From: Chryseobacterium sp. 52
Lineage (GTDB): Bacteria; Bacteroidota; Bacteroidia; Flavobacteriales; Weeksellaceae
Length of the DNA: 64,000 bases
Assembly (NCBI RefSeq): GCF_002754245.1
Contig: NZ_PEEX01000001.1
Location: forward strand, 3,266,001-3,330,000
Direction of reading: 5' to 3'
Part shown: positions 1 to 64,000 of the stretch, in pieces
Position numbering within the stretch: position 1 is the stretch's first letter
Layout: each line of letters begins with the position of its first letter
The notes under the pieces: model-generated
What the model was told of the DNA's origin: nothing
Database searches by the model: none
What the model saw: only the letters and a program-made list of their open reading frames with translations
Translations under genes and position numbers: made by a program

Positions 1-290
1 ATATGCAGCCCGTCATTTTTTTCAAAAGGAATATTCTTCCGGAAAGTCTCCGTCTCTTCCTGAGATTTTATAAATAAAAAAGCCTCATAAGAAAAATGAT
101 CAGACATGGCTTTTTCCAAAACCGGTTTTAAATCTTCAGCACTCTTATCAGAAGAGAAAACAATATTTCCTGAAGCCAGCACAGAACCTACATCCTGCAT
201 TCCTGCTTCTTTAAAGACCTGACAGACATCAGCCATTTTCATATTGGTTCCTTTTACATTAACGCCGCGGAGAAAAGCACAGTATTTCAT
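1..290 (-). CDS. DUF1697 domain protein (partial, C-terminus outside window)
   Basis: The frame opens at an ATG whose complement ends at 290 and stays open to base 1, so only the first 96 or so residues are seen. The N-terminus MKYCAFLRGVNVKGTNMKM and the downstream ASGNIVFSS segment match the start of the DUF1697 family (full length usually about 180 residues), a small cytoplasmic family of unknown function. It is the last gene seen on the left edge; 76 bp separate its start from the next minus-strand gene. Family assignment is good; no function can be given. Confidence 0.8.
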   Translation of the reverse strand, partial: MKYCAFLRGVNVKGTNMKMADVCQVFKEAGMQDVGSVLASGNIVFSSDKSAEDLKPVLEKAMSDHFSYEAFLFIKSQEETETFRKNIPFEKNDGLH

Positions 291-366
291 AGTTTAGGTT
301 TTAGGTGAAAGTGTTTTAAAGTATTGATGAATACTTCCAGATTCCCTATTTCATTATCTTAATCTT

Positions 367-1854
367 TTAATTGATCTTGATATACAAATTATAATCTGTT
401 CCCGAAGGCTTAAGATGGTAGATTTTTTCCAGGATACTATTGTCACTTTTCAGGTTGTCTTTTACCCTGAATTCTTTCAGAAGTTTATAATGGGTCTGGT
501 AATATTCAGCCTCATTTCCTTGAAAAAGATTTTTGTAGGAAAGAAGATATTTGGGCTGTCTGTTTTTTACAGTATTGATCCAGTAATGGGCTTTATCTTT
601 CTTAACTTCAGTCTGGATCTGTTTGTCTACCAACCCTACTTCATCAATGGTTTTCAATCCCGAAAAGTAAGGAATGTACCCTGCCGGTTCCAGCAGAATC
701 CACTGGTTTTTATCTTTTTCGTACGTATTTAAAAACAGTCCGATTTTTCTACGGTAATTCCACTCTCCATTTCCTGTTGCAATGGAATGTATGGTCTGAA
801 AAACCGTCATCGGAATAATATAAAATACAACCAGTAAAGTCAGCCATAGATTTCTCTTCTCTTTCTGCTCGAGTACAAAAATAAGAACCGGAACAAAAAG
901 CAGAAGTTGCGGCACCCAGTAATACCAGTCAAACAGACTTTTTTGAGAAATAAAAATAATCTGTTTTATCCAGCCGAAAAGGAAAATCATCCATAAAAAA
1001 TAATTTCTCTTTTCTCTTTGTCTTACTAAATAAATAAAGCAAAGTAGTTCAAAAATAAGGACAATAATTGTTATCGGGTTAAAGTTTCCGGGAAGTTTCA
1101 GCATTCCCCAGAAATTTCCAAAGCTTACCAGAAAGTAATTGAGATTCTGTTCAAAAGTAAAATCATGCTCATACAGAAGTTTTTTGGCAACAATGGTATT
1201 ATTGACCAACTCACCAAAATACAGCCAGTTGAAGGAAAGTACCGACAGAAGTCCCAGAATTCCTCCAAAGACATACTTCCATCTGATCTTTCTGTTCCAA
1301 AAAACATCGACCAGGAATACAATTCCCAAGAAAATTACAGTATCAATTCTCGTGAACATAATCAAAACAGGCAGAAGAATCAGAGCCCATTTTTTGCTTT
1401 TGCTGAAGCCGTAGTACAGAAGTGCCATTTCCAGAAAGAAAAGGATCCCGTATTCCATTCCCAGAATGGAGATCTTAACTGCAGGAGGTAATATTCCGAT
1501 TAAAAATATAAAAATAGCCTTATGCCACGGGTTTTTAAGTGTGAGATGAGCAAGAAACAATGTCCCGATAGTGAAAAGTATAGAATTAAAGATCAAAAGC
1601 GGCTCAACAAAATATTCTTTGCCAAAAATCAGGTTGAAAAGATAGGACACAAAAACATACAGATGGGTTGTAGAAGCTGAAATTTTATTTTCCCCATTGA
1701 AGCCTATTACTCCATAGTCCAGTAGATTCTGGGCTACTCTCCAGGTAATAAAGGCATCTTCCTGGATATAATGGGTGAATAAAAAGAGAAGTTTGAGAAC
1801 AACCGTAAAAATCACGGCATAGATTGGGATTCTGTTGTTTTTATTTTTTGCCAT
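367..1854 (-). CDS. Polytopic GT-C-like membrane glycosyltransferase
   Basis: About 495 residues with many hydrophobic segments from residue 10 to about 350 and a soluble C-terminal part of about 140 residues. After the first membrane segment comes an acidic loop (QEDAFITWRVAQNLLDYG), the place where GT-C enzymes using lipid-phosphate sugar donors keep their catalytic acidic residue. I therefore read it as an integral-membrane sugar transferase of the mannosyl/arabinosyltransferase type; acceptor and donor are unknown. Two starts are adjacent, GTG at 1857 and ATG at 1854; the ATG is preferred. It lies downstream of, and on the same strand as, the DUF2723 protein, another membrane glycosyltransferase-type protein, but a terminator-like hairpin lies between them. 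Confidence 0.6.
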   Translation of the reverse strand: MAKNKNNRIPIYAVIFTVVLKLLFLFTHYIQEDAFITWRVAQNLLDYGVIGFNGENKISASTTHLYVFVSYLFNLIFGKEYFVEPLLIFNSILFTIGTLFLAHLTLKNPWHKAIFIFLIGILPPAVKISILGMEYGILFFLEMALLYYGFSKSKKWALILLPVLIMFTRIDTVIFLGIVFLVDVFWNRKIRWKYVFGGILGLLSVLSFNWLYFGELVNNTIVAKKLLYEHDFTFEQNLNYFLVSFGNFWGMLKLPGNFNPITIIVLIFELLCFIYLVRQREKRNYFLWMIFLFGWIKQIIFISQKSLFDWYYWVPQLLLFVPVLIFVLEQKEKRNLWLTLLVVFYIIPMTVFQTIHSIATGNGEWNYRRKIGLFLNTYEKDKNQWILLEPAGYIPYFSGLKTIDEVGLVDKQIQTEVKKDKAHYWINTVKNRQPKYLLSYKNLFQGNEAEYYQTHYKLLKEFRVKDNLKSDNSILEKIYHLKPSGTDYNLYIKIN

Positions 1855-1911
1855 CACGCATTTTTTGTTTCACAAATATAATCTTAAAATTTATGAATCC
1901 CAATAACAAAA

Positions 1912-1933
1912 AAACGGAACCGAAGTTCCGTTT
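1912..1933 (-). terminator. Rho-independent terminator after the DUF2723 gene
   Basis: A perfect 9-bp stem (AAACGGAAC/GTTCCGTTT) with a CGAA loop lies 14 bp beyond the stop of the minus-strand gene ending at 1948. The flanking A-run becomes a T-run on the minus strand. Confidence 0.8.
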
Positions 1934-1947
1934 TTTGTTAGCTATTT

Positions 1948-4900
1948 TTATTGTGTTGCTTTAATAATTGCTGTGGTGATCTGTTCCTCTTTTTCTTTTG
2001 AATATGTAGAATCAAAAGGTTCCATCACATCAAATAAATATTGGTAGAAAGGAGTGATCTTCTGTACATCTTCAGATTGCTTCATTGCTTTCTCCTTGCC
2101 CATCTGCTGAAGTTCTTTTATGAACGCATTGAACTTTTTATCGATAGGCTCTATAGATTTTACAAGGTATTCATATGCTTTAGCATCCTGGCCCAGTTTC
2201 TTGTAAGCATCTGTAACAGCAGCTACGACAAGAGAATATTCCATTGGTTTTGTTCTCATCTGTCTTCTTGCAAAATTCTGATCTGCCGGAGCAAGACTTA
2301 AATAATAATCGTACTCTTCGAAGATTCCTTTTTTAAGAATTTCTGCCAGCTGAAGGCCTTTCTTCTCCTGTCCTGCTATGATATAACCTGTCACCATAGC
2401 ACTTAAAGAACGTGGGTCATTGAATTTCTCAGCAGGAATTTCTTTTGATGCAAGATCTAATAATTCCACTGCTTTAGCTTTCTGCCCGCTTAACGCCAAT
2501 GCTGAAGCCGCTCTGCTCGCTGACATTCTGTAACTCATAATATTTGAGGTAGCAGTTTCATCAAAATGAGAGTTTAAATGTTTGAAATTCCCCCATCTGA
2601 AGTTTTTCACCACATTATATAATGAATTGGTATCTATACGTCCCATATCTCCGTCTGCATTCTGAGCGGTATGGATAGGAACCAATCTGTAACTGAATCC
2701 GTCAAACTGAAGATATTCGTTCAGATAGAAAATATTTTCACTGTCGTAGATTCCTCCTGATGAGAAGTTGATTGGACGTTTCCAGTCAAAATTTGCAAGC
2801 ATATCCAGCATGATCAGGTTATTTTTATAAAGCGTGTTTCCTTTATAAGTGATCATAATCTGATTGACTACGTTGGGAAGATCTGCCTGAGTAATGATTC
2901 CTGCTTTCAATGCATTTTCTTTATTTACAGGAAGGATAAATTTGTTTACCGGAAGAATATTATATTTCTCGTACTTTTCTTCTCCGAAATACATTTTTAA
3001 AAGTTCATCTTTTTCAGGAGACTTAAATTTGATAAAATCAACAGCCTGTTTCAGAGTCAGTGAATCCTGTGTAAGATATTTTCTGAAGGCCCCAAATTGT
3101 GTATCAGGAACGCCCTGCTCTTTTAACATAGAGAAAACGCCTTCCCAGTCTTCCTTCTTCATCATATAGATCTGGTCATTGACACCGTCTCTGTAATCCT
3201 CGTGAGTTAATTCACTAGGAATTCCTGCTGCGTTATATGTTTTTCTTTTGATCTGATCCAGGTTCCATGGAGTTGAAGCAAGGGTAAAGTTAACCACTTT
3301 CACATCATCTCTGAATCTTTCTGTTTCCTGAATCGCCCAAACCGGATAAGTATCATTATCCCCATAAACGAATAGAATATCATTTTTAGGAAGCGACTTT
3401 AATACTGAATAAGCATAATCATATGCAGTATATCTGTTGCTTCTGTCATGTACGTTATAGTTCTGGAAGCCCATCATAAAAGGAACACCTAATAAAACGA
3501 CTCCTAATGCGATATTCGCTCCATTAGATTTTACTTTAGACTGGATGAACCATAAAATAGCTCCGGCTCCCATTCCAATCCAGATGGCAAAGGCATAAAA
3601 GGAACCTACCATCGCATAGTCTCTTTCTCTTGGTTCAAAAGGTTTTACTCCGGTATAGAAAACAATTCCTACACTGGTTAAAATAAATAATGAAAGCAGT
3701 GCATAGAATCTTCCAAAGTCTCTGTTTAACTGGAAAAAGAAACCAATTAATCCTAATAGTAATGGTAAAAAGAAGAATTTCACCGTACTTTCGTTCTGGA
3801 ATTTAGCAGGCATTTTGTCCTGATTCCCCAATAAAGCATTGTCTATAAAAGAAATTCCGGAGATCCAGTTTCCTTTTGTGTTTTCCATATTCCCCTCAAG
3901 GTCGTTCTGTCTTCCGACAAAGTTCCACATCAGGTATCTTACAAAATAATAACCATTCTGAAATGTAATGAAGTAGTCCATATTCTGAGCCAGAGAAGGC
4001 TTTTGAACATTGATCAGATTGTATGGTTTAACTTTCAGATAATCTGCTGCTGTAATGGATTTGTCTTCATATTTTCCTCTAAGCTCATCAAAGATCTGTT
4101 TGGCCTGAGGATTGTCTGCCACGTCTTCGTTTGCATAATTGAAGGTAAAATCTGGAGCGCCGTACATAGAAATGTAGTTAGCCATCACATCTTTATCTTC
4201 ATTAAACATTCTCGGCATTAAACTTACCTGAGACTTGGTGAATACATAATTGAATCTGTCACCGGTTTTTCTGTAAGTTCCGGTTTTCTCATCTTTTTCG
4301 TAGATCTCCCCTGTTTTTGTTGTCTTGAAGCTTCCGTCTTCATTTTTTTCAATTCCATTTGCATCCAGGAAAGCGGTATAGTTCTGTCCGTAGATTGTTG
4401 GCCAGTCACCGTATTGTTCTCTGTTGTAATAATCCAGCATCCCAATTGCAGTATCAGGATCATTAAGGTTCATTGGTGGATTGGCATTCGCTCTGATTGG
4501 AATCACCATCCAGCATGAAAACCCGATAATCATATATACTACTGATAATGCAGCAGTCTGATAAATATTTTTCTTAGCTCTTCTGGCATATTTAATTATA
4601 AAGAAACAAGCGGCAGTCATTAAAATAAATGCTACAATTGTTCCTGAATGGAAAGGCAATCCAAGTCCGTTGACGAAGAATATTTCCAGTCTTCCGAACA
4701 TCGTCATAATCAGTGGGAAGATCAGTTTGAAAACAATGATCAGAATTCCCAGCGTAATTGCATTAGCCCAGATAAAGTTTTTCCAGGTAAATTTGTAATT
4801 TCTTGCATAATACACCAGACATACGGCTGGTACTGCAAGCATCCCCATCATGTGTACTCCTACAGAAAGTCCTAATACAAAGAAAATAAGGATGATCCAT

Positions 4901-5433
4901 CTTTCACTGTCTTTCGCCAGATATTCATTCTCCCATTTGGTAATCAGCCACACCAGCAATGCAATAAACATTGAAGCCATAGAATATACTTCTCCTTCTA
5001 CCGCGGAAAACCAGAAAGTATCTGAAAAAGTGAAGCACAATGCTCCTACCGCTCCGGCAAAAAGAATAGAGATTTCCTGATGTTTCGTTACTTCATCGAA
5101 ATCCTTGTTAAGAAGTCTTCTTACAAAATGTGTAATGGTCCAGAACAAAAATAAAATCGTCAGCGCACTGAACAATGCAGACATCGCATTGATGACGATA
5201 GAATAATTTTCGCCCTTCCCTAAAGCAAAAATGGCTGCCACGGCACCCACAATCTGGAATAAAGCGGCTCCGGGAGCATGCGTTACTTCAAGTTTTACTG
5301 CTGAGGAAATGTACTCGCCGCAGTCCCAGAAACTGAAATTGGGTTCTATGGTCGACAAGTACGTGAAAAATGCAATGACAAAAATCACCCATCCTAAAAC
5401 GGTGTTCCATTGCTTAAAAGTCCAATTTTTCAT
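1948..5433 (-). CDS. DUF2723 family membrane protein (GT117-type glycosyltransferase)
   Basis: A 1161-residue protein. The first 300 residues are a polytopic membrane domain starting with a TM helix and the family-typical segment EPNFSFWDCGEYISSAVKLE, whose Asp/Glu residues resemble the acidic loop of GT-C mannosyltransferases. Further TM helices lie around residues 560-680, and a large soluble C-terminal region follows. DUF2723 proteins are near-universal in Bacteroidetes and are classed as GT117, proposed to act in protein O-glycosylation; the substrate here is not determined. Length is normal for the family. The upstream region holds a weak promoter-like TATTTTCG on the minus strand near 5457-5450. 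Confidence 0.85.
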   Translation of the reverse strand: MKNWTFKQWNTVLGWVIFVIAFFTYLSTIEPNFSFWDCGEYISSAVKLEVTHAPGAALFQIVGAVAAIFALGKGENYSIVINAMSALFSALTILFLFWTITHFVRRLLNKDFDEVTKHQEISILFAGAVGALCFTFSDTFWFSAVEGEVYSMASMFIALLVWLITKWENEYLAKDSERWIILIFFVLGLSVGVHMMGMLAVPAVCLVYYARNYKFTWKNFIWANAITLGILIIVFKLIFPLIMTMFGRLEIFFVNGLGLPFHSGTIVAFILMTAACFFIIKYARRAKKNIYQTAALSVVYMIIGFSCWMVIPIRANANPPMNLNDPDTAIGMLDYYNREQYGDWPTIYGQNYTAFLDANGIEKNEDGSFKTTKTGEIYEKDEKTGTYRKTGDRFNYVFTKSQVSLMPRMFNEDKDVMANYISMYGAPDFTFNYANEDVADNPQAKQIFDELRGKYEDKSITAADYLKVKPYNLINVQKPSLAQNMDYFITFQNGYYFVRYLMWNFVGRQNDLEGNMENTKGNWISGISFIDNALLGNQDKMPAKFQNESTVKFFFLPLLLGLIGFFFQLNRDFGRFYALLSLFILTSVGIVFYTGVKPFEPRERDYAMVGSFYAFAIWIGMGAGAILWFIQSKVKSNGANIALGVVLLGVPFMMGFQNYNVHDRSNRYTAYDYAYSVLKSLPKNDILFVYGDNDTYPVWAIQETERFRDDVKVVNFTLASTPWNLDQIKRKTYNAAGIPSELTHEDYRDGVNDQIYMMKKEDWEGVFSMLKEQGVPDTQFGAFRKYLTQDSLTLKQAVDFIKFKSPEKDELLKMYFGEEKYEKYNILPVNKFILPVNKENALKAGIITQADLPNVVNQIMITYKGNTLYKNNLIMLDMLANFDWKRPINFSSGGIYDSENIFYLNEYLQFDGFSYRLVPIHTAQNADGDMGRIDTNSLYNVVKNFRWGNFKHLNSHFDETATSNIMSYRMSASRAASALALSGQKAKAVELLDLASKEIPAEKFNDPRSLSAMVTGYIIAGQEKKGLQLAEILKKGIFEEYDYYLSLAPADQNFARRQMRTKPMEYSLVVAAVTDAYKKLGQDAKAYEYLVKSIEPIDKKFNAFIKELQQMGKEKAMKQSEDVQKITPFYQYLFDVMEPFDSTYSKEKEEQITTAIIKATQ

Positions 5434-5617
5434 AGTATTAAATCAATTATGCGAAAATAAGGCTTTTATAGCATTCAACGGTGTTTTTAACAAAATTTAA
5501 AAAATTTGGCGTAGTATTTGTGATCGTACTTCACCAATGATTGCAAATCAGAAAATAAATTTTCCTGAATCGCTGGGTTGAAATCAAACAAAAGTTTAGT
5601 AATTATTTATTTTTTTG

Positions 5618-5625
5618 TATTTTTG
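5618..5625 (+). promoter_or_regulatory. Bacteroidetes -7 element for the PLP-enzyme pair
   Basis: TATTTTTG fits the TAnnTTTG consensus and lies 30 bp before the ATG at 5656. The -33 region is weak: TTTAG at 5595-5599, 18 nt upstream. Confidence 0.55.
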
Positions 5626-5655
5626 CGGTCAGATTTTTATTGAAAATAACAAATA

Positions 5656-6693
5656 ATGAGTAATGTTTACGATAATATTCTTGGCCTAATAGGACATACT
5701 CCTATGGTGAAGCTTAATACTGTTACAAAAGATATTCCTGCAACCGTTTATGCCAAGTTAGAATCATATAATCCTGGACATTCCACAAAAGATAGAATAG
5801 CACTTCATATTATAGAAAACGCTGAACAAAAAGGTTTATTAAAGGAAGATTCTGTAGTTGTAGAAACTACTTCCGGAAATACCGGTTTTTCTATTGCGAT
5901 GGTCTGTATTATTAAAGGATATAAATGTATTCTCGCGGTAAGCGATAAGACAAAGCCCGAAAAAATTGCTTATTTAAAAGCATTGGGGGCTACTGTCTAC
6001 ATTTGTCCTGCCAATGTTGCAGCAGATGATCCGAGATCTTACTATGAAGTAGCTAAAAGAATAGCTTCAGAAACACCAAATTCAGTTTACATCAATCAAT
6101 ATTTTAATGAATTGAATATTGATGCACACTACCAGACTACAGGTCCTGAAATTTGGGAGCAGACGGAAGGTAAGGTTACCCACCTTTTCGCTTGCACTGG
6201 AACAGGTGGAACATTGTCCGGATCGGGTAAATTTTTAAAAGAGAAAAACCCGAATGTCAAAATCATCGGTGTAGATGCTGACGGTTCTATTCTGAAGAGC
6301 TATCACGAAACAGGAGAAATCCACAAAGAAGATGTTCATCCTTACCAGATAGAAGGTATGGGGAAAAATTTGATCCCTGCTGCCCTTCTTTTTGACAAGG
6401 TAGATGAGTTTGTACGAGTAAATGACGAGATGTCTGCTTACAGAACCCGTGAAATAGCCCTTAAAGAAGCGATCATGGGAGGATATACCACAGGAGCCGT
6501 AACCCAGGCACTGATCCAGTATGCACAGTCTCATGAGCTTACTAAGGACCATATCATTGTGCTGATATTCCCTGATCACGGATCAAGATATATCACAAAG
6601 GTATATAGTGATAAATGGATGGCAGAACAGGGTTTTGTGAATAACTGTGTACACAATTACGATGAAGTTTTCAAAACAGAATTCATCAAATAA
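5656..6693 (+). CDS. Cysteine-synthase-fold PLP enzyme, probable cysteate synthase
   Basis: 345 residues with the fold-type II beta-replacement signature: PLP lysine K45 in PGHSTKDR, the substrate-binding TSGNTG at 72-77, and the phosphate-binding GTGGT at 182-186. By sequence alone it would be called O-acetylserine sulfhydrylase or cystathionine beta-synthase-like. The loop before the lysine is PGHST, not the usual PGGSV or PGSSV of CysK, and the next gene is a serine-palmitoyltransferase-like enzyme. In sulfonolipid-making Bacteroidetes such a pair makes L-cysteate (from phosphoserine and sulfite) and then condenses it with acyl-CoA or acyl-ACP. I therefore infer cysteate synthase (the CapA role); ordinary cysteine synthase is the alternative. 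Confidence 0.7.
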   Translation: MSNVYDNILGLIGHTPMVKLNTVTKDIPATVYAKLESYNPGHSTKDRIALHIIENAEQKGLLKEDSVVVETTSGNTGFSIAMVCIIKGYKCILAVSDKTKPEKIAYLKALGATVYICPANVAADDPRSYYEVAKRIASETPNSVYINQYFNELNIDAHYQTTGPEIWEQTEGKVTHLFACTGTGGTLSGSGKFLKEKNPNVKIIGVDADGSILKSYHETGEIHKEDVHPYQIEGMGKNLIPAALLFDKVDEFVRVNDEMSAYRTREIALKEAIMGGYTTGAVTQALIQYAQSHELTKDHIIVLIFPDHGSRYITKVYSDKWMAEQGFVNNCVHNYDEVFKTEFIK

Positions 6694-6772
6694 AAATAAA
6701 TAAACCACGATACAAATCAAGTCTTTTGCGTTCTACAAAAAAGGCTTTTTCACTTAAAAATTACTATACAAA

Positions 6773-8035
6773 ATGTTAGATATTTTTGAACGTATTAAAC
6801 AAAATCCAGGTCCTCTAGGACAATTTGCTGATTATGCTGAAGGGTATTTTGTTTTCCCAAAACTGGAAGGACCCATTGGTCCAAGAATGAAGTTTCAAGG
6901 TAAAGATGTAATTTTCTGGAGCGCAAACGATTATTTAGGACTTTGTAACCACCCAGAAGTTTTAGAAGCTGATGCAAAAGCAGCTGCAGAATTTGGAATG
7001 TTTTATCCGATGGGCGCAAGAGCCATGTCAGGAGAAACTCAGCAACACCAGCAATTGGAAAAAGAATTGGCAGAATTTACTCAAAAAGAGGCTGCTTATT
7101 TATTGAATTTCGGTTACCAGGGAATGGTTTCGGCTATTGATGCTTTGGTGACAAGACATGATGTAATTGTATATGATTCTGATTCTCACGCATGTATCGT
7201 AGACGGAGTTCGTCTTCATATGGGAAAAAGTTTCACATTTAAACATAATGATATTGCCAGTCTGGAAAAAAACCTGGCAAGAGCGACTAAAGTTGCAGAA
7301 GAAAACGGAGGCGGAATTCTGGTGATCACTGAAGGTGTTTTCGGAATGAGAGGAATGCAGGGGAAACTGAAAGAAATCTGTGATTTAAAATCAAAATTCA
7401 ATTTCAGACTTTTGGTAGATGATGCACATGGTTTCGGAACTTTGGGTAAAACCGGAGCCGGAGCAGGTGAAGAGCAAGGCTGCCAGGATCAGATTGATGT
7501 ATATTTCTCTACTTTTGCTAAATCTATGGCTGGTTTCGGAGCATTTCTTTCGGGAGATGAAACGATCATCAGATTTTTAAAATACAATCTTCGTTCTCAG
7601 ATTTTTGCTAAATCTTTAACAATGCCAATGGTTATCGGAGGTTTAAAAAGACTGGAGCTTTTGAGAACACGTCCCGAAATTAAAGCTAAATTATGGGAAA
7701 ATGTAGATAAACTTCAAAACGGTCTGAAAGAAAGAGGGTACAATCTTGGAAATACCAATACTTGTGTAACGCCTGTTTTCATTGAAGGAACTACAATTGA
7801 AGCAACTCTTTTAGCCAAAGACTTAAGAGAAAATTACGGAATTTTCACATCCGTTGTGGTGTACCCGGTAATTCCTAAAGGGATGATCTTATTAAGATTA
7901 ATTCCTACAGCTTCGCATACGGATTCAGAAATTAATGAAACGCTTGCTGCATTTGATGCCATCCGTGAAAAATTAACTTCCGGACATTATAAAGAAATCG
8001 AAAAAGAAATGAATATCGAGTACAAACAAATGTAA
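6773..8035 (+). CDS. Alpha-oxoamine synthase, probable cysteate fatty acyltransferase
   Basis: 420 residues, fold-type I PLP enzyme of the SPT/KBL/BioF family. Visible are the PLP-stacking H139 in DSDSHACIVDG, the DDAHG motif at 216-220 and the Schiff-base lysine K250 in FSTFAKSM. The family does decarboxylative condensation of an amino acid with an acyl thioester. With the cysteate-synthase-like gene 79 bp upstream, the likely amino acid is L-cysteate, giving 3-ketocapnine, precursor of capnine and sulfobacin-type sulfonolipids known from Chryseobacterium. A true serine palmitoyltransferase is the main alternative, since both are close homologues. The ketoreductase expected next in the pathway is not in this window. 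A terminator follows at once. Confidence 0.7.
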   Translation: MLDIFERIKQNPGPLGQFADYAEGYFVFPKLEGPIGPRMKFQGKDVIFWSANDYLGLCNHPEVLEADAKAAAEFGMFYPMGARAMSGETQQHQQLEKELAEFTQKEAAYLLNFGYQGMVSAIDALVTRHDVIVYDSDSHACIVDGVRLHMGKSFTFKHNDIASLEKNLARATKVAEENGGGILVITEGVFGMRGMQGKLKEICDLKSKFNFRLLVDDAHGFGTLGKTGAGAGEEQGCQDQIDVYFSTFAKSMAGFGAFLSGDETIIRFLKYNLRSQIFAKSLTMPMVIGGLKRLELLRTRPEIKAKLWENVDKLQNGLKERGYNLGNTNTCVTPVFIEGTTIEATLLAKDLRENYGIFTSVVVYPVIPKGMILLRLIPTASHTDSEINETLAAFDAIREKLTSGHYKEIEKEMNIEYKQM

Positions 8036-8060
8036 TACGATATCACATATAATTAAAAAA

Positions 8061-8085
8061 ACCACTGATTTATTTTTTCAGTGGT
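8061..8085 (+). terminator. Terminator after the PLP-enzyme pair
   Basis: Stem ACCACTGA/TCAGTGGT followed by a T-run, 25 bp past the stop at 8035. It separates the pair from the transporter gene. Confidence 0.85.
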
Positions 8086-8106
8086 TTTTTATAAAATAAA
8101 TAGCGA

Positions 8107-9009
8107 ATGAAACTGAAGGGTTATCTGTTGGGAATTTTATCGTCCGTATCCTATGGTCTGATCCCCATATTTATCCTGCCTCTGAAGCAGGCCCATTTTT
8201 CAATGGATATTACTTTATTCTACCGATTTTTATTTTCTGCCTTGATGATTGGCGGATACCTACTCTATTCCAAGGAAAGTTTCAGGATCAATAAAAAAGA
8301 AGCATTGATTCTTGCGGTTTTAGGTGTTTGCTATGCCCTGTCTTCAGAATTTTTATTCATTGGTTATGACTTTCTTACTCCGGGAATTGCTTCTACGGTG
8401 TTGTTCATCTATCCTGTCATTGTAGCTTTGATTATGTTCTTTCTGTATAAAGAAAAGCTTACCAAACTCTCTGTCGGTTCACTGTTGCTGGCTTTTGCAG
8501 GTGTTATTGTTTTATGCTTAAAGGGAAAAGGTTTGGAGATTAATTTTGCAGGTCTTGGAATTGTCATGCTGAGCTCATTGTTTTATGCTCTTTATATGGT
8601 GATCGTTAATAAGTCTAACCTAAAAGTATCAGGATTCAAGCTTTCTTTTTACTCGATGCTTTTCACTTCAGCATTTTTTATGATAAAAGCTTCAGTTGGC
8701 GGTCAGTCTTTTGCTATTCCTTCTGTATCTGTTTTTTCAAGCTTTGTTGTTTTTGCATTTCTGACAACTGTTATTTCGAGCCTGAGCTTAGTGTATGCGA
8801 TTAAATATATCGGTTCAACACCGACAGCTATTTTAGGCGCACTTGAACCTGTAGTTGCTGTGATGGTAAGTGTTCTTCTATTTCATGAAAAATTCACTAC
8901 CAATCTGCTCATCGGTATTGTACTGATTCTTTTAGGAGTAATTCTTAATGTTATGGCGGACACTAGCAAATCAAAACGAAATCAATATAAAACATTAAAA
9001 AATGCCTGA
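8107..9009 (+). CDS. EamA/DMT-family transporter
   Basis: 300 residues with about ten evenly spaced hydrophobic helices and two EamA repeats (roughly 5-140 and 145-285). Typical family features are GLIPIF near the start, FIGYDFLTPGIAS in repeat 1, and TPTAILGALEPVVAVMVS in repeat 2. An inner-membrane drug/metabolite-superfamily exporter or importer; the substrate cannot be told from sequence. A terminator isolates it from the upstream PLP pair, so a link to sulfonolipid export is only possible by proximity. Confidence 0.85.
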   Translation: MKLKGYLLGILSSVSYGLIPIFILPLKQAHFSMDITLFYRFLFSALMIGGYLLYSKESFRINKKEALILAVLGVCYALSSEFLFIGYDFLTPGIASTVLFIYPVIVALIMFFLYKEKLTKLSVGSLLLAFAGVIVLCLKGKGLEINFAGLGIVMLSSLFYALYMVIVNKSNLKVSGFKLSFYSMLFTSAFFMIKASVGGQSFAIPSVSVFSSFVVFAFLTTVISSLSLVYAIKYIGSTPTAILGALEPVVAVMVSVLLFHEKFTTNLLIGIVLILLGVILNVMADTSKSKRNQYKTLKNA

Positions 9010-9024
9010 CGTTGGTCAGGCATT
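9001..9024. terminator. Bidirectional terminator between convergent genes
   Basis: Stem AATGCCTGAC/GTCAGGCATT with a 4-nt loop; it includes the TGA stop of the transporter gene and lies before the stop of the minus-strand lipoprotein gene. Confidence 0.8.
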
Positions 9025-9027
9025 TTC

Positions 9028-9528
9028 TTATTTCACTTTATTAAACATATATCGGGCTATCTTCCACTCCCCGTTTTCTTTCTCCAGTACAAACAGTTCA
9101 CGGTTTTCTTCCGGACTTGTTTTATTTTCCGCATGGATAAGCTGCGTGCCTTTAGACATGGTACGGGCTATTGCATAGCTATCGTTGATGAGTGTAATTT
9201 CATCTATTGTAAACTTTACATTGAGCTGTAATGTTTTGAAAACAAAATCATAAGCTCCCTTCAATTGTTCCTGACCTTCCGCACTTGGCCCTCCCTGAGG
9301 CATAAATATTCCGTTCTGTGTATATAAGGGTAATACCTGTTCGGTAGATGACGCATTAAGGGCATTTTCATAGGCATACAGCGTTTTTTCTATATCCTTT
9401 TTTATATCGTTTTCCATTTTTGTATTTTTTTCTGTTGTTTTATTAATTGTAATGTTGCTATTTTCTTTTTTTCCGGAGCAGGCTGATAATAAAAAGACAA
9501 CCTGGGCTGCTATGAATATTTTTTTCAT
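9028..9528 (-). CDS. SnoaL/NTF2-like lipoprotein (DUF4440-type)
   Basis: 166 residues from the ATG at 9528 (a GTG directly upstream at 9531 is less likely). A signal peptide ends in a lipobox (FLLSAC, Cys about 17), so this is a lipid-anchored protein. The body carries the SgcJ/SnoaL cystatin-like pattern: an early helix (IEKTLYAYENALNASSTEQVLPLYTQ), the loop NGIFMPQGG, and a C-terminal strand ending ENGEWKIARYMFN. Such domains bind small ligands or act as minor enzymes; no function is assigned. Its start overlaps the stop (TAG) of the upstream oxidoreductase-like gene, so the two are probably co-translated. Confidence 0.75.
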   Translation of the reverse strand: MKKIFIAAQVVFLLSACSGKKENSNITINKTTEKNTKMENDIKKDIEKTLYAYENALNASSTEQVLPLYTQNGIFMPQGGPSAEGQEQLKGAYDFVFKTLQLNVKFTIDEITLINDSYAIARTMSKGTQLIHAENKTSPEENRELFVLEKENGEWKIARYMFNKVK

Positions 9529-9530
9529 CA

Positions 9531-10181
9531 CTAAAGTTTTGATTTAGCTTCCTCAAGATGTACTGCTTTTCCCAGCTTTCCAAACTCATGGAGATCTCCA
9601 AAAACTTCAATACGGATCGACTGATCAATACCGCCAACTTTTAAAGGCTCAAAGCCTGTATTTCTGATCACATTTTCAATAGCACTATCGATTTCAGTAT
9701 CATCAGATGCATAAAATAATACTGTTTTTTCAGGACTTTCATTGGAAGCACTTACAAGACTTCCTGCACCCAATGTCCCGAATGCTTTTACTAATTGAGA
9801 ACCTGGTGGAAGGATTGCTTTATTGAGCTCTCCCGCTGATTCTCTTTCTCCGATGACTTTTTTAAATCCGCCATTGCCATCTGGAGCGATAGGATTAGAA
9901 ACATCAACGATTATTTTACCCTGTAGAATACTTCCATGATCATTAAAGAAATCTTTAAAAGAGCCAAACCAAATCGCAGGGATAATAATATCTGCGGTCT
10001 TAATAGCATCTTCAATATTCGCACTTTGGGCAAATCCGCCTGACCGGGCTGAAAACTGATCTGCTTCATCAGAATTTCTTGCTGCTACAATAACCTGATG
10101 TTTGTTGTTCACTAAATTATTGGCCACTGCTTTACCAATATTTCCTAAGCCAATTACAGCTACTTTTTTTTCTGTTTCCAT
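9531..10181 (-). CDS. NAD(P)-binding F420-reductase-like protein
   Basis: 216 residues. The N-terminal Rossmann fingerprint is VIGLGNIGKAVANNLVNNKH (about 9-28), followed by AARN, as in NADPH:F420 oxidoreductase-type (COG2085) proteins. Bacteroidetes do not make F420, so a different electron carrier or substrate is likely. It stands between a Crp/Fnr-type regulator gene (130 bp upstream) and a co-translated SnoaL lipoprotein. The gap to the regulator contains a perfect 26-bp palindrome. Confidence 0.75.
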   Translation of the reverse strand: METEKKVAVIGLGNIGKAVANNLVNNKHQVIVAARNSDEADQFSARSGGFAQSANIEDAIKTADIIIPAIWFGSFKDFFNDHGSILQGKIIVDVSNPIAPDGNGGFKKVIGERESAGELNKAILPPGSQLVKAFGTLGAGSLVSASNESPEKTVLFYASDDTEIDSAIENVIRNTGFEPLKVGGIDQSIRIEVFGDLHEFGKLGKAVHLEEAKSKL

Positions 10182-10283
10182 TTTTTTAAATTTTAACGTT
10201 TTTTGTATAGGTCAAAATTAGTATGATTCGCGGTCAGAAAACGACAAACAAGTTTAAGAAAACATCTTGATAATTGATAAGGT

Positions 10284-10309
10284 CAATTCTTAATCTAGAT
10301 TAAGAATTG
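10284..10309. repeat. Perfect 26-bp palindrome between regulator and oxidoreductase genes
   Basis: Half-site CAATTCTTAATCT followed directly by its reverse complement, centred at 10296/10297. It begins 2 bp beyond the Crp/Fnr gene stop and about 100 bp before the start of the F420-reductase-like gene. No T-run follows, so it fits an operator or RNA hairpin better than a terminator. Confidence 0.75.
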
Positions 10310-10311
10310 TG

Positions 10312-10899
10312 CTAACTTTTTATTCTCTTCCCCCGGATTTTACTTAGAAACTGCGGGGTAATTCCAAGGTAAGAAGCAATCTGTATATTGGGAAGGCGGT
10401 TCGCCAGTTGCGGATATTGTTTAAGGAAAAATTCGTATTTCTCTTCTCCTGTAGCACTGATATTTTGCAGTACACGATTCTGAAGCTCAATAAATTTATG
10501 TTCAATAATCACTCTGAAGTTGCGGTCAAATTTAGGGTAATAAGTATAGAGATACCAGAGATCGTTCTTCTCAATCTGCAATACAACAGAATTTTCCAGA
10601 GCTACAATATATACTTTACTCGGTTTTTTATTGTGGAAACTGTCAATGTCTACAATCCATTCGTTTTCAGAGGCAAACTGTAAATTGTGTTCTGCTCCTT
10701 CTTTATCTACACTATGCATTTTGAAGCATCCGGAAACTACAAATGTATAATACTGACACACTTCATTTTCCTGCAGGATAAACTGTTTTCTCTTTATCCT
10801 TCTTTCTGTTATTCTTGCCTCCAACACTTCAATTTCCTCTTTAGAAAGGGGAATATAACTTTTAAAGTAACTGATAAGTGATGCTATTTCTTTTGGCAT
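10312..10899 (-). CDS. Crp/Fnr-family transcriptional regulator
   Basis: 195 residues. An N-terminal cyclic-nucleotide-binding-like beta-roll (about 20-115; FVVSGCFKMHSVDKEGAEH) joins a long helix and a C-terminal helix-turn-helix (LPNIQIASYLGITPQFLSKIRG, about 168-190). There is no cysteine cluster as in Fnr and the cNMP phosphate-binding signature is weak, as in many Bacteroidetes Crp-like regulators without a known ligand. The genes just downstream on the same strand (oxidoreductase-like and SnoaL lipoprotein) are likely targets; the palindrome at 10284-10309 could be its site. Confidence 0.85.
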   Translation of the reverse strand: MPKEIASLISYFKSYIPLSKEEIEVLEARITERRIKRKQFILQENEVCQYYTFVVSGCFKMHSVDKEGAEHNLQFASENEWIVDIDSFHNKKPSKVYIVALENSVVLQIEKNDLWYLYTYYPKFDRNFRVIIEHKFIELQNRVLQNISATGEEKYEFFLKQYPQLANRLPNIQIASYLGITPQFLSKIRGKRIKS

Positions 10900-11123
10900 T
10901 ATGACTATATGTGTTTTTATATGGATGAAGCAATGATGTATGTTTGACCTGTTGATTGATTTTCAAAGGATAATGATGAAAATAAATCTCTATAACAATA
11001 TATCAAAAAAAACTGAATTAGAAGTTTCTGAAACGGTTCATATTATTTATTTTATTAAAGAATTAATCTTCAGTCCTGCTTCTTTATTTGGAAAATATTG
11101 AGAATAAGTTCTGCTTTTTACTC

Positions 11124-11131
11124 TATTTTTG
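11124..11131 (+). promoter_or_regulatory. -7 promoter element
   Basis: TATTTTTG with a TTG at 11098-11100 (23 nt spacing). A transcript starting about 7 nt downstream would begin near 11138, which favours the ATG at 11179 over 11140 for the next gene. Confidence 0.5.
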
Positions 11132-11178
11132 TATCATGATTGATGCAAATGCACATTTTTTATTTTATTATCACGCAA

Positions 11179-11922
11179 ATGAAAAAACCGGAAACCCTAA
11201 CAAGAGATCAATTAATTTTTAAAATAAAAAAGGCTTCGGAAAAGCTATATGCTGCCGTTGAGCCTTTATTGGAATTTAATTTCATCAACGAAAATGATTC
11301 TGATGATGATGATTTTTCAGATTTTCTTGGAATGCTGGATCCAGAAACAGCAGAAAGAATAAAAGCAGCTGCATTAAATATAGACAATGAAAGTGACGAA
11401 CCGGAGATCCTGCTCATGCAAAATGAAAGCACAATGTCTTTGGATTTAGTGAGTCAGCAAGGTGAAGGTTTTAAAATTATCCTTATTGAAAATGATATTA
11501 ATTTGTCCGGAAATCTTTTCATTGAAGAATATGTAACTCTTATTGTAACCGGCCAGGTAAAAGCTAAAAACATTATCGTCAACGGTTCATTATATACTTC
11601 AGAAAGTCTTTTCTGTAATGTATTATTTGGCGCATCGGGGAATGATCATCAGACTTATATCGGAGGAAATATACATGCTTCACTTATTGCAGAAAATGGA
11701 CAGTACACTGTTTCAGAAGGTGAAATATATTCAAAGTATCTCATCAGTTTTCATAATGAAATAGAAGGGAAATCAGGAAAATTTATTGAATATAAAAACA
11801 TAGAAAGTGAAAATGAAACCTCTGTATTGAATCCTGAAATCCTGGATGAAAACGGTTTTTTTGATGAAGACTCATTCCTGAATTATATCAATAGAAAAGA
11901 TATTGAATCTTTATTTATTTAA
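11179..11922 (+). CDS. Uncharacterised cytoplasmic protein with possible beta-helix domain
   Basis: 247 residues from ATG 11179 (MKKPETLTRDQ). A longer reading from 11140 adds 13 hydrophobic residues and starts almost on the predicted transcription start, so it is less likely. The N-terminal third is helical and very acidic (NDSDDDDFSDF). Residues about 85-200 show short regularly spaced hydrophobic strands (GNLFIEEYVTLIVTGQVKAK, KNIIVNGSLYT), a pattern seen in bactofilin-like or other right-handed beta-helix proteins. No signal peptide. I do not recognise the family; the fold suggestion is an inference. Confidence 0.6.
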   Translation: MKKPETLTRDQLIFKIKKASEKLYAAVEPLLEFNFINENDSDDDDFSDFLGMLDPETAERIKAAALNIDNESDEPEILLMQNESTMSLDLVSQQGEGFKIILIENDINLSGNLFIEEYVTLIVTGQVKAKNIIVNGSLYTSESLFCNVLFGASGNDHQTYIGGNIHASLIAENGQYTVSEGEIYSKYLISFHNEIEGKSGKFIEYKNIESENETSVLNPEILDENGFFDEDSFLNYINRKDIESLFI

Positions 11923-11975
11923 ACAAAAAAGCGAGATCCGTAGCGAATCATATTTTTATTAATCCAATGCTGGAG

Positions 11976-12008
11976 TTTGCAGCATACCCCACAAATTACC
12001 TATCTTTG
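11976..12008 (+). promoter_or_regulatory. Strong Bacteroidetes promoter (TTTGC-N20-TATCTTTG)
   Basis: TTTGC at 11976-11980, 20 nt, then TATCTTTG at 12001-12008 match the consensus in both boxes and spacing. Transcription should start near 12014, giving a leader of about 85 nt before the TTG start at 12101. Confidence 0.8.
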
Positions 12009-12100
12009 TGGCCGCAATCTGTGAGAAGAAGTTCTTAACAAACCATATCGTTATGTGCTTGTTATTCAAAACTTTAATTTCCGATTGAATGTAAATAAAT

Positions 12101-14308
12101 TTGAAAAATTTCCTGTTGAAAGATCTGCTTCTCATCACTCCGCCTTTTACCCAGCTTAATACTCCTTATCCGGCAACAGCTTATATAAAAGGCTTTTTAA
12201 ATACCAAAAATATTTCCAGCCATCAGATCGATCTGGGACTGGATGTTATTTTGGAGTTATTTTCCAAAAAAGGGATCTATAAAATTTTTGAAACAGAAGT
12301 TAACCTTCAGGAGATTTCAGAAAATTCACAGAGAATATATGCGCTCCGGGAAGAGTATTTAAGAACGATAGATCAGGTTATTCATTTTCTCCAGGGAAAA
12401 AACCCTACTCTTGCAAGACAGATCTGCAGCATGAACTTTTTGCCCGAAGCTTCCCGTTTCAACCAGTTGGATGATATGGATTTTGCCTTTGGAAATATGG
12501 GACTTCAGGATAAAGCCAAGCATCTTGCGACCTTATATCTGGAGGATATTTCTGATTATATTATTGAAAATATTGATTCGGATTTTGGGTTCAGCAGATA
12601 CGCAGAACGTCTTGGAAAAAGTGCAAATTCTTTTGATGAACTGTATTTAAAACTATCAGGTAATCAAACATTTATAGATAGTTTTACTTTAGAAATTCTT
12701 CAGGAAAAATTGGAATTGGTTCAGCCAAAACTGGTTTGTTTTTCAATCCCTTTTCCGGGAAATCTGTATGCAGGTTTCAAATGTGCTCAATGGATTAAAG
12801 AAAAATATCCTCATATCAAAACGGCGATGGGCGGAGGTTTTCCCAACACAGAATTAAGAGAAGTGAAAGACCCAAGAGTTTTTGAGTTTTTTGACTTTAT
12901 TACTCTGGATGATGGTGAAATTCCTCTTGAACTTCTTTGTAACAATGTATTAAACAATTCAGAAGATGAAGCTGAATACAAAAGAACCTTTTTAATTGAA
13001 AACGAAGAGGTTACTTATAAAAATAATTCTAAAAGACACGATTATAAGCAGGCAGATATCGGAACTCCGGATTATACTGATCTAAAGTTAGATCAATATA
13101 TTTCAGTGATTGAAATTGCCAATCCAATGCACAGTTTATGGAGCGACGGAAGGTGGAACAAGCTGACAATGGCCCACGGCTGTTATTGGGGTAAATGTAC
13201 GTTCTGTGATATTTCTTTAGATTATATCAAAATCTACGAACCTATTTCCGCCAAAATTCTGGTGGACAGAATGGAAGAACTGATCATGACAACCGGAGAA
13301 ACCGGATTCCATTTTGTAGATGAAGCCGCACCGCCAGCTTTAATGCGGGAAGTTGCGCTGGAAATTTTACGTAGAAATTTAGTCGTTACCTGGTGGACCA
13401 ATATTCGGTTTGAAAAAAGTTTCACCAAGGATTTATGTTACCTTTTGAAACTTTCAGGATGTGTTGCTGTTTCGGGAGGTCTCGAAGTGGCAAGTGATCG
13501 ATTGTTACAATTAATTGACAAAGGTATTTCTGTAGAGCAGGTGGCTCAGGTAACAAGAAATTTTACTGAAGCGGGAATTATGATTCATGCTTATCTCATG
13601 TATGGTTACCCAACTCAGACAATTCAGGAAACAGTAGACTCTTTGGAAATGGTACGACAAATGTTTGAGATGGGAATTCTTCAGAGTGGCTTCTGGCATC
13701 AGTTTGCTATGACAGCTCACTCGCCTGTCGGATTAAACCCGGAAGAATTTGGAGTGACTCCCGTGAAAGGAGAAATCCTGTTTGCCAACAATGATATAGA
13801 TTTTAAAGATAAAACCGGAATCGATCACAGTAAATTCAGTTTCGGATTGAAAAAATCTCTTTTCAATTATATGCATGGAATTAATTTTGAATTTCCGCTT
13901 CAGGAATGGTTTGATTTTAAAATTCCAAAAACAACCGTTCATCCGGACTATATTCATGACTGTCTTCTGGAGGATACACAGTTCAGTTTCAAAAGTAACG
14001 CAAAAGTTGTTTTTTTAACTAAAAACGTAATCGCTGAGAATCGTGTAAAAAATAAAAAGAAATACTCTGGTGCATATACGCTTCTTACATTCCACTTAAA
14101 AACCAATATTGTAAAGGTAGATCTGGAGCAGGATAAAGCAGAATGGCTGATGAAAGTACTGGGAGAAAATGCTATAGAAAATCCGAAAAAGGTTACAGCT
14201 CAGCAGCTTAAGAATCAGTTTGAAGAAAATTTTGAAGATTTTGAATTGTTCTGGTTTTCAAAACCAATGCAGCAATTGAAAGAAAACGGAGTGATTTTAA
14301 GTCTGTAA
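12101..14308 (+). CDS. B12-binding-domain radical SAM protein
   Basis: 735 residues. An N-terminal B12-binding-like region starts KDLLLITPPFTQLNTPYPATAYIKG in the first 30 residues and continues at about 200-270 (PKLVCFSIPFPGNLYAG, AMGGGFPNTE). The radical SAM core starts at about 350, with cysteines at 361, 366 and 369: a CX4CX2C spacing, one residue wider than the usual CX3CX2C. The later motifs FVDEAAPPA, WWTNIRFEKSF and GGLEVASDRLL fit the fold. The start is TTG: an in-frame stop lies 9 bp upstream and the domain begins at once. Substrate unknown; it stands alone between a strong promoter and a terminator. Confidence 0.8.
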   Translation: MKNFLLKDLLLITPPFTQLNTPYPATAYIKGFLNTKNISSHQIDLGLDVILELFSKKGIYKIFETEVNLQEISENSQRIYALREEYLRTIDQVIHFLQGKNPTLARQICSMNFLPEASRFNQLDDMDFAFGNMGLQDKAKHLATLYLEDISDYIIENIDSDFGFSRYAERLGKSANSFDELYLKLSGNQTFIDSFTLEILQEKLELVQPKLVCFSIPFPGNLYAGFKCAQWIKEKYPHIKTAMGGGFPNTELREVKDPRVFEFFDFITLDDGEIPLELLCNNVLNNSEDEAEYKRTFLIENEEVTYKNNSKRHDYKQADIGTPDYTDLKLDQYISVIEIANPMHSLWSDGRWNKLTMAHGCYWGKCTFCDISLDYIKIYEPISAKILVDRMEELIMTTGETGFHFVDEAAPPALMREVALEILRRNLVVTWWTNIRFEKSFTKDLCYLLKLSGCVAVSGGLEVASDRLLQLIDKGISVEQVAQVTRNFTEAGIMIHAYLMYGYPTQTIQETVDSLEMVRQMFEMGILQSGFWHQFAMTAHSPVGLNPEEFGVTPVKGEILFANNDIDFKDKTGIDHSKFSFGLKKSLFNYMHGINFEFPLQEWFDFKIPKTTVHPDYIHDCLLEDTQFSFKSNAKVVFLTKNVIAENRVKNKKKYSGAYTLLTFHLKTNIVKVDLEQDKAEWLMKVLGENAIENPKKVTAQQLKNQFEENFEDFELFWFSKPMQQLKENGVILSL

Positions 14309-14332
14309 TTTTTTTAATTTTTAAACAAAATA

Positions 14333-14359
14333 AATCCCGGAAACACAATTTCCGGGATT
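14333..14359. terminator. Bidirectional terminator between convergent genes
   Basis: Perfect 11-bp stem (AATCCCGGAAA/TTTCCGGGATT) with a CACAA loop and T-runs on both strands, between the radical SAM gene and the minus-strand gene at 14395. Confidence 0.9.
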
Positions 14360-14394
14360 TTTATTGATCAGTTCTGGCTAAAACCAGTAAAATT

Positions 14395-15216
14395 TTATTT
14401 TTCACCATCACTTTTCAGAACGGGACCTACAATTACTTTTTCCTGAATCTTAATAAAGTTCGGATCCATAATCGCAATTCTTTCTGCAATAGATTTATAG
14501 GTAGGAAATTTTAACAGTGAAGCCCTGCCGGACATTTCCCTGTAGATGGTAAAAACCTTTCCCCCTGCTGTTTTAATTTGTTTTGTTGTGGTAATATATT
14601 TTCCAATGTACTTACTTTTAGCATCATACACTTCAATATCGATAAACGTTTTGTCTGTAATGGTATCTTCTGAACCGAAACTTACCGGAAGATTGGTAAA
14701 ATATCCTACCGGAACACCGTTGCTCAGGATTTCTCCTACTTTATTAACCTCAATATTCAGTTTATCGATTTTGCTTCTTGTCGTATATGCTTCTTTGGTT
14801 TTGGTATCCAGCTTTCTTTTCGGGACATTCTTGAAGATTTCATCCAGGCTTTTGATATTGATTCCTTTGTTATCAATCACCTTTAAACCTTTTATAGAAG
14901 TATATACAGCAGATTTTTCCTCACCTGAAAATACCGATGGTGAAATATAGTCCAAATCTATTGTTTTATCTCTATTGTAAACTCTGTTTAATTTAATATA
15001 AGTATCTCTTACAGAATCTACTATGCTTTTATCTACAAATTCTATAGTATACATCGGAGTCTCATTCAGATCCAAGAATGTATACGTACTGGATTTGTTT
15101 GTGATCTTAGCCACATGAATACCGTCAAGACTTACAATACCTCTTTTGGTTTTAAAATTCTGAGCATTACACAAGATTCCCAGAACGGTAAAGAATATGA
15201 TTGTACTTTTCTTCAT
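14395..15216 (-). CDS. Secreted protein of unknown function
   Basis: 273 residues with a clear signal peptide (MKKSTIIFFTVLGILCNAQ, cleavage near residue 18). The remainder is beta-rich and basic with no recognisable catalytic motif. Segments such as VGEILSNGVPVGYFTNLP and AKSKYIGKYITTTKQI suggest repeated strand pairs. It follows the atpDC operon on the same strand but a terminator at 15245-15268 separates them. Probably periplasmic or outer-membrane associated; I do not recognise the family. Confidence 0.65.
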   Translation of the reverse strand: MKKSTIIFFTVLGILCNAQNFKTKRGIVSLDGIHVAKITNKSSTYTFLDLNETPMYTIEFVDKSIVDSVRDTYIKLNRVYNRDKTIDLDYISPSVFSGEEKSAVYTSIKGLKVIDNKGINIKSLDEIFKNVPKRKLDTKTKEAYTTRSKIDKLNIEVNKVGEILSNGVPVGYFTNLPVSFGSEDTITDKTFIDIEVYDAKSKYIGKYITTTKQIKTAGGKVFTIYREMSGRASLLKFPTYKSIAERIAIMDPNFIKIQEKVIVGPVLKSDGEK

Positions 15217-15244
15217 AAAATCAGACTTTTACACAACATAAAAA

Positions 15245-15268
15245 AAAGTGTAACCAAAGTTACACTTT
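15245..15268 (-). terminator. Terminator of the atpDC operon
   Basis: 10-bp stem AAAGTGTAAC/GTTACACTTT, loop CAAA, followed by a T-run on the minus strand, about 30 bp after the atpC stop. Confidence 0.85.
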
Positions 15269-15297
15269 CTTGAAAATATATTTAGCTTTTCATTTAA

Positions 15298-15579
15298 TTA
15301 TTCACAAAGGATGATTCCTTTATCATGATTAAATTCTACAACACCGCTTTTGATAGGATAAGAAAAAACAGAGTCTTTCTCAGTTTCCTTGGTAAAGTTT
15401 TTTGTATAAGCTTCTCCAATTGAACTTGTAAAAAGCTTTACCTTACCTCCGATTAAAGAAGAAACGATTCCTGCGTGGTTTTTCATGATGTGGAATTCAC
15501 CATTTTTTCCAGGCAACAATACAGAGTCTACTTCTCCTTCAAAAACTACGTATTCTGGTGTTAAAATTTTTATATTCAT
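15298..15579 (-). CDS. atpC: ATP synthase F1 epsilon subunit (short form)
   Basis: 93 residues covering only the N-terminal beta-sandwich of the epsilon/delta family (MNIKILTPEYVVFEGEVDSV, LLPGKNGEFHIMKNHAGIVS). The C-terminal helical hairpin of the E. coli subunit (about 139 residues, inhibitory) is absent; this short form is usual in Bacteroidetes. It sits in the F1 central stalk with gamma and contacts the c-ring. It lies 86 bp downstream of atpD in the same direction. The other ATP synthase genes are not in the window, so the operon is split. Confidence 0.95.
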   Translation of the reverse strand: MNIKILTPEYVVFEGEVDSVLLPGKNGEFHIMKNHAGIVSSLIGGKVKLFTSSIGEAYTKNFTKETEKDSVFSYPIKSGVVEFNHDKGIILCE

Positions 15580-15665
15580 TTTAATTTAGATTAAAAGATT
15601 TCAGAATTCAGATTTCAGACATTAAAGTCTCATGTCTATAATCTGATATCTTATGTCTAATTTTA

Positions 15666-17224
<1,559 letters not shown>

Positions 17225-17327
17225 TTGGTAAAAAAAAGATTTTTATCATACTTTTTATTAATTTATTAATGTAGCCGTTTAGCAATATAACAATGTTCTT
17301 TAGTAAAAATATTGATAAACCGGTAAA

Positions 17328-17358
17328 TTGGTACATTGCTACATTATCTTTATATTTG
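17328..17358 (+). promoter_or_regulatory. ribF promoter
   Basis: TTG at 17328-17330, 20 nt, TATATTTG at 17351-17358. It lies inside an open frame that could start at 17293, so it decides against that upstream start and for the TTG codon at 17377. Confidence 0.75.
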
Positions 17359-17376
17359 CAATCAAATTTTTCCGTT

Positions 17377-18297
17377 TTGAAAGTTTTCAAGAATTTTAAA
17401 GATTACTCCTCTCAAAAGCCTTTAGCATTATCTTTAGGAATGTTTGACGGAGTGCATCTTGGCCACAAAAGTATTATAGACGAACTGATAAAAGTAGGTA
17501 CGCAAAATAACCTGGAAACCGCTATCCTTACTTTTTGGCCACATCCGCGCTTTGTTTTTAATCCAAATGAAGATCTCAAACTTCTCAATACCGTGGATGA
17601 AAAGAAAGAATTGATCGAAAAATACAATATCGATCATTTATTCCTGAAAGAATTTGATGATGAATTCAGAAATCTTACCGGAGAAGAGTTTGTACGTCAG
17701 ATTCTGATTGACAAATTGAACGTAAAGTATCTTATTATAGGATATGATCATTCATTCGGAAAAAATAAAAGTGGAAATTTTGAACTTCTTCAAAAGCTTT
17801 CTGATGAACTGGATTTCGATGTAGAACAGATGGAAGCCATTAATATCCACGAAAATAATATCAGTTCAACGAAAGTCCGCAATGCCCTTCTGACAGGGAA
17901 TATCAAAGAAGCCAATGAAATGCTGGGCTACTCCTACTCTGTTTCCGGAACTATTGTTCACGGAAAGAAGATCGGAAGAACAATTGGTTATCCCACCGCT
18001 AATATTGATACAGAATCTATTAAACTTCTTCCTAAAAAAGGGGCTTATATTGTAGAAACTGAGGTAAAAGGGCAACAATACAAAGGAATGTTAAGCATCG
18101 GTACAAATCCTACCGTAAACGGAGAAAAATTAACCGTTGAAGTCTATATTCTTGATTTTGACGGCGATATTTATGATGAAAAGATCACAGTTAGGTTCAG
18201 AGATTTTCTTCACGACGAAATTAAATTTGAAGGCCTTGAGAAACTGATCGAAAGACTGGATGAAGATAAAAGACTGACCGGAGAATTTGAATTCTAA
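17377..18297 (+). CDS. ribF: Bifunctional riboflavin kinase / FMN adenylyltransferase
   Basis: 306 residues from TTG 17377 (KVFKNFKDYSSQKPLALSLG). An ATG at 17293 gives 28 extra residues but lies upstream of the promoter, so it is rejected. The N-terminal FAD synthetase domain has GMFDGVHLGHKS (nucleotidyl-transferase HxGH type); the C-terminal flavokinase domain has GRTIGYPTANID and a SIGTNPTVNG segment. It makes FMN and FAD from riboflavin in the cytoplasm. It diverges from atpD and its end overlaps the convergent MmcQ/YjbR gene by 4 bp. Confidence 0.95.
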   Translation: MKVFKNFKDYSSQKPLALSLGMFDGVHLGHKSIIDELIKVGTQNNLETAILTFWPHPRFVFNPNEDLKLLNTVDEKKELIEKYNIDHLFLKEFDDEFRNLTGEEFVRQILIDKLNVKYLIIGYDHSFGKNKSGNFELLQKLSDELDFDVEQMEAINIHENNISSTKVRNALLTGNIKEANEMLGYSYSVSGTIVHGKKIGRTIGYPTANIDTESIKLLPKKGAYIVETEVKGQQYKGMLSIGTNPTVNGEKLTVEVYILDFDGDIYDEKITVRFRDFLHDEIKFEGLEKLIERLDEDKRLTGEFEF

Positions 18298-18647
18298 CTA
18301 TTTACAATCTCCTCTTTCGCTTTTTTCGTCAAAGATTTAAAAACCAATTCATACGACTGATCTATTAGTTTAAAGATCAAATCTCTTTTCAAACCGTCCA
18401 GTGAGACTGAATTCCAATGGGTTTTATTCATATGGTAGGCCCCTGTAATTTGTGGATATTGCTCCCGAAGTTCTGCACTCCATTCCGGATCAGTTTTCAC
18501 ATTGATGCCGAGAGGCTGCCGCTCCAATCCCATGAGTAAAAATACTTTCGTTCCTACTTTCATCACAAGCGTTTCATTATCAAAAGGAAAGCTTTCTGTA
18601 ACTCCTTTTTTGGCAAGACAATAATCCAGTATTTCGTTGGCATCCAT
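18294..18647 (-). CDS. MmcQ/YjbR family protein
   Basis: 117 residues matching the MmcQ/YjbR (cyay-like fold) family: start ANEILDYCLAKKGVTESFPFD, middle LGINVKTDPEWSAELREQYPQ, and the family-typical GAYHMNKTHWNSVSL. The family is described as DNA-binding-like, but its role is unclear. Convergent with ribF, overlapping by 4 bp. Length is normal. Confidence 0.9.
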   Translation of the reverse strand: MDANEILDYCLAKKGVTESFPFDNETLVMKVGTKVFLLMGLERQPLGINVKTDPEWSAELREQYPQITGAYHMNKTHWNSVSLDGLKRDLIFKLIDQSYELVFKSLTKKAKEEIVNS

Positions 18648-18749
18648 AATATTATAAGTAATGGGTGATAAATGTTAATTGATATTAACTTCAAATTTAG
18701 TAAATTTAAGAAAGGAAACTCCTATTTATCCATCATTAATCAAACTCAT

Positions 18750-19406
18750 ATGAAAGCTTTAGTCATCGGCGCAACAGGTGCCACAGGAAAAGACCTGGTC
18801 AGTCAGTTACTTAACGATAAAGATTTTGAGGAAGTTGATATTTTTGTAAGAAAACCAATAGATATTCAGAATGAAAAACTGAAAGTTCATGTGGTTAATT
18901 TTGAAAAACCTGAAGAATGGAAAGACAGCGTGAAAGGAGATGTTGTATTTTCATGTTTAGGAACGACGCTGAAAGCTGCAGGAAGTAAGGAAGCCCAAAG
19001 AAAAGTAGATTTCGGTTATCAATATGAATTTGCCAGGGCTGCCAAAGAAAACGATGTAGAAGATTATGTTCTTGTTTCTGCTTATGGCGCCAATCCTACG
19101 TCTAAAATTTTCTATTCCAAAATGAAAGGTGAACTGGAAGAAGCTGTAAAACAGCTGCATTTTACTAAGATTACCATTTTTAAACCGGGAATGCTGGAAA
19201 GAAAAGATTCTGAAAGAACAGGAGAAGTTTTAGGTAGCAGGATTATAAAATTCGCTAATAAACTGGGATTGCTGGAAAGCCAGAAGCCCTTACCTACTAA
19301 TATTTTAGCAAAAGCAATGATCAATTCTTCAAAAATAAAAAGCAATGGATATTCCAGTATTAAGCTTGGGAATATTTTTTGTTTTGCGGAGAAAAGTAAT
19401 GATTAG
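18750..19406 (+). CDS. NAD(P)-binding atypical SDR protein
   Basis: 218 residues from ATG 18750 (MKALVIGATGATGKDLVSQL), where the Rossmann fingerprint GATGATG begins at once; 26 extra upstream residues in frame look non-coding. It resembles HTATIP2/YbjT-like NAD(P)H-binding proteins: VVFSCLGTT, a YVLVSAYGANPTSKIFYSKMKG segment (Ser/Tyr/Lys), and LKPG-like FKPGMLERKDS. Substrate unknown. Followed by a long inverted repeat shared with the convergent glutathione peroxidase gene. Confidence 0.8.
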   Translation: MKALVIGATGATGKDLVSQLLNDKDFEEVDIFVRKPIDIQNEKLKVHVVNFEKPEEWKDSVKGDVVFSCLGTTLKAAGSKEAQRKVDFGYQYEFARAAKENDVEDYVLVSAYGANPTSKIFYSKMKGELEEAVKQLHFTKITIFKPGMLERKDSERTGEVLGSRIIKFANKLGLLESQKPLPTNILAKAMINSSKIKSNGYSSIKLGNIFCFAEKSND

Positions 19407-19441
19407 AGGCTATTACTTTTAAATGACTGGTTTATAAATGA

Positions 19442-19514
19442 TTCGACTTCGCTCAGCATGACTTCTCTAATACTATTTGTATTGTTTGAAACGGTCATGC
19501 TGAGCGAAGTCGAA
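19442..19514. repeat. Dispersed inverted repeat, copy 1
   Basis: Two perfect 21-bp inverted arms (19442-19462 and 19494-19514; core TTCGACTTCGCTCAGCATGA) around a 31-nt loop, between convergent genes. The same arm family recurs at 23147-23222 and, in one degenerate arm, near 45558. It can form a strong hairpin and may serve as terminator or REP-like element. Confidence 0.85.
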
Positions 19515-19536
19515 GCGTAAATTTATCGTTTTTATC

Positions 19537-20112
19537 TTACTTCAAATACTTTGTAATAGCATTATCTGTAGGCTTTGTCGTACTTATGAAGGTATCGATC
19601 AGTTTTCCGTTTTCATCAATCAGGAATTTTGTGAAATTCCATAAGATTGCGGTATTTTTCACTCCGTTTAAGTCTTTTTCTGTTAAATACTTAAAAATAG
19701 GTGCTGTATCATCTCCTTTTACGGAAACTTTAGCTGCTAAAGGGAATGTTACCCCATAATTTTTCTGGCAGAAAGCTCCGATCTCTGTATTGGTTCCAGG
19801 TTCCTGAGCTCCAAAGTTATTGGCCGGAAATCCTACAATGACCAGCTTATCTTTATATTCTTCGTATATTTTCTCCAGATCTGCATACTGCGGTGTAAAT
19901 CCGCATTCTGATGCCGTATTTACAATAAGGATTTTTTTCCCTTTAAAATCTGCAAAGTTGATTTCGCCACCATCAAGGCTTTCAACTTTAAAATCATATA
20001 TTGTTTTTCCCATAAGTTCTTTGGTTTTAGCTTGAGAAATTTCACTTTTCTGATTGATACAACTCTGTAAAAATGCCACAAAAGAAAGCAGCAATAAGAA
20101 AATATTTTTCAT
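19537..20112 (-). CDS. Glutathione peroxidase-type thiol peroxidase, lipoprotein
   Basis: 191 residues from ATG 20112; a longer frame exists upstream but lacks a signal sequence. Signal peptide MKNIFLLLLSFVAFLQSC ends in a lipobox. The peroxidase domain has catalytic Cys in NTASECGFT, Gln in FPANNFGAQEPG and Trp in ILWNFTKFL; the catalytic residue is Cys, not Sec. Such bacterial enzymes usually take electrons from thioredoxin to reduce peroxides. Likely lipid-anchored in the periplasm. It is preceded by a gene pair on the same strand (76-bp gap). Confidence 0.9.
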   Translation of the reverse strand: MKNIFLLLLSFVAFLQSCINQKSEISQAKTKELMGKTIYDFKVESLDGGEINFADFKGKKILIVNTASECGFTPQYADLEKIYEEYKDKLVIVGFPANNFGAQEPGTNTEIGAFCQKNYGVTFPLAAKVSVKGDDTAPIFKYLTEKDLNGVKNTAILWNFTKFLIDENGKLIDTFISTTKPTDNAITKYLK

Positions 20113-20188
20113 TATTATAAATTTTGTTGGGCATTTGCCGCAGTTATTTTTTACTGAATATAAAGCCAGGCTTATGTATTTTCTTGAA

Positions 20189-20851
20189 TTAGAATCTAAA
20201 TGTATTTGCGGGAAATACTTTATTGACATCTATTCTGTTTAATATCATCACGAAATCTCCATCTTTTTTAGAACTTGAAGATTCAATTTTAAAAGGCATA
20301 AAAAGGTTTCCCACTTTTTTATAATCAGCATATACCAGAGTCTCGTCTTTTTTAATCTCTTTTAAAAGCATGTAAGTCTTTACATCAAAATAATACACGT
20401 TTTTATTGACATTCTTGGTAAGTTCCACTTTGTGACAGTAGATCTCACCTACTTTTTCTTTTCCCAGATATTTGGCATCAAAACCTTTGTTTTCCCAGTC
20501 AATAAAGTCATTATCAAAACTTTCCGGCACATAATCTGTATAATCCTGAAGTTTATTGGCTGCATAATTCATTGCATATGCTTTGTTTCCGTCATAGCCT
20601 TCTATCGCCGTTTCTTTCCCATTGATGCTGATCACCGTTTTGGTTAGATTGGGACGCTGCTGGTAAATTTTAATAGGATATTCATCTTTGATTCCCAGGA
20701 TTACTTTTCCCTGCAACAAGACTGAATTCAGAAGTTTCCAATTCGTTAAGCCTCCGGACAGTTCTATATTTTTATCTATAATTTCCTTTGCAGTCTGAGA
20801 ATACAGTGAAGTGGTAAGTATTAAAAGGACTAAGTATATTATTTTTTTCAT
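20189..20851 (-). CDS. LolA-like outer-membrane lipoprotein-sorting-type protein
   Basis: 220 residues with signal peptide MKKIIYLVLLILTTSLYSQ. The body starts TAKEIIDKNIELSGG, typical of LolA/LppX-like half-barrels, and alternates hydrophobic strands (YCHKVELTKN, NVYYFDVKTYMLLKE, LVYADYKKVGNLFMPFKIE). Members bind lipid or lipoprotein in the periplasm; whether this one is a real lipoprotein chaperone is unknown. Its ATG overlaps the upstream stop by 4 bp (ATGA), so it is translationally coupled. Confidence 0.75.
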   Translation of the reverse strand: MKKIIYLVLLILTTSLYSQTAKEIIDKNIELSGGLTNWKLLNSVLLQGKVILGIKDEYPIKIYQQRPNLTKTVISINGKETAIEGYDGNKAYAMNYAANKLQDYTDYVPESFDNDFIDWENKGFDAKYLGKEKVGEIYCHKVELTKNVNKNVYYFDVKTYMLLKEIKKDETLVYADYKKVGNLFMPFKIESSSSKKDGDFVMILNRIDVNKVFPANTFRF

Positions 20852-21243
20852 TTATTTCTTTTAAAATAATGGTCTAAAGAAGGTCTAAAAACAAATTTTA
20901 ATTCATTCTGTTGCTTTTTGGGGATCAGATTTCCATTTACGTAAGTGAAAACCGATCCCAGATCTTCTTTAAAATCTAATGGTTTTGCAAGATATACTAT
21001 TTTATTTTCAAATTTATAATTAATAGGATCTTTTATGCTTCGCTGTTGAGATGGTATGGTTAAATACGATGGATATATTTTATTATTTTTAAATTCCAGC
21101 ACAAGAAATGTATAGATATCGATGGCTCCATTTGTTGTTGCCTGGCAGCTATGACTCATTTGGGCATAGAATTTTTTATTTTCCAAATTCTGACATTTCA
21201 GATTGGAACAGCAAAATAAGACGATTAAAAATAAAATCCTCAT
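20848..21243 (-). CDS. Small secreted protein of unknown function
   Basis: 131 residues. A short signal (MRILFLIVLFCCSNLKC) ends with Cys, possibly a non-canonical lipobox. No known motif. ATGA overlap with the downstream LolA-like gene shows they form an operon. A TATATTTG-type -7 element lies upstream on the minus strand (21271-21264). Confidence 0.6.
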   Translation of the reverse strand: MRILFLIVLFCCSNLKCQNLENKKFYAQMSHSCQATTNGAIDIYTFLVLEFKNNKIYPSYLTIPSQQRSIKDPINYKFENKIVYLAKPLDFKEDLGSVFTYVNGNLIPKKQQNELKFVFRPSLDHYFKRNK

Positions 21244-21334
21244 GTATAGCGTATATATTCATTCAAATATAAGATCAATCGGGCAAAAAAACAAAAGCGT
21301 TAAGTGGGATTAATGTTTTTTTCCTGATCTATTT

Positions 21335-22057
21335 TTAAATTAATTTCCGCGCTTTCTCCAGATCTTCCGGCGTATCGATTCCTACTCCGATAAAGTTGGT
21401 TTCTATTAATTTAATTTTCATTCCATATTCCAGATAACGGATGCATTCTATCTTTTCTGATATTTCCAGTGGTTTCATTTCCAGTTTTGAGAACTGTAAC
21501 AGGGCATGTTTTCTGAAAGCGTACACCCCAATATGCTTAAAATAGTCTACATCATAAGAAATTTCCCTATGGAAAGGAATAGCCGAACGGCTGAAATAAA
21601 GGGCAAAACCGTTGTTATCGGTGATTACTTTTACATTATTCGGGTTTTCTATTTCCTCTTTGTCTGTCAGTTTTATTTTTAATGAGGCCAGTGAAATTTC
21701 CTGATTATCATCTTCTCTGAAAACGCCGATCAGTTGTTTTAAAGGTTCTAATTTAAGAAAAGGTTCATCTCCCTGAACATTGATCACAATATCACAGTCG
21801 ATGTTCTGTACAGCTTCAGCAATACGGTCGCTTCCCGTTTCATGCTGACCTGTCATTACCGCTTTTCCTCCGTTTTTCACAATTTCGTCAAAAATAATTT
21901 CTGAATCTGTGGCCACAAATACTTCATCAAATAGGCCTGTTTCTAAAACGTTTTGGTAAGTGGTGGTAATCACTGTTTTTTCACCTAACATCTGCATCAG
22001 CTTTGCTGGAAAACGGCTTGCTTCGTAACGCGCAGGAATGACAGCTATGATTTTCAT
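21335..22057 (-). CDS. kdsB: 3-deoxy-manno-octulosonate cytidylyltransferase
   Basis: 240 residues. N-terminal nucleotide-binding signature [25 protein letters not shown] in the middle, and [11 protein letters not shown] identify KdsB, which couples CMP to KDO for lipopolysaccharide inner core. Cytoplasmic, needs Mg2+. Length is normal. No other LPS gene is adjacent; downstream is the LolA-like pair, upstream the decayed genes. Confidence 0.95.
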
Positions 22058-22225
22058 TATTATTAAAGTTATAAGTTACAAGTCTCCATCATTCTAGTAT
22101 CATTAAGTTTTTAAAGCAAAACCAATACTTATGATTATTTTTATCAAAAGTAATGAAAACATTTTTATTCATAAACACAAACCAGCCCTGTATTGCATTC
22201 TTTTTACAACAATTCCAGATCTATA

Positions 22226-22510
22226 TTATTTTATGTCGATCTGTATTCCTATTCCGTAAAATTTTTGGTTAGCCATTGGATAACCAGTAAAATATATCTT
22301 TTTCCCAGAAGTTTCCAGAAGTTTAAGTTTTGAAAAAAGGCTCCAATAATTCACCAGTACAGCAACTCCAATTCCTACTCCTTCACCCGTTACAACATCT
22401 CCACTCCAGTGCCTATTATTTGCGACTCTCATCACAGCTGTAATTACTGCAAACAAATACCCTGAAGAGGCATACCAGATATTAGAATCTTTATACTTTA
22501 AACATTTATT
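22226..22510 (-). pseudogene. PAP2 phosphatase remnant (C-terminal part)
   Basis: The frame opens after a TAG at 22513-22511 with no start codon near and reads DSNIWYASSGYLFAVITAV, then RVANNRHWSGDVVTG. The latter is the PAP2 motif III pattern (Arg-x5-His-x3-Asp). The N-terminal half with KX6RP and the SGH motif is missing. So this is a truncated type-2 phosphatidic acid phosphatase gene, probably dead. Confidence 0.7.
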
Positions 22511-22557
22511 CTAAAGAAAAAAAACATTTTATGGGTTTATTTAATTAATATACTTCA

Positions 22558-23115
22558 CTAAAAAAAAATCCCGTAAATCCATGAGACGTACAAAAAAGAG
22601 TAAAAAAATCCAAAAGCGAGACTTTTGAACAGATCTCCTTTACATTTTTTTGAATTTTTAAAGACCAGACGTAAAGCTCTGAAAAAAATCCAATACAACA
22701 TTGCTGTAAGAAATAAAACTGCCGCCCAAAAAAAAACGCCCAGAAAATATAACAGAAAAACAAGAACTATAGAAAATAATGGACACAATAATTCCTCCAA
22801 TTCCGTCTCCTAATGCCGGACCATCAAAATCAAGACTCCCAATTTCAGGCGTTTTATCAGCATATTTTTTGACTCTTTCTTTGGTTAAAATAGGTCCTAT
22901 ATTATCTTTTAATTTTAAACCATAATATAATCCGAGACTAATGAACAGAAAAAAGCAATGGCTAAAATTGAAGTTGATACAATAGAATTCTGGAATAAAG
23001 ATCTATGAGAATCTACTCCTGAAAGCCAAACACTTACAATGACTAAAATGATAATTCCTAGTGTTGAATAGCTTAATAGTTTGGTTTCGAGAAATGATTT
23101 TCCGGGAAGCTTCAT
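22558..23115 (-). pseudogene. Frameshifted membrane protein gene
   Basis: Three reading frames join into one protein: MKLPGKSFLETKLLSYSTLG... to about 22950, then a second frame (LGLYYGLKLKDN, SLDFDGPALGDGIGG) to about 22800, then a third (AMLYWIFFRALRLVFKNSKK) ending at 22558. The first shift lies near an A6 run at about 22950, the second near 22800. The product would have about four TM helices; family not recognised. Two shifts in 560 bp argue for real decay rather than one base-call error. Confidence 0.65.
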
Positions 23116-23146
23116 TCATTATTTAATTTAATTCTATCATAAAAAC

Positions 23147-23222
23147 GCTTCGACTGCGCTCAGCGTGACATCGTACACCCAATAGTTCATATTAGAAATG
23201 TCATGCTGACCGCAGTCGAAGC
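23147..23222. repeat. Dispersed inverted repeat, copy 2
   Basis: 24-bp arms (23147-23170 and 23199-23222) with two mismatches and a 28-nt loop; arm core GCTTCGACTGCGCTCAGC is closely related to copy 1 at 19442-19514. Located between the decayed membrane gene and the aminotransferase stop. Confidence 0.8.
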
Positions 23223-23237
23223 ATTTATTTTTTTAAA

Positions 23238-24491
23238 TTATTTAAGAGCAGTCAATGCATTTTCCAGTTTTGGAAGCATTACTTTGATCTCGTCAACGGC
23301 TAAACCTCCAACAGAAGCACGGAACCAAGGTTCAGATTTTGCTTCTCCGAAAGCAGAGAATGGAACCAGAGCAACTCCGGCATCATTAATTAAGTAGAAA
23401 ACCAAATCAGAAGAATCTTTAATCACAGATCCGTCCGGTTTTGTTTTTCCAATATAATCCAGTCTGATGGTAAGGTATAATGCTCCCATCGGCTCAATGC
23501 TTTCTACAGCTAATCCTTTTCCTTTTAAATCCTGGATTCCGCCATGAAGAGCTTTCAGGCTTTCTTCCAGTTTCCCTTTAAAATCTTCAACGAAAACATT
23601 TACATTGTCAGGGTTTTCATAGAATTTTGCAGTAGCTTCCTGTTCAGGCTTTGGTGCCCAGGCTCCTACATGCGTAAGAAGCGCTTTCATTTTATCAAGA
23701 ATGTGCGCCGGACCGAATCCCCAACCTACACGTACACCTGTTGCAGCAAGGCATTTAGAGATCCCGTCGATATAAATAGTATATTCTTTCAGTTCAGGGA
23801 AAAGAGAAACCGGATCTACATGCTCTGCCCCAAAAGTAAGGTTAGAATAGATCTGGTCATACATCAGGTACAATGGTTTTTCATCTTCCCCTCTTTTTTT
23901 ATTTTCTTCTAAAACCAATTCGCAGATATCTGAAAGCTGCCCTCTGGTAAACATTGTTCCGGTAGGGTTCAGCGGAGAACACAGCGCTAACAGAACTGCA
24001 CCGCCTAAATGGGGTCTCAGATCATCTGCTGTCGGAAGGAAATTGTTTTCAGGAGTTGTTTTTACTTCTACAGCATCTGCGGAAGTAAGGTAAGCGTAAT
24101 GGTTATTGTTCCATGATGGTGTAGGATATACTACTTTGTCCCCTTCATCCACAATAGTTTTATAAACCGCATAGATCAAAGGTCTTGATCCTGCAGTAAT
24201 TAAAATATCATTAGGTGAATAATCCAGGTTCCATCTGTTTTTTAAGTCTTTGGAAACTTCTTTTCGTAAAGATAAAAGCCCGTTGGCCGGCGGATAATTT
24301 GTCAGGTTATTCTGATATGCCTTCTGAATCTCTTCCTTCAGCAATGCCGGAATAGGATAGAGATTAGAATTCAGGTCACCAATAGTAAGATTGGCTATCT
24401 CTGCTCCTTTCGCTTTTAAATCATTTACTTCATTACCAATTTTTACAATTTCGGAACCAATCAGGTTCGCCGCTAATTTTGAAACTTTCAC
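23238..24491 (-). CDS. Class I PLP-dependent aminotransferase
   Basis: 417 residues, fold-type I. Features: LTNYPPANGLLSLRKEVS near 65-82, CSPLNPTGTM, the aspartate motif LMYDQIYSNL, and the Schiff-base lysine in IDGISKCLAATGVRVGW. It belongs with aspartate/aromatic-type aminotransferases; the amino acid specificity cannot be read. It is the third gene of an operon with a lipoprotein and a phosphohexomutase (gaps of 20 bp each). Confidence 0.85.
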   Translation of the reverse strand: MKVSKLAANLIGSEIVKIGNEVNDLKAKGAEIANLTIGDLNSNLYPIPALLKEEIQKAYQNNLTNYPPANGLLSLRKEVSKDLKNRWNLDYSPNDILITAGSRPLIYAVYKTIVDEGDKVVYPTPSWNNNHYAYLTSADAVEVKTTPENNFLPTADDLRPHLGGAVLLALCSPLNPTGTMFTRGQLSDICELVLEENKKRGEDEKPLYLMYDQIYSNLTFGAEHVDPVSLFPELKEYTIYIDGISKCLAATGVRVGWGFGPAHILDKMKALLTHVGAWAPKPEQEATAKFYENPDNVNVFVEDFKGKLEESLKALHGGIQDLKGKGLAVESIEPMGALYLTIRLDYIGKTKPDGSVIKDSSDLVFYLINDAGVALVPFSAFGEAKSEPWFRASVGGLAVDEIKVMLPKLENALTALK

Positions 24492-24511
24492 TTTATTTTT
24501 ATTTAAATTTA

Positions 24512-25420
24512 CTAATAATTACTTTCAACATTCATTTTCTCACGTATCTGATCGACAGGCATTTGAGATTCGAAAAGACTTAACAATTCCTTTGCTCTTT
24601 TTGCGGTATAGGAATTGGGATATGTATTGATTATCCTATTGAATTCTTTTCTGTTTTCTTCATATAATTTTCCGTCTGAACTTTCATAGGTAGGCGTATT
24701 ATCCATCCCATAAAGATAATCATACAGATAATTGTTGTAATCTTTCTTCACTATTTTCAGCAAAGGGCTTTTAGGGTATTTATTGATGAATTTTTCCCAG
24801 AATATCAGTCTGTTCCCTAATTCTTCCCAGCTAATAATCAGCCCGGCATCTGCAGCATAGTTATCTTCCGCTTCTACTGCATTCTGTGCAATATACGCAT
24901 TGTAATCCGGGGTAACTTTATTTTTGAAGAGAGAATAATAGTAATCAGGCACCGACGATATCTCTGTCATCCCTTCTCCTACTTCCCTAAATTCAAGTCC
25001 TGCTTTTTTAAACTCAACAGAGAGTTTTTTAATGTTTTCCGGAAACTTGTAGCTTTCAGTCCCGGAATCATAATAGTTAACATATTTATCCAGAATATCT
25101 GTATGCAGCCTGCTAAGGCCTTCTATATACTTGCTTCTTACCTGAACGTAATCTTCGTATATCTTATTATTCTGCTCCGGAGTGGCAGCAGCTATTTCTT
25201 TTTCTGCTTTTGATTTGTAAAACCCAAGCGCTGCCATGTAATCTTCTGTCTTATTCTTTTCAGAATACACCGTATCAATGGGTTTATGCAAGTCTTCTTT
25301 TACCTCTGTTTTAGCAATAGAATCATTTTCTGTTTTGCTGACAGTTGTTTCAGAAGCTTCTTTTTTACAGGAAAAAACCAATACCGAAAGCATGCAAACC
25401 GCTAAACTCTTTCTTATCAT
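24512..25420 (-). CDS. Lipoprotein of unknown function
   Basis: 302 residues, lipobox MLSVLVFSC with Cys at 18, then a low-complexity Ser/Thr/Lys/Glu linker to about residue 55. The rest is helical, with tandem segments of TPR-like spacing (WEKFINKYPKSPLLKIVKKDY, FNRIINTYPNSYTAKRAKEL). Flavobacterial hypothetical lipoprotein. 20 bp from both neighbours, so it is transcribed with the phosphohexomutase and the aminotransferase. Confidence 0.7.
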   Translation of the reverse strand: MIRKSLAVCMLSVLVFSCKKEASETTVSKTENDSIAKTEVKEDLHKPIDTVYSEKNKTEDYMAALGFYKSKAEKEIAAATPEQNNKIYEDYVQVRSKYIEGLSRLHTDILDKYVNYYDSGTESYKFPENIKKLSVEFKKAGLEFREVGEGMTEISSVPDYYYSLFKNKVTPDYNAYIAQNAVEAEDNYAADAGLIISWEELGNRLIFWEKFINKYPKSPLLKIVKKDYNNYLYDYLYGMDNTPTYESSDGKLYEENRKEFNRIINTYPNSYTAKRAKELLSLFESQMPVDQIREKMNVESNY

Positions 25421-25440
25421 CTGCTATACGTTCGTAAAGA

Positions 25441-27156
25441 TTAATCTAATTTCAAGTCTTTCCTTACTTCTTCTATTTTCGCTTCTAATGATTTTAATTT
25501 TTCTGTAAAATCGGCTTCAGAGGTAATGGTATCTTTTACAGAAATATAAAATTTAATTTTTGGTTCTGTTCCTGAAGGTCTTACACAAACTTTGGTTCCG
25601 TCCTGGGTATAGTAAATCAGTACATTTGATTTCGGAATCTCGTTCATCACTTTTGTTTCATTTTTTGAAACGGTGAAGCTGGTCTGCTCTTTAAAGTCCT
25701 TCACTTCTTCTACTGATGATCCTGCCAGTTCTTTTGGTGGATTTTCGCGGAAGTTTTTCATCATATTCTGGATTTCTTCTGCACCTTCTTTGCCTTTTCT
25801 GACAATATTTACCAGTCCTTCATAATACATTCCCAGATCTTCATAAATCTCAATCATATACTGGTACATTGTTTTCCCGTTCGCTTTGCACCATGCTGCA
25901 ATTTCGCAGGCTACAAGAATACTTCCACATGAATCTTTATCACGGACAAAATCTCCGGTCATAAAACCAAAACTTTCTTCACCTCCGCAGATAAATTTTT
26001 CTTTCCCTTCAGCTTCGCGGATCATTTTACCAATCCACTTGAATCCGGTAAGTCCCACTTTGCAATCCACGCCGAATTTCTCTGCAATATCAAAGAAAAT
26101 ATCTGAAGTTACAATCGTAGAACCGATGAATTCTTTTCCTGTGATTCTCCCCTGTTTTTTCCATTCATTTAAAATGTAGTAGGTAAGAATTGTATTGGTC
26201 TGATTACCATTCAGAAGCTGCATTTCGCCATCAAGATTTCTTACGGCAATTCCCAGTCTGTCACCGTCCGGATCTGTTCCGATAACGATATCTGCATTGG
26301 TAATTCTTGCCAGATCCATAGCCATTTCCAGGGCTGCCGGTTCTTCCGGATTCGGAGATTCTACGGTGGTGAAATTACCACTTGGAATCATCTGTTCTTT
26401 TACCAGATCTACTTTTTTGAAGCCTGCTTTTTCCAAAGCCTGTGGAATGGTGGTATATGTTGTTCCATGGATGGAAGTGAAAACAATATTTAGATTTTCT
26501 TTACCTACATTCTGATAAGTGGAGTTTTCAATACAGGTATCAATATAAACGGCATCCTGCTCTTCTCCGATCCACTCAATCAGGTCGTCATTTCCGTTGA
26601 ATTTAATTTCATCAAATTTCACGGAATACACTTCATTGATAATGGCTTCATCATGAGGCGGAACAATCTGCGCCCCGTCATTCCAGTATACTTTATAACC
26701 GTTGTATTCAGGGGGATTGTGAGATGCTGTCAATACAATACCTCCGTTGCATTTTTTGTCTCTCACTGTAAAAGACAATTCAGGAGTTGGTCTGTGGTCT
26801 TTGAAAAGCAGAACTTTAATTCCGTTTGCCGTTAAGACATCAGCAACAAGTTTCCCAAATTCTTTTGAGTTATGGCGCACATCATAAGCAATCGCCACTT
26901 TGATTTCCTCTCCTTTAAACTGCTGAAGCATATAATTGGCCAATCCCTGTGTAGCCTGTCCCAATGTATATTTATTCAGGCGGTTGGTTCCTACTCCCAT
27001 AATACCTCTCATTCCTCCTGTTCCGAATTCAAGTTCTCTGTAGAAAGAGTCTTCCAGATCCGGGGAGTTACTGTCGATCAAAGTTTGTACAGTGTCTCTT
27101 GTTTCTTTATCGAAGGTATCACTTAGCCAAAGTTTCGCTTTTTCTAATGTTGTCAT
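25441..27156 (-). CDS. Phosphoglucomutase/phosphomannomutase (alpha-D-phosphohexomutase)
   Basis: 571 residues from ATG 27156 (MTTLEKAKLWLSD); 16 more residues upstream are non-family. Phosphoserine loop TASHNPPEYNGYK, metal loop GTDPDGDRLG, sugar-binding GGEESFGFM and phosphate-binding RPSGTEPKIKFY are all intact. Interconverts hexose 1- and 6-phosphates, feeding glycan and storage polysaccharide synthesis. The length fits the long PGM2-like group. First gene of the pgm-lipoprotein-aminotransferase operon. Confidence 0.92.
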   Translation of the reverse strand: MTTLEKAKLWLSDTFDKETRDTVQTLIDSNSPDLEDSFYRELEFGTGGMRGIMGVGTNRLNKYTLGQATQGLANYMLQQFKGEEIKVAIAYDVRHNSKEFGKLVADVLTANGIKVLLFKDHRPTPELSFTVRDKKCNGGIVLTASHNPPEYNGYKVYWNDGAQIVPPHDEAIINEVYSVKFDEIKFNGNDDLIEWIGEEQDAVYIDTCIENSTYQNVGKENLNIVFTSIHGTTYTTIPQALEKAGFKKVDLVKEQMIPSGNFTTVESPNPEEPAALEMAMDLARITNADIVIGTDPDGDRLGIAVRNLDGEMQLLNGNQTNTILTYYILNEWKKQGRITGKEFIGSTIVTSDIFFDIAEKFGVDCKVGLTGFKWIGKMIREAEGKEKFICGGEESFGFMTGDFVRDKDSCGSILVACEIAAWCKANGKTMYQYMIEIYEDLGMYYEGLVNIVRKGKEGAEEIQNMMKNFRENPPKELAGSSVEEVKDFKEQTSFTVSKNETKVMNEIPKSNVLIYYTQDGTKVCVRPSGTEPKIKFYISVKDTITSEADFTEKLKSLEAKIEEVRKDLKLD

Positions 27157-27319
27157 ATTTGTATTTAAGTTTGGAAGCCGGAAATATTCAGGTTGGGCAG
27201 ACAAAGAAATTCTAGCCCGTCTTTATGTTTCCTGCTGTTATATTTACTGTTATTTTAAATTTCAGAAGCCAGATTTTGGATCGCAACGTATCACTTCCAT
27301 CCTACTGCATCCTTTTCTA

Positions 27320-28021
27320 TCACTCTAATTTTTTATTCTCCACCTTTGTGGTCTTATCAATTTTAAAAGCACGGATCGGGTTGTTATAATAGATAAATTT
27401 TGCGGTGTTCTGAATATTTCCTTTTAAAGAATCTTTTACATTAACTTCTGCGTAATTTCCGTTTTTAGAATCAATATTCAGGTTTTCTATTTTCCAGTAT
27501 GGAGCAATCAGACTTGCTGTATCTGAGATCTTTATCACTGCATTTTTAGTCAGTCCTAAAAAGTTGGCCCGGCTTTTATTCTGCATGTCTACTTCTGCTC
27601 TTCTTGTGTTCACTGACCCCATAAAAGTAGCATAATTTTTTAAATTAAGCCTAAAATTATCGGTCTTAATTTCACTGGAAATATTCATTTCAGCAGAATC
27701 TGAAATACTTATCTTTTCGGGATTATATTTTGAATAAATAGTTATATTATAAAAGTCAACTCCTTTTGTTTCACGTGATTCAGTAATAAACAATCCGTCT
27801 TCTTTCACTTCAATATCCAGATTATCATATACATTAGGATAGGTTTCAACGCTGACCATATTTTTTTCTCCTCTGGCATAAAATACACGGAATTTCCCTT
27901 TGAGAAAAATATTTTTAAAATTCTCAACAGGAACTTCTTTATTTTCAATATTTCCTTTCGGAGAAACTTTTCCACAGGAAACCACCGCTACAAGCAGGGA
28001 TACGTACAATAGTTTTTTCAT
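27320..28021 (-). CDS. GIN-domain (DUF2807) lipoprotein
   Basis: 233 residues with lipobox VAVVSC (Cys 16). After VPVENFKNIFLKGKFRVFYARGE come short beta-strand repeats (MNISSEIKTDNFRLNLKNYA, AEVDMQNKSRANFLGL), the pattern of the putative auto-transporter adhesin head GIN domain. Probably surface or outer-membrane anchored beta-helix; function unknown. Follows the DUF3667 gene by 7 bp, so the two are co-transcribed. Confidence 0.75.
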   Translation of the reverse strand: MKKLLYVSLLVAVVSCGKVSPKGNIENKEVPVENFKNIFLKGKFRVFYARGEKNMVSVETYPNVYDNLDIEVKEDGLFITESRETKGVDFYNITIYSKYNPEKISISDSAEMNISSEIKTDNFRLNLKNYATFMGSVNTRRAEVDMQNKSRANFLGLTKNAVIKISDTASLIAPYWKIENLNIDSKNGNYAEVNVKDSLKGNIQNTAKFIYYNNPIRAFKIDKTTKVENKKLE

Positions 28022-28028
28022 ATTTAAT

Positions 28029-28757
28029 TTAAAATATTCTATATAAAATCGTAATTATGGCAAGACTTTCTATTCCCATCAAAATATAAAGCAATGATAC
28101 CCTCCACAACAGGCCTGGATTTGAGAATGAGTTTTTAAATGCATTCCAATAGGTAACTGCAGGAAAGACAACGACAAGAATAAATAAAGCGGTGTCTAAA
28201 ACATTGAAAATCCCGGCTACAGGTTTCCACAGACCGATAAGGCTTACCACATCATCAAGCAAAAATAGGATTAAAATTCCTAAAAGGCTTACTGTTCCAA
28301 TGATAAAATGCTCTGCAATATTCAATTTTATTCTTTTAAAAATGAAATAGGCATTAAGCGCAAGCATCGGAATAATAACAAAAAGAATTGTTTTAGAGTA
28401 TTTTGAAAAAAATGTCTCTATTTCTGATGTTTCGGCCAATGCATCTTCGGAAGCAAATTTTTCGTAAAAATGAAGACCTAATACATTGAAACTAAAAAAG
28501 ATTAACAACAGAGATAGAAAATTGTAGTAGCGTATTCTTTTCCCCGAAAGATATTCCATTGCGGTATTCCCGGGTTTAAAAAGAATATCTTTTACCGTAT
28601 CGAAAAATCTATTGTCAATATGCCAGATCGAACCTAAAATGTCACTTTTAATCAAAGAATGCGGGGTAATTCTTGATGTATCTGATTTCTGTCCGCAATG
28701 AGAGCAAAACTCACCGGAGATCTCATGACCGCAATTCAGACAGTTTGTTTTTTTCAT
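28029..28757 (-). CDS. DUF3667 membrane protein with zinc ribbon
   Basis: 242 residues. N-terminal CxxC...CxxC ribbon (CLNCGHEISGEFCSHCGQ), then the family-typical DILGSIWHIDNRFFDTVKDI and LFKPGNTAMEYLSGKRIRYY, then four to five TM helices. Matches DUF3667, an uncharacterised Bacteroidetes inner-membrane family. Probably reads with the GIN lipoprotein gene 7 bp downstream. Confidence 0.88.
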   Translation of the reverse strand: MKKTNCLNCGHEISGEFCSHCGQKSDTSRITPHSLIKSDILGSIWHIDNRFFDTVKDILFKPGNTAMEYLSGKRIRYYNFLSLLLIFFSFNVLGLHFYEKFASEDALAETSEIETFFSKYSKTILFVIIPMLALNAYFIFKRIKLNIAEHFIIGTVSLLGILILFLLDDVVSLIGLWKPVAGIFNVLDTALFILVVVFPAVTYWNAFKNSFSNPGLLWRVSLLYILMGIESLAIITILYRIF

Positions 28758-29245
28758 TGCAAAATCAATACATTATATTTTTCCTTTTTCCTGTACAACC
28801 AGGCTTTAGGATTTCATTCTGTTGATAGATTCCTCAAGTCCTGCTCCTTTTCAGAAAAACAATGAAAGGATAGAAAAGCTTCCTAAAATTAATTTTACAG
28901 ACTTACTTTGCTTTGTGATCCATCTTATCAATTACTATACAAATATAAATAAAAAACGGGTATAGAAAGGGGGTGTAATTATGTTTTATCCTATTTTTCT
29001 TTCATTTTAAAATGGGTCAATTCCATGGGTTTTTATTTCAAATTGAACGTTTTTTTGGTTCCTATTTTTGTGAATTTCGTGAATTTATTGTCTCAAATTA
29101 TCTTACCATCCTTTGACTATTTTTTCATGAAAAAGAGTTGCTATTTTCCATTTTTTACACGAAATAAAACGCCCTAAAAAGCTTAAAGCTAATTAGGGTA
29201 TTTTATTGTTTATTAATATTTTACGGTATTTTACCGAAAGTTATT
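28758..29245. other. 488-bp intergenic region
   Basis: No convincing gene. It holds a minus-strand TATATTTG (28947-28940), a possible promoter for the DUF3667 gene, and an imperfect hairpin 29172-29198 (CCCTAA...TTAGGG with inner AGCT/AGCT) followed by T-rich DNA, probably a terminator for the gene ending at 29246. The middle (28960-29160) is plain AT-rich sequence. Confidence 0.5.
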
Positions 29246-29641
29246 TTAATAATTTTCAAGTGATCCAGAATAGATCATCAAAGCAACAATAACTGCAACG
29301 ATGATTACCCCAATAATCAGAGGTTTCCAGATCGCCTTTTTCGGATACTGTTCTTCATTCGGAAAGTATTTCGGAACAAAGTAATAGGAAAGCAGGCTTC
29401 CTCCTGCTATCCCGCAAATGTACGAAAGTGAGCTTTTGGGAGTTTCCTGTAAATTGACAATAAAAATGGTAAGTATTGTAATCAAAATAGATAGTGCCAA
29501 TACCATGTAGGCTTCTTTCTTTTTATTGATATCCATTAGATTTTGGAACAATAAAACACCACCAAAAAGTGTTGAAAGAAAAATTGAAAATCCTAAAATT
29601 ACTTTTTTAGAATATATTTTGGGTAATTTCTCTTCCATCAT
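29246..29641 (-). CDS. Small membrane protein, unknown
   Basis: 131 residues, four predicted TM helices (about 14-32, 42-60, 73-88, 108-125), no known motif. Its ATG shares the A of the upstream stop (TAATG), so it is translationally coupled to the GT2 gene. Possibly an accessory of that glycosyltransferase; inference from coupling only. Confidence 0.65.
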   Translation of the reverse strand: MMEEKLPKIYSKKVILGFSIFLSTLFGGVLLFQNLMDINKKKEAYMVLALSILITILTIFIVNLQETPKSSLSYICGIAGGSLLSYYFVPKYFPNEEQYPKKAIWKPLIIGVIIVAVIVALMIYSGSLENY

Positions 29642-30591
29642 TAAATCACTTCATCAATATTGTAATTCTTATGCTCCCTGTTGGTTCTGATAATCATTTC
29701 GCCTAAGAATCCGGCTATAAAAAGCAGCGTTCCCATCATCATCATCGTTAAAGCAATATAAAACCACGGGTTATTTGTGATCAGGTGTCCGTAAATTCCT
29801 CTGGCTACGTCAATCAGTTTTGAAACGCCCAACCAAAGTGCTGAAAGAAAACCTACGATAAACATTACCGTTCCTACCGCACCAAAGAAATGCATAGGCC
29901 TTCCCCCAAAACGACTTACAAACCAAAGGGTTACAAGATCCAGAAATCCTCTGATAAATCTTTCGGTTCCGAATTTTGAAGTTCCGTAAGGTCTTGCCTG
30001 GTGTTGTACTTCTTTTTCGGTAATTCTTCTGAATCCTGCATTGGCTGCAAGTACAGGAATATAACGGTGCATATCTCCATACACATCGATAGATTTTACC
30101 ACCTGTTTTTTATAGGCTTTCAGACCGCAGTTGAAATCATGAAGATACACTCCGGAAACTTTTCTTGCTGCTGCATTGAACAGTTTCGACGGAACATTTT
30201 TCGTCATTACATTGTCAAAACGTTTCTTTTTCCAACCTGAAACGATGTCATAATTGTCTTCAATTACCATTTTATACAGTTCAGGAATTTCTTCCGGAAA
30301 ATCCTGTAAATCAGCATCCATGGTAATCACTACGTCTCCATTTGCTCTTTCAAAAGCAGCATGAAGGGCTTGTGATTTTCCGTAATTTCTGGAAAATTTT
30401 ATGGCGTGGATCTGAGGGTGCTGCACCTTCATATTTTCGATAATACTCCACGATAGATCTGTACTTCCGTCGTCTACAAACCAAATTTCATAGGATAAAC
30501 TGTTGGAATAACAGACATTATCAATCCTTGAAAAAAGCTCTTCCAGAGAGTCCTCTTCGTTTAATAACGGAATAACTATAGATAAATTCAT
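29641..30591 (-). CDS. GT2 family glycosyltransferase (DPM1/ArnC/GtrB-like)
   Basis: 316 residues. The GT-A domain (1-225) has VIPLLNEEDSLEELF, WFVDDGSTDLSW and the metal/nucleotide motif ITMDADLQDFPEEI. Two C-terminal TM helices (about 233-255 and 275-300) anchor it. Such enzymes move a sugar from a nucleotide sugar to undecaprenyl phosphate, supplying GT-C enzymes. The flanking small membrane proteins (TAATG-coupled, and 16 bp upstream) form one operon. Confidence 0.88.
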   Translation of the reverse strand: MNLSIVIPLLNEEDSLEELFSRIDNVCYSNSLSYEIWFVDDGSTDLSWSIIENMKVQHPQIHAIKFSRNYGKSQALHAAFERANGDVVITMDADLQDFPEEIPELYKMVIEDNYDIVSGWKKKRFDNVMTKNVPSKLFNAAARKVSGVYLHDFNCGLKAYKKQVVKSIDVYGDMHRYIPVLAANAGFRRITEKEVQHQARPYGTSKFGTERFIRGFLDLVTLWFVSRFGGRPMHFFGAVGTVMFIVGFLSALWLGVSKLIDVARGIYGHLITNNPWFYIALTMMMMGTLLFIAGFLGEMIIRTNREHKNYNIDEVI

Positions 30592-30607
30592 TTAATTTTA
30601 ATAAAAA

Positions 30608-31207
30608 TTATTCTTGATTTTCTGTTTCCTGGTAAATTGTTCTTGTTCTGAAAAACGCTCCAAAAAACACTGACAAAACTACGTAAAATATAAGAATTGC
30701 TGCAAAATATCCTGAAAAATGACTGGCAGTAAGCATATCTTTTCCTTTAATAGCTTCGGGAGAGAAGCTTGGCAGCCTTTCCTGATATTTTTTGTCTAAT
30801 TCATCAATATCTTTCTGATGTTTCATAATTTTCCTTGCAGACTGATACTCAGTGTCTAATTCTGTTTTCTGTCTCTGTATGTACTGATAGTTCAACAGCT
30901 TTTTGGCATCAGTATCTACAAAATTCAGGAAAGAATAGATACTGAAGATGGAAAGAATGCCTCCGATAAACATCGGAATGAACGCTCTTGAGAATGCATC
31001 CTTAAAACTTACCACTCTATTCTTGTTCCAGAAAGATTTTACGGACCAGAAGGCTCCTCCCGCATATAAAATAGGAAGAACAAATGCGTTGATTTTCAGT
31101 GAAATATCAAAGTAATTGATTCCTGATAAAAAGTAATAGGCTACAAAAAAAACGATCATTGTAGCGATAAAAAGTATAATTCCTAATGTTGATGGACTTT
31201 TCGTCAT
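30608..31207 (-). CDS. DUF4199 membrane protein
   Basis: 199 residues, four TM helices: two near the N-terminus, one at about 80, one at the C-terminus. A charged helical loop (about 105-145) precedes the last TM. Pattern and SFKDAFSRAFIPMFIGGILS fit DUF4199, a Bacteroidetes family of unknown role that is often next to such GT2 genes. 16 bp before the GT2 gene. Confidence 0.8.
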   Translation of the reverse strand: MTKSPSTLGIILFIATMIVFFVAYYFLSGINYFDISLKINAFVLPILYAGGAFWSVKSFWNKNRVVSFKDAFSRAFIPMFIGGILSIFSIYSFLNFVDTDAKKLLNYQYIQRQKTELDTEYQSARKIMKHQKDIDELDKKYQERLPSFSPEAIKGKDMLTASHFSGYFAAILIFYVVLSVFFGAFFRTRTIYQETENQE

Positions 31208-31325
31208 GTTTGATTTTTTAAAAAAAAGTTGAAAAATTATTGCACTAAATTCCAGCTGTTTAGCTCTGTTACTGCTTTTTTTTGACTAATTTTCTTTAAT
31301 TATATTTTGAAGTTTATAAATTATT

Positions 31326-31333
31326 CCTACCTT
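31326..31333 (+). promoter_or_regulatory. -7 element of the SRP RNA gene
   Basis: TACCTTTG just before the RNA; a TTTG at 31306-31309 is 16 nt upstream, shorter than usual. Confidence 0.55.
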
Positions 31334-31337
31334 TGCA

Positions 31338-31432
31338 ACGGCAAGTCCTAAACAACCAGCTCCTGAGAACCCTCCAGGGTGGGAACACAGCAAAGGTAAT
31401 TGGTCGTAGCGGTGTGATTTAGGTAGCTTGCC
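31338..31432 (+). ncRNA. ffs: Signal recognition particle RNA (small bacterial 4.5S type)
   Basis: About 95 nt. The ends pair (GGCAAG 31338-31343 with CTTGCC 31427-31432, extended by CCTAAA/TTTAGG). The apex shows the SRP helix 8 layout: CCAGG, GTG, a GGAA tetraloop, CAC, AGCA. This is the asymmetric/symmetric loop pair bound by Ffh. A T-run from 31434 ends it. It guides Ffh-dependent membrane targeting. A minus-strand open frame over it is a shadow. Confidence 0.88.
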
Positions 31433-31541
31433 ATTTTTTTTTAATCTAAGTTGAAGTAAGGTAATTGGAAGATTATCTTTTTTTATGTCTATACTTTTCA
31501 ACATTTCCATTCTAATTTCCAATGTACTCTTCAGTTTTTAT

Positions 31542-32228
31542 TTAAAATTCAAACCCCTCTCCTAATTTAGGAAGAATAAGTTCTACATTTTTATCTGCAA
31601 AATACTTCAATGCAGTTTCATGATTAATTTCAATCGCAGGGAAAGTATCAAAGTGGCATCCGATTACTTTCGGAGTTTTTAATAGTTCTGCTGCTGCAAA
31701 AACCGCTTCTTTAGGTCCCATCGTGTAATGACCTCCGATAGGAAGGATAGACAGATCCATGGTTCCGAAAAGTCTTGGAAACAGCTCCATATCCGCCATT
31801 ACTCCGGTATCTCCTGCCAAATAGATGTTCTTACCTTCAGAAAGTCTGAAAATATATCCTACAGGAACGCCTCCATAGCTCCCATCCGGGAACGAACTGG
31901 TATGTTGAGCCGATACCATGACAATTTCAAGATCGTCGATTTTTGCTGTTCCTCCTAAGTTCACATCGATTTTATTCTTTGCTGTTTTAAAATAGGCACA
32001 GATTTCAGGAACTGCAATAATAGCAGCTTCCGGATGATAATGCAGGACTTCTTCCACATCAGCAATATGATCGCCGTGTGCGTGGGTCAATAAGATATAA
32101 TCGATCTTCTGAGCGGTTATATCAAAGCCTGATTCTGCTTTTTTGTAGTTATAAAAAGGATCACTTAAAATTGTTTTGTCTTTGTAGGTAAACAAAAAAC
32201 AATTTTGTCCTAAAAATTGTATTTTCAT
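31542..32228 (-). CDS. UPF0173-type metallo-beta-lactamase-fold hydrolase
   Basis: 228 residues. Metal-binding motif LTHAHGDHIAD (HxHxDH), AQHTSS, the acidic ligand in AGDTGVMAD and a C-terminal HFDTFP fit the UPF0173/YtkL family of metal-dependent hydrolases. Substrate unknown. The last of a minus-strand series menA, SRPBCC, small membrane protein, hydrolase with gaps of 7-17 bp. Confidence 0.88.
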   Translation of the reverse strand: MKIQFLGQNCFLFTYKDKTILSDPFYNYKKAESGFDITAQKIDYILLTHAHGDHIADVEEVLHYHPEAAIIAVPEICAYFKTAKNKIDVNLGGTAKIDDLEIVMVSAQHTSSFPDGSYGGVPVGYIFRLSEGKNIYLAGDTGVMADMELFPRLFGTMDLSILPIGGHYTMGPKEAVFAAAELLKTPKVIGCHFDTFPAIEINHETALKYFADKNVELILPKLGEGFEF

Positions 32229-32245
32229 AAATTTATTATTTTAAA

Positions 32246-32536
32246 TTAAGAACATGAAGTTGTTGAATTGAATGCAATATAATACAACAATAAGCCCGTA
32301 GGAATAATGATTAAAGTCTGAAGGATTAAGAAATGTTTTTGTGGTTTTATTCTCCCAATTAATAGCATGAAAGCCAGAATTGCATTGCCAATAACGAGTA
32401 AGGAGAATAAAAGCGGAAGAAAATCAATTTCAAGAACTGACATGCCATCGCTTAATTCTTTAATCAAATCAAACATGAGAAATGCTGCTAAAACAATAGA
32501 CAAACAAGAAGTGATCTTATAAGCTATATTCATCAT
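32246..32536 (-). CDS. Small membrane protein, unknown
   Basis: 96 residues, three TM helices (about 7-25, 39-62, 70-88). No motif. 7 bp after the SRPBCC gene and 17 bp before the hydrolase gene. Confidence 0.6.
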   Translation of the reverse strand: MMNIAYKITSCLSIVLAAFLMFDLIKELSDGMSVLEIDFLPLLFSLLVIGNAILAFMLLIGRIKPQKHFLILQTLIIIPTGLLLYYIAFNSTTSCS

Positions 32537-32543
32537 TGATCGT

Positions 32544-32990
32544 TTATTTCTGTGGAAATTTATCTTCTATTAAATTCAATTTAATTCCATGTTCGAGATA
32601 GGCTTTACAACCGTCTAAAACTGTTGTAAACCCACCTGTATTGTCATTAATAACCTTTAGAAGGTCTTCGCCGGACTGGGTAAATCCATAGCTTTTAATG
32701 ACTACGAGAGTTCCTTTCTCCATTTCTCTGAATTCATAATCTACATGGGTTGAAGGTTCGCCCCACTCTGTTTTTATCAACTGATTTTTGATAATCTGAT
32801 GAACTTTAACATTGGATTTCACACCATACATTTCCCATTCCCAGGTCACCGTTTGACCTTCTTCCAGTTTTCCGGTAGATTTGGTGAACCAGAACTGAGT
32901 GGTCACTTCCGGATTGATAAATGCTTCAAAAACATCTTCAACCGGTTTCCTGATCAGCATTTGAGCTTCAACGTAGATATTAGAACTCAT
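32544..32990 (-). CDS. SRPBCC/AHSA1-like protein
   Basis: 148 residues of the START/Bet v1-like fold: VEDVFEAFINPEVTTQFWFTKS, the sheet GQTVTWEWEMYGV and a long C-terminal helix after GGFTTVLDG. Typical activator of Hsp90 ATPase-like (AHSA1) domain; ligand unknown. 12 bp after menA, so co-transcribed with it. Confidence 0.82.
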   Translation of the reverse strand: MSSNIYVEAQMLIRKPVEDVFEAFINPEVTTQFWFTKSTGKLEEGQTVTWEWEMYGVKSNVKVHQIIKNQLIKTEWGEPSTHVDYEFREMEKGTLVVIKSYGFTQSGEDLLKVINDNTGGFTTVLDGCKAYLEHGIKLNLIEDKFPQK

Positions 32991-33002
32991 AATAGTGGTA
33001 TT

Positions 33003-33932
33003 TTAGTTAAAAAAGTTAAGTCCGAAGGCTGTAAGAACTGCCATTACAAAGGTCATGATACCGACCTGTTTCAAGTATTGGTCCAATTCTTTAGGTTCTT
33101 TTACGGCCATGATCTGTCTTCTCAACTTCATCAATGGCAACAGAAGAATCATTACAATGAATACATAGTAATTCTGGGTCTGTATGAAGCCGTTTACGCC
33201 TAAAAATACAAGGATTAATATCAAAGGAAGCTGTAACAGGATCATTTCATAGATCATTGCATTCTTAAATCCAATTCTCAATGCAAAGCTATTTTTTCCT
33301 GAAAGTCTGTCGCTTTCAATATCTCTCATATTGTTAAGATTTAAAACAGCCATACTCATCATTCCGATAGCAGTTCCCGGTAACAACATATCCCAGCTGA
33401 AGGTTTTTGTAAAGAGGAAATAACTTCCGCATACTGAAACCAACCCGAAAAACACAAATACAAAAAGGTCTCCCAATCCCATGTATCCGTAAGGTTTTTT
33501 TCCAACTGTATACCCGATAGCCGCTAAAATACACGCCACACCCAATCCAATGAAGATATAAAATTCATTCATAAATTTTGGAATGAAAGCCACATACAAT
33601 AAAGCAATTGTAGCAATGAAGGACAATACTGAGAAAAGTATCACCGCATTTTTCATCTGTTTTGCCGTAATTTTCCCTGATGCGACTGCTCTGGCTTCTG
33701 CCTCATTGATTCTTTTGGCATCCGTTCCTTTTACTCCATCGCCATAATCATTAGCATAATTTGACAAAATCTGGTACAAAAGTGTTACCAATAGTGCCAG
33801 AGCTAAAATTTTCCAGTCCCAAATTCCGCCTTCACCATAAAGTCTCCATTTTGCAATGAAGGACCCCATAATAATTCCGCTTAAAGAAAGCGGTAAAGTT
33901 CTTAGCCTTGCGGCTTTTATCCAATCTGTCAT
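33003..33932 (-). CDS. menA: 1,4-dihydroxy-2-naphthoate polyprenyltransferase
   Basis: 309 residues, UbiA fold with eight to nine TM helices. The two Asp-rich motifs are SNYANDYGDGVKGTD (about 62-76) and NLNNMRDIESDRLSGK. It joins a polyprenyl chain to DHNA to form demethylmenaquinone in the inner membrane. menB lies 88 bp upstream on the same strand, which supports MenA over other UbiA members. Confidence 0.92.
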   Translation of the reverse strand: MTDWIKAARLRTLPLSLSGIIMGSFIAKWRLYGEGGIWDWKILALALLVTLLYQILSNYANDYGDGVKGTDAKRINEAEARAVASGKITAKQMKNAVILFSVLSFIATIALLYVAFIPKFMNEFYIFIGLGVACILAAIGYTVGKKPYGYMGLGDLFVFVFFGLVSVCGSYFLFTKTFSWDMLLPGTAIGMMSMAVLNLNNMRDIESDRLSGKNSFALRIGFKNAMIYEMILLQLPLILILVFLGVNGFIQTQNYYVFIVMILLLPLMKLRRQIMAVKEPKELDQYLKQVGIMTFVMAVLTAFGLNFFN

Positions 33933-34020
33933 AGTTTGTATAATGTAAAATGTATGATGTACAATGTAAAAGTCTAATGCATTGAGTGATTAATAGATTT
34001 TACCTTGTACTTTTTACAAT

Positions 34021-34857
34021 TTAAGATATCCACTGATTTTCTCCGAAGTCGGGTTTTCTTTTTTCAAGGAATGCATTTCTTCCTTCCTGAGCTTCTTCTG
34101 TCATATAAGCCAGACGGGTTGCTTCGCCTGCAAATACCTGCTGCCCTACCATTCCGTCGTCTGTAAGGTTCATGGCAAATTTGAGCATCCTGATAGATAA
34201 TGGAGATTTGGCTAAAATTTCCTGAGCCCATTCATAAGCTGTATCTTCTAATTCTGCATGTGGAATTACTGCATTCACCATTCCCATATCCAAAGCTTCC
34301 TGAGCAGAATAGTTTCTTCCTAAAAAGAATATTTCACGTGCTTTTTTCTGACCCACCATTTTCGCCAGGTAAGCTGAACCGTAACCACCGTCAAAACTGG
34401 TCACATCGGCATCAGTTTGCTTAAAAATAGCATGTTCTTTGCTTGCTAAGGTAAGGTCACATACCACATGAAGTGAATGTCCGCCACCAACAGCCCATCC
34501 CGGAACCACTGCAATTACCACTTTTGGCATGAAGCGAATCAGGCGCTGAACTTCTAAGATATTTAAACGATGTCTTCCGTCTTCTCCTACATATCCCTGA
34601 TGCCCTCTTGCTTTCTGATCACCTCCGCTACAAAAAGCCCAGCCTCCGTCTTTAGGACTAGGTCCTTCTCCGGTAAGCAAAACAACGCCTATTGAAGAGT
34701 CTTCAGAAGCGTCATAAAAAGCATCATATAATTCTGAGGTAGTTTTTGGACGAAAAGCATTTCTAAGCTCTGGTCTGTTGAATGCAATTCTTGCGACACC
34801 ATTGCATTTTTTATAGGTAATATCGTCGTATTCTTTGACAGTTTTCCACTCGATCAT
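34021..34857 (-). CDS. menB: 1,4-dihydroxy-2-naphthoyl-CoA synthase
   Basis: 278 residues, crotonase fold. Oxyanion-hole segment FCSGGDQKARG, VPGWAVGGGHSLHVVCDL, and TDADVTSFDGGYGSAYLAKMVG are MenB hallmarks. It cyclises o-succinylbenzoyl-CoA to DHNA-CoA. Precedes menA on the same strand. The other men genes are not in the window. Confidence 0.95.
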   Translation of the reverse strand: MIEWKTVKEYDDITYKKCNGVARIAFNRPELRNAFRPKTTSELYDAFYDASEDSSIGVVLLTGEGPSPKDGGWAFCSGGDQKARGHQGYVGEDGRHRLNILEVQRLIRFMPKVVIAVVPGWAVGGGHSLHVVCDLTLASKEHAIFKQTDADVTSFDGGYGSAYLAKMVGQKKAREIFFLGRNYSAQEALDMGMVNAVIPHAELEDTAYEWAQEILAKSPLSIRMLKFAMNLTDDGMVGQQVFAGEATRLAYMTEEAQEGRNAFLEKRKPDFGENQWIS

Positions 34858-34964
34858 CTTGTAAAAATTTTTCCCAAAGATACGGAATTACAGAGAATTT
34901 TTATGGTGAAATTTAATGATAATCAAGGTAAAAAGCAGAAGTATATTTTGGATCAGAAAAATAA

Positions 34965-34990
34965 AAACCGGAACATTTCTGTTCCGGTTT
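34965..34990 (-). terminator. Terminator after the TPR protein gene
   Basis: Perfect 11-bp stem (AAACCGGAACA/TGTTCCGGTTT), loop TTTC, with an A-rich flank that becomes T-rich on the minus strand. Confidence 0.8.
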
Positions 34991-35015
34991 CATTTATTGT
35001 TCAACTAGAGAATTA

Positions 35016-36041
35016 CTATTTAGCTTTTGCCTTAAGCTCAGCCTCTTTAGCTTTCAATTCCTTCATTTTATCTAATTTCTTAGTTACAATATAGATCTCC
35101 TTTAAAGCAGTAAGTGCATCAAGGTTCTCTGGAGCTGCTTTGTACCAACCCTCAGCATATGGAAGTGCTTTACCAAATCTTTCTCTTCTTGCGTCAATTA
35201 ATTTAGTAGCCTCATCCGGCTTATCTTTTCTTGTAGCATTGATCTGCTCTACGATTTTAGAATCGTCACCAATCACTGTATATACCATGTTCTGGTAAGC
35301 ATTATCAAAGTCAGGCTTAATCTCAATTGCTTTTTTGAAAGATGCAATTGCGTCTTCTACTGTCGCAGGATTTTTAGACTGCATTACCCCAAGGTTGTAC
35401 CAGTTGGTGGCATCGTTAGGATTTTTAGCTAGCTGCTCTTTAAGTGTTCCAATGAATTTTTCAGTATTCCCGGATTCGTAATAAGCAGTACCCTGAGCAT
35501 CTTTAAGCTTGGTGTTATTTGGATATTTAGCCAATCCTTTTTCAATGATCACTAAGGCTTCATTAGCTTTCTTTGCATTAAGAAGCAATGTGGTTAATGT
35601 TTCATATAATTCAGGCTCCACACTTGCTGTCTGTTCAGTTTTGAAGTCTGTATAATCAGCATTCTTCTTCATAAGTTCCCAGGTTGCTTTTTCTAAATTA
35701 ACTACCTGTCCTGTCTTTTTCTCTTTTGCTGTATACGTGGTCTGAACTCCTGTAAAGCCGGAATTAACAAGATCTGTATAGATTTTGATGGATTCATCGC
35801 TGTTATTTGCCAAAGCATAGCTTAACCCTGCATAATACATGTAAATCTTATCATCCTGGCCATTTGTTTTTAATAAGTTATAAACTTCTATAAACTTAGG
35901 CGCGGCAACGGTATAATTTTTTGCAGTATATGCATCCATTGCTGCTTTGTTCGCTTCCTGTAATTTGGCATTCACATCTCCCTTCTGACCGAAAACGAAT
36001 GCAGAAGCCACGATGGCTATACCTAAAATGAGTTTCTTCAT
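35016..36041 (-). CDS. TPR-repeat exported protein
   Basis: 341 residues with a signal peptide (MKKLILGIAIVASAFVFGQ). Several tetratricopeptide-like units: about 35-70, 155-190 (ALVIIEKGLAKYPNNTKLKD), 190-225 (NPNDATNWYNLGVMQ), 228-255 (AIASFKKAIEIKPDFDNAYQN). Lys/Glu-rich end. A periplasmic scaffold for unknown partners. Only 28 bp after gyrA, so probably in its transcript. Confidence 0.85.
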   Translation of the reverse strand: MKKLILGIAIVASAFVFGQKGDVNAKLQEANKAAMDAYTAKNYTVAAPKFIEVYNLLKTNGQDDKIYMYYAGLSYALANNSDESIKIYTDLVNSGFTGVQTTYTAKEKKTGQVVNLEKATWELMKKNADYTDFKTEQTASVEPELYETLTTLLLNAKKANEALVIIEKGLAKYPNNTKLKDAQGTAYYESGNTEKFIGTLKEQLAKNPNDATNWYNLGVMQSKNPATVEDAIASFKKAIEIKPDFDNAYQNMVYTVIGDDSKIVEQINATRKDKPDEATKLIDARRERFGKALPYAEGWYKAAPENLDALTALKEIYIVTKKLDKMKELKAKEAELKAKAK

Positions 36042-36069
36042 AATAACTATATTATATTAATTGTACATT

Positions 36070-38655
36070 TTATTCTTCAGAATCAGAATTCTCATTTTCC
36101 TCAGCTGGGTTTTCTTTTTCAACCTGAGGTGCTGTATTGTTTTCCAGGTTATCAGTTACAATTTCTGTCCCTTCTTCATTTTCTTCAGAATCTTCTTCTA
36201 CATCTTTGTCCATTTCTACTTTTGCAATGGCTGCAATTTCGTCATTTTTCTTAAGATTAATCATTCTTACACCCTGAGTATTTCTTCCCATTACTCTCAT
36301 TTCATCCATATTCATTCTGATGGCAACACCGGACTTATTGATGATCATCAATCCGTCTTCGTCTGTCACATTCTGAATAGCAATCAGATTTCCTGTTTTC
36401 TCGGTAATATTTAGGGTAATAACTCCTTTTCCTCCTCTGTTGGTGATTCTATAGTCTTCTACCGCAGTTCTCTTCCCGTATCCTTTTTCAGAAACGACAA
36501 GAACTGTTTCTTTTTCCACATCATTCACAACAATCATACCAATAGCTTCATCGTTGTCATCCATGGTAATACCACGAACACCGATAGAGCCTCTCCCTAC
36601 TTCTCTTACTTTTTCTTCAGGGAAACGGATACATTTACCGTTTTTGGTAGCGATCATGATCTGAGATGTTCCGTTTGTTAAGTAAGCTCCCAACAACTGG
36701 TCATTATCTCTGATTTCGATAGCATTTACCCCATTAACTCTTGGTCTTGAGTAAGCTTCAAGAGACGTTTTCTTGATCGTACCGTTTTTGGTAACCATCA
36801 CTACGCTCATTTGGTTTACATACTCAGCATCTTTAAGGTTGTTGGTTCTGATATATGCTTTGATCTTATCGTCCTGCTCAATATTGATCAGGTTTTGTAC
36901 TGCTCTTCCTTTGGATGTTTTTGAACCTTCAGGAATTTCAAATACTCTCAACCAATAACATCTTCCTTTTTCTGTGAAGAATAACATATACTGGTGATTA
37001 GTTGCAGAAACGATATACTCAAGGAAATCTTCATCCCTTGTGGTTGCCGCTCTGTTTCCTACACCTCCTCTGCTCTGAATTTTGTATTCAGAAAGAGAGG
37101 TTCTCTTAACATATCCTGCGTGTGAAATCGTAAGAACTACTGCTTCGTTCGGAATAATATCTTCGATAGACATTTCTCCTCCTGAATAATCAATAGCAGT
37201 TCTTCTTTCGTCACCGTATTTTTCTTTAATTTCAGCAAGCTCTTCTTTGATGATATCGAATCTTCTTGGTTCGTTAGCTAAAATATCTTCTAAGTTCAGG
37301 ATCTCTTTCATGATCGTGTCATATTCATCACGGATCTTGTCAAGCTCCATTCCTGTAAGACGTGCCAACCTTAAATCAAGGATAGCCTGAGCCTGAATTT
37401 CAGAAAGCTCAAATGCCTCAATCAAGCCTTCTTTTGCAGCCTGAGGGTTGGCACTGTGACGGATGATAGAAATTGCTTTATCTAAAGAATCCTGACCACC
37501 GATCACTTTCATGAAACCTTCTAAGATATGAGCTCTTTCTTTTGCTTTCTTAAGCTCAAAATGAGTTCTTCTTACAATCACTTCATGTCTGTGCTCTACA
37601 AAGTGATGGATGATATCTTTTAAATTCAGCTGTTCCGGTCTTCCTTTAACCAAAGCAATGTTGTTAACACTGAAAGACGTCTGAAGTGCTGTATATTTAT
37701 ATAATAGGTTTAAGACAACATTCGGGATTGCATCATTTTTAAGTTCATAAACGACACGCAGACCATTTCTATCTGATTCGTCTCTGATTTCATGGATACC
37801 TACAATTTTATCATCTTTAACAAGCTCTGCCGTTCTGGCGATCATATCAGCTTTATTAACCTGATAAGGAACTTCTGTAACGATAATAGCATTTCTGTTT
37901 CCGATTTCTTCGAAATTTACTTTTGCTCTCAGCACTACTCTTCCTCTACCTGTATGGAAAGCATCTCTAACTCCGTCATATCCGTAAATAATACCTCCTG
38001 TAGGGAAATCCGGCGCTGTAATATGCTGCATTAATTCATCAATAGTAATATCCTTATTATCGATATAAGCAGAAATAGCGTCTACAGATTCTGATAAGTT
38101 GTGCGGCGCCATATTGGTCGCCATACCAACAGCAATACCAGAAGTTCCGTTTACTAATAGATTTGGAATTTTTGTAGGCATAACGGTAGGTTCCGTCATA
38201 CTATCATCAAAGTTATTCTGAAAATCAACCGTTTCTTTATCTAAGTCCGCAAGGATATCATCAGAGATTTTCTTCAATCTGGCTTCTGTATAACGCATTG
38301 CTGCAGGCGGGTCACCGTCCATTGAACCAAAGTTACCCTGCCCGTCTACCTGGGGATAACGTAAGCTCCAAGGCTGAGCCATTCTTACCATCGCATCGTA
38401 AACAGAGGAGTCTCCGTGCGGGTGATATTTACCTAAAACATCCCCAACAATTCTCGCAGATTTTAAATATTTTCTATTAGAAAAAACCCCTAATCCATAC
38501 ATACCGTAAAGCACTCTTCTATGAACGGGTTTCAAACCATCTCTTACGTCTGGTAACGCTCTTGAAACGATAACCGACATCGAATAATCGATATAAGACG
38601 ATTTCATTTCATCAACAATGTTGATAGGAATCAGTCTTTCTCCTTCTTTTTGCAT
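36070..38655 (-). CDS. gyrA: DNA gyrase subunit A
   Basis: 861 residues from ATG 38655; with this start the numbering matches E. coli. Breakage-reunion domain with catalytic Y122 (AAMRYTE); quinolone region [13 protein letters not shown] has S83 and D87, the susceptible-type residues. GyrA box is QSRGGVG instead of QRRGGKG. Beta-pinwheel repeats fill the C-terminal third, ending in a long acidic tail of about 45 residues. With GyrB (not here) it introduces negative supercoils. Confidence 0.98.
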
Positions 38656-38803
38656 AAACAAATTTTATTATAATGACAGTCAGACCTTTAGCTGTGCGTC
38701 TGAAAATTATTTATTTCCAATTTTTATTAACGGGCTAATTTACGAAATTTTTACCGATTTTTGCACTAGAATTTATCCAGAAAATCTTAAAAATTCATAA
38801 AAT

Positions 38804-39118
38804 ATGAGCTTATTGAGTATAACTTTCCACTGCACGAAAAACAATATTGAAGAATGGGAAAATTATATTGACGAAACACTGGTCCTGATGGCGGAAAACC
38901 TAATGGATGTCAACAAATATATTCTTTCTGAAGTACACAGCGATTATATTGAAGAAGGGAAGAATTATAATCTTCTCCTGATTTTTGACAATGAAGAACT
39001 GAGGGAAGATTTCATCAAAAGTGAAATGCTGAACATTGCGGAAAGAGTTGAGAAAAAATTCGGGACGGAAGTGATGATCTTCAATACTTTTCTGAATCCT
39101 AAAAAATCCAGATTTTAA
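38804..39118 (+). CDS. DUF4286 family protein
   Basis: 104 residues matching DUF4286, a small Bacteroidetes family with a ferredoxin-like (dimeric alpha-beta barrel) layout: strand LLSITFHCT, helix IEEWENYIDETL, strand KYILSEV, then NYNLLLIFDNEEL. Function unknown. Divergent from gyrA and followed by a terminator. Confidence 0.85.
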   Translation: MSLLSITFHCTKNNIEEWENYIDETLVLMAENLMDVNKYILSEVHSDYIEEGKNYNLLLIFDNEELREDFIKSEMLNIAERVEKKFGTEVMIFNTFLNPKKSRF

Positions 39119-39130
39119 ATAGAAACCAAA

Positions 39131-39150
39131 AGCCCTGAAAAATCAGGGCT
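39131..39150 (+). terminator. Terminator after the DUF4286 gene
   Basis: Stem AGCCCTGA/TCAGGGCT, AAAA loop, then a T-run; also may end the convergent gene at 39164. Confidence 0.85.
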
Positions 39151-39163
39151 TTTTTATTTTTTT

Positions 39164-39397
39164 TTAATCTCTGTGATGCCTTCTGCCTTTGTTCTTATGA
39201 CGGTGGCCTCTGTCATCATAATCATAGTAATACACTCTTTTTTTGACCTGACCCGGCGCATAATATCTTGCGCTCCCTCCATAGACTTTCTTAGCTTGTC
39301 CCGGCGGCATTCTTCTCACATGGTGATCATGTACTACACATGACGTCATCATGGATAAGACCGTAACAACTCCTGCAATTTTAATCAATCCTTTCAT
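39164..39397 (-). CDS. Small His/Tyr-rich lipoprotein
   Basis: 77 residues with lipobox MMTSC (Cys 20). The mature part is basic and rich in His, Tyr and Arg with a repeated PPGQAKK / APGQVKK motif and a HRHKNKGRRHH tail, a common small flavobacterial lipoprotein type of unknown function. Surface or metal/nucleic acid binding is possible from composition only. Confidence 0.65.
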   Translation of the reverse strand: MKGLIKIAGVVTVLSMMTSCVVHDHHVRRMPPGQAKKVYGGSARYYAPGQVKKRVYYYDYDDRGHRHKNKGRRHHRD

Positions 39398-39547
39398 TTT
39401 CTCACTTTTTCAAATTTCAGCAGGGAAATAACAAGGTTAGTGCCAAAGTGAATTGAAGGATTGGAATGTAATGAGTTTAAGTTTGTTAGAATCAAAATGT
39501 AATATCCATCTTTTTAAGATTCAAAAAATTAAAACATTATTTACTGC

Positions 39548-40042
39548 TTATTCTATGGTATCGCTCCGTTTTTCCATCATGATAAGGTCTTTCCATTGCC
39601 CGTTGAGTCTACCGATTTTCCTTCGGGTTCCTATGGTTCTGAAACCATTTTTCTGGTGAAATCTTATAGAAGCTTCATTTTCAGGGAAGATATTGGCCTG
39701 CAGCGTCCAGAATCCATGGCTTTCGCTGTCCAGAATCATCTTTTTCAAGAGAACTGATCCTAAACCTTTGCCCTGATAAGCATTGTCAAAATAAATGTTT
39801 ACTTCTGCAACTCCTTTAAAGCATTCTCTTTTGCTTACCAATCTTAAAGCGCACCACCCTACTATTTCATTGCTTTCATTTTCCAGCACCCAACGGCAGT
39901 CGTTGAAATATTCCATATTCCAGGCTTCGGCAGTAGGGATTTCTGTTTCAAATGTGGCTATACCACCGTCTACTCCCTGCCTGAAAATTTCCAGTACTCT
40001 TTTTTCGTCACTTGGGAGCATTTCTCTTAATTCGTAATTCAT
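39548..40042 (-). CDS. GNAT N-acetyltransferase (phosphinothricin-type)
   Basis: 164 residues. Acetyl-CoA binding loop NAYQGKGLGSVLL, N-terminal LREMLPSDEKRVLEIF, and FHQKNGFRTIGTRRKIG fit the phosphinothricin/methionine-sulfoximine acetyltransferase group. The substrate is unproven. 5 bp after the DUF421 gene, so an operon. Confidence 0.88.
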   Translation of the reverse strand: MNYELREMLPSDEKRVLEIFRQGVDGGIATFETEIPTAEAWNMEYFNDCRWVLENESNEIVGWCALRLVSKRECFKGVAEVNIYFDNAYQGKGLGSVLLKKMILDSESHGFWTLQANIFPENEASIRFHQKNGFRTIGTRRKIGRLNGQWKDLIMMEKRSDTIE

Positions 40043-40047
40043 TTTAA

Positions 40048-40560
40048 TTAATGGTATTTTCTTTTATTTCTTCTTTTGATTCTTGAATAGTGAGTTTGTT
40101 TTTCTGTTTCGTCCAGCGAAATAACACTGATGTTTCCGTCCACTTCAAGGATAGAGAGCCTCACATCTTTTATTTTTTCCACGCCATGTTCTCTTATGGC
40201 TTCTTCCAATTCATCCTTGGTAATTTTCACTCTATTCAAAGCAGTCTGGTCTATCACTCCATCCCTAATCAGTATGACAGGATCTTCTTCCATAAATGTT
40301 TCGAATTTCCGATTGGCAAACATGAGCCTTTTTAGAATAAAATTGGCTGCAAAAAGGACAAGTGCCGCAATAAGCCCCCCTTGAAGAGAGGTATCAGGTC
40401 CTACCATCGCATTCTGGACGGCATTGGAAATGAGCAGCAGCAATACCACATCCCCTGCGTTGAGCTGAGAAAGCTGATTTTTACCAAAAAGGCGGATCGC
40501 AATTACCATAAAAAGATAAACGCACAGGGAACGGACGACAACATCAAGAATAGGATTCAC
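40048..40560 (-). CDS. DUF421 (YetF-like) membrane protein
   Basis: 170 residues. Two to three TM helices in the first 80 residues, preceded by the family-typical RLFGKNQLSQLNAGDVVLLLLISN, then a cytoplasmic YetF-like domain (DGVIDQTALNRVKITKDELEEAI, VSILEVDGNISVI). Role unknown; some members affect stress or spore processes in other bacteria. 5 bp before the GNAT gene. A 14-bp palindrome (40579-40592) lies just upstream. Confidence 0.88.
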   Translation of the reverse strand: MNPILDVVVRSLCVYLFMVIAIRLFGKNQLSQLNAGDVVLLLLISNAVQNAMVGPDTSLQGGLIAALVLFAANFILKRLMFANRKFETFMEEDPVILIRDGVIDQTALNRVKITKDELEEAIREHGVEKIKDVRLSILEVDGNISVISLDETEKQTHYSRIKRRNKRKYH

Positions 40561-40694
40561 AACTCATATTTTATAATCAAATGTATACATTTTTATGATT
40601 GAGTGTTTAATTTATTTTAAGTTCAAAAACAAAATAAGACGGCATCAATATGGCATATGATTTGACCATCTAATTAAAAAAATTATAAACAGTA

Positions 40695-41249
40695 ATGATG
40701 AAACAAGTCTTTTTATATGCATCTGTTTTTCTACTTTTTGCTTCCTGCAAGAAAAATGAGGTGCCTGTGTCTGTATCCGCAGAATCAGGTGTTACCCAAA
40801 AAATCAATGAACTTTACAGTACCTATGGCAATTCCAATGATGCTCTTTATCACAAACCATTTTCCAGCAGTCTGTTTTCCCCTGAACTGAAGAAGGTATT
40901 GGAGGAAGCTGTGAATGCATCTAAGGCTGATATTGAAAAAGTAAAGAAAAGTGATCATCCTGATGAAAAACCCTTGCTGTTTGAAGGTGCGGTTTTTTCA
41001 AGTCTATACGAAGGATACACAAGTTATAAGATAAAATCTGTTACCATCAACCCTTCGGGTACCTCATCAATTGCAGCTGTTGATTTTGAATACACCCTGT
41101 CACCTCCTACTGTTACATGGACTGACAAAGTATATTTAATAAAATCCGGTCACGAATGGAAAATTGACGACATTAAATTTGACAGTATTGGAAACTCTAA
41201 AGACCTGAAAGCAAGTCTGAAGGATTTTGTTCAAAGTACAAAACAATAA
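40695..41249 (+). CDS. Lipoprotein of unknown function (DUF3828-like)
   Basis: 184 residues, lipobox LLFASC (Cys 18). The rest has the layout of NTF2/DUF3828-like proteins: helical start (INELYSTYGNSND), then PVSxx-like strands (AAVDFEYTLSPPTVTWTDKVYLIKSG, HEWKIDDIKFD). Function unknown. Convergent with the GG-leader peptide gene; the shared terminator lies at 41269-41292. Confidence 0.7.
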   Translation: MMKQVFLYASVFLLFASCKKNEVPVSVSAESGVTQKINELYSTYGNSNDALYHKPFSSSLFSPELKKVLEEAVNASKADIEKVKKSDHPDEKPLLFEGAVFSSLYEGYTSYKIKSVTINPSGTSSIAAVDFEYTLSPPTVTWTDKVYLIKSGHEWKIDDIKFDSIGNSKDLKASLKDFVQSTKQ

Positions 41250-41268
41250 TTACGATTTCAACCTAAAA

Positions 41269-41292
41269 AAAGCTGCTTTTAAAAGCAGCTTT
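41269..41292. terminator. Bidirectional terminator
   Basis: Perfect 24-bp palindrome (AAAGCTGCTTTT then its complement) with A/T runs on both sides, between the lipoprotein gene and the convergent small peptide gene. Confidence 0.85.
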
Positions 41293-41298
41293 AATTTT

Positions 41299-41433
41299 TT
41301 AAGGGCATTGAGCGATTGGAACCTCGCTGCATACTACTTTGTTTAATCTTTCGCAGAATACACAGTATTTCTTGGGCTCTCCACCATAAACAGATTTCAG
41401 ATCGGTTTTGGTCAGTTTCTTTAAATTTTTCAT
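41299..41433 (-). CDS. Bacteriocin-like GG-leader peptide (44 residues)
   Basis: A small gene, ATG at 41433, TAA at 41299. It starts MKNLKKLTKTDLKSVYGG, a double-glycine leader of the type found on Chryseobacterium bacteriocin-like peptides; cleavage after GG at 17-18 would leave 26 residues, EPKKYCVFCERL onward, with four cysteines (24, 27, 35, 43). The CxxC plus two further Cys suggest disulfides or a metal site. A peptidase-containing ABC exporter (C39) would be expected but none is in the window. Function is inferred from the leader only. Confidence 0.75.
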   Translation of the reverse strand: MKNLKKLTKTDLKSVYGGEPKKYCVFCERLNKVVCSEVPIAQCP

Positions 41434-41645
41434 ATTGTTTTAATTGTATGTTTGGTCAATTTATAACGATTTTTTCAATCCTTTATTACAATTTATTACT
41501 TAAAACTTTCATTATTTATAGGTCAGGATATACGTTGATAATTGACCAAAAACCCATGAATTGACTATAGAATTTATGTTTCGAATTTATTACGTATCTT
41601 TCAGTACACCAAAATATCACACCAAAACAATCAAAAATATTAATA

Positions 41646-42125
41646 ATGATAACACCAAAAGGAGCCCACGCTGGGCAATTTGAACCCGCAAAAAAATCAT
41701 TAATCTCTAATGGTCTTCTTTCCGGACAGGATGAGATGAGTAATTACAACAAGGGAGTCTGTCACGATGTAGTAGCCTATGCCTTATATATGAGAGGAGC
41801 ATCTATAAGTCCGGACGAGCTTGTACAATTTCGTGCACAGGGATGGCTTAATAAATTCAACTATCCTGCAGGAGACCAATGGGATGGTTATGCTGTAATT
41901 CCTAAAGGAAAAGCAATAGGTTTTTACAGAGTAAGGGATAAAACCTGGTTTCATTCGGCAGTCACTACAGGAAACGGTTCGGAGATCAGATCTGTGAACG
42001 GGTTTTCATTAGGAACAGCCTGGTCAGTGCCTGTAGATATGAAATGGGTACTGGGCAAGCGTAATGATGACGGAACATTTAATTATGACGGAACGAAAAT
42101 AGAAGTGTATATATCTTCTTTATAA
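41646..42125 (+). CDS. Putative toxin/effector with Cys-His motif
   Basis: 159 residues, no signal peptide. The N-terminal part has GVCHDVVAYALYMRGA (Cys 39) at a helix start, and later FHSAVTTGNGSEIRSVNG (His about 103), the spacing and order of papain-like/NlpC-type amidases. It ends DGTFNYDGTKIEVYIS. The following gene looks like an immunity protein, so I infer a contact- or T6SS-delivered hydrolase; family and activity are unproven. A start at ATG 41646 follows a TATCTTTC promoter-like element at 41595-41602. Confidence 0.6.
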   Translation: MITPKGAHAGQFEPAKKSLISNGLLSGQDEMSNYNKGVCHDVVAYALYMRGASISPDELVQFRAQGWLNKFNYPAGDQWDGYAVIPKGKAIGFYRVRDKTWFHSAVTTGNGSEIRSVNGFSLGTAWSVPVDMKWVLGKRNDDGTFNYDGTKIEVYISSL

Positions 42126-42159
42126 GAGAAACCGATTCTCATTATTCAAAAATTGCATA

Positions 42160-42540
42160 ATGTTAAATTCTATCAATAGTAAAGAGCGAAAACCAATCTG
42201 GATCGCTCTTTCTGATTTATATCTGGACACGGAACTACAGGATCATGATTTTCAATATATTGCAAAGATCATTCTGGAAAGTCCGTATACTTTTGAAGAA
42301 GTAAAAACTATTAATAAGTACGAAGTTTTTCCTGTTCTACAATCCAATCTGCTCCATCCTACAGGTGAATGGGTAGGTTTTAATGAAAAATGGCTGGTTG
42401 AAGCTATTACAGCTCATCTTGAAGCTAAAAACAGATTTAGAAATTTGATGATCAGGATCAGTTATAAAAAATATGGGTGGATGCAGGAGGATTATTGGGT
42501 AAGACTGGAAAGTATTTATAATGAAATGACAGGGAAATAA
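42160..42540 (+). CDS. DUF7079-like putative immunity protein
   Basis: 126 residues, all-helical, acidic, no signal. ERKPIWIALSDLYLDTELQDHD, INKYEVFPVLQSNLL and GEWVGFNEKWLVEAI match my recollection of DUF7079, small proteins often coded next to toxin genes. 34 bp after the putative amidase gene, with a terminator directly after it, so the two make a closed two-gene unit. Function as immunity is an inference. Confidence 0.65.
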   Translation: MLNSINSKERKPIWIALSDLYLDTELQDHDFQYIAKIILESPYTFEEVKTINKYEVFPVLQSNLLHPTGEWVGFNEKWLVEAITAHLEAKNRFRNLMIRISYKKYGWMQEDYWVRLESIYNEMTGK

Positions 42541-42541
42541 A

Positions 42542-42569
42542 AAAAGAATCTGCTTTCGCAAATTCTTTT
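42542..42569. terminator. Terminator after toxin/immunity pair
   Basis: Stem AAAAGAATCTGC/GCAAATTCTTTT (one mismatch), TTTC loop, A/T flanks; ends the pair and possibly uvrA, convergent at 42592. Confidence 0.8.
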
Positions 42570-42591
42570 ATATCATTCAATGGGTATTTTC

Positions 42592-45423
42592 TTATTCCAG
42601 TTCTCTTTTCAAAAACTTCCCGGTTAAACTTTTCTTAGACTTCACAATCTCTTCAGGAGTTCCCTGAGCTACGATCTGTCCGCCGTGTTTTCCGCCTTCC
42701 GGTCCTACGTCAATAATATGATCGGCCAGTTTGATGACATCCATATTATGTTCGATAATGATGAATGAGTTTCCTAATTCTACCAGCTGATTGATGGCAT
42801 CCATCAGAATCTTTACATCTTCAAAGTGAAGTCCGGTTGTCGGTTCATCTAAAATATAAAGGGTATTTCCTGTCTGTCTTTTTGAAAGTTCCGTCGCAAG
42901 CTTGATACGTTGCGCTTCTCCTCCTGAAAGTGTGGTTGACTGCTGTCCAAGGGTAATATATCCCAGTCCTACATCCTGAAGGGTTTTTACTTTAGCAAAG
43001 ATTTTAGGAATCGGCTGGAAAAAGTCTACGGCTTCATCAATCGTCATGTCCAAAACATCAGAGATTGATTTTCCTTTGTAACGTACTTCAAGGGTTTCTC
43101 TGTTGAAACGTTTCCCGTTGCAGGTTTCGCAGTGAACATAGACGTCCGGAAGGAAATTCATTTCAATGACTTTTAATCCTCCCCCCTGGCAGGTTTCGCA
43201 TCTTCCGCCTTTTACGTTGAAAGAGAATCTTCCCGGCTTGTAACCACGGATCTTACTCTCCGGAAGTTCTGCAAAAAGATTTCTGATGTCTGTAAACATT
43301 CCTGTATATGTTGCAGGATTTGAACGTGGTGTTCTTCCAATTGGAGTCTGGTCTACGTCTACAATTTTATCTATATTGTCAATACCTTCTATTTTCTTGT
43401 AAGGTAAAGGTTCCTGAACTGCTCTGTAAAAGTGTTTGTTTAGAATCGGATATAAAGTTCCGTTGATCAGGGAAGATTTTCCGCTTCCTGAGATTCCTGT
43501 TACCACCACTAATTTTCCTAATGGAATATCAAGGTTAACATTTTTCAGATTATTCCCTGTAGCTCCTTTTAACAGGATGTTTTTACCGTTTCCAACTCTT
43601 CTTTCTGCTGGAATCTCGATTTTTCTTTTTCCGTTGATGTATTGTGCCGTGATGGTATCTGCTTTTAACAGATCTTTCGGTTTTCCCTGCCAAAGTATTT
43701 CTCCTCCGAATTTTCCGGCTCTCGGGCCAATATCCAATACCTCATCGGCTTCTAAAATCATATCCTTGTCATGTTCTACCACAATAACAGAATTTCCGAT
43801 ATCTCTAAGGTTTTTTAATGAACTGATCAGTCTTTCATTGTCTCTCTGGTGAAGTCCGATACTTGGTTCATCCAGAATATACAGAACATTCACAAGCTGC
43901 GACCCAATCTGCGTGGCAAGACGAATCCTCTGAGACTCTCCTCCTGAAAGGGTTTTGGAACTTCTGCTTAAACTCAGATAATCCAGCCCGACATCTAAAA
44001 GGAACTGAAGCCTTGTTTCGATCTCTTTTAAGATTTCGTAGGCAATGATTTTATTTTTTTCTGAAAATTTATCTTTAACGTCTGATAGCCATTCTTTTAA
44101 ATCAGATAAGCTTAAAGCATTCACCTCAGCGATATTCTTTCCGTCTATTTTAAAGCTTAAACTTCCGGGCTGAAGACGGGTTCCGCCACATTCCGGACAG
44201 ATTTCTTCCGTTGTGAAATGTCTTTCCAGCAGTACTGCTTCATAAGATTCTCTTTCGTCAATGATCTCTTCCATAAAGGTGATAAGACCATCGAAGCTTA
44301 TTTTTATTTTTTTGGTAATCCCTGCATATTTCAGGTCTTTATTGAATTCTTTGTGGCATCCGTTATAGATATAATCCAGTGCTTCTTCCGGAATATCCTG
44401 CATAGGGGTTGCCATACCCAGTCCAAAGATCTCAAGGATGTTTTTAATCTGTGAAAGGATCCATTTGTTGGATTTAATATCTTCCAATGGTAACAGCCCT
44501 CCCTGGTTGATGGATAATTTAGGATTTTCAATAAAATAGTCTGTATTGATCTTCTTAATCATTCCTAAACCTTTACAATCCGGACAGCTTCCTTTCGGGG
44601 AATTGAAAGAAAATGTATTGGGCTCGGGAAGCGCCAGTGAATGTCCTGTTTCGGCATCCATCAGGTTTTTTGAAAAGTATTCTATATCTGTACTTCCCAG
44701 CTTCTGAATTCCGATGATCCCTTCCCCCATTTCCATTGCGGTACGCAGGGATTTTTCCATTCTGGTTTCAGAGGCATTTTCCCCGATGATCCAACGGTCA
44801 ATTACAATATCGATATCGTGGGTTTTGTAACGGTCAAGCTTAAGATCATATTCAATATCCTGAAGGTCACCATCAATTCTTGCCTGGCCATAGCCTTTTT
44901 TGGCCATCTGTACAAAAAGCTCATGGTAATGTCCTTTTCTTGAACGTACCACGGGTGCCATCAGCATTATTTTTTCCCCTTTATAGTTTTCCTTGATTGT
45001 TTCCAGGATCTGATCTTCTGTATAGCTTACCAATCTTTTCCCTGTAGACAGAGAGTATGCATCAGAAACCCTTGCATATAAAAGACGAAGATAATCGTAC
45101 AACTCGGTAACGGTTCCTACGGTAGACCTTGGGTTTTTGTTTGTCGTTTTCTGCTCGATAGCAATTACAGGAGAAAGTCCTTCGATCTTGTCTACATCAG
45201 GACGCTCCAGTCCACCTAAGAACTGACGTGCATACGCCGAAAATGTTTCGATATAACGACGCTGTCCTTCGGCAAAGATGGTATCAAAAGCCAAAGATGA
45301 TTTCCCACTTCCGGAAAGCCCGGTAATGACTACCAGTTCGTTTCGCGGGATCTTAACATTAATATTTTTAAGGTTGTGTTCACGTGCTCCGTAAACTTCT
45401 ATATATTCTGTTGATTTACTCAT
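42592..45423 (-). CDS. uvrA: Excinuclease ABC subunit A
   Basis: 943 residues. Two ABC ATPase modules, each with Walker [19 protein letters not shown] and signature [12 protein letters not shown] and [12 protein letters not shown]; zinc-finger CxxC pairs in each half (CPDCKGLG and CETCQGGG). It finds bulky DNA damage in nucleotide excision repair. Length is normal. Followed on the opposite strand by the toxin/immunity pair. A TAATTTTG -7-like element lies upstream at 45466-45459. Confidence 0.97.
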
Positions 45424-45557
45424 AATTTGGAGTGATTCTGCCTGAAAATCACAATGTGCAAAATTACGGAATTTTATGGAATTGTATGAACCGGAAAGTT
45501 TTTATTAAAGTTTAATTTTCGTTAAAGTTTTGAATGAACTTTGTATGTTTTAATAAT

Positions 45558-45582
45558 CCTTCAACTTCACTCAGGATGACAT
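45558..45582. repeat. Degenerate single arm of the dispersed inverted repeat
   Basis: CCTTCAACTTCACTCAGGAT... differs from the copy-1 arm (TTCGACTTCGCTCAGCATGA) at a few bases. The second arm is not clear (a weak partner near 45601-45610). Confidence 0.5.
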
Positions 45583-45680
45583 TGCTAATAATATCCATTT
45601 CATCATCCTAATTATTTTATCCTGTCAACATTGATCTCAAAAAATCAGACTTACTACTCCCACTTTCATTTTTAAGCAAA

Positions 45681-45713
45681 AAAGAAGACTGACACATGGT
45701 ATCAGTCTTCTTT
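45681..45713 (-). terminator. Terminator of the tssE-tssF-DUF3829 operon
   Basis: 12-bp stem AAAGAAGACTGA/TCAGTCTTCTTT, 9-nt loop, T-run on the minus strand, 20 bp after the DUF3829 stop. Confidence 0.85.
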
Positions 45714-45732
45714 ATAGGTTGTATTGTAAATA

Positions 45733-46665
45733 TTATTTCACAAATGAATTGTATGAATTCAGTACGGATTCATAAGAGGAATCGATTTGCTGGATATCGC
45801 TGTCAGAAATTTTTCCTGAGCCTTTAGCATCACGAATCAGTTTTCTGTAAGAATCCAGAAAGTTCGAGGCACTTTTGTTAAAGCTTTCGAATTGTGATTT
45901 TTTATAAGAATACTGAGGGTCTTTGACATTAAAGTCTAATTTTGAATTGGCTTCCACAGTTTTGGCAAGTTCATCATACTTTTTCTGAGCTTCCGCTTCG
46001 CTAAACTTTCCTGAATACTGCTTATCCAGTAAATCTATATTAGAATCCAGAGAATTCATCACATTTTTAGAAGAAATGATATATTCTTTCATCGGATGGT
46101 CTTTCAGAATTACTTCTTCTGCAGCATCTGTTCCGGGTTTAATCTTGGCAACAACATTTTCTCCTGAAGTAAATAAAGCCTGAGCCTCCGTCTCAATATC
46201 TTTTGTGATAGCATCTGCTTTCGCCCCTTTATCATCTTTGTAATCTTCAGAATTCATATAGGATTTAAGTTCTTCAAACTTTTTTTCTATATTTTCCTTT
46301 TTAGCTTTATAGGTATTAAAGTCTGCTTCTATAGCTGCTTTATCTTTCCCGAAACCTGACGGCACATCTTTGATCTTTCCGAATGAAAAATCCATTGAAT
46401 TGATCACAATAGGCATCATGGTTACATTCTCCCCTTTTGCCTTTGCTGTAGCCGCATCTGCGTATTTAAGAACGCTTTCGATATGCTTCGATGTACTTTT
46501 ATAAGAATCTAGAAAGTTGTTATTAAAATCAATAATAGCATTTGCATCATCTGCTCCCCCAAGGTTTAAAACAGATTTACTCAGTTTACTCATGTCTTTT
46601 TTACAGCTGATAACACTGACCGATGTGAAAGTCAGGGCCATAGCAAGTACAATAATCTTTTTCAT
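45733..46665 (-). CDS. DUF3829-like lipoprotein (T6SS-linked)
   Basis: 310 residues, lipobox SVSVISC (Cys 21). Helical throughout, Lys/Glu-rich; FNNNFLDSYKSTSKHIESVL and MKEYIISSKNVMNSLDSN fit DUF3829/YiiG-type lipoproteins. 20 bp after tssF, in the same operon with tssE. It may be a subtype-iii-specific T6SS lipoprotein (a TssQ-like part), but I cannot prove that. Confidence 0.75.
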   Translation of the reverse strand: MKKIIVLAMALTFTSVSVISCKKDMSKLSKSVLNLGGADDANAIIDFNNNFLDSYKSTSKHIESVLKYADAATAKAKGENVTMMPIVINSMDFSFGKIKDVPSGFGKDKAAIEADFNTYKAKKENIEKKFEELKSYMNSEDYKDDKGAKADAITKDIETEAQALFTSGENVVAKIKPGTDAAEEVILKDHPMKEYIISSKNVMNSLDSNIDLLDKQYSGKFSEAEAQKKYDELAKTVEANSKLDFNVKDPQYSYKKSQFESFNKSASNFLDSYRKLIRDAKGSGKISDSDIQQIDSSYESVLNSYNSFVK

Positions 46666-46685
46666 ATTTTATAGTTTAAGTTTAG

Positions 46686-48569
46686 TTATATCTCGTCGAG
46701 ATCAATATCTTCATTGCTTATTTTCACTACGTACTCGATTCCGTCAATAGCTTTTGAAATAATTTGATTTCTAAGAATATTGGCCATATTCTCCCAGTAC
46801 GCTCTTCCATAAAAAGAATAGTTCTGCGGAATGATCTCTACCTCAACGGTTCTTACAAATCCTTCTTTCGGTCTGTTACTGATCATGGTTCCTCTTCTTA
46901 CTCTTACTTCCTTCAACTCATCCTTAAGAACCATTCTGCAGTAATTTTTAACGTCTTCCAGAGAAATGATCTTGTCTCTTGTCGTTAAGGCATATTTATA
47001 GGCCTGAATACTGTCTGTTCCTTTCTGTTCTTCAGAGCCTCCTATGGTTTCTGTAAGAAGTACTACAGTCTGTGATTTCAACTGGTTGGAAAGCTCTGTC
47101 CCGGGACGCATGTGATTGGCCAGCGTACAGTGTGTAACCCAGAATGAAGCATAGGTATGGTCTGTTTTTTCTACAGGTTCCATGATGACATAGTTAAGTT
47201 CTTGTTTGATATTTCTCTTGGCATTGTTCACTTTCTGCACCATGGTCTTCATTTTATCAGACATTTCGCTGAGCACACCTTTAACATTATCTCTGTTTAA
47301 AAGGGAGAATGCTGCGATTTCATCTCTTGTCAGCTCCAGGACATTTGCAATCATGTCTACTGCATTTCTATTGGTAAAACGTTCCATTCCGCCTTTTCTT
47401 ACCGTATACAGACCTTTTTTAAGATCATCTGCGGGAGTGAAAGGAATCTCGGTATATCTTCTGCCATCGCCGTCCTGAACCTCATCCACATACAGGAAAT
47501 GTTCTCCTTCATCTGTAACGAGAGGAATATTGTTCCCCATAATATCCAGACTGTATTCTGTTTTCTTCCAGCCTCTGTTATAGATAGGAAAAGCATTGAG
47601 TACAAATGAAAAGTTATCCAGGATTTCGGCAGAAAACTGCGGTGGAAATTCAAAAGTAAGCCATAGGTAGCTCTTGTCTCCTAGTTGCTTTCTGATATCT
47701 TCTTTTTCATCAAGAAAGTTCAAATTCTCCGGCAGTTTCCCCGGTTCTGAAAACAGGCTGCTCGAAAGTCCCGTGATTTCAATGAATTTATGCCGGTAAA
47801 TACTTTTAATATCTTCAATAGCTTTATTACGGATCGACTGCTCTCTGAACATCTGCTCGTAACCCTCCTGTTGGCTGTTGGCAAGATAACTCAGTCCTTC
47901 TCTTACAAATAAAGGATTTCCGTTGCTGGTAACCGTAATATAAGGCAGAAGTTTATAGACAAAATCCATGTGCTCAAAAGCCGGGTTTGAGCAAAATACA
48001 CTGATATACTTAGGGAAATTTTCACTGGTAAATTTACTGACATCCACTCCTATGGTGATTTTTCTGTAGTCTTCCGGTTTTCCCTGAAATCTTGCGACAG
48101 GTATTTTATTCAATCTGTCATCTATGCTGTAGCAGGTGTTTCCTACAAACATCAATGCAGTCTGTACTTTATTGATCCGTACATTCCCTACTGGTGTAAA
48201 AGGAATATTAAGCTGTTTATCTGATTCTGATTTCACCGTGGATGTCATCTGCTTACGAAAGAAGAACTCTGTATGTTCCAACAGGACTTCAGAAGACTCA
48301 TAAGGTTGTGTAAAAGCAACAGCATGGGCCGGAATCGGATGTGTATAGATAGATGGTGTCAGAAGTTTTGCCAGTTTTTCAAGAATCCGGGCATTGACAG
48401 TCTGAATCTCGTTATTGGCTTTAAAGACTTCCGTACTGAATGCGTCAATCAGTAGTTTTACAAAAGGATCAAGAGATTGCGGGCTTTTCAGTCCCCACAC
48501 TTTGGTGGCATTCTGAAGCATTCTTGCCTTGACAGATTCTTTGGAATATATATTTTGATCTAGGTTCAT
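46686..48569 (-). CDS. tssF: T6SS (subtype iii) baseplate protein TssF
   Basis: 627 residues. The start YSKESVKARMLQNATKVWGL, LIDAFSTEVFKANNEI, and LAKLLTPSIYTHPIPAHAVAF match TssF (VasA/ImpG); divergent from proteobacterial members, as expected for Bacteroidetes T6SSiii. TssF with TssG and TssK forms the wedge of the baseplate. It follows tssE by 24 bp and precedes the DUF3829 lipoprotein by 20 bp. Confidence 0.88.
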   Translation of the reverse strand: MNLDQNIYSKESVKARMLQNATKVWGLKSPQSLDPFVKLLIDAFSTEVFKANNEIQTVNARILEKLAKLLTPSIYTHPIPAHAVAFTQPYESSEVLLEHTEFFFRKQMTSTVKSESDKQLNIPFTPVGNVRINKVQTALMFVGNTCYSIDDRLNKIPVARFQGKPEDYRKITIGVDVSKFTSENFPKYISVFCSNPAFEHMDFVYKLLPYITVTSNGNPLFVREGLSYLANSQQEGYEQMFREQSIRNKAIEDIKSIYRHKFIEITGLSSSLFSEPGKLPENLNFLDEKEDIRKQLGDKSYLWLTFEFPPQFSAEILDNFSFVLNAFPIYNRGWKKTEYSLDIMGNNIPLVTDEGEHFLYVDEVQDGDGRRYTEIPFTPADDLKKGLYTVRKGGMERFTNRNAVDMIANVLELTRDEIAAFSLLNRDNVKGVLSEMSDKMKTMVQKVNNAKRNIKQELNYVIMEPVEKTDHTYASFWVTHCTLANHMRPGTELSNQLKSQTVVLLTETIGGSEEQKGTDSIQAYKYALTTRDKIISLEDVKNYCRMVLKDELKEVRVRRGTMISNRPKEGFVRTVEVEIIPQNYSFYGRAYWENMANILRNQIISKAIDGIEYVVKISNEDIDLDEI

Positions 48570-48593
48570 AAATTTTCTTTGCAGTTAAAACAT

Positions 48594-49034
48594 TTAGTCA
48601 ATAGACATCGGACTTAAAAATAATTCTGTAGAAAAACTAAAACGTTCTCCTGTTGCCTCCATTTTTGCATTGATGGCAATTCTTACTTTCTTTTTGATTT
48701 CCGTGTGTTCTTTGGTATCGTAGCTATGCTCCACAAATTGAATGTGGGCATCTACCTGTGCCTGTACGATGCGGGGTTCATACTCCTGAATCTGCCTTCT
48801 GAGGCTTTTGATGAAAACGCTTTCCCAGACGGCACTGGTAACTCCATTATCGAATTCCAGGTTCCAAACATCGTTTCCATAATTGTCATCATATCTGTTC
48901 TCGCCTTTTTTGGTAGTGATCAGCAGCATGATATTGTGCGCAATGCTTTCGCCCATGTCGCAGATATCAATGCTCCCGCCTTCAGTCATGAGTGTTGAAG
49001 GCACAAAAGGCATTCTGTAATTTGGTGTATCCAT
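48594..49034 (-). CDS. tssE: T6SS baseplate protein TssE (gp25-like)
   Basis: 146 residues of the gp25/GPW family: GGSIDICDMGESIAHNIMLLITTKKGENRYDDNYGNDVW carries the gp25-like ExR segment. TssE starts sheath assembly on the baseplate. First gene of a tssE-tssF-DUF3829 operon; the remaining T6SS genes (sheath TssBC, Hcp, VgrG, TssG, TssK, ClpV) are not in the window. Confidence 0.85.
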   Translation of the reverse strand: MDTPNYRMPFVPSTLMTEGGSIDICDMGESIAHNIMLLITTKKGENRYDDNYGNDVWNLEFDNGVTSAVWESVFIKSLRRQIQEYEPRIVQAQVDAHIQFVEHSYDTKEHTEIKKKVRIAINAKMEATGERFSFSTELFLSPMSID

Positions 49035-49147
49035 AGTCAGCTTCTTATTTTTTACTTCATGGTCTAGTTTACTTAAAAAGAACTACCAAAATACACATTT
49101 TCATGAAATAAATATGAAAAGACATCAAAAATATTATTAAAAACAAA

Positions 49148-49171
49148 GGCTTCCAGATTGGTCCGGAAGCC
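49148..49171 (-). terminator. Terminator after the amino acid permease gene
   Basis: Stem GGCTTCC/GGAAGCC with a 10-nt loop; downstream A-run of the plus strand becomes T-run on the minus strand. Confidence 0.7.
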
Positions 49172-49202
49172 CTAAAGTATTATAAATACGGTTAAATTTA
49201 TT

Positions 49203-50618
49203 TTATTGATCGGTCTGCTTTTTCCTGTTAATAAAATAATAGACAGGAAGCCCCAGCAGCACCATTAAAAATCCGGGCCAGGTATATTGTTGTTTGTAGA
49301 TCAAAAGCAATACGCAGAAACCGGTTCCTATCAGAAGATAAATAATTGGAGTTACGGGGTAAAGCCATGTTTTGTACGGCCTTTCAAGATCAGGTCTTTT
49401 AAATCTTAAATAGATAACCCCGAAAACAGTGATCATATAAAACAAAACGATTACAAAGGAAATCATATCCAGCAAATTGCCATACTGCCCGCTCAGACAT
49501 AGTATGGAAGCCCAGATTCCCTGCATCCACAGGGCATTTTCCGGAACTTCATTTTTATTGTTTTTTTCGGCAGACTTAAAGAACATCCCATCTTTTGCCA
49601 TGGTCTGAAATACTCTGGCTCCAGCCAGGATCAATCCGTTATCACATCCGAATGTAGAAACCATCACAAGGATTGCAATAATAATAGTTCCTGCGCTTCC
49701 GAAAATACCCAGTGATGCCGTAACCGCTACTCTGTCATCGGTAGCAAAAGCAATACTTTCTCTGTCCAGTGCATTCAGATATACATAATTTACGGCTAAA
49801 TAGAGGATCATTACAGCAGATGTCCCGTAAATCATTGATTTAACAATATTTTTCTTCGGATTTTCTACTTCTCCTGAAACGAAAGTTACACTTTCCCAGG
49901 CTACAGAACTGAAAACAGAACCTACCATGGCCGCTGCAATCCCTCCGAGTAAAGTCATTCCGCTAATTGGTTCCCAGGCTTCTTTAAGGAAATTACCTTT
50001 AAGATCTTTTTTAAGATTATTAAATGCATCAAAACCGAAATTAAAGTTTTCAGCAAGATGTGAGAAATCCACCAAGATAAATCCGGCAGCAATCAAGCCT
50101 AAAATGGCTATAATTTTTGAACCTGTAAATACATTCTGCAGCAGTTTTCCACTCTGTACTCCTCGTGTATTAATATAGGTAAGTAAAACAATAACAGCTA
50201 TAGCCAGAATCTGTATCCAGGTGATTTTAAATTCACCACTCTGGAAAAGAGGTGCTGCCTGATTCAACGACGGGACGAGATAGGCTGTAAATTTCCCAAA
50301 AGCCATGGCTACTGCCGCAATGGTTCCGGTCTGAATTACTGTAAACAAGCCCCAGCCGTAAAGGAATCCCATTCTTTTACCAAAGATTTCTTTAAGATAG
50401 GTATACTGCCCTCCTGCTTTCGGAAACAGCGCTGACAGTTCTCCGTAGCTTATTGCTGCTGCCACTGTCATCACTCCGGTAATCACCCATACGACAATCA
50501 GCCAAAAACCTGATCCCAGGTTCCGCATCATATCGGCACTTACAATAAATATCCCACTTCCAATCATAGAGCCCATTACCAGCATAATGGCGTCCCAAAG
50601 TTTCAGTTTTTTCTGCAT
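49203..50618 (-). CDS. APC-family amino acid permease
   Basis: 471 residues from ATG 50618 (MQKKLKLWDAIMLVMGSMIGSGIF); a TTG two codons upstream is less likely. Twelve TM helices with the APC signature GSMIGSGIF in TM1 and FSSVAWESVTFVSGEVENPKKN near TM6. An inner-membrane amino acid transporter of the LAT/YfnA-like group; substrate not readable. Single gene. Confidence 0.88.
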   Translation of the reverse strand: MQKKLKLWDAIMLVMGSMIGSGIFIVSADMMRNLGSGFWLIVVWVITGVMTVAAAISYGELSALFPKAGGQYTYLKEIFGKRMGFLYGWGLFTVIQTGTIAAVAMAFGKFTAYLVPSLNQAAPLFQSGEFKITWIQILAIAVIVLLTYINTRGVQSGKLLQNVFTGSKIIAILGLIAAGFILVDFSHLAENFNFGFDAFNNLKKDLKGNFLKEAWEPISGMTLLGGIAAAMVGSVFSSVAWESVTFVSGEVENPKKNIVKSMIYGTSAVMILYLAVNYVYLNALDRESIAFATDDRVAVTASLGIFGSAGTIIIAILVMVSTFGCDNGLILAGARVFQTMAKDGMFFKSAEKNNKNEVPENALWMQGIWASILCLSGQYGNLLDMISFVIVLFYMITVFGVIYLRFKRPDLERPYKTWLYPVTPIIYLLIGTGFCVLLLIYKQQYTWPGFLMVLLGLPVYYFINRKKQTDQ

Positions 50619-50738
50619 AGTCAAGTATAGGCGTCAAATATAAACAAATCTGTCATTGATTTTGAAATTTGTTTAAAAATTCCCGCACCACCTGTTTTTT
50701 ATCAACTTTTTAACGAATTATTATTCAATTTTAATTAG

Positions 50739-50746
50739 TACTTTTG
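50739..50746 (+). promoter_or_regulatory. -7 element for the DUF4920 gene
   Basis: TACTTTTG overlaps an upstream in-frame TTG (50744) and so argues for the ATG at 50762 as start. Confidence 0.55.
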
Positions 50747-50761
50747 AAAAAAATATTAAAA

Positions 50762-51277
50762 ATGAAATTCAAGGCTATATTATTGGCAGCAGCTGTAAGT
50801 GTTTCTACTTTAGCTTTTGCCCAGGAGACATCACAGAAAAAGTTTGGACCACCGGCAGGAAATGCTATTGTAGGTGATACTTACGGAGCTGGAGTGGTTT
50901 CAACTTCAGAGTCTAAAGCCATCACAGTAGATAAACTGAGCAAGAAGCTTAAAAAAGATAACAAAAAGGTTGAAGGAATAGCAGTTAAAGGAAAAGTAAC
51001 TGATGTATGTGAGAAAAAAGGATGCTGGCTTACGATCCAGACTGATGATAATTCTCAGTTTTTCGTAAAAATGAAAGATTACGCATTCTTTGTCCCTACA
51101 GCTTTAAAAGGTAAAACGGTAGTACTGGAAGGAACTGCAGAAAGAAAAGTAACTTCTATAGACGAACAGAAGCACTATGCGGAGGATGCTAAAAAACCTC
51201 AGACTGAAATTGATGCAATCACAACTCCTAAGGAAGAGATCAGATTTGTAGCCAATGGAATTAAAGTAGTGAACTAA
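50762..51277 (+). CDS. DUF4920 secreted protein
   Basis: 171 residues from ATG 50762. Signal peptide MKFKAILLAAAVSVSTLAFAQ, then VKGKVTDVCEKKGCWLTIQTDD with two Cys close together and KGKTVVLEGTAERKV, the OB-fold-like pattern of DUF4920. Periplasmic; unknown role, possibly metal binding through the two Cys. Followed by a terminator at 51299-51330. Confidence 0.85.
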   Translation: MKFKAILLAAAVSVSTLAFAQETSQKKFGPPAGNAIVGDTYGAGVVSTSESKAITVDKLSKKLKKDNKKVEGIAVKGKVTDVCEKKGCWLTIQTDDNSQFFVKMKDYAFFVPTALKGKTVVLEGTAERKVTSIDEQKHYAEDAKKPQTEIDAITTPKEEIRFVANGIKVVN

Positions 51278-51298
51278 GTTTCCTGTCAAAATAAAATA

Positions 51299-51330
51299 AC
51301 GTCCTCAAAAGTATTCATTTTTGAGGACGT
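51299..51330. terminator. Bidirectional terminator
   Basis: Perfect 12-bp stem ACGTCCTCAAAA/TTTTGAGGACGT with an 8-nt loop and a T-run; shared by the DUF4920 gene and the convergent M14 peptidase gene at 51358. Confidence 0.9.
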
Positions 51331-51357
51331 TTTTATTTGCTATAAAGATTGATAACG

Positions 51358-52467
51358 CTAATCTTCTATGGTAAATTCTGCTACGGCATCCAACTTTGGA
51401 TATTTGGTAGCTGCTACAAATTTCTTGCCTGTACAGTCTACTTCAAGCCAGCCTTTTTTTCTTTTCACTTCTCCCACTTCCATCACAAAAGGTACAAAAG
51501 ATATTTCCTCTTTTCCTTCTTCTATAATTTCCCGGTACTGAACGGCAACATCCAAAATACATTCATGATCTGTATTCAGTTTTACATTTCTGTAGATAAT
51601 ATCGTAATGCGTTTCCTGATTCTCCGGAATTCCGAGGTAGTTCTCCCAGCCTTCAATATCAGAGTTCAGTTCACTGATGGCTTTCAGTGCATAATATAAA
51701 GCAACTGTATAATATTTCCGGGTTCCTTTTCTTGTATAATCATCTGCAAAATGTCCCCCTTCAAATAAGATTGTGGGCATCCCTGCCTTAATAAAGTTAT
51801 CTCCTGTAGAGGTAGGATAAAACTCATCAGAATATCTTCCGATCTGATTGGGTATTAATTCTTTTAAATGATCATATACCCTTCCTATTACCGCCATACA
51901 TTTTTTCCTGTTATCGGTTACGGTACGTTCTACATTTTCAGAAGGAGCCAAAAAGGAAAGGGTTGCCGGATGTATACCGTCTGTGGTAAAAATGGTTCTC
52001 TGCTCATGCAGATTTAAAGCATAGTCATATGTTTTGGAAGCTGCTGCTTTTTTAAGGAATTTGATCTCTGTACTGGACTCGTTATGAAAATCTCTGTTCA
52101 AGTCAATATCGGCAGCATTCAGCCTTGTCCATCTTTCCGAACCGTCAGGATTGAGCATAAAGATAAAATCCAGTTGTACTTTACTAAAGAGATCTTCTTT
52201 CATTTCCGGAGTTTTATCCAAAGTTTCAAGAAGGTCTAGCATGGCATGAGTAGCATTGGATTCATTGCCGTGCATCTGCGACCACGCAAGAACATGAATG
52301 TTTCCGGTTCCGATGCTTAACTGATAAATAGGTTTATCTAAATATGATCTTCCGATCTCCTGGATGTAACCGCTGAGATTGGTCTGTAGGTAAGAAAATA
52401 ATTTTTCGGGGGAAATATAGCGATTTACAAAGTTAGGGTTTGCTGAATAGCGCTGTTCAAAATTCAT
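51358..52467 (-). CDS. M14-family zinc carboxypeptidase
   Basis: 369 residues from ATG 52467 (MNFEQRYSANPNFVNRYISPE); 24 more upstream residues look non-coding. Zinc ligands in QMHGNESNATHA (HxxE), DLNRDF, and LNLHEQ; FEGGHFADDYTRKGTR near 270. No signal peptide seen. M14 peptidases remove C-terminal residues; the substrate is not known. Its upstream region is the array of palindromic sites. Confidence 0.85.
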   Translation of the reverse strand: MNFEQRYSANPNFVNRYISPEKLFSYLQTNLSGYIQEIGRSYLDKPIYQLSIGTGNIHVLAWSQMHGNESNATHAMLDLLETLDKTPEMKEDLFSKVQLDFIFMLNPDGSERWTRLNAADIDLNRDFHNESSTEIKFLKKAAASKTYDYALNLHEQRTIFTTDGIHPATLSFLAPSENVERTVTDNRKKCMAVIGRVYDHLKELIPNQIGRYSDEFYPTSTGDNFIKAGMPTILFEGGHFADDYTRKGTRKYYTVALYYALKAISELNSDIEGWENYLGIPENQETHYDIIYRNVKLNTDHECILDVAVQYREIIEEGKEEISFVPFVMEVGEVKRKKGWLEVDCTGKKFVAATKYPKLDAVAEFTIED

Positions 52468-52520
52468 TATAAATAATTTACAAGAGTCAAATTTAATGAT
52501 TTTTAGACAGAAAAAAATGA

Positions 52521-53285
52521 TTAACATTTGTAACGCCACTAAACAACCTCAACTGCCATTTTGTCTGTGGATAAAATTGTGGATTGAATATAATATAAAT
52601 TAATAAATATAATTTACTTAAATTCAGTTAGTTACAATATTTATATCAATGATATCTACAAGGTTACTTGAAGTAAGAAAACGGTTGTTTATCAGCGAAT
52701 AAGCATAAAATAGTTAAACATTATTATTGTGGAAAACTATTGAATCACACTTGTATACATATGTAAATTGTTGGTTTTTGTCATTTATCCTTGAAATTTA
52801 CTTGAATTTTCAGCTTAAAACCTAGTCTATTATCCGGAGAAGAATTTTAACCTGTTCTATTAAGTCTACTATCCTTAAATTAATCCATAAAATACATATA
52901 TATAGCCGATTACATCAATTATTTACGTTTGTATACAGCAAAATAGACCCTTATCAGCTAATGAATGGTCATTTACCAGGTAATAATCGAAAATTAGTAG
53001 TTAACATTTGTATATACTATAAACCAGTTACTTATAAATAATTTAACGGATAATTATATTTTATTGATGCGTAACAGCTCAGGTATTTAACGGCATCTAT
53101 TTAATTAGAATGTATTATCTAAAAATAGAGTTTACTTTGTTAAATTGCTTATTTATATACTAGATAAGTATATAAAATACTGTATTTTAATGCATTATAT
53201 TTGTTTACATCTGTATATTTACAATAGTAATGATTATTTACATTTGTAATTTGTTTATGTCTATTTAATTATTTACATTTGTAAA
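52521..53285. promoter_or_regulatory. Array of at least seven palindromic operator-like sites
   Basis: Sites of 14 bp near consensus TTTACATTTGTAAA: 52521 (TTAACATTTGTAAC), 52754 (TATACATATGTAAA), 52922 (TTTACGTTTGTATA), 53001 (TTAACATTTGTATA), 53204 (TTTACATCTGTATA), 53237 (TTTACATTTGTAAT), 53272 (TTTACATTTGTAAA). The last three are 33 and 35 bp apart; the last ends 20 bp before the XRE gene ATG. Partial copies lie near 52891 and 53131. The 838-bp interval has no gene and other AT-rich palindromes (53155-53175, 53174-53188). Confidence 0.75.
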
Positions 53286-53305
53286 ACAATTGACAGCTTA
53301 TTGTT

Positions 53306-53842
53306 ATGAGTTTAAACGAAAGAATTTCCCAAGTTATAGAGTATTCCAATTTCAGTTCTTCTGAATTTGCAGATGAGATCGATGTGCAGCGTTCATCTAT
53401 TTCGCATATCACTTCCGGAAGAAACAAACCCTCTTTAGAATTCATTATCAAGATAAAATCCCGCTTCCCGGAAATTCTCTGGGATTGGCTGGTTACAGGT
53501 GAAGGTGAAATGCTGAAATCGGAGCTTCCGGAAATTGAACCGGCACCGATAGAAAAAAACGAGGATGAGAGAGGAAAGCCTACTCCGCTCCCCGACTTAT
53601 TTACGATGATGAAGGATGATGAAGATTTTGGATCAGAAGAGGAAATAGAGCTCCCAAAACAGGAGCTGCGAGAATCGTTTATACCGCCCCAAAGTAAAGC
53701 TCAGGAAAATATATCAGATTCTCAGCGATTAGAGAATTCCAATGCTCAAATTTTAAGTCAAGCTATTGGAAATCAATCCAATAAAATAAAACGGATTGTT
53801 CTGTTCTACGAAAACGGAAAATTTGAAAGTTTTGAGCCATAA
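53306..53842 (+). CDS. XRE-family HTH transcriptional regulator
   Basis: 178 residues. N-terminal helix-turn-helix (1-70): LNERISQVIEYSNFSSSEFADEI, then VQRSSISHITSGRNKPS. A flexible acidic, Pro-rich linker (about 70-145) and a short C-terminal piece (KIKRIVLFYENGKFESFEP) follow. The HTH is like phage/bacterial Cro/CI-type proteins, with no S24 peptidase part. At least seven palindromes stand upstream, so autoregulation is likely. The regulated genes beyond itself may include the divergent M14 peptidase. Confidence 0.85.
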   Translation: MSLNERISQVIEYSNFSSSEFADEIDVQRSSISHITSGRNKPSLEFIIKIKSRFPEILWDWLVTGEGEMLKSELPEIEPAPIEKNEDERGKPTPLPDLFTMMKDDEDFGSEEEIELPKQELRESFIPPQSKAQENISDSQRLENSNAQILSQAIGNQSNKIKRIVLFYENGKFESFEP

Positions 53843-53846
53843 AAAA

Positions 53847-53871
53847 CCTGGCCAAAGAAAAAATGGCCAGG
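53847..53871. terminator. Terminator-like hairpin
   Basis: Stem CCTGGCCA/TGGCCAGG with a 9-nt A-rich loop and A-rich flanks on both sides, between the convergent XRE gene and the T9SS protein gene at 53902. On the minus strand the A-run gives a T-tract. Confidence 0.65.
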
Positions 53872-53901
53872 ATAAAAAATATTTGAAGAAGAAAACTAAA
53901 G

Positions 53902-54921
53902 CTATTGCTTTATTAGTTTTGTGATTTTTGTATGGCCGCCTTCATTCTTTATTTTCAGAATGTAATTTCCTTTTGGCAGATCTGAAACATTATAGTCTTC
54001 TGAACCTTTCAATGTTCTTACCAACTTTCCGGATGCATCCATAATTTCTACTGAACTTATTTTGAGTTTTTCAGGATTATTAATTTTGAAACTGTCTCTT
54101 ACCGGATTAGGATAAACCTGAATTCTGTTATCATACTGCATCGTTTCCTGTATTCCTAATGTTGTGGCAGTAAATGTAATCACAAATGGCATATCCAAAG
54201 GAACATCCGGGGCAGCGGCAGGATTTCCGGCATCCATTATAGGCGCCCAGGTTCCGGCAATTGCATCCAGCTGCTTGGCATTAAAAGTTGGAAGTCCTCT
54301 GCTCCCTACGATAGTAACTGCAGGCAAGAAACCGGCACTCGCCATCACTACATTTTGCAGTTGGTATTTTACCCAATAGGTTCCTGCATTTAAAGTAGTG
54401 GGTGTATTGGCTGTGATTTTCCAGATCTTTCTGGAAGTTCCAGGTGCTGTGACAACCGGTGTTGTACTGTTCCCGGTTCTATACATATTAGAATCTGCTC
54501 CGGCACTGAATCTGTTGGTTGTATCATCTCCATATACACTTGTAGCGCCAACCACAGAAGGGTCAGAACTAAAAATATTAACCCTTACGGTATTGAAAGG
54601 AGCTGTAGTCCCAACATAGCTGGTCTGGTAGGCAAAAAAATCAATGGTCGTGATCTGCCAGGTAGCCCCGACAGGAACCGTAAAGTCATCAGCGATAAAA
54701 AAGCTGGCTGTAGCAGAACTGGACGTTCCTCCCAATCCAAGGCTGATATTAGATTCTGTAGTATTTCCTGTATTATTCTGAAGTTCAGACCAAGTGTATC
54801 CTGCGGGTGCTGCAGTACCACCTTTAGAAGTGGCTCCCGTACTTAAGCCTCCATTTGCGAAGGTTTGTGCGAAGGTGAAGTTAGCCGCCATAAAGGCAGC
54901 AACGAGTAATGTTTTTTTCAT
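53902..54921 (-). CDS. T9SS type A sorting-domain protein
   Basis: 339 residues, signal peptide MKKTLLVAAFMAANFTFAQ. The body (about 20-250) is Gly/Thr/Ser/Ala-rich beta structure. The C-terminal domain (about 262-339) has VYPNPVRDSFKI, SVEIMDASGKLVRTL and LPKGNYILKIKN, the type A T9SS sorting signal. So it is exported and attached to or released from the cell surface. Function of the body unknown. Confidence 0.88.
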   Translation of the reverse strand: MKKTLLVAAFMAANFTFAQTFANGGLSTGATSKGGTAAPAGYTWSELQNNTGNTTESNISLGLGGTSSSATASFFIADDFTVPVGATWQITTIDFFAYQTSYVGTTAPFNTVRVNIFSSDPSVVGATSVYGDDTTNRFSAGADSNMYRTGNSTTPVVTAPGTSRKIWKITANTPTTLNAGTYWVKYQLQNVVMASAGFLPAVTIVGSRGLPTFNAKQLDAIAGTWAPIMDAGNPAAAPDVPLDMPFVITFTATTLGIQETMQYDNRIQVYPNPVRDSFKINNPEKLKISSVEIMDASGKLVRTLKGSEDYNVSDLPKGNYILKIKNEGGHTKITKLIKQ

Positions 54922-55099
54922 ATATTAGTTTTTATTGGTTTAACCAAATATAGAAAATTGTAATTAATTAAACAATAAAAAGTTAATAATTTTAAAACAT
55001 TTGCAAGATATATTTAATTTTTTACAATTATTATTAATAGCAAAAATCTATTAAAGTTGATAATAAATACAAACTTTTTCTATACATAATCCAAATAAA

Positions 55100-55123
55100 A
55101 AACCTGCAGAAATCTGCAGGTTT
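55100..55123. terminator. Terminator after the proline dehydrogenase gene
   Basis: Perfect 11-bp stem AAACCTGCAGA/TCTGCAGGTTT around AA, with an A-run that becomes T on the minus strand. Confidence 0.85.
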
Positions 55124-55144
55124 GATCTATTTTTTATAAAATAA

Positions 55145-56308
55145 TTATTTTCTTCTATTCAATTCTTTTTTGATGAGTCCTAATTCTCTTCCCGTCTGTC
55201 CGGCCACAGAAGTGTTTTCTCTTGCTCTTCTTGTCAAATAAGGCACTACATCTTTTACAGGTCCGTATGGAAGGTATTTAGCTGCATTATAGCCTTTATC
55301 TGAAAGATAGAAGGTAATGTTATCACTCATTCCGTAAAGCTGTCCAAAATAAATATGCGGATTTCCGTTTTCAAGAGATTTGGATTTCATTTTATCCATA
55401 ACCAATTCGGAAGAAATTTCATTATGTGTCCCGAAGAATGCCGACACTTTATCTAAATGATTCATTACAAAATCAATCCCTGCATTATAATTGATGTCTG
55501 AAGCTTCCTTGTTCGGCTGAATCGGATCAGGATATCCTTTTTCTGCCGCTCTGGCTCTTTCCTTCTCCATATATGCCCCACGAACGATTTTGTACCCGAT
55601 AAAGTAATTCTTTTCTCTGGCTCTCTGAAGATTGGCTTCCATATATTCCAGTCTTCCGGTTCTGTACATCTGGATGGTATTCCATACAATCGGTTTTTCC
55701 TGGTTATATTTCTCCATCATCTCTTCACAAAGATGGTCAGCTGCACCCTGCATCCAGGTTTCTTCTGCATCTACCATTACTTTTTTGTTATTCTCATGGC
55801 AAAGACTGCATACTTCGTCAAATCTTTTGACTACTCTTTCCCATTCTTCTTTCTGGCTCGATGTCAGCTCTGCTCCTTTTCCTACCGCTTCATACAGATC
55901 AATTCTTCCAAAGGCAGTGGGTTTAAATACGATAAAAGGGATGGCTGGATTTCCAACAGAAAATCTGATGATATCTTTGATCTCTTTGCATACCGCATCA
56001 AAAGTTTCTTCATCTTCTTTACCCTCAATAGAATAATCGAAAATGCTTCCCACTCCTCTTTTGAAAAGCTGTTTTACCACCTTCATACTTTCTTCACGCG
56101 TCTCTCCTCCGCAGAACTGCTCAAACAAAGTGCTTTTTACAATTCCGGTCACGAAAGGGAAATTATTGTGTACCGTAAAATTAAGGACAGAAGTTCCAAG
56201 GCTGGTAAGAGCAGGCTGTTCAATCATTTTAAACATCCAGTACGCCTTTCTCAATTGTGCATCAGACTTGTCTGCAAATGCAACTTTAGTATCGTTAAAA
56301 ATGGGCAT
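55145..56308 (-). CDS. Proline dehydrogenase
   Basis: 387 residues, a stand-alone FAD-dependent PRODH barrel: KVMVDAEETWMQGA, NTIQMYRTGRLEYMEANL, YKIVRGAYMEKERARA, and YGPVKDVVPYLTRRARENTS. It oxidises proline to pyrroline-5-carboxylate. No P5C dehydrogenase is fused. It follows the UbiA gene by 64 bp; the link may be only positional. Confidence 0.93.
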   Translation of the reverse strand: MPIFNDTKVAFADKSDAQLRKAYWMFKMIEQPALTSLGTSVLNFTVHNNFPFVTGIVKSTLFEQFCGGETREESMKVVKQLFKRGVGSIFDYSIEGKEDEETFDAVCKEIKDIIRFSVGNPAIPFIVFKPTAFGRIDLYEAVGKGAELTSSQKEEWERVVKRFDEVCSLCHENNKKVMVDAEETWMQGAADHLCEEMMEKYNQEKPIVWNTIQMYRTGRLEYMEANLQRAREKNYFIGYKIVRGAYMEKERARAAEKGYPDPIQPNKEASDINYNAGIDFVMNHLDKVSAFFGTHNEISSELVMDKMKSKSLENGNPHIYFGQLYGMSDNITFYLSDKGYNAAKYLPYGPVKDVVPYLTRRARENTSVAGQTGRELGLIKKELNRRK

Positions 56309-56372
56309 TCCTTTTTATTAAATTTAGTTTTGCAAAGGTAATAATAACCTCAGTTTATTTAAAGAAAATTTT

Positions 56373-57302
56373 CTATAATTTACTTTCAATTCCATTCAGA
56401 AGCATGGCAATGATTCCTACAAAAACCCAAAACCTTAATATATTGAGTGTGAAGAATTTACTTCTTCTGGAAGAATTCAGCAGAAGATAAATACAAAGAA
56501 TCATTACAAACAGGCCTCCGGTAAAATAATACGCCATAAACCCGGAGATCCCGGTTTTAGCAATAAGTTTCATGGAAACAGCCATCGTAATGACCAGTAA
56601 AGAAATAATGATGATCTGTGTATTTTTGTTTTTAAAATAATTGGGAATAGTAATATAGCCAAATGCTTTGTCTACGCTCTTTGTAAGCATATCTTTGACA
56701 ATATCAATGCATAAGAGAATAAGGAAAAGAAAAATAGCCATCAGGACCACTTTCTTGGAAAAGGTCTCATAATACACCATCATTCCGAAAAAAGGATACA
56801 GCGTAAGACTCACAAAAGTAAGATTGTTGATGATCAATATTCGGCTCAGTTTATGGCTGTAAAACCACATGAAAAACTGATATACCAGGAAAAAAGCAAA
56901 AACTTTGTGAGAGATCATCCATGCCACTCCAAGGGAAATGGCTGTCAGAGCAAGATAAGCGTATAAAAAATACTTCTGCTTGATGAAACTTTGAATTCTG
57001 GTCCTGAAAGGTTTTACAATATGGTCTTTCTCCACATCATAAAACTGGTTGATAATTCCGCCAGCCAGAATGGTTATTACTGTACAGAAAATAATGCCGT
57101 GTACTTTAAAGTCGAAGACAAATTTTCTAAAGGTTTCATCCTGATTAAACAGGAAAAAAGTAGAGACATACAGGGCAAATGTCAGCAATACAGCAACAAA
57201 AAACCGGGCACCGATAAGAAAACCCACGAATTGTGAGAATCTGTAAAATATAGATTTAGAGATATAGTCTTTAGATTGGAAAGTTTCTTTTTCAGAATTC
57301 AT
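56373..57302 (-). CDS. UbiA-family prenyltransferase
   Basis: 309 residues, about eight TM helices. The first Asp motif is NQFYDVEKD (about 86-94); the second is weaker, DIVKDMLTKSVDK. Flavobacterial homologues next to mevalonate genes are often labelled geranylgeranylglycerol-phosphate geranylgeranyltransferase-like, but the acceptor is not proven. Lies 10 bp downstream of the mevalonate-kinase-like gene and is co-transcribed with it. Confidence 0.75.
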   Translation of the reverse strand: MNSEKETFQSKDYISKSIFYRFSQFVGFLIGARFFVAVLLTFALYVSTFFLFNQDETFRKFVFDFKVHGIIFCTVITILAGGIINQFYDVEKDHIVKPFRTRIQSFIKQKYFLYAYLALTAISLGVAWMISHKVFAFFLVYQFFMWFYSHKLSRILIINNLTFVSLTLYPFFGMMVYYETFSKKVVLMAIFLFLILLCIDIVKDMLTKSVDKAFGYITIPNYFKNKNTQIIIISLLVITMAVSMKLIAKTGISGFMAYYFTGGLFVMILCIYLLLNSSRRSKFFTLNILRFWVFVGIIAMLLNGIESKL

Positions 57303-57312
57303 TCCAGCCTGT

Positions 57313-58239
57313 TTAAAATCTGTAAATCACTTCTTTCTGGAAGCCGTCAAGCATTTTTTCTGCTTTCGCATAGTCTTTGGTAAAGCCCAGAATATATCCA
57401 CCACCACCGCTTCCGCAGAGTTTAAGATAATAGGCATTAGAGTCCAGTCCTTTTTTCCAGATTTTGAAAATACTTTCAGGAATCATAGGACGGAAATGTT
57501 CATAGGCCCAATGAGAAAGCTTTTTCAGATTTCTGAAGAAAGGATTCATATCTTTTTTAAGGAAAGATTCGATGCATGCGTTGTTGTAACGGATGAATTC
57601 TTCTTTTAATGTCTTACGGAAACCTTCCGTTTTCATTTTTTCAAAGAAAATCTGGATCATAGGTCCGGTTTCTCCGGTGATCCCACTGTCGATAAGGAAT
57701 ATAGCTCCTTTACCTTCTTCTCCTTCAGGAATAGAAACTCTATCCAGGTTTTCTTTATTTTCGATGAGAATCGGCAGGTTCATGTAACAGATCAATGGAT
57801 CCATTCCAGAACTTTTACCATGGAAATAGCTTTCCATTTCACCGAAAACGGTTTTTAATTTCTTCAGATTATCTTTGGAGATCTGCTCGGGATCCAGCTT
57901 GCTGAGTGCATATTTTTCAAAAATAGCAGCAACCAAAGCTCCAGAACTTCCTACTCCATATCCCTGAGGGATATTAGAATCAAAGAAAAGTCCGGATTTG
58001 ATATCGTTTTTAAAGCTTTCAATATCCAATTTAAAATCATCGGAAAGGTCAAGCGTTGCAAGGAAGTCAGAGTATTTCTGCAGATGTCTGTTTGATTTAA
58101 GTTCAAATTCAGAACTCAAATCTGAGAATTTCAGGGTTCCCTTGTAGAAACTGTAAGGTACTACAAGCCCCTGGGAGTCTTCAATCATCCCATATTCTCC
58201 GAACAGAATTATTTTTGCATAAAATAGAGGGTTCGTCAT
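57313..58239 (-). CDS. GHMP kinase, probable mevalonate kinase
   Basis: 308 residues from ATG 58239 (MTNPLFYAKIILFGEYGMIED). Promoter (TTTGC-N21-TAACTTTG, minus strand) at 58294-58260 excludes the longer start. ATP loop GYGVGSSGALVAA and C-terminal CGSGGGGYILGF are GHMP motifs. It has the GEYG segment of flavobacterial mevalonate kinases. It phosphorylates mevalonate in isoprenoid synthesis; the UbiA gene follows in the operon. Confidence 0.82.
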   Translation of the reverse strand: MTNPLFYAKIILFGEYGMIEDSQGLVVPYSFYKGTLKFSDLSSEFELKSNRHLQKYSDFLATLDLSDDFKLDIESFKNDIKSGLFFDSNIPQGYGVGSSGALVAAIFEKYALSKLDPEQISKDNLKKLKTVFGEMESYFHGKSSGMDPLICYMNLPILIENKENLDRVSIPEGEEGKGAIFLIDSGITGETGPMIQIFFEKMKTEGFRKTLKEEFIRYNNACIESFLKKDMNPFFRNLKKLSHWAYEHFRPMIPESIFKIWKKGLDSNAYYLKLCGSGGGGYILGFTKDYAKAEKMLDGFQKEVIYRF

Positions 58240-58259
58240 TTTGACAATAAATCTTTTTA

Positions 58260-58294
58260 CAAAGTTAAAATTATTCCGCTGAATATAAGCAAAA
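58260..58294 (-). promoter_or_regulatory. Promoter of the mevalonate kinase/UbiA operon
   Basis: On the minus strand TTTTGC (58294-58289), 21 nt, TAACTTTG (58267-58260), an excellent match. Start of transcription near 58253; ATG at 58239. Confidence 0.8.
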
Positions 58295-58390
58295 CTCAAG
58301 CCGAATTCCAATTTATTTATACAGAAAAAGTATTTTTCGGTTTGATTCATTCATAAAAAACAGAGTCTTCTCATTGAAATACAACAAAAA

Positions 58391-58409
58391 AGCCTGAATT
58401 CCTCAGGCT
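58391..58409. terminator. Terminator after the T9SS metalloprotease gene
   Basis: Stem AGCCTGA/TCAGGCT, ATTCC loop, then a T-run on both strands; minus-strand gene ends at 58435. Confidence 0.8.
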
Positions 58410-58434
58410 TTTTTATTAATTGACTAAAATATAA

Positions 58435-60600
58435 TTAGTGTTTGATTAATTTTTTATTGACCGTCTGTTTATCCGTTTCTATCGTTACAATATAATTTCC
58501 TGTCTGAATAGATGAAATATTTACTTCCTGTTTGTTCCCTTTCAATGAAGAAGCCGATATCACCAGCCTTCCTGCTTCATCATAAATTCTGTAGGATTTT
58601 AAAGCATCTTTAGAGGAAATAACAACTATATTTTTAGCAGGATTAGGATACATACTTATTGTATTATCATTTTTAGTCACATCATCAACTCCTAAAACAT
58701 TACAGGAAAAACCTGCTTTCCAGCCGTTTTCTGTAACACCGGGATCAGATACGAATCTTACCGTAATAGCTCCTGAAGAGTGGGTAGAAGTAAACGGACC
58801 GGGCACTGTACTTCCTGTAAGATTATTTCCGTTTGCAAATAACGGAGACCCTGCAGACGGACCGTCATATACATACATGAAATCATAATTCTGTTCCAGA
58901 GCAAATTCTGTGAAAGTCATGGTAAGCGCACCGGAAGCCGGATAAAATGTTTTTACAATCGTTTCGTTGTTTCCATACCCTGCGGTCTGACCTCCTGTAT
59001 CTGTAAACAAAGCACCGTCACACCATGCTGCATCTGTAAGGAATACCTGGGTTCTCTGGTAAGCATTGGATGCAGAGCAATCTGTACCTACAGACAAATT
59101 GTAATATGTTGCGGGTTGAAGACTGTTAAAATTGAGCGCCTGAGAATTTGTATTTCCTGATTCTATAAGCGTTCCATCCATTTTGGTAAGTTTATATTTC
59201 CAGGTGGTAGAAACGGCATCGGTAAACGCGACATTGGCTGAGACCTGTGTAATATTTGAAATGTTCATCTGTGTAATTGTAGTTCCACATGCGGTGGTAC
59301 AATTGGTTCCCAGACATGGTTTAGAATCTATCGTACTTCTGATTAAGGCAGCCGGCTGTGGACCAAAACCATTGCTGAAACTGATTCCCACTCCTGAAAC
59401 CAGGTGGCAGTAGCTCATAATTGATCCTTTAACGGTTGTTGAAGGAATCGGGCCTGTACATCCTTCGCTGTACCCGGCCTGAGCTCCACATCCGTCAATG
59501 GCTGTATTATTTCCGTTCCATGCACAGGCATGAGTGTGAGGAGATCCTAAGCTGTGTCCCATCTCATGGGTCATCGCCTGGATCGTCCATGAATATACCG
59601 GCACCTCAGAATAGGTCTGTGAAATTCCGGAATAAGCATGTTTATAGGTTCCGCATAAAGAATTGATGTAAGCTACACTTGTAGTAGCTGGCGCATTGAT
59701 TAAATGGGCTAAATCACCGTTAAACGTTTGTCTGTTATTTCTAAAGTTAGCAAGATTGTTGTTGGGAGTTCCGGTGTAGGGATCCTGGGTTGTCCAGATA
59801 AAGATCTCATTCAATGCGATTCTTATCTCGTCATTATTATAAAGTGCCGCAATATTATTGTGAATCGCTGTAAGCCAGTTGGTCGTAGTGGTTGCATTAG
59901 AATTATTATTTTGATAAGGCTTAAAGCATACTTCATAATAAATTCTTACACAGTTTTCCGTCATTGCTTTTTTGCTGACAGACGGATCGAATGAAACTTT
60001 TTTTGTTTGATTTTCTTTCAGTTCATCTACTCCGCAAACAAACGGATTGGCACCTGTCAGTTTGGATTCTGAATAGCTTACAAAATCTTCAGCATTTTTT
60101 GCTTTCCCAAGCACTACATTTCCAAGCCCGGAATTAGAAGCTACTCCTACAATATCGTCATTAAAAAAACTGAAGGCTGCAATAGAAGTATGATCTCCTT
60201 TGATGATTCCAATATAATAAGCACCCGGCGTATAGTTGATAATTTCTCCTTTATTGGTAACAACTTTAAAGTCATTGGTGAAAATCTGATTTTTATAAAG
60301 TTCTACCGTAATCTGCCGGTCACCATCAAAAGGAAAGCTGATTTCAAGGTATTCGGGTTTTTCTTTAATCAGTCTTTTAAGCTCAGCTGATTTTACATTC
60401 ATGACTGTAATGTCTGTGGCTGCTCTTTTATACTCAGAAAATTTTGGAGAGGTTTTATTGACCTCAAATAGATCATATTTCTGGAAATTATTTTTCTCTG
60501 TATGGTATTCCGAAATTTTTTGCGCAACAGGTCTCAGTTTTTGTGAAAAACCAAGAATAAAGCATTGCAGCAAACACAGCAGCAGGATTTTTTTTATCAT
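58435..60600 (-). CDS. Secreted reprolysin-like metalloprotease with CUB and T9SS domains
   Basis: 721 residues from ATG 60600 (a GTG two codons upstream is less likely). Signal peptide (MIKKILLLCLLQCFILGFSQ), propeptide to about 200, then a metzincin domain with zinc motif HEMGHSLGSPH at about 345-355 and an IMSYCHLVSG Met-turn. Next an FN3-like part, a CUB-like domain (EQNYDFMYVYDGPS) and a type A T9SS sorting domain from about 645 (MYPNPAKN). Surface or extracellular protease. Confidence 0.9.
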   Translation of the reverse strand: MIKKILLLCLLQCFILGFSQKLRPVAQKISEYHTEKNNFQKYDLFEVNKTSPKFSEYKRAATDITVMNVKSAELKRLIKEKPEYLEISFPFDGDRQITVELYKNQIFTNDFKVVTNKGEIINYTPGAYYIGIIKGDHTSIAAFSFFNDDIVGVASNSGLGNVVLGKAKNAEDFVSYSESKLTGANPFVCGVDELKENQTKKVSFDPSVSKKAMTENCVRIYYEVCFKPYQNNNSNATTTTNWLTAIHNNIAALYNNDEIRIALNEIFIWTTQDPYTGTPNNNLANFRNNRQTFNGDLAHLINAPATTSVAYINSLCGTYKHAYSGISQTYSEVPVYSWTIQAMTHEMGHSLGSPHTHACAWNGNNTAIDGCGAQAGYSEGCTGPIPSTTVKGSIMSYCHLVSGVGISFSNGFGPQPAALIRSTIDSKPCLGTNCTTACGTTITQMNISNITQVSANVAFTDAVSTTWKYKLTKMDGTLIESGNTNSQALNFNSLQPATYYNLSVGTDCSASNAYQRTQVFLTDAAWCDGALFTDTGGQTAGYGNNETIVKTFYPASGALTMTFTEFALEQNYDFMYVYDGPSAGSPLFANGNNLTGSTVPGPFTSTHSSGAITVRFVSDPGVTENGWKAGFSCNVLGVDDVTKNDNTISMYPNPAKNIVVISSKDALKSYRIYDEAGRLVISASSLKGNKQEVNISSIQTGNYIVTIETDKQTVNKKLIKH

Positions 60601-60754
60601 TTTCACTTAATTAGATTTACAAATTAACAAAAAAAATCAAAGTACAGTGAAAAATATTTAACAATTCAAGACATCCACCTGTCCATCCGGCAAGAAATGG
60701 AAGTTTGAGGATTTATTTCTTAAATTGGGACAATGGAAATAAAGTTCAATAAAA

Positions 60755-60777
60755 AAGGCGTTATCAAATAACGCCTT
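60755..60777 (-). terminator. Terminator after the MFS gene
   Basis: Stem AAGGCGTTAT/ATAACGCCTT, CAA loop, T-run on the minus strand; the gene ends at 60783. Confidence 0.85.
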
Positions 60778-60782
60778 AGTAT

Positions 60783-62273
60783 TTATAAAGTATCTCTGTC
60801 TTTCAACATATTGACTTTTAAGAATCGAATCAGAATAAGTCCTGTCGCGAAAAATAAGGTCATGGAAAGCGCTGCAATACGCATATTATTAAAATGCTCA
60901 ATCAATGTTGCAAAGATAAATGTTCCAATAATGATGGCTATTTTTTCCAGTACATCATAAAAACTGAAATACGTGGTATTTTCCATAGAATCTTCCGGAA
61001 GAAGTTTTGAATAGGTAGATCTGGACATGGCCTGAAGTCCACCCATTACCAATCCTACTACTGCCGCTACTCCATAGAACTGGTATTCAACGGTAGGGTT
61101 TTCTTTGTTCAGGAAGTATGCCCAAAGACAGGCAACAATCCATAATACAATAGCAATGGAAATCACGTTCTTGTTTCCTATTTTTCTGGATAACCTGGAG
61201 AATATGACAGCCCCGATGATTGCTTCGATCTGAATAACCAGAAGGGTTCCGATCAGTTTGTCCTGAGCCAGATTGATTTCACTTTTTCCAAATAGGGTGG
61301 CCATCAGGAAAATAGTCTGCATTCCGACACTGTAAAAGAAGAAACTGGATAGGAAAAACTTTAGGTTTTTATCTTTAAACAAGACTCCTCCTACTTTAAA
61401 CAATTCATGAAAGCTTTCTTTGGCGATGTCTTTATAAAAGCTCATATTGTCTTTCAGAACTTCAAAGAAGCCTCCCTGCTCTTCATGTTTTTTAAAGATA
61501 TTTTTATAGTTTAAAAGTACAAGGTCTTTAGGAAGTTTTTCTTTAACATCCCCAAACTGTGGAAGGTGTTTAAAAGTATACTGAGAGAAACCGAACCACC
61601 ACGCCCCGGTTAACAGGAAGCTGATTCTTGTAAATAAAAGCTGCTGTGCCGCTCCTTTTGCGAAAACCTGAATCAGTACAAGACAGATCACCACAAGAAC
61701 TACAGAACCGAGATATCCGTATACATAACCTTTTGCGGAAAGTGCATCCTGCTTATCACGCGTTGCAATATCCGGCAGAAAGGAGTTATAAAAGACCAGA
61801 CTTCCCCAGAACCCGACACTCGCCGTAATACTGAAAAGGAGACCTAAAAATACGTTGTGCATCCCTGTAAACATGGCCAGCCCCATACAAGAGGTAGCCC
61901 CAAGGTAGCAGAAAAACTGCAGGAATGATTTCTTGTTTCCAATGGTATCCGCTAATGAAGACAAAAACGGAGAAAGCAACACGACAATAAAAAATGATAT
62001 GGTTAGTGAATATCCATACACAGCATCAGGTTGGTATTCTTTCCCGAAGATCTTTATCATATGCCTTACCGGAACATCAATCCAGGATTTTGTTGCCTCC
62101 ACGTACTCCTTTTTCTCGTAAGCAGTGGTCAGTATGGAATAGTAAATAGGGAAAATGGTAGAGGTAATAACCAATGAGTACACAGAATTCGCCCAGTCGT
62201 ATACAGCCCAAGCTTTCATAATCCGAGGATTATTCTTTATGTTTTGAGGTTGTTGATTCTCAATTTCAGACAT
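60783..62273 (-). CDS. MFS transporter (UMF1/ATG22-like)
   Basis: 496 residues, about 11-12 TM helices. Starts with IMKAWAVYDWANSVYSLVITSTIFP, typical of the UMF1/ATG22-type MFS. SLADTIGNKKSFLQFF is the loop 2-3 motif; a long cytoplasmic loop lies near 240-285. Substrate unknown (possibly amino acids in fungal relatives). Single gene between two terminators. Confidence 0.85.
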   Translation of the reverse strand: MSEIENQQPQNIKNNPRIMKAWAVYDWANSVYSLVITSTIFPIYYSILTTAYEKKEYVEATKSWIDVPVRHMIKIFGKEYQPDAVYGYSLTISFFIVVLLSPFLSSLADTIGNKKSFLQFFCYLGATSCMGLAMFTGMHNVFLGLLFSITASVGFWGSLVFYNSFLPDIATRDKQDALSAKGYVYGYLGSVVLVVICLVLIQVFAKGAAQQLLFTRISFLLTGAWWFGFSQYTFKHLPQFGDVKEKLPKDLVLLNYKNIFKKHEEQGGFFEVLKDNMSFYKDIAKESFHELFKVGGVLFKDKNLKFFLSSFFFYSVGMQTIFLMATLFGKSEINLAQDKLIGTLLVIQIEAIIGAVIFSRLSRKIGNKNVISIAIVLWIVACLWAYFLNKENPTVEYQFYGVAAVVGLVMGGLQAMSRSTYSKLLPEDSMENTTYFSFYDVLEKIAIIIGTFIFATLIEHFNNMRIAALSMTLFFATGLILIRFLKVNMLKDRDTL

Positions 62274-62303
62274 TTCAAATAAATATTAGTAGCACAAAAA
62301 TAG

Positions 62304-62331
62304 AAAAACCGCCGGATATTCGGTGGTTTTT
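62304..62331. terminator. Terminator between MFS gene and downstream gene
   Basis: 11-bp stem (AAAAACCGCCG/CGGTGGTTTTT with one G-T pair), GATATT loop; ends the broken gene at 62335 on the minus strand. Confidence 0.8.
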
Positions 62332-62334
62332 ATT

Positions 62335-63163
62335 TTAGTTTGAGAATAATAAATGCAGATCATCAATAAAACCATCTTCTGCTAATACTTTGGCTTCTCT
62401 CCCTTCAAAGAAAAAATACTGATATCCATGATTTTCCTTTCTTAATTTTTCAAATTTTTCCTGACTGATATTTTTTCCATCGAAATAATAATAATCCGGC
62501 GGTGGATTTTTTAGAATGACAACTGCTCCTATTTCAAACCCTCCGTAATTGATCTCAAATTGTCTGTTTTCTATTTTTTCTTTTCCTGAAAAGATTATTG
62601 CCTGCTCTCCGTAATCATAACCACTTATACTATCCCGTACATTATTTTCTTTTCTTTTAATTTCATTAAGTTTGTCAAAATTAAAATATAGTACGTTTTC
62701 ATCCTTAATAAGGTCATCAGATATTTCTAATGAAAAATATCCATTCTGATTAGTTAAAGTTTTTACATAAGTACTTCTACTAATAAAAAAAAACTTCTGC
62801 ATTAGCAATTTGTTTTCCGGTTTCCTTAAAAATAAGTCTTCCGGATAATTTTGAAATATTCGACAGATGCTGTCCGGCAGATACTTTATTATTAATTTTG
62901 GTTTGAGCCTGAATCTGAACAAAAGTGAAATTGGCTATTAAAATGGCAGCAGCAAGTTTAGGTAAAGAATATGAGGAAATCCTTCCACAGATTTTTTGAT
63001 CCCCTGTTTTTTTTATGAAATTTTTAATTTCTTTCTGTGTGCTCTCTGTAAAGTCCACTACATTTTGGGAACAAACTTCACAGAACTTTCCCTTCACAGC
63101 ATCATTCATACTTTCCCATTTTTCAGGACAAGGATTGTTTATTTTAATATACTTTTTCATCAT
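62335..63163 (-). pseudogene. Carboxypeptidase-regulatory-like protein, frameshifted at an A9 run
   Basis: Two frames make one protein. The first part (63163 to 62780) has a short N-terminal cysteine module (NPCPEKWESMNDAVKGKFC...) and a TM helix near 72-88, then SGRLIFKETGKQIANAEVFF. The second part, ending at 62335, continues FISRSTYVKTLTNQNGYFSL, DDLIKDENVLYFNFDKL. The break is an A9 run at 62785-62793; with A8 the frames join. About 275 residues are expected. It may be a slippage site, a dead gene or a base-call error. Confidence 0.7.
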
Positions 63164-63176
63164 TATATTGAATTAT

Positions 63177-63659
63177 TTAATCAAGATCATTGATTTCAAG
63201 CTTTGCTGCTTTTAGAATAAGCTCGGTAGCCTCATAAAACTGATTGTGATATTCCTTAGAAATCCCGGAAGTATATAGTTTTTTTTCGAGAGTATCACGT
63301 TTTAGAGTTATGGAATTAGTTCCCCCATCAATAACAGCAACTTGGAATCTTCTGTTGGCACCGAGAGAAGGGTCAATGTCTTTTTGTTCGGTTTGCATTA
63401 TAAGCTCTATAATTTTGTTATATTCTGCTATTGTAATTCTTTTATTATCATATTGCTCATTATTTCTGAATGTCTTTACAACTACTGAACGTTTCCTGTT
63501 ATTTGTAGTAGGAATTAGAGTAATCTTAAGCTTATCTCCTTTTATGACCATTACATTCTCGTGATTAAGCTGAACAAATTCTTTAATGTTTTTTTGAGAA
63601 TAACATGAAGCCAGAAAACAAAAAAAAGAAATGATAAATAATATTATTTTGTTTTTCAT
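63177..63659 (-). CDS. Lipoprotein of unknown function
   Basis: 160 residues, lipobox FCFLASC (Cys 19). Body beta-rich (KLKITLIPTTNNRKRSVVVKTF, RRFQVAVIDGGTNSITLKRD) with a helical end. No known motif. 13 bp before the frameshifted gene, in the same direction. Confidence 0.65.
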   Translation of the reverse strand: MKNKIILFIISFFCFLASCYSQKNIKEFVQLNHENVMVIKGDKLKITLIPTTNNRKRSVVVKTFRNNEQYDNKRITIAEYNKIIELIMQTEQKDIDPSLGANRRFQVAVIDGGTNSITLKRDTLEKKLYTSGISKEYHNQFYEATELILKAAKLEINDLD

Positions 63660-63824
63660 AAGGTCCTATTTTATAAAAAGTAGTGAGTAAAAAATAGGCT
63701 AATCTTTTTGGTCAGCCTCTAATAATACTAGTCTTCTCGTTCTATTTTTTCAAATTGATTTTGAGAAAAGCAATCGTTATAAAAAATGAAATAAATTCAA
63801 AATAAGAACTTTCTATACATTTTA

Positions 63825-64000
63825 TTATTGTTTTATTAGAATAATTTCTTTAGGTAATACTTCTGGAATTCCCGTATTATAATATTGGCAATCTGCTGTA
63901 ATCATATTACTCCTAAAATTAAGTTTCCAGTTAAGTTTTGTTTTTGTAGCATCTGTAAAATTTATTGCTACTCCTCCAGATGTATTACACAAGTCAGGAT
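63825..64000 (-). CDS. C-terminus of an unknown protein (partial)
   Basis: The minus-strand frame reads from the window edge to TAA at 63825: PDLCNTSGGVAINFTDATKT..., then ADCQYYNTGIPEVLPKEII; about 58 residues. Two Cys and alternating strands suggest a secreted or lipid-anchored protein. Family unknown; the start lies outside. Confidence 0.55.
   Translation of the reverse strand, partial: PDLCNTSGGVAINFTDATKTKLNWKLNFRSNMITADCQYYNTGIPEVLPKEIILIKQ

Follow-up and report, generated by a model that had tools for sequence, protein, structure and literature searches.

A recurrent array of palindromic sites upstream of an XRE regulator gene in Chryseobacterium and its relatives: a likely multi-operator control region

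Background

What is the role of an intergenic region in which one palindromic sequence is repeated over and over? In Chryseobacterium sp. 52, seven near-copies of TTWACATTTGTAWA are located between a divergently transcribed gene for an M14 peptidase and the gene for an XRE regulator. The first-pass annotation of the window, that is, of the whole stretch of 64,000 nucleotides analysed here, had considered that such an array might be bound cooperatively by the regulator, or that it might mark an origin-like or centromere-like site.

Results

The gap between the start codons of the M14 gene (ATG at 52467) and of the XRE gene (ATG at 53306) measures 838 bp. It had been described as free of genes, and indeed the list of open reading frames of the window contains none of at least 60 aa wholly inside it. 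What enters the gap is the M14 frame, which can be extended to a GTG at 52539, and a frame on the minus strand that comes in from 53269. No structured RNA was matched in Rfam up to an E value of 1 in positions 51300–54000, and no conserved RNA fold was found on either strand in the left 340 bp of the gap. Four matches of the M14 protein to PDB sequences, mostly to designed proteins and 16 to 32 residues long, were taken as artefacts. Elsewhere in the window (46686–49034), two minus-strand frames resemble, judged by eye, baseplate parts (TssF-like and gp25-like) of contractile injection or type VI systems.

With at most one mismatch and on either strand, TTWACATTTGTAWA is found at seven non-overlapping sites in 52465–53305 (Table 1), whereas 500 dinucleotide shuffles contain 0.048 on average and never more than one. 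The positions reported in the first-pass annotation are confirmed, with about 0.05 sites expected by chance. Sites 5, 6 and 7 follow each other at distances of 33 and 35 bp. The asymmetric centre CATTTG conceals a dyad, TTTACA-NN-TGTAAA, and either orientation of this centre is found at the equivalent place in relatives. The symmetric form TTWACANNTGTWAA, again with at most one mismatch, occurs six times in the same gap (shuffle mean 0.15, maximum 2; 1000 shuffles). When three mismatches are allowed, the motif is mildly enriched over the entire window (47 instances versus a mean of 31; 47 or more in 2 of 100 shuffles).

A genome-wide count, as proposed in the first-pass annotation, yielded no excess outside the cluster in the gap. 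The source genome (5.3 Mb) contains 48 matches with at most one mismatch, seven of which fall in the gap, versus 55 for the reversed control, and the sole perfect match to TTWACATTTGTAWA outside the gap sits within a coding frame. In 60 genomes of the genus, perfect palindromes occur 86 times versus 73 times for the reversed control, a slight surplus in which the copies at XRE promoters are included. A large regulon was rejected on the basis of this comparison, which covers perfect palindromes alone. Since these are without clear excess in the 60 genomes, control by the array looks local.

Table 1. Features of the gap and its flanking genes (positions in the window; kept, number of 28 Chryseobacterium relatives with at most two mismatches at the aligned place).
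Feature	Position	Strand	Kept	Remark
M14 zinc carboxypeptidase gene	51358–52467	-		divergent; 369 aa; PF00246, E 1.9e-9
Likely M14 -7 box, TAAATTTG	52488–52495	-		conserved; assigned by consensus
Site 1	52521–52534	+	28/28	palindromic; M14-proximal putative operator
Conserved element TGTCTGTGGATAAAATTGTGGATTG	52562–52586	+		between sites 1 and 2; includes one exact DnaA box
Site 2	52754–52767	.	28/28	palindromic
Site 3	52922–52935	+	17/28	palindromic; weakly conserved stretch, at the presumed former place of terC
Site 4	53001–53014	+	4/28	palindromic; poorly conserved
Site 5	53204–53217	+	28/28	palindromic
Site 6	53237–53250	+	19/28	palindromic
Likely XRE -33 box, TTTG	53250–53253	+		20 bp before the -7 box
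Site 7	53272–53285	+	28/28	palindromic; overlies the likely XRE -7 box
Likely XRE -7 box, TACATTTG	53274–53281	+		inside site 7; assigned by consensus
XRE regulator gene	53306–53842	+		178 aa; CI-like HTH (1 to ~65), linker, C-terminal beta hairpin

In the 28 Chryseobacterium relatives, the columns belonging to sites are identical to the window in 79% and the other columns of the gap in 50%. Judged by the number of relatives in which each site is kept, with a background of 3.1%, conservation is uneven. Four sites are kept throughout, sites 3 and 6 partly and site 4 hardly. The expectation that sites are conserved while spacers drift across the genus thus held for most of the array, applied in part to sites 3 and 6, and failed for site 4.

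In a wider comparison, the best 80 loci of at least 558 confirmed XRE relatives were analysed. Four had short or N-bearing upstream regions and were excluded, and 76 provided 400 clean upstream bases. Of these 76 loci, 74 have TTWACANNTGTWAA within the 400 bp when one mismatch is tolerated, and two have no site. Altogether 206 upstream sites were counted versus a shuffle mean of 5.2 and a maximum of 10, statistics that, like those on spacing given below, are not independent because the 80 loci are related. The downstream 400-bp stretches, mostly coding and counted where the locus was long enough, gave 2 sites. The number per locus varies from one to six within 400 bp in the 74 loci, reaching up to eight within 1 kb; three Flavobacterium loci have six sites each in less than 400 bp. 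The loci with such sites extend from Chryseobacterium and Flavobacterium as far as some assemblies of Bacteroidales. One locus (L298), on a contig labelled Lachnospiraceae, contains an XRE gene and sites resembling an Epilithonimonas locus (L297); its assignment is probably a binning error.

The flanking gene on the other side is less constant. At least 2.5 kb of upstream sequence is available for 72 of the 80 loci, and a divergent M14 gene is present in 62 of these (again among the best 80 of at least 558 relatives). In the other ten no divergent M14 gene was recognised and the neighbours vary, yet each of these loci has a site or more within 1 kb. Therefore, the array follows the XRE gene and not the M14 gene, and the description of a dense array beside an XRE regulator is borne out in the relatives. 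In one genus (g21), M14 is present in all 14 genomes, 10 of which gave no match to XRE and four a weak one; in the seven M14 loci examined there is no array, and one of them has a single site with two mismatches. The array may be missing there due to relocation, since the M14 neighbourhood has changed as well.

The XRE protein matches PF01381 and PF07022 above the cut-off, i.e. it has a CI-like HTH. A structure prediction yields a five-helix N-terminal domain with a pLDDT of about 91, a linker predicted to be disordered and a C-terminal beta hairpin with a pLDDT of 88–89 (alignment of 14 rows, pTM 0.40). No S24-type C-terminal domain was matched in Pfam at an E value of 0.01. The core of the HTH, VQRSSISHI.SGRNKPSL, hardly varies among 14 relatives with identities down to 35%. 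A relative of XRE is found in 59 of 60 genomes of the genus, making it a core gene, and in 234 of 246 genomes of the family, where the distant rows may be paralogues. Our literature searches found no description of this core regulator of Flavobacteriia, nor one of the XRE/array module in work on terminus proteins, the motif, TerC (together with M14, or in Riemerella) or XRE autoregulation in Flavobacterium.

Spacing between sites shows some regularity. Adjacent spacings below 100 bp cluster at 12–13, 20–25, 33–36, 46 and 67–70 bp; other values are present as well (17, 27, 28, 53–59, 79, 87 and 95 bp, and many above 100 bp). With a circular statistic, the best period is 11.25 bp for all loci and 11.75 bp for the distant loci. 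It was matched by none of 1000 random sets when spacings were weighted, figures inflated by kinship, and by 7 of 1000 when distinct values were used. The helical repeat of relaxed DNA is 10.5 bp, below the period of the array. The spacing agrees with helical phasing, but at a period of 11.25–11.75 bp and not of 10.5 bp. This regularity suggests dimers that cooperate in binding to the array, and to this extent the cooperative binding proposed in the first-pass annotation is supported.

The promoters were assigned with the flavobacterial -7 consensus TAnnTTTG, as given in PMC9723704. On the XRE side a likely -7 and a likely -33 element were recognised (Table 1). Upstream of the likely M14 -7 box there is no TTG within 30 bp.

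In some relatives the gap contains a gene: 16 of the 62 M14-linked loci (among the best 80 of at least 558 relatives) have terC between M14 and XRE. The intervening gene is present in Kaistella, Riemerella, Epilithonimonas, Halpernia and others, and the two copies that were scanned both match TerC (PF03741). None of the 28 Chryseobacterium loci (L257–L284) has terC in the gap; in 59 of the 60 genomes of the genus, TerC-like genes with 43–50% identity to the query lie elsewhere. In the window, some 300 bp at the left of the gap align with the M14–terC spacer of the terC-bearing genera and some 130 bp at the right with their terC–XRE spacer, and the counterpart of site 2 directly precedes terC there. 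The middle is without trace of terC, and an HMM search of 29 gaps gave nothing better than reversed controls. On a tree of 62 M14 rows, which has some long branches and one weak inner clade, the presence of terC needs three changes, a number forced by well-supported branches. Most simply, this would correspond to one gain followed by losses in Chryseobacterium and in Soonwooa. Because terC is present in related genera and a loss in Chryseobacterium is the simplest reading of the tree, the long gap appears to be a scar left where terC was lost. In PMC11960050, a manganese efflux function is cited for a TerC of Riemerella, which may not be the terC of this locus, and in PMC10550928, TerC proteins of Bacillus are stated to metalate exported enzymes. 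At a distant XRE locus (L336), a frame judged by eye to be an MntP-like manganese exporter is located about 1 kb upstream; together with terC at other loci it hints at a link to manganese.

Apart from the palindromic sites, the left part of the gap (~300 bp) contains several blocks that are largely kept across 23 aligned Weeksellaceae rows. These are the element TGTCTGTGGATAAAATTGTGGATTG and, with or without terC, TGTCTGT(G/T)GAT together with TTGTGGATT, and others, e.g. TACTTTAA. They may be bound by a second factor.

Discussion

We consider it likely that the array is a control region in which the 178-residue XRE regulator has multiple operators. As a dimer, the regulator would most likely bind the half-sites TTTACA/TGTAAA with its CI-like HTH, and several dimers, phased on the helix, would cooperate at the promoter of the xre gene itself. 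Through site 7 on the -7 box the regulator could repress its own synthesis, and sites 1 and 2 might extend control to the divergent M14 promoter, perhaps by looping. In related genera terC lies inside the array and is probably under the same control; in Chryseobacterium its presumed loss would have produced a long gap with surviving operators. In favour of this reading are the association of the array with XRE genes, the nearly constant HTH core, the periodic spacing, the overlap of site 7 with the likely -7 box, the lack of an array in the g21 loci examined and the absence of a clear genome-wide excess of the motif. There are also observations against it: the uneven conservation of sites 3, 4 and 6, the two siteless loci among 76, the spacings outside the favoured values, and the conserved blocks in the left part of the gap, which it leaves unexplained.

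Several known systems can be compared. The array resembles that of lambda CI/Cro in having an HTH of the CI kind and several dyad operators, with spacings including 22–24 bp, placed between divergent promoters and with one on the regulator's own promoter. It differs in that XRE is without a match to the S24 peptidase domain and is a core gene, that a locus with sites has one to six of them within 400 bp and up to eight within 1 kb, and that an M14 peptidase is the usual partner. RstR-type phage repressors (NCBIfam NF041951) share similarity with the N-terminal HTH (31.6 bits), but XRE remains below the 80-bit cut-off of that family and has a long linker and a C-terminal hairpin. Like RTP/Ter of Bacillus and MatP/matS of E. 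coli, the locus combines the gene of a binding protein with its presumed sites near the terminus; here, however, the geometry of the array fits autoregulation, and the locus lies well off the skew maximum in two genomes (see below).

The strongest competing candidate is a repressor of the BlaI/MecI/CopY type whose gene lies at another place and for which XRE and M14 would be targets. In PMC7253601, TACANNTGTA is the operator of these repressors, and several such operators may lie over a promoter; this core is exact in four of our seven sites (52754, 53204, 53237 and 53272) and has one mismatch in the other three. The source genome encodes three PF03965 proteins, two with a TACATTTGTA site immediately upstream; the third gene sits behind another frame. 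It is because the core is the operator of the family and two of its three genes carry similar sites that this repressor has to be taken seriously. However, the gene beside the array is that of XRE and not of a PF03965 protein, and the array tracks XRE across many genera and shifting neighbours. Furthermore, the BlaI-linked sites read TCTACA and those of the array TTTACA or TTAACA, and the PF03965 genes are located at 0.949, 2.912 and 3.482 Mb, whereas our locus is at 3.319 Mb. We therefore regard a BlaI-type binder as unlikely. The two BlaI-like genes of the source genome with a site just upstream (L337 and L338) have TCTACATTTGTAGA or TCTACATTTGTATA there, likely their own operators lying on -7 boxes. 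It is very improbable that the repeats are multiplied -7 boxes instead of operators. TAnnTTTG, the consensus of PMC9723704, does occur on the plus strand in three sites (52922, 53237 and 53272), but the dyad is kept in forms lacking TTTG, e.g. TTTACAATTGTAAA in Flavobacterium, and a TTG within 30 bp upstream is found at site 7 alone, at a distance of 20 bp.

A function of the array in chromosome maintenance, as an element of terminus, centromere or origin bound by XRE, was also considered. In the source genome, sampled GC skew places the terminus at roughly 3.2 Mb and the origin at roughly 1 Mb, and all seven 16S genes have the strand expected from it. Hence, the locus is near the terminus, and the origin-like or centromere-like site suggested in the first-pass annotation is not supported. 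The signature of an origin, a switch from negative to positive skew together with diverging rRNA genes, is absent from the locus, and so is a conserved cluster of DnaA boxes. The gap has one exact box, TTATCCACA, which is altered in the three Kaistella rows aligned; in all 31 more distant loci examined, the 450 bp upstream gave no such box. Part of the genus retains a DnaA-box-like pair, its second box being altered in four of nine aligned Chryseobacterium rows (window included); another spot of the source genome, at 147.8 kb, has three DnaA boxes. An origin was rejected on account of the skew, the rRNA strands and the Kaistella rows. As to the terminus, the locus is near the sign change of the skew, in the same orientation, in seven of eight sampled relatives of the genus (G025 weakly; G002 unclear). 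On a finer scale, though, it is about 94 kb away from the maximum in the source genome and at least 85 kb in a second one (G028), where the maximum possibly lies beyond the stretch examined. The terminus regions of these two genomes are syntenic, so that shared ancestry may be all that lies behind the proximity. Scanning the window and four other stretches with dif sequences brought up no convincing candidate, no usable dif sequence was found in the accessible parts of PMC3025954 and PMC3091885, and a search via shared 28-mers was swamped by synteny. Taken as a whole, chromosome maintenance appears highly unlikely. We likewise give hardly any weight to the idea that XRE and the array would form a terminus-proximal nucleoprotein site coupling local transcription to replication or chromosome folding, with a CI-like protein in an RTP- or MatP-like role in Bacteroidota. 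Since many Flavobacteriia and some other Bacteroidota share the arrangement, it is probably a genetic switch that is old and uncharacterised but of a conventional kind, and not a replication origin or centromere.

Conclusion

If XRE is the binder, as we infer from the comparison of related loci, the array offers a testable operator code for a core regulator of Flavobacteriia and its usual partner, the M14 peptidase. In addition, terC would provide a case of a gene that apparently moved into an operator array and was lost from it again, with the outer operators surviving.
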